Part shown: positions 1 to 15,930 of the stretch, one piece after another | How positions within the stretch are numbered: position 1 is the first letter of the stretch | Layout of the letters: each line of letters starts with the position of its first letter | NCBI GenBank assembly: GCA_020283715.1 | Contig: JAIQCW010000043.1 | Span: 1-15,930, forward strand | From: Cytauxzoon felis | Lineage: Eukaryota > Apicomplexa > Aconoidasida > Piroplasmida > Theileriidae | Reading direction: 5' to 3' | DNA length: 15,930 nucleotides | Made by a program: the position numbers and the translations under genes | Notes under the pieces: generated by a model | Told to the model about the DNA's origin: nothing | The model's database searches: none | Seen by the model: only the letters and a program-made list of their open reading frames with translations

Positions 1-1
1 A

Positions 2-1269
2 GGACCATGCAAACTACAAGAATTACGATCAAAAGTCAATACCGAAAATAACAACTATAACTCCAAATCAACAAACTCACATGATGAATCTTGGAGAAAT
101 CGAAGAAAATCTAAAGTATGTTTGAAATATAATCCATATTCTTTGTACACCTGATGTCCATCTTTTCCATTGCATGGAGCCTCTTCTATTTAGTTCCCCC
201 TCAAACTCCCGTAGATCGTTCTCGGGTATTCCACTTGAGGTCTAATCCAACTCTCTTCGTCTTGCAGACAGCTCTTCTATTTACTTCCCCTTCCAGCTCC
301 CGTAGATCGCTTTCAGGTTCCACTTGAGGTTATAAACCTAATCTCGTCGAGATACGAATAAAGTGACGGAATATATGTTTGTTCGGATATCTCAATGAAT
401 ATTAATTGTGATGAAGTGAGGGTGATAATAATAGATGAAGCGATAGTATCCCTCTTCAATGAAGTATTGACATCAGAAATTCATCCAATAGTCATTGATA
501 TATCTCCATGAGTTTCCCCAGAAATGATGAAATTCCTTCAAATTTTTGAGGTGAAAATGAAACTAGTGGAAAACAGTGATTGAACCTCAAGTGGAGTACC
601 CGTAGCTGATCTCAGGGAAGCGGAGGGGGAAGTAATTAGAAGAGGCACCACGCCTAGTGGTAAAGAGAGGCGTATTGGACCTCGAGTGGAATGGTCATCG
701 GGTGGCCTTCGTATGGATTATTTTAATATTATAATATAGGTATCATCTGAGGTAACAAAGGTTGAGGTACCGGTAGTGAAATCATCGGATATATCATCTA
801 CTGAATTGAAGAAGAGTATTCGTTCGATAGTATCTGAGTTGATATTATCACATGATCCATCAGAATCTACATTATGTGTGACGGAGATGAATTTACCGAA
901 TTCTCGTGATGAAGAGATGTTTAATTTGATATTAATGGATGCAATAGAATTATGTGCAAAAATAACAGCTGTTAAAGAGAGATCATTAGTTACTAAATGG
1001 TTATCGGATTTGTCTGTAAGTAGATCATCGCAACATCATTTAATATCATGGTATGTTATAATAAATTATAATTAATATTAAATAATAATACTTATAGTTT
1101 AAAAGGTTTTGTATTAGATTCAGTTACTGAAAATTGTTATGAAAACATGATAGAAGATTATCCTGTATTACCAAGTTTATTAAATGAATTAATTGGACAT
1201 ATGGAAACTAAATGTTCTGATAATGTCGATTTTCAAAATATACAAAAATATATCAATGGTGAAGCATAA
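2..1269 (+). CDS. eIF4G-like translation initiation factor, 3' end (MA3 domain), partial
   Basis: Last three exons seen: 2-115 (the gene starts before the window), 740-1050 and 1098-1269, stop TAA. The first intron joins phase 0 to phase 0 (RRKSK|VSSEV) and the second restores a TGT codon, so the frame is consistent. The last two exons encode about 160 residues with the alternating helical pattern of an MA3 domain: KKSIRSIVSELILSHDPSES, then a middle helical pair, then LKGFVLDSVTEN and an acidic DYP turn. The upstream piece is Asn/Ser-rich with SWRNRRKSK, as in linkers of eIF4G proteins. In eIF4G the MA3 domain lies C-terminal to MIF4G and helps build the cap-binding complex; the MIF4G part would lie left of the window. 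Intron 1 is 624 bases and holds a dispersed repeat. PDCD4-like or another MIF4G/MA3 protein is possible but less likely. Confidence 0.62.
178..692. repeat. Dispersed modular repeat, copy R1, inside eIF4G-like intron 1
   Basis: Contains forward CCACTTGAGGT anchors at 231 and 320, 89 bases apart. A core of about 250 bases follows (345-580). Inverted anchors (ACCTCAAGTGG, ACCTCGAGTGG) sit at 584 and 679. Anchors at the two ends therefore face each other, giving a foldback, MITE-like shape. The core includes the palindrome TCTCGTCGAGA. The whole stretch matches the reverse complement of 3506-3970 through most of its length. Its right arm (about 581-661) matches 15177-15255 in the same orientation. 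No transposase gene is present. Confidence 0.8.
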
Positions 1270-1392
1270 AAAAAAATTACACATCAATGTCTGAAGTTCA
1301 TTATTTCATCATTAACAATTCATGAAACACCTTTAGACGAACAAGTCTTTTAATTACATTTTTTTCACAACATACATATTCATACCATTTTT

Positions 1393-1757
1393 CCACCCGA
1401 GGTTACATTCCTGACGTCAGCTCTCCACTTGAGGTCCAGTACTATTCATCATTCCACTAGGCGTGGTGCCTCTTCTATTTACTTCCCCTTCCAGCTCCCG
1501 TAGATCGCTTACAGGTTCCACTTGAGGTCCAATCCTACTCTCTTCGTCTTGCAGACAGGTCTTCTATTTACTTCACCTCGACTCCCATGGATTGTCTCGG
1601 ATATTTCGCCACGATCTCCGGGAGTGGCTTTACTCTTTAGAGATAGTTAATTGGAGGAGCTCTCTGCAGGAGAACGCGAGGTTGTAACCTCAGGTGGAGA
1701 GCTGACTGCAAGACGACCTCAAATGTTAAGCTGACGGCAGGATGGACATCAAGTGGA
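1393..1757. repeat. Dispersed modular repeat, copy R2a (intergenic)
   Basis: Anchors CCACCCGAGGT at 1393 and CCACTTGAGGT at 1425 and 1518 are forward; ACCTCAGGTGG at 1687 and ACATCAAGTGG near 1746 are inverted. Segment 1594-1697 read on the minus strand is nearly identical to 15041-15133, which lies in an open coding exon of the channel gene. In this intergenic copy the corresponding frame has a stop codon (TAA after SSN), so here it is non-coding. Segment 1456-1510 shares the CCACTAGGCGTGG module with the right end of R1. Confidence 0.75.
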
Positions 1758-1917
1758 AAGAAAGGAATTAGAGTTGACATTTGTTATTTTAATTTGTTAT
1801 AGAAGAATTTTCCTCGGTCCCCTTGGTGTGAATTATCCATTTGAGGACTTGAGAATCTTATAATGACAATATGTCATATAAACATTGGACAATTGAATAG
1901 AAATTCATAACCCGAAA

Positions 1918-2010
1918 GTGATCTACGGGAACTTGAGGGGGAAGTAATTAGGAGAAGCTGTCTGCAAGACAAGGAGAGGTGGCTGCAACTTCAGGTGGGA
2001 CGCCTAGTGG
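1918..2010 (-). repeat. Degenerate half-copy of the dispersed repeat (R2b)
   Basis: On the minus strand this reads as the repeat unit: a CCACCTGAAGT-like anchor, then CTTGTCTTGCAGACAGCTTC, then AATTACTTCCCCC and CCCGTAGATC. It is more diverged than the other copies and ends beside a CGCCTAGTGG module. Confidence 0.55.
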
Positions 2011-2229
2011 GAATTGAATGGACGAATCTTCTATAGAGACTTCGATATATGTTCATTTGATACATGTATAATTCTAATTTAGGTATATATTTTCAATGTG
2101 TTGTTATAACTGTTGTTATTATGAGATCTGTGTCTATTGTTGAAGCCCCCACGACAGCATTATAAATGACCAATTTTCCAGTAGCTAACGTTAATATTAT
2201 AGTATAAATTTAATTTAATGTATTATATA

Positions 2230-2241
2230 ATGTTTAAATGA
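2230..2241 (+). promoter_or_regulatory. Minimal upstream ORF overlapping the bystin start
   Basis: ATG TTT AAA TGA begins 8 bases before the bystin ATG and its stop overlaps that ATG (ATGA). If the mRNA leader includes position 2230, it would be a three-codon uORF that ends where the main frame starts. That would permit termination-reinitiation. Whether it is transcribed is not known from the sequence. Confidence 0.3.
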
Positions 2242-4644
2242 AGGTTAATAAAAAATCAAATGGAGGTAAAAACTCCAAAAAGGTCAAAAAGGACATTAAT
2301 CGCAATAAGAAGAACAATAAACAGAAGTTGAATGAGGACGAATCTGAAATTTCTGATATTGAAGCGGAGTATTTCGATGATATACCATCGGATATAGCAG
2401 TAAATGTACGTCGTTTATTAAGAGAAGACGATGATGAACATGAAGAGTAGGTATTTAATAATAGAGATTATGATGACTACTAATTGACAAGCATATATCC
2501 TATTTTATTAATGAGGATATTTATAGTATCTGAATCTATAACATTTGATATTTAATATATTTTTTATAGATTTGATGTTGATCCGGGTCTGGAATTTTTA
2601 AAAGATGATCCATTGATTGATTCTAGTATATCGCATATAGGATTTTTACCTGATGATAAAAATATAGTTGATACAACTTTTTTATGGAACAAGTTGAAGG
2701 CAACAACTGAATCGCAATTTGTAGAGGTTTGTTTAATGTTATTATCATTTAATATTAATAGGATACTAATTTGATTAAAATAAAATCAGTATATAATGAA
2801 GTTGGTATATATTTATCTAGATATAAAAGTGGTGGATTACCTAAAGCATTTAAAGTATTACCTAAAATGAAAAATTGGATGACATTATTAGAATGTACTG
2901 TACCCAATAATTGGACACCTAATGCAATGTCTGAAATTACTCATTTATTTGCATCCAATATGAATGAAGCTACGGTATGAATAAGATTTTATTTAATATT
3001 TTTTTAAATATAATTTTATAGGTTGAAATATTTTACACTACAATTCTACTACCATCTATTAGAAAAGATTTAACAAATAAACGTACATTAAATTATCATT
3101 ATTATATGGCATTAAAAAAAGCTATGTTTAAACCTAGTGCATGGTTTAAAGGAATATTATTACCACTTGTACAAGAGGTATGAAATTTCTAATTAAATGA
3201 TGATTGATACTCTGACAGTCTTAATTTTATATGTAGACATTTATTTGTATCGCCCCAGTCTGATTATATATAAAATATATACATTTTAATTATTATTTAG
3301 GGATGTACATATAGAGAAGCATCTATTATCGGTAGTATACTAAAAAAATTATCCATACCCAGATTACATGTTGGAGCATTCATCATCAAAATCTGCAAAT
3401 GTACCAAATGGTTCGGTAGCACCAGCTTTATACTCTCCATCCTACTACAAAAAAAAATCAAATTCCCCAATAAGGTATCTTTAATCTTTATATCTTGAAT
3501 ATACTCCACTTGAGGTTACATCATCCTCTCTTCATCCTGCCGTCAGCTCCTTTTATTTACTTCTCCCTACGCTTCCCTGAGATCAGCTACGGGTTCCATT
3601 TGAGGTCTCCACTTGAGGTCCAATCACTGTTTTCCACTAGTTTCATTTTAGTACCAAAATTTGAAGGAATTTCATCATTTCTGAGGAAACTAATGAAAAT
3701 ATCTCAATGGATATTGGATGTATTTCTAATGTCAATACGTCATTGAAGAGGGATAGTATCGCTTCATCTATTTTTATCATCCTCACTTCATTTCATATTG
3801 TATCACTGAGATATCTCCTTTAACATGAATTCCATCACTTTATTCGTATCTCGTCGAGATTAGATTTATAACCTCAAGTGGAACCTGGAAGCGATCTACG
3901 GGAGCTGGAAGGGGAAATAAATAGAAGAGCTGTCTGCAGGACGAAAGAATAGTTGGATTGGACCTCAGGTGAAATGACTTCGTGTGTAGATGTAGTTGTT
4001 TGTTTATTTAATTATTATTTTAATGATGATTAATGACCATTGTCAGTTCTGCTACTGAACATGATGTTGATAAATGGTCTTATCTGATATTAATTGCAAG
4101 GTCACTCTGATGTTATAATTGTTTTATATATCATCAATTTTCGCTTTGCTAAATTGATTGATCAGATTATTATATGTGGATTATATAGTGACTATATATA
4201 TATCATTATATTAATGATCTACATTAATATATATAGGTGATTTCTGAATGTGTTGGTTATTTCTGTAGATTTGAGGATTATAATGATCAGTTGCCTGTGA
4301 TTTGGCATCAATCATTATATGTTTTCGTATTGAATTATAAAGGTTTGTTAATGTATAGAAGTTTATATTATATGATGACGATTATTTTTATACGCTAGAC
4401 TATTTAGTCTGTGATGCTATAAACAAGTTATCCCTGTCTGACTTTATGATATACAATTTGTATATATTACTATCTTCTGCATATAACGTCGTGTTTACTT
4501 CATATGTCTTCTGTAGGATACTTGAGTAGAGTGGAGGTCGATTCATTGGGGAGGTTATCATCTAATCATAAACACCCGCAAATAACACCACTAATAATGA
4601 AGGAATTATCATGTACAGTTAATGATGTTGTAATTTATATGTAA
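2238..4644 (+). CDS. BYSL: Bystin / Enp1, 40S ribosomal subunit biogenesis factor
   Basis: Exons: 2238-2446, 2570-2726, 2762-2974, 3022-3177, 3301-3474, 4237-4342, 4517-4644; 380 residues. All junctions keep frame. After a Lys-rich then acidic N-terminus, exons 3-7 give the bystin core: [89 protein letters not shown] and [12 protein letters not shown]. Each has an obvious counterpart in human and yeast bystin. The family binds pre-40S particles in the nucleolus and acts in 18S rRNA maturation and export. It is a little shorter than human (about 437 residues), mainly at the N-terminus. The four long introns each contain a box C/D snoRNA-like structure, and intron 5 also carries a repeat. Donor 1 (GTAGGT) is chosen because reading on would hit TAG at 2448. 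Confidence 0.93.
2465..2537 (+). ncRNA. Box C/D snoRNA candidate in bystin intron 1 (U27/snR74-like)
   Basis: C box ATGATGA at 2470-2476, C'-like ATGAGGA at 2511-2517, D box CTGA at 2530-2533. AGAT/ATCT flanks can close a short terminal stem. Bases 2486-2496 (GACAAGCATAT) are perfectly complementary to AUAUGCUUGUC near the 5' end of 18S rRNA. With a degenerate D' (CCTA, 2499-2502) the fifth-base rule points at the A equivalent to yeast 18S A28. From memory that is the target of yeast snR74 and human U27. The host gene is also a 40S assembly factor. The D' box is weak, and the D guide (2518-2529) has no target I recognise. Confidence 0.72.
3192..3268 (+). ncRNA. Box C/D snoRNA candidate in bystin intron 4
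   Basis: C box ATGATGA at 3197-3203 and D box CTGA at 3260-3263, with short A/T flanks able to pair. The guide directly upstream of D, TGTATCGCCCCAG (3246-3258), pairs over 13 bases with the conserved LSU rRNA segment CUGGGGCGGUACA, using one G-U pair. The fifth base before the D box faces the second G of CUGGGG, the predicted 2'-O-methylation site. Another CTGA at 3212 lies too close to the C box to leave a useful D' guide. I recall that yeast snR190 acts near this LSU region, but that is unverified. Confidence 0.75.
3506..3970 (-). repeat. Dispersed modular repeat, copy R3, inside bystin intron 5
   Basis: Inverted full-length copy of R1. Forward anchors CCACTTGAGGT lie at 3506 and 3608, and inverted anchors near 3868 and 3959. 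The left arm (CCTCTCTTCATCCTGCCGTC) and right arm (read on the minus strand as CTTTCGTCCTGCAGACAGC) are diverged versions of one module, giving an imperfect terminal inverted repeat of roughly 80 bases. The core matches R1, including the TCTCGTCGAGA-like palindrome, here TCTCGACGAGA on the minus strand. It explains most of the 762-base intron length. No clear target-site duplication is visible. Confidence 0.82.
4018..4092 (+). ncRNA. Box C/D snoRNA candidate in bystin intron 5 (U38/snR61-like)
   Basis: All four boxes are visible: C ATGATGA 4023-4029, D' CTGA 4055-4058, C' ATGATGT 4061-4067, D CTGA 4084-4087. The D' guide CATTGTCAGTTCTGCT (4038-4053) can pair over 16 bases, two of them G-U, with the LSU rRNA stretch AGCAGAACUGGCGAUG. 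The fifth-base rule selects the A in AGCAGAAC. From memory this is the region methylated under yeast snR61 (25S A1133) and human U38. The D guide (about 4068-4083) has no target I recognise. It lies in the unique part of the intron, right of the repeat. Confidence 0.8.
4366..4448 (+). ncRNA. Box C/D snoRNA candidate in bystin intron 6
   Basis: C box ATGATGA 4372-4378, C'-like GTGATGC 4411-4417, D box CTGA 4438-4441. The guide AGTTATCCCTGT (4426-4437) abuts the D box and is perfectly complementary over 12 bases to ACAGGGAUAACU, the conserved LSU rRNA sequence near the peptidyl-transferase centre. The fifth base points to the second G of the CAGGGA run. I recall yeast snR38 (Gm2815) as the likely counterpart, unverified. 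The terminal stem is imperfect. Confidence 0.78.
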
Positions 4645-4750
4645 ATGTTTAGTTAGTATGGAATTACCTATTCCCCATATGACTGTTTATAGATTCTTTA
4701 AATTATAATAATATAATTGTGCTTTAAATATACTTTTATACTTTATAAAA

Positions 4751-5141
4751 ATGGCGGTCAAGAAAGAAATGAAAAAGGAGTCTTTAAAATCTGGTATTTC
4801 AGGTGAGTTTCATAAGCCGATCATCAACATCATCAATATTCACAGTTGGTTTATCAAGAGGCCATACTGTTACTCCTATACCATTGGTTAGATCTGTTAG
4901 ACCAAGTCGTAGAAAGGGTATGAAAACAAATCGCTCTGCCTTAGTTTCAGAAGTTATACGTGAAGTATGTGGTTTCGCTCCATATGAACGTAACATGATT
5001 GAATTACTCAAGGTTGGATCTGCATCTACACAAAAACGTGCATTTAAATTTGCTAAAAAACGTCTTGGTACCCATAGAAGGGCAAAAGCCAAGTTGAATG
5101 AGATGATGGGTGTAGTGGAAGCACAACGTAAACGTCGTTGA
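4751..5141 (+). CDS. RPL36: 60S ribosomal protein eL36 (RPL36)
   Basis: Two exons, 4751-4802 and 4846-5141, joined across a 43-base GTGAGT...CACAG intron; 115 residues. The splice gives the family's start region, [17 protein letters not shown]. This is followed by [40 protein letters not shown] and a basic C-terminus QRKRR. These match the conserved GLxKG, SPYERR and KRLGTxxRAKxK blocks of eL36. The family is a small basic component of the large subunit. The ATG at 4751 is preceded by an A-run (TATAAAAATGG), a good eukaryotic start context. It follows bystin by 106 bases on the same strand. Confidence 0.95.
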
Positions 5142-5262
5142 TTTATAACACGCTTATAAAATTATTAATTAATATCATTTAATTATATATTTTTATATAA
5201 TAATTATTATATTGAATTTTCATATCGTATACCCTTTTTAATTCTTCAATCCATGTTATATA

Positions 5263-5798
5263 ATGGGTAAGGGTTTGAGGGCTAAATCTAATCGCAGATA
5301 TCGCACCGCGAAACGACATGTAGTAGATGGTATATTTAATTGATTATATAATATAATTTTAATTATCATATAGAGTGTATAGAGGTGCCTCGTACAATTG
5401 AGTCATTTAAGAAGGTACAAATGTTACATAATGGTCAGGATATAACACCTGTAACAAAGGTGAACATGTTTCTATACCCAGGTATATTTCATCTTGTTAT
5501 CCATTTCTTTATATCATATAGATGATAAAGATGCTGTTATACCGCAGAGATTTCCCAAGCCTGCTTTAGATTTACGTTCAAATAATGTACCATACTCTGG
5601 TGAGTTTGTACTGATTGAGTACATTTCACTCTATATTTAGGTATTGCTGGCCCATATAATCGTAGAAAGTATACTGACGATGAACTGATTTCACTGACTA
5701 CATCGATGGAAATTGATGGGAAGAATGTAGAGAGTACTCGTAGAATGAATAAAATCAAGTCTAAAACTGTCAACAAATTTAAAAAGAGAGTAAAATAA
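5263..5798 (+). CDS. Small basic LLPH/YBL028C-like (DUF2423-type) protein, probably nucleolar
   Basis: Four exons: 5263-5329, 5374-5481, 5522-5599, 5641-5798; 136 residues, all junctions in frame (phase 1 each). The N-terminus MGKGLRAKSNRRYRTAKRHV resembles the start of the LLP-homologue/YBL028C family (M-x-K-S/G-L-R-x-K). A middle YPDDKDAVIPQRFPKPALD motif and the VPYSGIAGPYNRRKY block resemble conserved proteins of plants and protists that I recall carrying the same head. The C-terminus is Lys-rich. Members are thought to be nucleolar, linked to 60S biogenesis. It sits 121 bases after eL36 on the same strand and converges on Rpn8. Family assignment rests on remembered motifs, so it is moderately sure; the exon structure is firmer. 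Confidence 0.7.
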
Positions 5799-5829
5799 GT
5801 ATTTGATTATCTTCACTAATTTTCTACCC

Positions 5830-5922
5830 TCATTTATTACCCGATAATTTTATGGTGTTAATAACCCCCTAACCCTCCAATTTCGTTCTTTACCCGATAA
5901 TTTTCCACTGTTATGAACCGCC
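5830..5922. repeat. Imperfect direct duplication between convergent genes
   Basis: TTACCCGATAATTT occurs twice, in the blocks starting near 5835 and 5890. Each is followed by TGTTA, then AACC, then a CCTA-rich tail. The two blocks together fill the 126-base spacer between the LLPH-like stop and the Rpn8 stop. This is probably a local tandem duplication of about 55 bases. Confidence 0.55.
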
Positions 5923-5924
5923 TA

Positions 5925-7147
5925 CTAACTTTCCGCCTTTGTTTCATTTTCCAGCTTTCCATTGTCGTTAGCCAACTTTGTTCCATCTTTATTCGTTAGG
6001 TTATGTCTTTTATTACTGGCCATGTTATTAATGAGGTCATGAAGAGCGATCATTGCACGTATTATACTTCCTAGGTATAGAGTAAGGGTAGTATCATTCA
6101 TGTTAATGGCAAAAGCCTCTAGCAACTCATCATTATCCATAGTTGGGAATAAATTGAAAATATCCTAAAGATTAAAATATTGGAAACATTCCCCATCAAC
6201 TCACCTGTAACATATAAATAATTGTTGGATTAAGAGTAAATGTCCCAGAAATTACACCATTTAGATACTCTACCATCTCACTCAATTTTGAAACCAACGA
6301 CTTCAATGCCCCAATCTTACTCTCTACCTTCTTGGATAACGTCGACGTTGTAGCATTCGTTAAATCCTTTAGCAAATGCTCCAAACCCACCTCTTCCGCT
6401 TCAAATGCTCCTAAAAGGATGAAGATGTTCTATATGAATTCCTTCAACTCACCAACAGAGAATGGAACATGTACAAATGTGCGCCTAAATCTACGATCAC
6501 TTGTAGGCTCCTCTACTGATAGATATGCCTCTATTGGCAATTCATCCTTCTATGAAATAATGATATGAATACATGATTATTCAGCAAACCTGATTAATAT
6601 CGATGATAATATAGATAGGATGTGGACAGTATTTACGATATAACTCATGAATTTCCAGGTCGGCTGGCTTACACTTTGGACCAGTACTATACCAGCCAAT
6701 AACCTTTTCTTTAGCATTAATCTATGAAATATGAATTAATTATAGTATAAGCAATGAAAATTTCACAAATGAGGAACGAATTATAAATGTGGACGACACA
6801 AGAACATAATTTCTTGGAATTCCATAGAATAGACGTACATCAATTCACATCTTTAAGATAATTCAGATTTAACATACCTTTTTGAACATAATAAACATAT
6901 TTTCGTGGTAATTGTGATCAAAGTACCATACTAGAGGGTTTTTATTATCCTCTTCAAAGGGTATAGCATAGGAATTCGTGACATGTACCTCACCATTAAT
7001 AATCTCACCCAGTAAAGTACCTACTACCCTGCGTGATGTACCTTGAGCTGAACGGTTATAGTGATCAACAACTGACAGTAGTACGATAGGATGTACCACG
7101 ACCTTTAAATGAGAACCTTGCATTGAAACTTTATTAATTACATCCAT
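5925..7147 (-). CDS. RPN8: 26S proteasome lid subunit Rpn8 / PSMD7 (MPN domain)
   Basis: Five exons on the minus strand: 7147-6878, 6721-6590, 6549-6453, 6410-6205, 6164-5925; 314 residues, near the family length. The MPN domain starts at about residue 12 with [46 protein letters not shown] and [15 protein letters not shown]. It continues [40 protein letters not shown], then [20 protein letters not shown]. The C-terminal helical part contains [17 protein letters not shown] and [12 protein letters not shown]. It lacks the JAMM zinc motif, as expected: Rpn8 is the structural, inactive partner of Rpn11. GWYSTGP has Ser where yeast and human have His. The first intron is 156 bases, unusually long for this locus. 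The start is shared with a divergent J-protein gene 162 bases away. Confidence 0.95.
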
Positions 7148-7309
7148 TTTTACGATGAAATCTATAATGAAAATTTATTCTACGGATGAATATATAGGAA
7201 TGATACGATGGCAGGCGTTAATGTGCAATCTCATCTATTCTCCCTCTACTAATGTGGGAATGTCATCATATGATTTCAATGTGTAATATTATTCCATTCT
7301 TAAGGGAAG
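7148..7309. promoter_or_regulatory. Shared divergent promoter region, Rpn8 / J protein
   Basis: Only 162 bases separate the two start codons on opposite strands, so both promoters and leaders must lie here. I see no TATA box or specific factor site that I can defend. Confidence 0.4.
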
Positions 7310-8275
7310 ATGACTGAAAACATCAAGTTGTATAGGATTTTAAACGTCGAAAAGAACGCTACTAAGCGGGATATTACGCGAGCTTATCGTATAGCCGCTT
7401 TGAAGACTCATCCAGACAAGCTGTCAAATTTATCAAAAGAGGAGGCTGTATGTTTAATATAATGATCAATCATATAAATATCCATAGGACCAAGCTAAAA
7501 ATAACTTTATTCAATTGCAAAAGGCTTATGAAATACTCAAAGATGATGACAAAAGGAAGAACTATGACCTATATGGTAGACATTTATTATCTCTACACAT
7601 TGACATAACCTTTAGGTTGGGAGGGAGAAGAGAATGAGGCGTTTGTAGCAGCATATGAATTTTATAAGGATCCAATTAAAGAGGAGGATATTGAGTCCTT
7701 TAGCAAGACTTATAAGGATAGTAGATCTGAGGAGGAAGATTTGATTGATTATTATAAGAAGTTAGTCTATCGACTTTATAGATAACTAATTTTTGTATAG
7801 ATACAAAGGAGACTTGACGAATATTTTATTTACAATTCCATTATCTGAGTCCAATGATCTCGACAGGTTCATTAAATTCTACAAGGATAAGATCGCAGCA
7901 AAGGTTAGTTGGGGATCTTTGGTTATGACAATCCTATAGGAACTTGAATCAACTGATTTATTTACAAAGAGTACAGCGTCAAAATCATTAAAGGCTATAA
8001 AGAATAAATACAGCAAATCAACCAATGAGAAGCCTAAAGTGTAAGTTGATTATTAAATATTTATATTCCTTTAGGAGTTATGATGACTTGGCTCAACAAA
8101 TTCTTGTATGTCTGAATATAGTTGTACCCCACCCAAGTATATATTACAGGCCAATCGCAATAAAAGAGCCAATGATTTCTCAAGTCTACTAAACAATCTA
8201 GAGTCGAAGTACAGCAAGAAGGTTTGTTCATGAGAAGGTTGATGATATATATTCGAGTAGAGGCTGAAGAAGTGA
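7310..8275 (+). CDS. DNAJC9-like J-domain histone co-chaperone
   Basis: Eight exons: 7310-7447, 7488-7575, 7616-7760, 7801-7903, 7940-8040, 8075-8105, 8150-8221, 8261-8275; 230 residues. The J domain spans about residues 6-75: [26 protein letters not shown] with the HPD triad at 34-36, then [20 protein letters not shown]. After it come [32 protein letters not shown], and [15 protein letters not shown] near the end. These mirror the human DNAJC9 order, including the KYKGD-type and LxxLExKY blocks. DNAJC9 recruits Hsp70 to histones H3-H4. Introns are 34-44 bases. The last four residues (RLKK) depend on a small final exon; without that splice the protein would end VCS at 8232. Human DNAJC9 is about 260 residues. 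Confidence 0.85.
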
Positions 8276-8398
8276 TGATATGAGGCTGTAATACATCATC
8301 GAGTGGAAGTCGAAGAGGTGAAAGTGAGAGTGCCTTTTTTATAATGGGATTGAAGATATGAAAATCATTTAATGCAAGAGTGCAAGGGGGATAAACTC
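8276..8398. other. Convergent spacer between the J protein and the nucleoporin
   Basis: 123 bases between two stop codons on opposite strands. It is purine-rich on the plus strand and includes CATCGAGTGGAAGTCG, faintly like a repeat anchor. No gene, hairpin terminator or RNA is evident. Confidence 0.4.
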
Positions 8399-9184
8399 TT
8401 AAAACCTCGGTGGTATTTCAGGGATTTTACCATTCTGTATCATAATTTCAGTTATTTAACGTTTAATCTAACCTCAAATAATGCATTGTTATACGCCTGT
8501 TCCATCCATGGCTCATAGGCATAAGTCTCTGTTGTAAACTGTACCGTGTGTTGAGGTGTATTGACTTCTGGCTGCGATTGTAGGAAGGTGCCACTACTTG
8601 AATTCGTCTGTGAGAAGATGTTGGTTCCACCAGTAGCTACGGGCTGTGCGAATATGTTCGTTCCAGGTGAAACTTGCTGTTGACCAAAGAAGTTGGTAGT
8701 ACTAGTAGTCGTGGGTTGAAATATACTAGACTGATTACCGAAGATGTTGGTGCTACCATTCGCTTGCCCTAATATATTGCCGCCTATGGCAGATTGCGAT
8801 TGTCCAAAGAAGCTGGTTCCAGGTGATGTCTGCGATGCTTGTGATTGTCCAAAGAAGTTGGAAGTACTAGTAGTCGTGGGTTGAAATATATTCGATTGAT
8901 TACCAAATATGTTACTACTACTAGTAGTCGTCCCTTGCCCTAATATACTGCCTCCACTGGTAGCTGTGGGCTGCGAGAAGATACTTCCTCCACTACTACT
9001 AGTCGGCTGACCAAAGATACCGGTAGTAGCCGTTGGCTGAAATACATTTAAAGTGCCTTGTATAATATATATATATAATGTAAAAAAATATACTAGATTG
9101 ATTATTGCCTACAGTTTGTACAAAAGACCCGGTGAAGGGGTTATAAGAATTTTGTGCCAGAGGTTGACCTCCAAAAAATGACAT
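8399..9184 (-). CDS. FG-repeat nucleoporin
   Basis: Exons 9184-9094, 9056-8473 and 8434-8399; about 236 residues. It begins MSFFGGQPLAQ and is a low-complexity Ser/Thr/Gln/Asn chain with FG motifs about every 20-35 residues: GIFGQ, NIFGNQ (twice), NFFGQ (twice), SFFGQ. Degenerate units (SILGQ, NILGQ, FSQ) are mixed in. Such chains line the nuclear pore and bind transport receptors. A non-FG tail reads TETYAYEPWMEQAYNN, then ALFENGKIPEIPPRF if the last 38-base GTTAGA...ATACAG intron is spliced. Unspliced, the frame would stop at 8452 with ALFEVRLNVK. The spliced form is preferred for its typical intron size and more structured ending. The DNA shows two near-identical blocks of about 50-60 bases (around 8693-8760 and 8860-8930). 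Which nucleoporin it is cannot be decided. Confidence 0.8.
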
Positions 9185-9274
9185 TTTAAAGGCTAATGGT
9201 ATTCTCTACCTTGTAAGCTCATTAAAATTCTTGGATTCAAATATATAAAAGATGAATCTATATATACATTAGAA

Positions 9275-10111
9275 TTATAATCCTCCAGTAAGCTTAACTT
9301 TAGTAGCCTTATTGGGTGCCTTGTATCTGGAATCTAAATGACGATACATTTGTGATAATTTATTCTTAATTTTTTCTTGATTACTTTTAAAATTTTTAAA
9401 TTTCAAATCAGTAGTATTATTAACAACAAATTGTGTATCATGTTGGAAGTCAGCATAGCTGGATGCTAAGCCAAGCATAGGTCGTGTCCATTTTTGTACA
9501 ATAGCTCTAATTAATGTTTTATTAGCTTCACATTCATCTGGATGTTTCCATAATGATATAATTATTCTACCTAAATCATTATCTCGTAAATCACTAGATT
9601 GGAATGGTAATTGATGTGCTATTTGTAATACTTTACTACGTACACTTAAATTAGGTAATGAACCATCTGGTAATACAGCTAACCAACTAGATAATGCTAC
9701 TGCAACACCTTCTGCTATACACCATTTACGCCATGTAGGCTTATTTATATCATTAATTACATTTAACATCTTCAATTTAGCTAAACCTGGTTTACCCATA
9801 CGTACACATTCTACATCTTCTTCAGCAGCTGATATCATACGTTCTACTAATTGCCTACAATATAATTGACATTCTTCATCCGATAGCTTAACATTATGCT
9901 TCCTTCTCTCCTCTAAACGTTTCAATACCTCATCAAAATATGTTTTACCAGCACCACGAGTCTTTTTTGTTACCTTAATCTCTTCTTCTTCAATTATCTC
10001 ATCATTAGGTACAAAATCCTCATCCCTATCCTTCTTCTTCTTTTTAAGCTTCTTCTTGGGTATCTTAATATCAAAATTCGGTGGAACCACCTTATCCTCC
10101 ACTTCATCCAT
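9275..10111 (-). CDS. IWS1: IWS1 / Spn1 transcription elongation factor
   Basis: One exon of 278 residues. Residues 1-50 are a charged tail ([19 protein letters not shown], then acidic). A helical linker follows, then the TFIIS N-terminal/LW-like domain at about 110-215: [34 protein letters not shown]-like [41 protein letters not shown]. The PLPDGSLP-like block and the KWxRP(M/I)(L/F)GL signature are typical of IWS1. IWS1 binds Spt6 and RNA polymerase II and acts in elongation and mRNA processing in the nucleus. The short C-terminus is basic. It lies 36 bases after the RAP gene stop on the same strand and 90 bases before the nucleoporin, so three minus-strand genes are packed head to tail. 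Confidence 0.92.
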
Positions 10112-10146
10112 TTTATATACGATAAAATATATAAATTTATTTAATA

Positions 10147-13064
10147 TTACACTAATTTATTCATTTCATTGTGAAATTCTATTATTTTATAGTCCCTCAG
10201 TATACTCCGACGGATTTTATTGTGAATACTCAAAATACAAGGCGATTTTACAGGAAATATAAAAATAAATATTTTATTTATACCATTTGATAACATAAAC
10301 GATGATAAATATGGACCTATATAACAATTTCTTTTGACCTCAACCAGAGGTTCCGGGAGGTCACCACAATTACTATACACTTCTACAATGTCACCTTCTA
10401 CATTATAATCATCGATTATTGCACTTTTCTCCATTGTACCACAATTTTCCAAATATATCTTTAAGGAATTATAATTTCTCTGTTCATTAAACCAATCTGC
10501 GAGTCTCTTTAGTGAAAAGTCCTCTACTCGGGTATTGATAAGCCCATCTATACATAATGCAGGGATGATGTTCATCATTAGCTGTGGATAATCTTGTAGA
10601 AAAAAGATCTTAGTATATAACATATCACTGTATAGAGGAACAGTATATCGGCGTATGAGTTCTAAGATCTTGATACCATCGGTCGTTACGCCACCCTCCA
10701 ACAGCTTCTGCCTACAACTATTAATGTTAATCGGCATTGCTTGGTGGAAATTCAAGTATAGTCGTTCCTTGATGTCCACTTCCTCGACTTTTTGTAGCAT
10801 CTTTGAAATTTCCCCGCCGTTGGCGTATGAATTTAACACTATAAATTTTAATATCAGAACTTTTGCCAATGATTCATTGCTATTGAAATCCATCGATGAG
10901 ATGATTTTTAAGATTTCATCTTCATCTCCCCTTAACATCAACTTTAATACTTCAAGAAGCAAGCGACTCGAAGTATGAGTTGAAGAAACGTCATGTTGTA
11001 GACTTGAAGTACATGAGGAAGTGACGTCGCGCTGAGGACCTGTAGTACATCTCGTATAATCATCCATTGTCTTCACTTCGCGTTCAAATGCGTCACCAAT
11101 CTGTGAATTAAAAATCACGCGCATATTTAGCCTCACCTCTAACATCGTCATATAGTACCTTACGACATCCCAGTAAAATGACTTCCCATCACTGTAATAG
11201 GGTTCATGATATATCAAACTTGATAAAAACATACCAGATGCTCCATAATTTACAAGAGGCTATAAGAATCAGACTGATTAGATTCTTGTCAATCGGTGCT
11301 TTATAAGCACATGCGTACTGAATGAAAAATGATGATAGGGCATAAATTCAATTACCAATAGAAAGAGTGTAAAACTTTTCAAGTCAGATGGTGACCCATC
11401 AATATGACCAATCGTAAAGTCCTATAGGAATGAAATCTCAACTTTCAAATCAAACTCACGTATAAATGCTTATACAAATTATAATCCTTCCCTGTAATTT
11501 TACTCAACAAGGCATAATGCCATAACTTTACATTACTCAACTCCACAACTCCACCGTCCATCAACTTCTTCATCAATTGTCCATCGTTATAAATGATTAC
11601 ATTCTTAATGTAGTGATCGATAACATTAGATTTCTCCTCTTTAGAGTAGAGTTTTAAAGCCTGGAGATTCCCTAATAATGAAAATGGCTCAAGGAGATGC
11701 AAATTAGCACCCGAGTCAGATATACATTTATTTACGATTTCAGGGTCAAATTTACCTAAAAAAACCCTATTTATATATAAAGTTTTACATGACATGGTAG
11801 GTAATAGTACTATATCTGATGAAAATAAAAATTCTTTAAAGTCGTATAATAAATTTATAATCAATTCAAGACTACGTGATGATATGTTATCACTGATAAT
11901 AGAAAGGCTATAGAATAATTGTATAGCCTGAGAGCACGTGAATTGATAAAGTGACGGATCTATACGCTGTAATATTGAGAATGTTAAATCGTCATTGTAT
12001 TCAGTATAAGGTAGAATTGATGATAAGGAAACTAATGTTTTATTACTTAAACACTTCAACAAATGGATATTATGTGTAAAATAAGAAATCAGTGAATTAT
12101 TTATAGGATGGATTACACCTGTATGAGATATCCTCATTAAATTTGCTGATATTATACGATGCATAGTTGCATCATTAATATTTCCTATAGTAATCTCTAA
12201 AGAATTCATTGCATCTATAATTTTATTATTCAAATAATCAAACGATGGACTATAAAATCTCTTTAAATGAGCCAGGCTCCATAATATCTGGGATGAATTA
12301 TAAATATCCCATTCACTCTGCGATAGTATCGATATATCAAATTTTGTATCAAATTCTAGTGTATTTTTAAACCGCCACTTACTCAATGAAGCATAAATCT
12401 TAACCAAATGACTAGGTGTCAACATGAAGTTGTTGGATGAAGCAGTTGAATTTATGTCATTAGATTGTAGAGTACTTGAATTATTATCATCATTAGATTG
12501 AGTAGATGTCCATTTCATATCATTGGATAGTATAAACCTTAATATCCTAGTAATTAGCTTGTACCAATCCAAGCCAGATGTATAGTACCATACCGCTAAT
12601 GAACGTTGTAGTAGTATTATCCTATTATCAATTCCGACATCACTTAAAATCCTTTCAATCTTTCTACATAACCAAGATGTATTAACATCTATGTAAACGG
12701 AGTCGATATCCTCTGTAGTCTTGACAAGAGTTAAATTAGAATCATTTGTTTCGACAATTGATGTCGTATCAACATTTCCTGATGTACAAGATTCTATAGT
12801 GTTGGACACATCATCCAATAACAAGAGGTTGGAAGGAGTTTGAATATGATCATTACGTTTTATCTTCGTATATGAATAGACAATAGTATTTGTATGACGG
12901 AGGAAGATATAAAACAGTTTCCTATGGTCTTCATTTATATTAATACTCTTCTTATGTCTATTTTTAAGGTGTTTGTGTATGTTTTGGAAGCTGAAATCGT
13001 TCGGAATTTTAATATTTTTCGCCAGATCACTGAAATATCGAGAGCAATGATGCCTTGATATCAT
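10147..13064 (-). CDS. Large RAP-domain protein, probably mitochondrial RNA-binding
   Basis: Three exons: 13064-11460, 11421-11356, 11259-10147; 927 residues. The two large open stretches are joined because both have clean splice sites. The joins give [18 protein letters not shown] and [16 protein letters not shown] in frame. The N-terminus [17 protein letters not shown] is basic and Ser-rich, with no early acidic residue, like a mitochondrial presequence. The middle is helical and Leu-rich with Asn/Ser insertions ([10 protein letters not shown]). The C-terminus, [20 protein letters not shown] followed by EFHNEMNKL, fits the end of a RAP domain (basic helix, hydrophobic strand, W/F-x-x-x-x-x-L). 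Apicomplexa have expanded RAP families acting on fragmented mitochondrial rRNAs. An ATG at 11232 could start a shorter product, but the spliced model explains more. Confidence 0.65.
11260..11355 (-). other. Hairpin-rich intron 2 of the RAP gene
   Basis: This 96-base intron is over twice the local norm. On the coding strand it holds GTGCTTATAAAGCAC (6-bp perfect stem, 3-base loop) and AAGAATC...GATTCTT (7-bp stem, 10-base loop), the latter just before the acceptor. No C/D boxes in the sense orientation. Confidence 0.4.
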
Positions 13065-13344
13065 TTATTTAACATTGAGAACTGCATTAAAGACTACATT
13101 TAATATATACATGATGTTAAAATCATAGAGATGTTCAAGGGCTGTAATGTGTCTATGGAGTTGGTCACTTCCCCATTAGTAAATTTGAGTGATGTAGAAT
13201 ACCTTTTAAAAAATGGTCTATAAACTATAAAATGGATAGAAATCAAGTATCAGGTGTGCCTAATTCGTCTGTAAAAAAATCGATATTGGTGTGTTTACGT
13301 GGTATCTATAATGGTAATGTTATTCATAGGGTCGTTCCAATAGT
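13065..13344. promoter_or_regulatory. Divergent intergenic region, RAP gene / channel gene
   Basis: 280 bases separate the start codons of two divergent genes, so both promoters should lie here. It also contains a possible short ORF (13131-13223) upstream of the channel start. I see no specific promoter motif. Confidence 0.4.
13131..13223 (+). CDS. Possible small ORF upstream of the channel gene
   Basis: ATG at 13131 opens a 30-codon frame, MFKGCNVSMELVTSPLVNLS and then DVEYLLKNGL, ending TAA at 13223. A 38-base GT...AG stretch (13215-13252) matches the usual intron size here. Splicing it would extend the frame as KNG|VPNSSVKKSILVCL to a stop near 13400, overlapping the channel's first exon out of frame. 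I recognise no family. It may be a short gene, a uORF of the channel transcript, or chance. Confidence 0.25.
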   Translation: MFKGCNVSMELVTSPLVNLSDVEYLLKNGL

Positions 13345-15649
13345 ATGGAAAATAGGCGATCATCGGCACAACCTGGTCAAAATTTTCGTCAGAATATGAT
13401 TTTTGGTATATATTATTAATAGATTGTATTAATTTTTAGATTATGGAGATGATGATACTGTAGTAGAATCGAGTTTATGGAGTAATATAAAGTTTTTATT
13501 TCGTGATTTTTTCCCGGACAATACTCCTATAAATTTTACATTGATACAGATGTTGACTGTATTTGTATTTTTATGTTTTAGTCCTTGTATGTGTAATGAT
13601 ATATTATATGATATTATATATTTTAGTATCATTTCCTGAATTTGATAAAGAGTCTGGACCAATTCATGAAGATGGTCCTGGTATACTTCGTAATTTTGTA
13701 TTTATATCTGTATGTTTGATAACTATTATATTCATATATGTCTTCAAGGGTTATTCTAATCCTGATGAATCACAATCTCAATTAATATTTAATACTGTTC
13801 TTTATCTTTTATCAATGCTTATTTTGAATTATATCACCCTTGTATTCATATTATTATCTAGGTATATTTGCTTTTAATATATAAAAAATTTTTCTCCCTT
13901 GTAGGTTCATTATATTAAGATGTGTAACTGAACCATTGTATCATATTTCAAGACATGCAGTAATTATAACATATTCATTAGATCCATATATATTTTATTG
14001 TATTTGGTCAATATTAAATTATAGTTTATTCTTACGCTTTATAAAACCATGTAAGTAATAATAATAAATTTTATATATTAAAAATAAAATTTTTTCAGCT
14101 ACATTAGATGATATATATATAGTTTATAAATTATTTGCATTTGGTGATTATTATTCACATTTATTTTGGATAGATGATAGATGTTATATTTATTCTAATT
14201 CATTATATTATCTTCATATATTATTATGTGTAAGGAAACTTATATTATCTACATTATTATTTATATTTGAATTACAATTCTTAACAAATTATACAACGGA
14301 TTTAAAATTATATTTATCTGAAGTTTCAATATTAAAGAAATTTAATAACGCTTGGTACATATATTTTTTTTTCTTATTGGAGGAAAAATTTTCTTCCCTT
14401 CATTTTATAATTCTATAGGTATCAATATGTAGATGGTGTTAGACGTGATGTTAATGATAATAATAAAATGAATCAGATTGTTATTAAATATTTAATGGCT
14501 GATATGCCAGCTAATATAAATAAAAGTTATAATACAAAATTATTTTTATATACTAAAGATGATTTTAAAATTTTTAGGCATGTTTTTATTATATATAAAA
14601 TTTTAATCTATTACTATAGACCTATTATAACTAAATGGAATCATCATAAAACACATCATAATATTAATCTTAATAATGATAATATGATCGATTTTATTAA
14701 AGATAAATGGATTAAAATGTCATCTAATAATTTAATCATCAATTGGATACTATTAAATTTTGTTATACATAACCCACCAACTCTACTATTACTCAATTGC
14801 TCCATCGAATTATTACATCGAAATACCGTAGATGTATGCTCAAATCTACTCTTTAATCAAATTCATGATACACTATCAATATATGATGATGATAATCAAC
14901 AAAATATATCAAATGATAATACAAATACATCTCCTCCACCTGAGGTCCAATCCACATCTTTTCGTCCTGCAGACAGCTCTTCTGATTACCTATCTCTAAA
15001 GAGTAAAACCACTCCCGGAGATCGTGAAGTGAAATTTTCTCCACCTGAGGTTACAACCTCGCGTTCTCCTGCAGAGAGCTCTTCCAATTACCTATCCCTG
15101 AAGGGTAATGCCACTCCCGGAGATCGTGGCGAAGATGAAGGTGATGTAGAAGGTAGTGATGGAGCTAGAGTTAGTACTGGACCTCGAGTGGAACCCGTAG
15201 CTGATCTCAGGGAAGCGAAGGGGGAAGTAAATAAGAAAGGCCACCACGGCGAGTGGAAGACCTCAAATGGACCTGATCTCAACAATGTAACATCGGATAT
15301 AGAGCATGAAAGTGACATTGGTGGTGATTTGAGTAGTGAGTTATTGAAATTGCAATCGAAGGTATCTGAGATGCCATTGATAATGCGTTATAAATCGACT
15401 ATACATCCGAAGATGTCGAGTAAGAAATGTTTAAGTATATTAAAGAGGAGTGTAAATGTTACATTTGATGAAATTGATGATAATAGATTTATTACAAAGA
15501 AAATGTGTCAATTTATAAATCCAACAATTGTCGATGATTTCTTCTCAAGCTATGATTATGCCAACTGTGGATCCATCTCATCCTCAAATTTTATCAGAAA
15601 TATCACATATATGTGCTCCATACGTAAACGACTCATCACCAGACTCAAG
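13345..15649 (+). CDS. Multi-span membrane protein with EF-hand, probable MscS-like mechanosensitive channel, partial
   Basis: Exons seen: 13345-13405, 13440-13586, 13627-13861, 13905-14050, 14099-14354, 14419-15649 (phase 0 end); about 690 residues, continuing past the window. The N-terminus MENRRSSAQPGQNFRQ is followed by hydrophobic spans (FTLIQMLTVFVFLCFSP, FVFISVCLITIIFIYVF, LYLLSMLILNYITLVFILLS, AVIITYSL...FYCIW, YLHILLCV...LLFIFEL). The last exon ends with DDFFSSYDYANCGSISSSNF and then IRKRLITRLK, like the EF-hand that precedes the pore domain in eukaryotic EF-hand MscS channels. The MscS domain itself is not in the window. The EF loop is poor in acidic ligands, so calcium binding is doubtful. 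A stretch of about 110 residues (from about 14936) is repeat-derived. The ATG is chosen because an in-frame TAG lies 18 bases upstream. Confidence 0.65.
14936..15270 (+). repeat. Dispersed repeat copy R4, inside the open coding exon of the channel gene
   Basis: Anchors CCACCTGAGGT at 14936 and 15041 (105 bases apart) and the inverted ACCTCGAGTGG at 15180. Segment 15041-15133 is nearly identical to the reverse complement of 1594-1697, and 15177-15255 to 581-661. Here the repeat is read without stops. Two tandem translated units share PPEV, SSS(D/N)YLSLK and TPGDR. The segment is richer in G+C than the flanking Asn/Ile/Lys-rich coding DNA. Confidence 0.8.
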
Positions 15650-15930
15650 GTTTGTTCATCTTTATATGTAACTCTCCACCTGAGGTCCAATCCAACTCTC
15701 TTCCTCTTGCAGAGAGCTCTTCCAATTACCTATCTCTAAAGAGTAGAGCCACTCCCAGAGATCGTGGCAATGTGATATTGTGGGGGAATGTAGGGGTAAA
15801 AAACACTATAATCCCACAATATCTGATAAAAAACACCATAATACCCCACCTTAGGTTACCTCTATCAACAGTCCAACCTCATTTCGTCCTGCCGTCAGCT
15901 CTCCACCTGAGGTTACAACCACTGTTCCAC
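15650..15930 (+). repeat. Dispersed repeat copy R5 at the right window edge (channel intron 6 or exon 7)
   Basis: After the likely donor AAG|GTTTGT at 15650, repeat anchors CCACCTGAGGT occur at 15676 and near 15900, with a diverged CCACCTTAGGT near 15846. 15676-15770 is a third close copy of the unit seen twice in R4. Between them lies an 11-base inverted repeat, GATATTGTGGG (15774-15784) and CCCACAATATC (15813-15823). The frame starting at 15676 is open to the window end, so part of this could be coding. It continues beyond the window. Confidence 0.7.

Follow-up and report, generated by a model that had tools for sequence, protein, structure and literature searches.

The bystin (ENP1) gene of Cytauxzoon felis as a probable host of four intronic box C/D snoRNAs with counterparts at Plasmodium ENP1

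The bystin gene and its introns

The window analysed in the present study is a stretch of 15,930 nt of Cytauxzoon felis DNA (contig JAIQCW010000043.1, assembly GCA_020283715.1), and the features considered here all lie in or belong to one gene within it, encoding bystin (ENP1; Table 1). Among the GT/AG choices compared around the six junctions, the spliced frame of greatest length was one of 380 aa, followed by a model of 378 aa in which the second intron has 41 nt, and the intron lengths given in the initial annotation (123, 35, 47, 123, 762 and 174 nt) are exactly those of the longest frame. The predicted protein carries the Pfam Bystin domain (PF05291) at residues 124–370, with an E-value of 1.1e-93 and 314.2 bits against a cut-off of 28.8. 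Protein comparison places the bystins of Theileria and Babesia as its nearest named relatives, the closest being that of Theileria equi at 58% identity (54–58% for the four named Theileria bystins), and several of the Bystin-domain relatives found in this search are annotated as "essential nuclear protein 1". A near-identical protein was not found by the same search, and no bystin relatives were found in viral contigs.

Table 1. Positions, in the window, of the bystin gene, its introns, the four snoRNA candidates and the dispersed element of intron 5
Feature	Position	Strand	Details
Bystin/ENP1 gene	2238..4644	+	seven exons between start and stop codons; product of 380 aa; spliced frame and Pfam PF05291
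Intron 1	2447-2569	+	123 nt
Intron 2	2727-2761	+	35 nt, short, without box C/D pair
Intron 3	2975-3021	+	47 nt, short, without box C/D pair
Intron 4	3178-3300	+	123 nt
Intron 5	3475-4236	+	762 nt
Intron 6	4343-4516	+	174 nt
Candidate, intron 1 (SNORD27/snR74/PFS4 type)	2470..2533	+	C 2470-2476, guide 2486-2496, D' CCTA 2499-2502, D 2530-2533
Candidate, intron 4 (snR67/U31/PFS5 type)	3197..3263	+	C 3197-3203, guide 3250-3259, D 3260-3263
Candidate, intron 5 (snR61/U38/PFS6 type)	4023..4087	+	C 4023-4029, guide 4038-4053, D' 4055-4058, D 4084-4087
Candidate, intron 6 (snR38/PFS7 type)	4372..4441	+	C 4372-4378, guide 4426-4437, D 4438-4441
Dispersed element with inverted ends	3500..3985	.	makes up most of the 762-nt intron 5, lying in its first half

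Scanning for RTGATGA followed by CTGA 50–110 nt further on gives one qualifying pair on the sense strand of each long intron, and the two short introns are empty, in agreement with what had been described at the outset. The C box reads ATGATGA and the D box CTGA in all four candidates, and in intron 5 an alternative D box (CTGA at 4107-4110) is possible, by which that pair would span 4023..4110. The boxes of intron 1 need a correction: the CTGA there is the terminal D box, and D' is a degenerate CCTA. Deviating D' boxes are also named for the P. falciparum RNAs PFS9, PFS10, PFS15 and PFS16 in an earlier survey (Mishra et al. 2009, PMC2656528).

Taken alone, the boxes prove little, because 11 C boxes qualify in the window when both strands are counted and only four of them belong to the reported candidates, the other seven lying outside the four cores. 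One of the extra pairs is found in intron 5 itself, antisense and inside a repeat, with a stem score of 6 that exceeds that of any candidate (5, 3, 2 and 1). The window is itself rich in box pairs, given that only 9 qualifying C boxes were counted in 200,000 strand-bases (100 kb taken as ten 10-kb contig starts, both strands). A calculation by hand gives an expectation for the 1,264 nt of sense intron of about 0.29 at the window rate, or about 0.06 at the contig-start rate, against four seen. Energy folding was of little use here (z-scores of -1.40, 0.01, -1.69 and -1.32), and in the predicted fold of the intron 6 stretch an outer stem is closed. As to dimensions, introns 1 and 4 have the length of a snoRNA plus 46–49 nt, and intron 6 leaves 94 nt beyond its snoRNA, while the snoRNA-free introns are of 35 and 47 nt in bystin and of 31–44 nt in two neighbouring genes, according to their best-scoring models.

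Guide pairing and Rfam families

It had been proposed that each long intron holds at least one guide complementary to rRNA, and this stands for all four, with pairing in register to segments of yeast rRNA, used in place of the organism's own. G-U pairs were counted, yeast numbering is used throughout, and a guide was taken to be in register if the methylated base lies opposite its fifth base, counted upstream from D or D'. Against these yeast segments, every guide is at least 10 nt long and presents its fifth base to the predicted site. The intron 1 guide, whose first two bases are unpaired, forms an 11-bp duplex in register with 18S A28 that was reached by none of 20,000 shuffled guides. In intron 4 there is a 10-pair run with LSU G2619, including two G-U pairs (19 of 20,000 shuffled guides), in intron 5 a 16-pair run with LSU A1133, likewise including two G-U pairs (0 of 20,000), and in intron 6 a 12-bp duplex with LSU G2815 (1 of 20,000), all three in register. 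For these three introns, none of 123 other registers reached the same run. If it is not anchored by its box, the intron 4 guide pairs over a longer stretch (11) with the A1133 segment, though this is out of register. The four targets are the same as those listed for yeast snR74, snR67, snR61 and snR38, and for human U27, U31, U38 and snR38, in PMC2656528.

Ribosomal DNA is probably absent from the assembly. In the assembly, the antisense word of the intron 6 guide is present solely as the guide itself, and for the intron 1 guide there are four such places, one of them the guide; the other three have no gathering-level Rfam match and are not 18S-like by eye. Two rRNA words gave no match when compared with viral contigs.

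Rfam returned nine matches on the window at E up to 5, and four of the families, which were chosen for assembly-wide searching because they match the window, fall on the candidates. Each of them ranks its bystin intron first in the 8.62-Mb assembly among the candidates scored (the best 57 to 64 per search): snR61 (RF00476) at 4018-4090 with E 6.2e-7 (next 0.028), SNORD27 (RF00086) at 2465-2537 with E 3.3e-4 (next 0.19), TBR7 (RF00295) at 3194-3266 with a weak E of 0.019 (next 0.98), and R38 (RF00213) with an E of 0.064, also weak (next 0.64). The R38 match, at 4403-4486, follows a C/D frame other than that of the 4372..4441 boxes. All four stay below their gathering scores (36.8 of 52 bits for SNORD27, 43.8 of 45 for snR61, 25.8 of 45 for TBR7 and 28.5 of 45 for R38), and for this reason the candidates are described here as relatives by guide and host, without Rfam membership. 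Prokaryotic controls put such scores in proportion: with limits this loose, sub-threshold matches appear in 4 to 10 of 14 genomes, and none lies above the cut-off. Seven loci with sub-threshold places for three families were also compared with Rfam, and none had a match at E up to 1. The weight is carried by the convergence of four families on one gene rather than by single scores, and from its sequence bystin looks like a gene hosting four C/D guide RNAs directed at both 18S and 28S. The intron 1 candidate is also overlapped by weaker matches of SNORD121A, R38 and snoR117. MIR8024 and sR7 are further Rfam families that match the window.

Counterparts at Plasmodium ENP1 and eL8/RPL7a

The initial annotation did not count bystin among the known multi-snoRNA hosts of apicomplexans, and in this it is contradicted by P. 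falciparum. According to PMC2656528, PFS5 (LSU Gm2619), PFS6 (LSU Am1133) and PFS7 (LSU Gm2815) lie in introns of PF11_0105, a homologue of Enp1, and PFS4 (SSU Am28) is listed as intergenic on the same chromosome and strand, about 3.4 kb upstream of PFS5; by the printed coordinates PFS4-PFS7 are all on one strand. Expression was confirmed there for 14 of 18 P. falciparum RNAs, 16 of the 18 are said to have been reported also by Chakrabarti et al., and the three ENP1 RNAs are described as differently localized across Plasmodium species.

The candidates were compared by shared words with 16 of these 18 C/D RNAs. Exact words taken over the whole window were dominated by A+T-rich ones, and composition-weighted words inside the RNAs were therefore used instead. 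The best match of intron 1 is PFS4 (with TTGACAAGCATAT in common), that of intron 5 is PFS6 (CAGTTCTGCT) and that of intron 6 is PFS7 (AGTTATCCCT). Intron 4 is best matched by PFS5, with only the 6 nt GCCCCA in common and 16.7 bits against 15.6 for the runner-up. Since PFS4-PFS7 are at or near ENP1 and are the best matches of introns 1, 4, 5 and 6, the arrangement as such is known from Plasmodium: the host gene is the same and so are the four guides, and the guide of PFS7 stands directly 5' of box D, as in the intron 6 candidate. The two loci differ in other respects. Here the A28 guide sits within intron 1, whereas the P. falciparum one is listed as intergenic and precedes PFS5 by about 3.4 kb, and the guides are ordered A28, G2619, A1133, G2815 here but A28, G2619, G2815, A1133 in P. 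falciparum. The boxes of introns 1, 4 and 6 are 19-75 nt from the splice sites (C box 19–29 nt from the 5' site, D box 36–75 nt from the 3' site), whereas in P. falciparum the distance is >100 nt for all intronic RNAs except PFS16 (PMC2656528). By the same account, yeast snR74, snR67 and snR61 are polycistronic and snR38 is intronic, and the human counterparts are all intronic.

In the open-licence literature, no snoRNA study of any piroplasm was found by title or abstract start among the matches listed, and PMC2656528 was the only paper found there for ENP1, snoRNA and Plasmodium together. Apparently new are the piroplasm case itself, the A28 guide in intron 1, the swapped order of the last two guides, and a second linkage at eL8/RPL7a.

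The second linkage emerged when three more families were searched: SNORD18 has a good match in the assembly (E 4.1e-4), and SNORD24 and SNORD35 gave no clear match there (E 0.22 and 0.72). The SNORD18 match, a U18-like RNA, is on the 3' side of a gene with a Pfam L7Ae family domain (E 1e-23), which we take to be eL8/RPL7a. Between the two, and on the same strand, are an snR56/PFS10-like and an snR39b/PFS8-like RNA, with weak Rfam E-values of 0.078 and 0.069. PFS8 and PFS13 (U18) are likewise downstream of RPL7a in the P. falciparum cluster PFS9, PFS8, PFS13 (PMC2656528), so that this is probably a second host-guide linkage common to both lineages. The clusters are not identical, since the snR56/PFS10-like RNA comes first in that of C. 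felis, unlike the P. falciparum one, and the U49 (PFS9) family had no match in the 3,069 bases of the eL8/RPL7a locus at E up to 1. By common words, the U18-like RNA is closest to PFS17, and PFS13 is outside the top three.

Bystin as a conserved snoRNA host

The most probable explanation, held with considerable confidence, is that bystin is a conserved snoRNA host, with four intronic guides that would direct the 2'-O-methylation of four sites and a linkage probably older than the split between haemosporidians and piroplasms. Splicing, debranching and exonucleolytic trimming make up the known pathway for RNAs of this kind, and from it we infer release, expression and methylation in the present case. 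The bystin (ENP1) pre-mRNA would be spliced, releasing four snoRNA-bearing introns; these would be debranched and then trimmed by exonucleases to box C/D cores protected by the proteins that bind such RNAs, fibrillarin, Nop56, Nop58 and Snu13, and the four guides would direct 2'-O-methylation of 18S A28 and LSU G2619, A1133 and G2815. The reported presence of the same four guides in or next to Plasmodium ENP1 suggests that the linkage probably predates the haemosporidian/piroplasm split.

That A+T-rich introns yield ATGATGA and CTGA by chance, and that the guide-like words are coincidental, is very improbable. Box pairs are common in the window, with seven of the 11 qualifying C boxes outside the four cores, but in an 8.6-Mb assembly four guide families all point to the same 2 kb, the whole-assembly rankings already disfavour chance, at most 19 of 20,000 shuffled guides equal the pairing, and the same guide set is reported at P. 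falciparum ENP1 in PMC2656528. It is also unlikely, if less so, that only some of the four are functional and that one or two of them (introns 4 and 6) are decayed or are chance look-alikes beside real guides. This would fit the weak E-values of RF00295 and RF00213 (0.019 and 0.064), the deviating frame of the R38 match and the mere 6 nt shared with PFS5; yet introns 4 and 6 both have ATGATGA and CTGA with a guide directly 5' of box D and in register, both rank first in the assembly for their own family, and both find their best match in P. falciparum RNAs of the same host.

A different objection concerns ancestry, namely that Plasmodium and the lineage studied here each acquired the snoRNAs of bystin on their own, as ribosome-biogenesis genes are favoured hosts. 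The different order of the last two guides would agree with such moves, as would the intergenic listing of PFS4 in P. falciparum and the location said to vary among Plasmodium species, both as given in that survey. Against this, independent gain would have to bring all four guides together at one gene, and eL8/RPL7a also has 3' snR39b- and U18-like RNAs, to be compared with PFS8 and PFS13 downstream of RPL7a in P. falciparum. We consider it improbable, to about the same degree as partial function, and retain as the more probable reading that of bystin as a conserved host of four functional guides.

The initial annotation pictured a 40S assembly factor that carries guides for 18S and 28S in its own introns and so couples their supply. 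Guides of both target types are indeed predicted, but the notion that a 40S factor provides the guides for its own subunit is weak, for only one of the four targets 18S and three target LSU, which makes that picture too narrow. A safer reading would be shared expression with ribosome assembly in general, and on the present analysis a coupled supply of guides through one transcript may be considered plausible.

In a broader sense, the balance is somewhat in favour of ENP1/bystin being an ancestral snoRNA host of haemosporidians and piroplasms. The four guides would have stayed with one assembly-factor gene, the introns here amount to about 45 nt plus a snoRNA, and eL8/RPL7a would add the second shared linkage, so that the survival of particular longer introns in these compact genomes may be explained by the snoRNAs they carry. 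Four named guide candidates with their predicted methylation sites are thereby provided for a piroplasm, and a snoRNA-host gene linkage common to malaria parasites and piroplasms is suggested. A simple rule might follow: where a ribosome-biogenesis gene of such a compact genome has an intron of about 120 nt, this may consist of a minimal intron with a snoRNA added.

Intron 5 also contains the dispersed element listed in Table 1, which is very abundant in the assembly. The best 40 of 2,683 first-look candidates were scored, this copy included, and in all 40 the match extends over 372 or more of the 486 bases, with 77–100% identity. In Theileria, one study states that no transposable elements had been found (PMC2612703). 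A 12-nt motif of the element was counted 6,816 times across the assembly, against 0 times when read backwards, and an inverted self-match is present in this copy and in all six others examined.

Dispersed element in the window and the assembly

The window and the 8.6-Mb Cytauxzoon felis assembly contain a dispersed element, about 0.45 kb long, whose ends are inverted. Its 12-nt motif CCACYTGAGGTY occurs 6,816 times in the assembly, the reversed control giving no occurrence. To judge from the passage on Theileria in PMC2612703, one would not usually expect a MITE-like or foldback family as dense as this in a piroplasm. One copy lies within the 762-nt intron 5 of the bystin gene (Table). On the minus strand of this copy, antisense within the intron, there is a C/D-like box pair (window 3583-3678), which has the best stem score in the window and is taken as belonging to the repeat.

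An open frame on the plus strand (window 14411-15739) includes the last two element pieces in the Table or has them at its end, and because of this placement the element may there have been turned into coding sequence.

Table. Element copies, ribosomal protein genes and snoRNA candidates in the window and in L042, a 3,069-base locus of the same assembly
Feature	Sequence	Position	Strand	Remark
Dispersed element copy	window	3500-3985
Dispersed element, second copy	window	228-642
Dispersed-element piece	window	1424-1700
Dispersed-element piece	window	1910-1998
Dispersed-element piece	window	14934-15133
Dispersed-element piece	window	15674-15768
eL36 gene	window	4751-5141		adjoins bystin downstream; intron 43 nt
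eL8-like gene (eL8/RPL7a)	L042	3040-2240	-
snR56-like C/D snoRNA candidate	L042	2091-2012	-	3' of eL8-like gene; words shared with PFS10 (P. falciparum)
snR39b-like C/D snoRNA candidate	L042	1819-1736	-	3' of eL8-like gene; words shared with PFS8 (P. falciparum)
U18-like C/D snoRNA candidate	L042	1564-1505	-	3' of eL8-like gene

rDNA and the eL8/RPL7a locus

Antisense words of two candidate guides, those of bystin introns 1 and 6, found no rRNA when searched in the assembly, so that rDNA is probably missing from it.

Nine Rfam matches were obtained in L042 (E up to 1), none to an H/ACA family. Between two of its C/D candidates, at about 2000-1890 on the minus strand, lies a hairpin with G+C-rich ends that is followed by ATATTA and, judged by eye, is possibly an H/ACA RNA.
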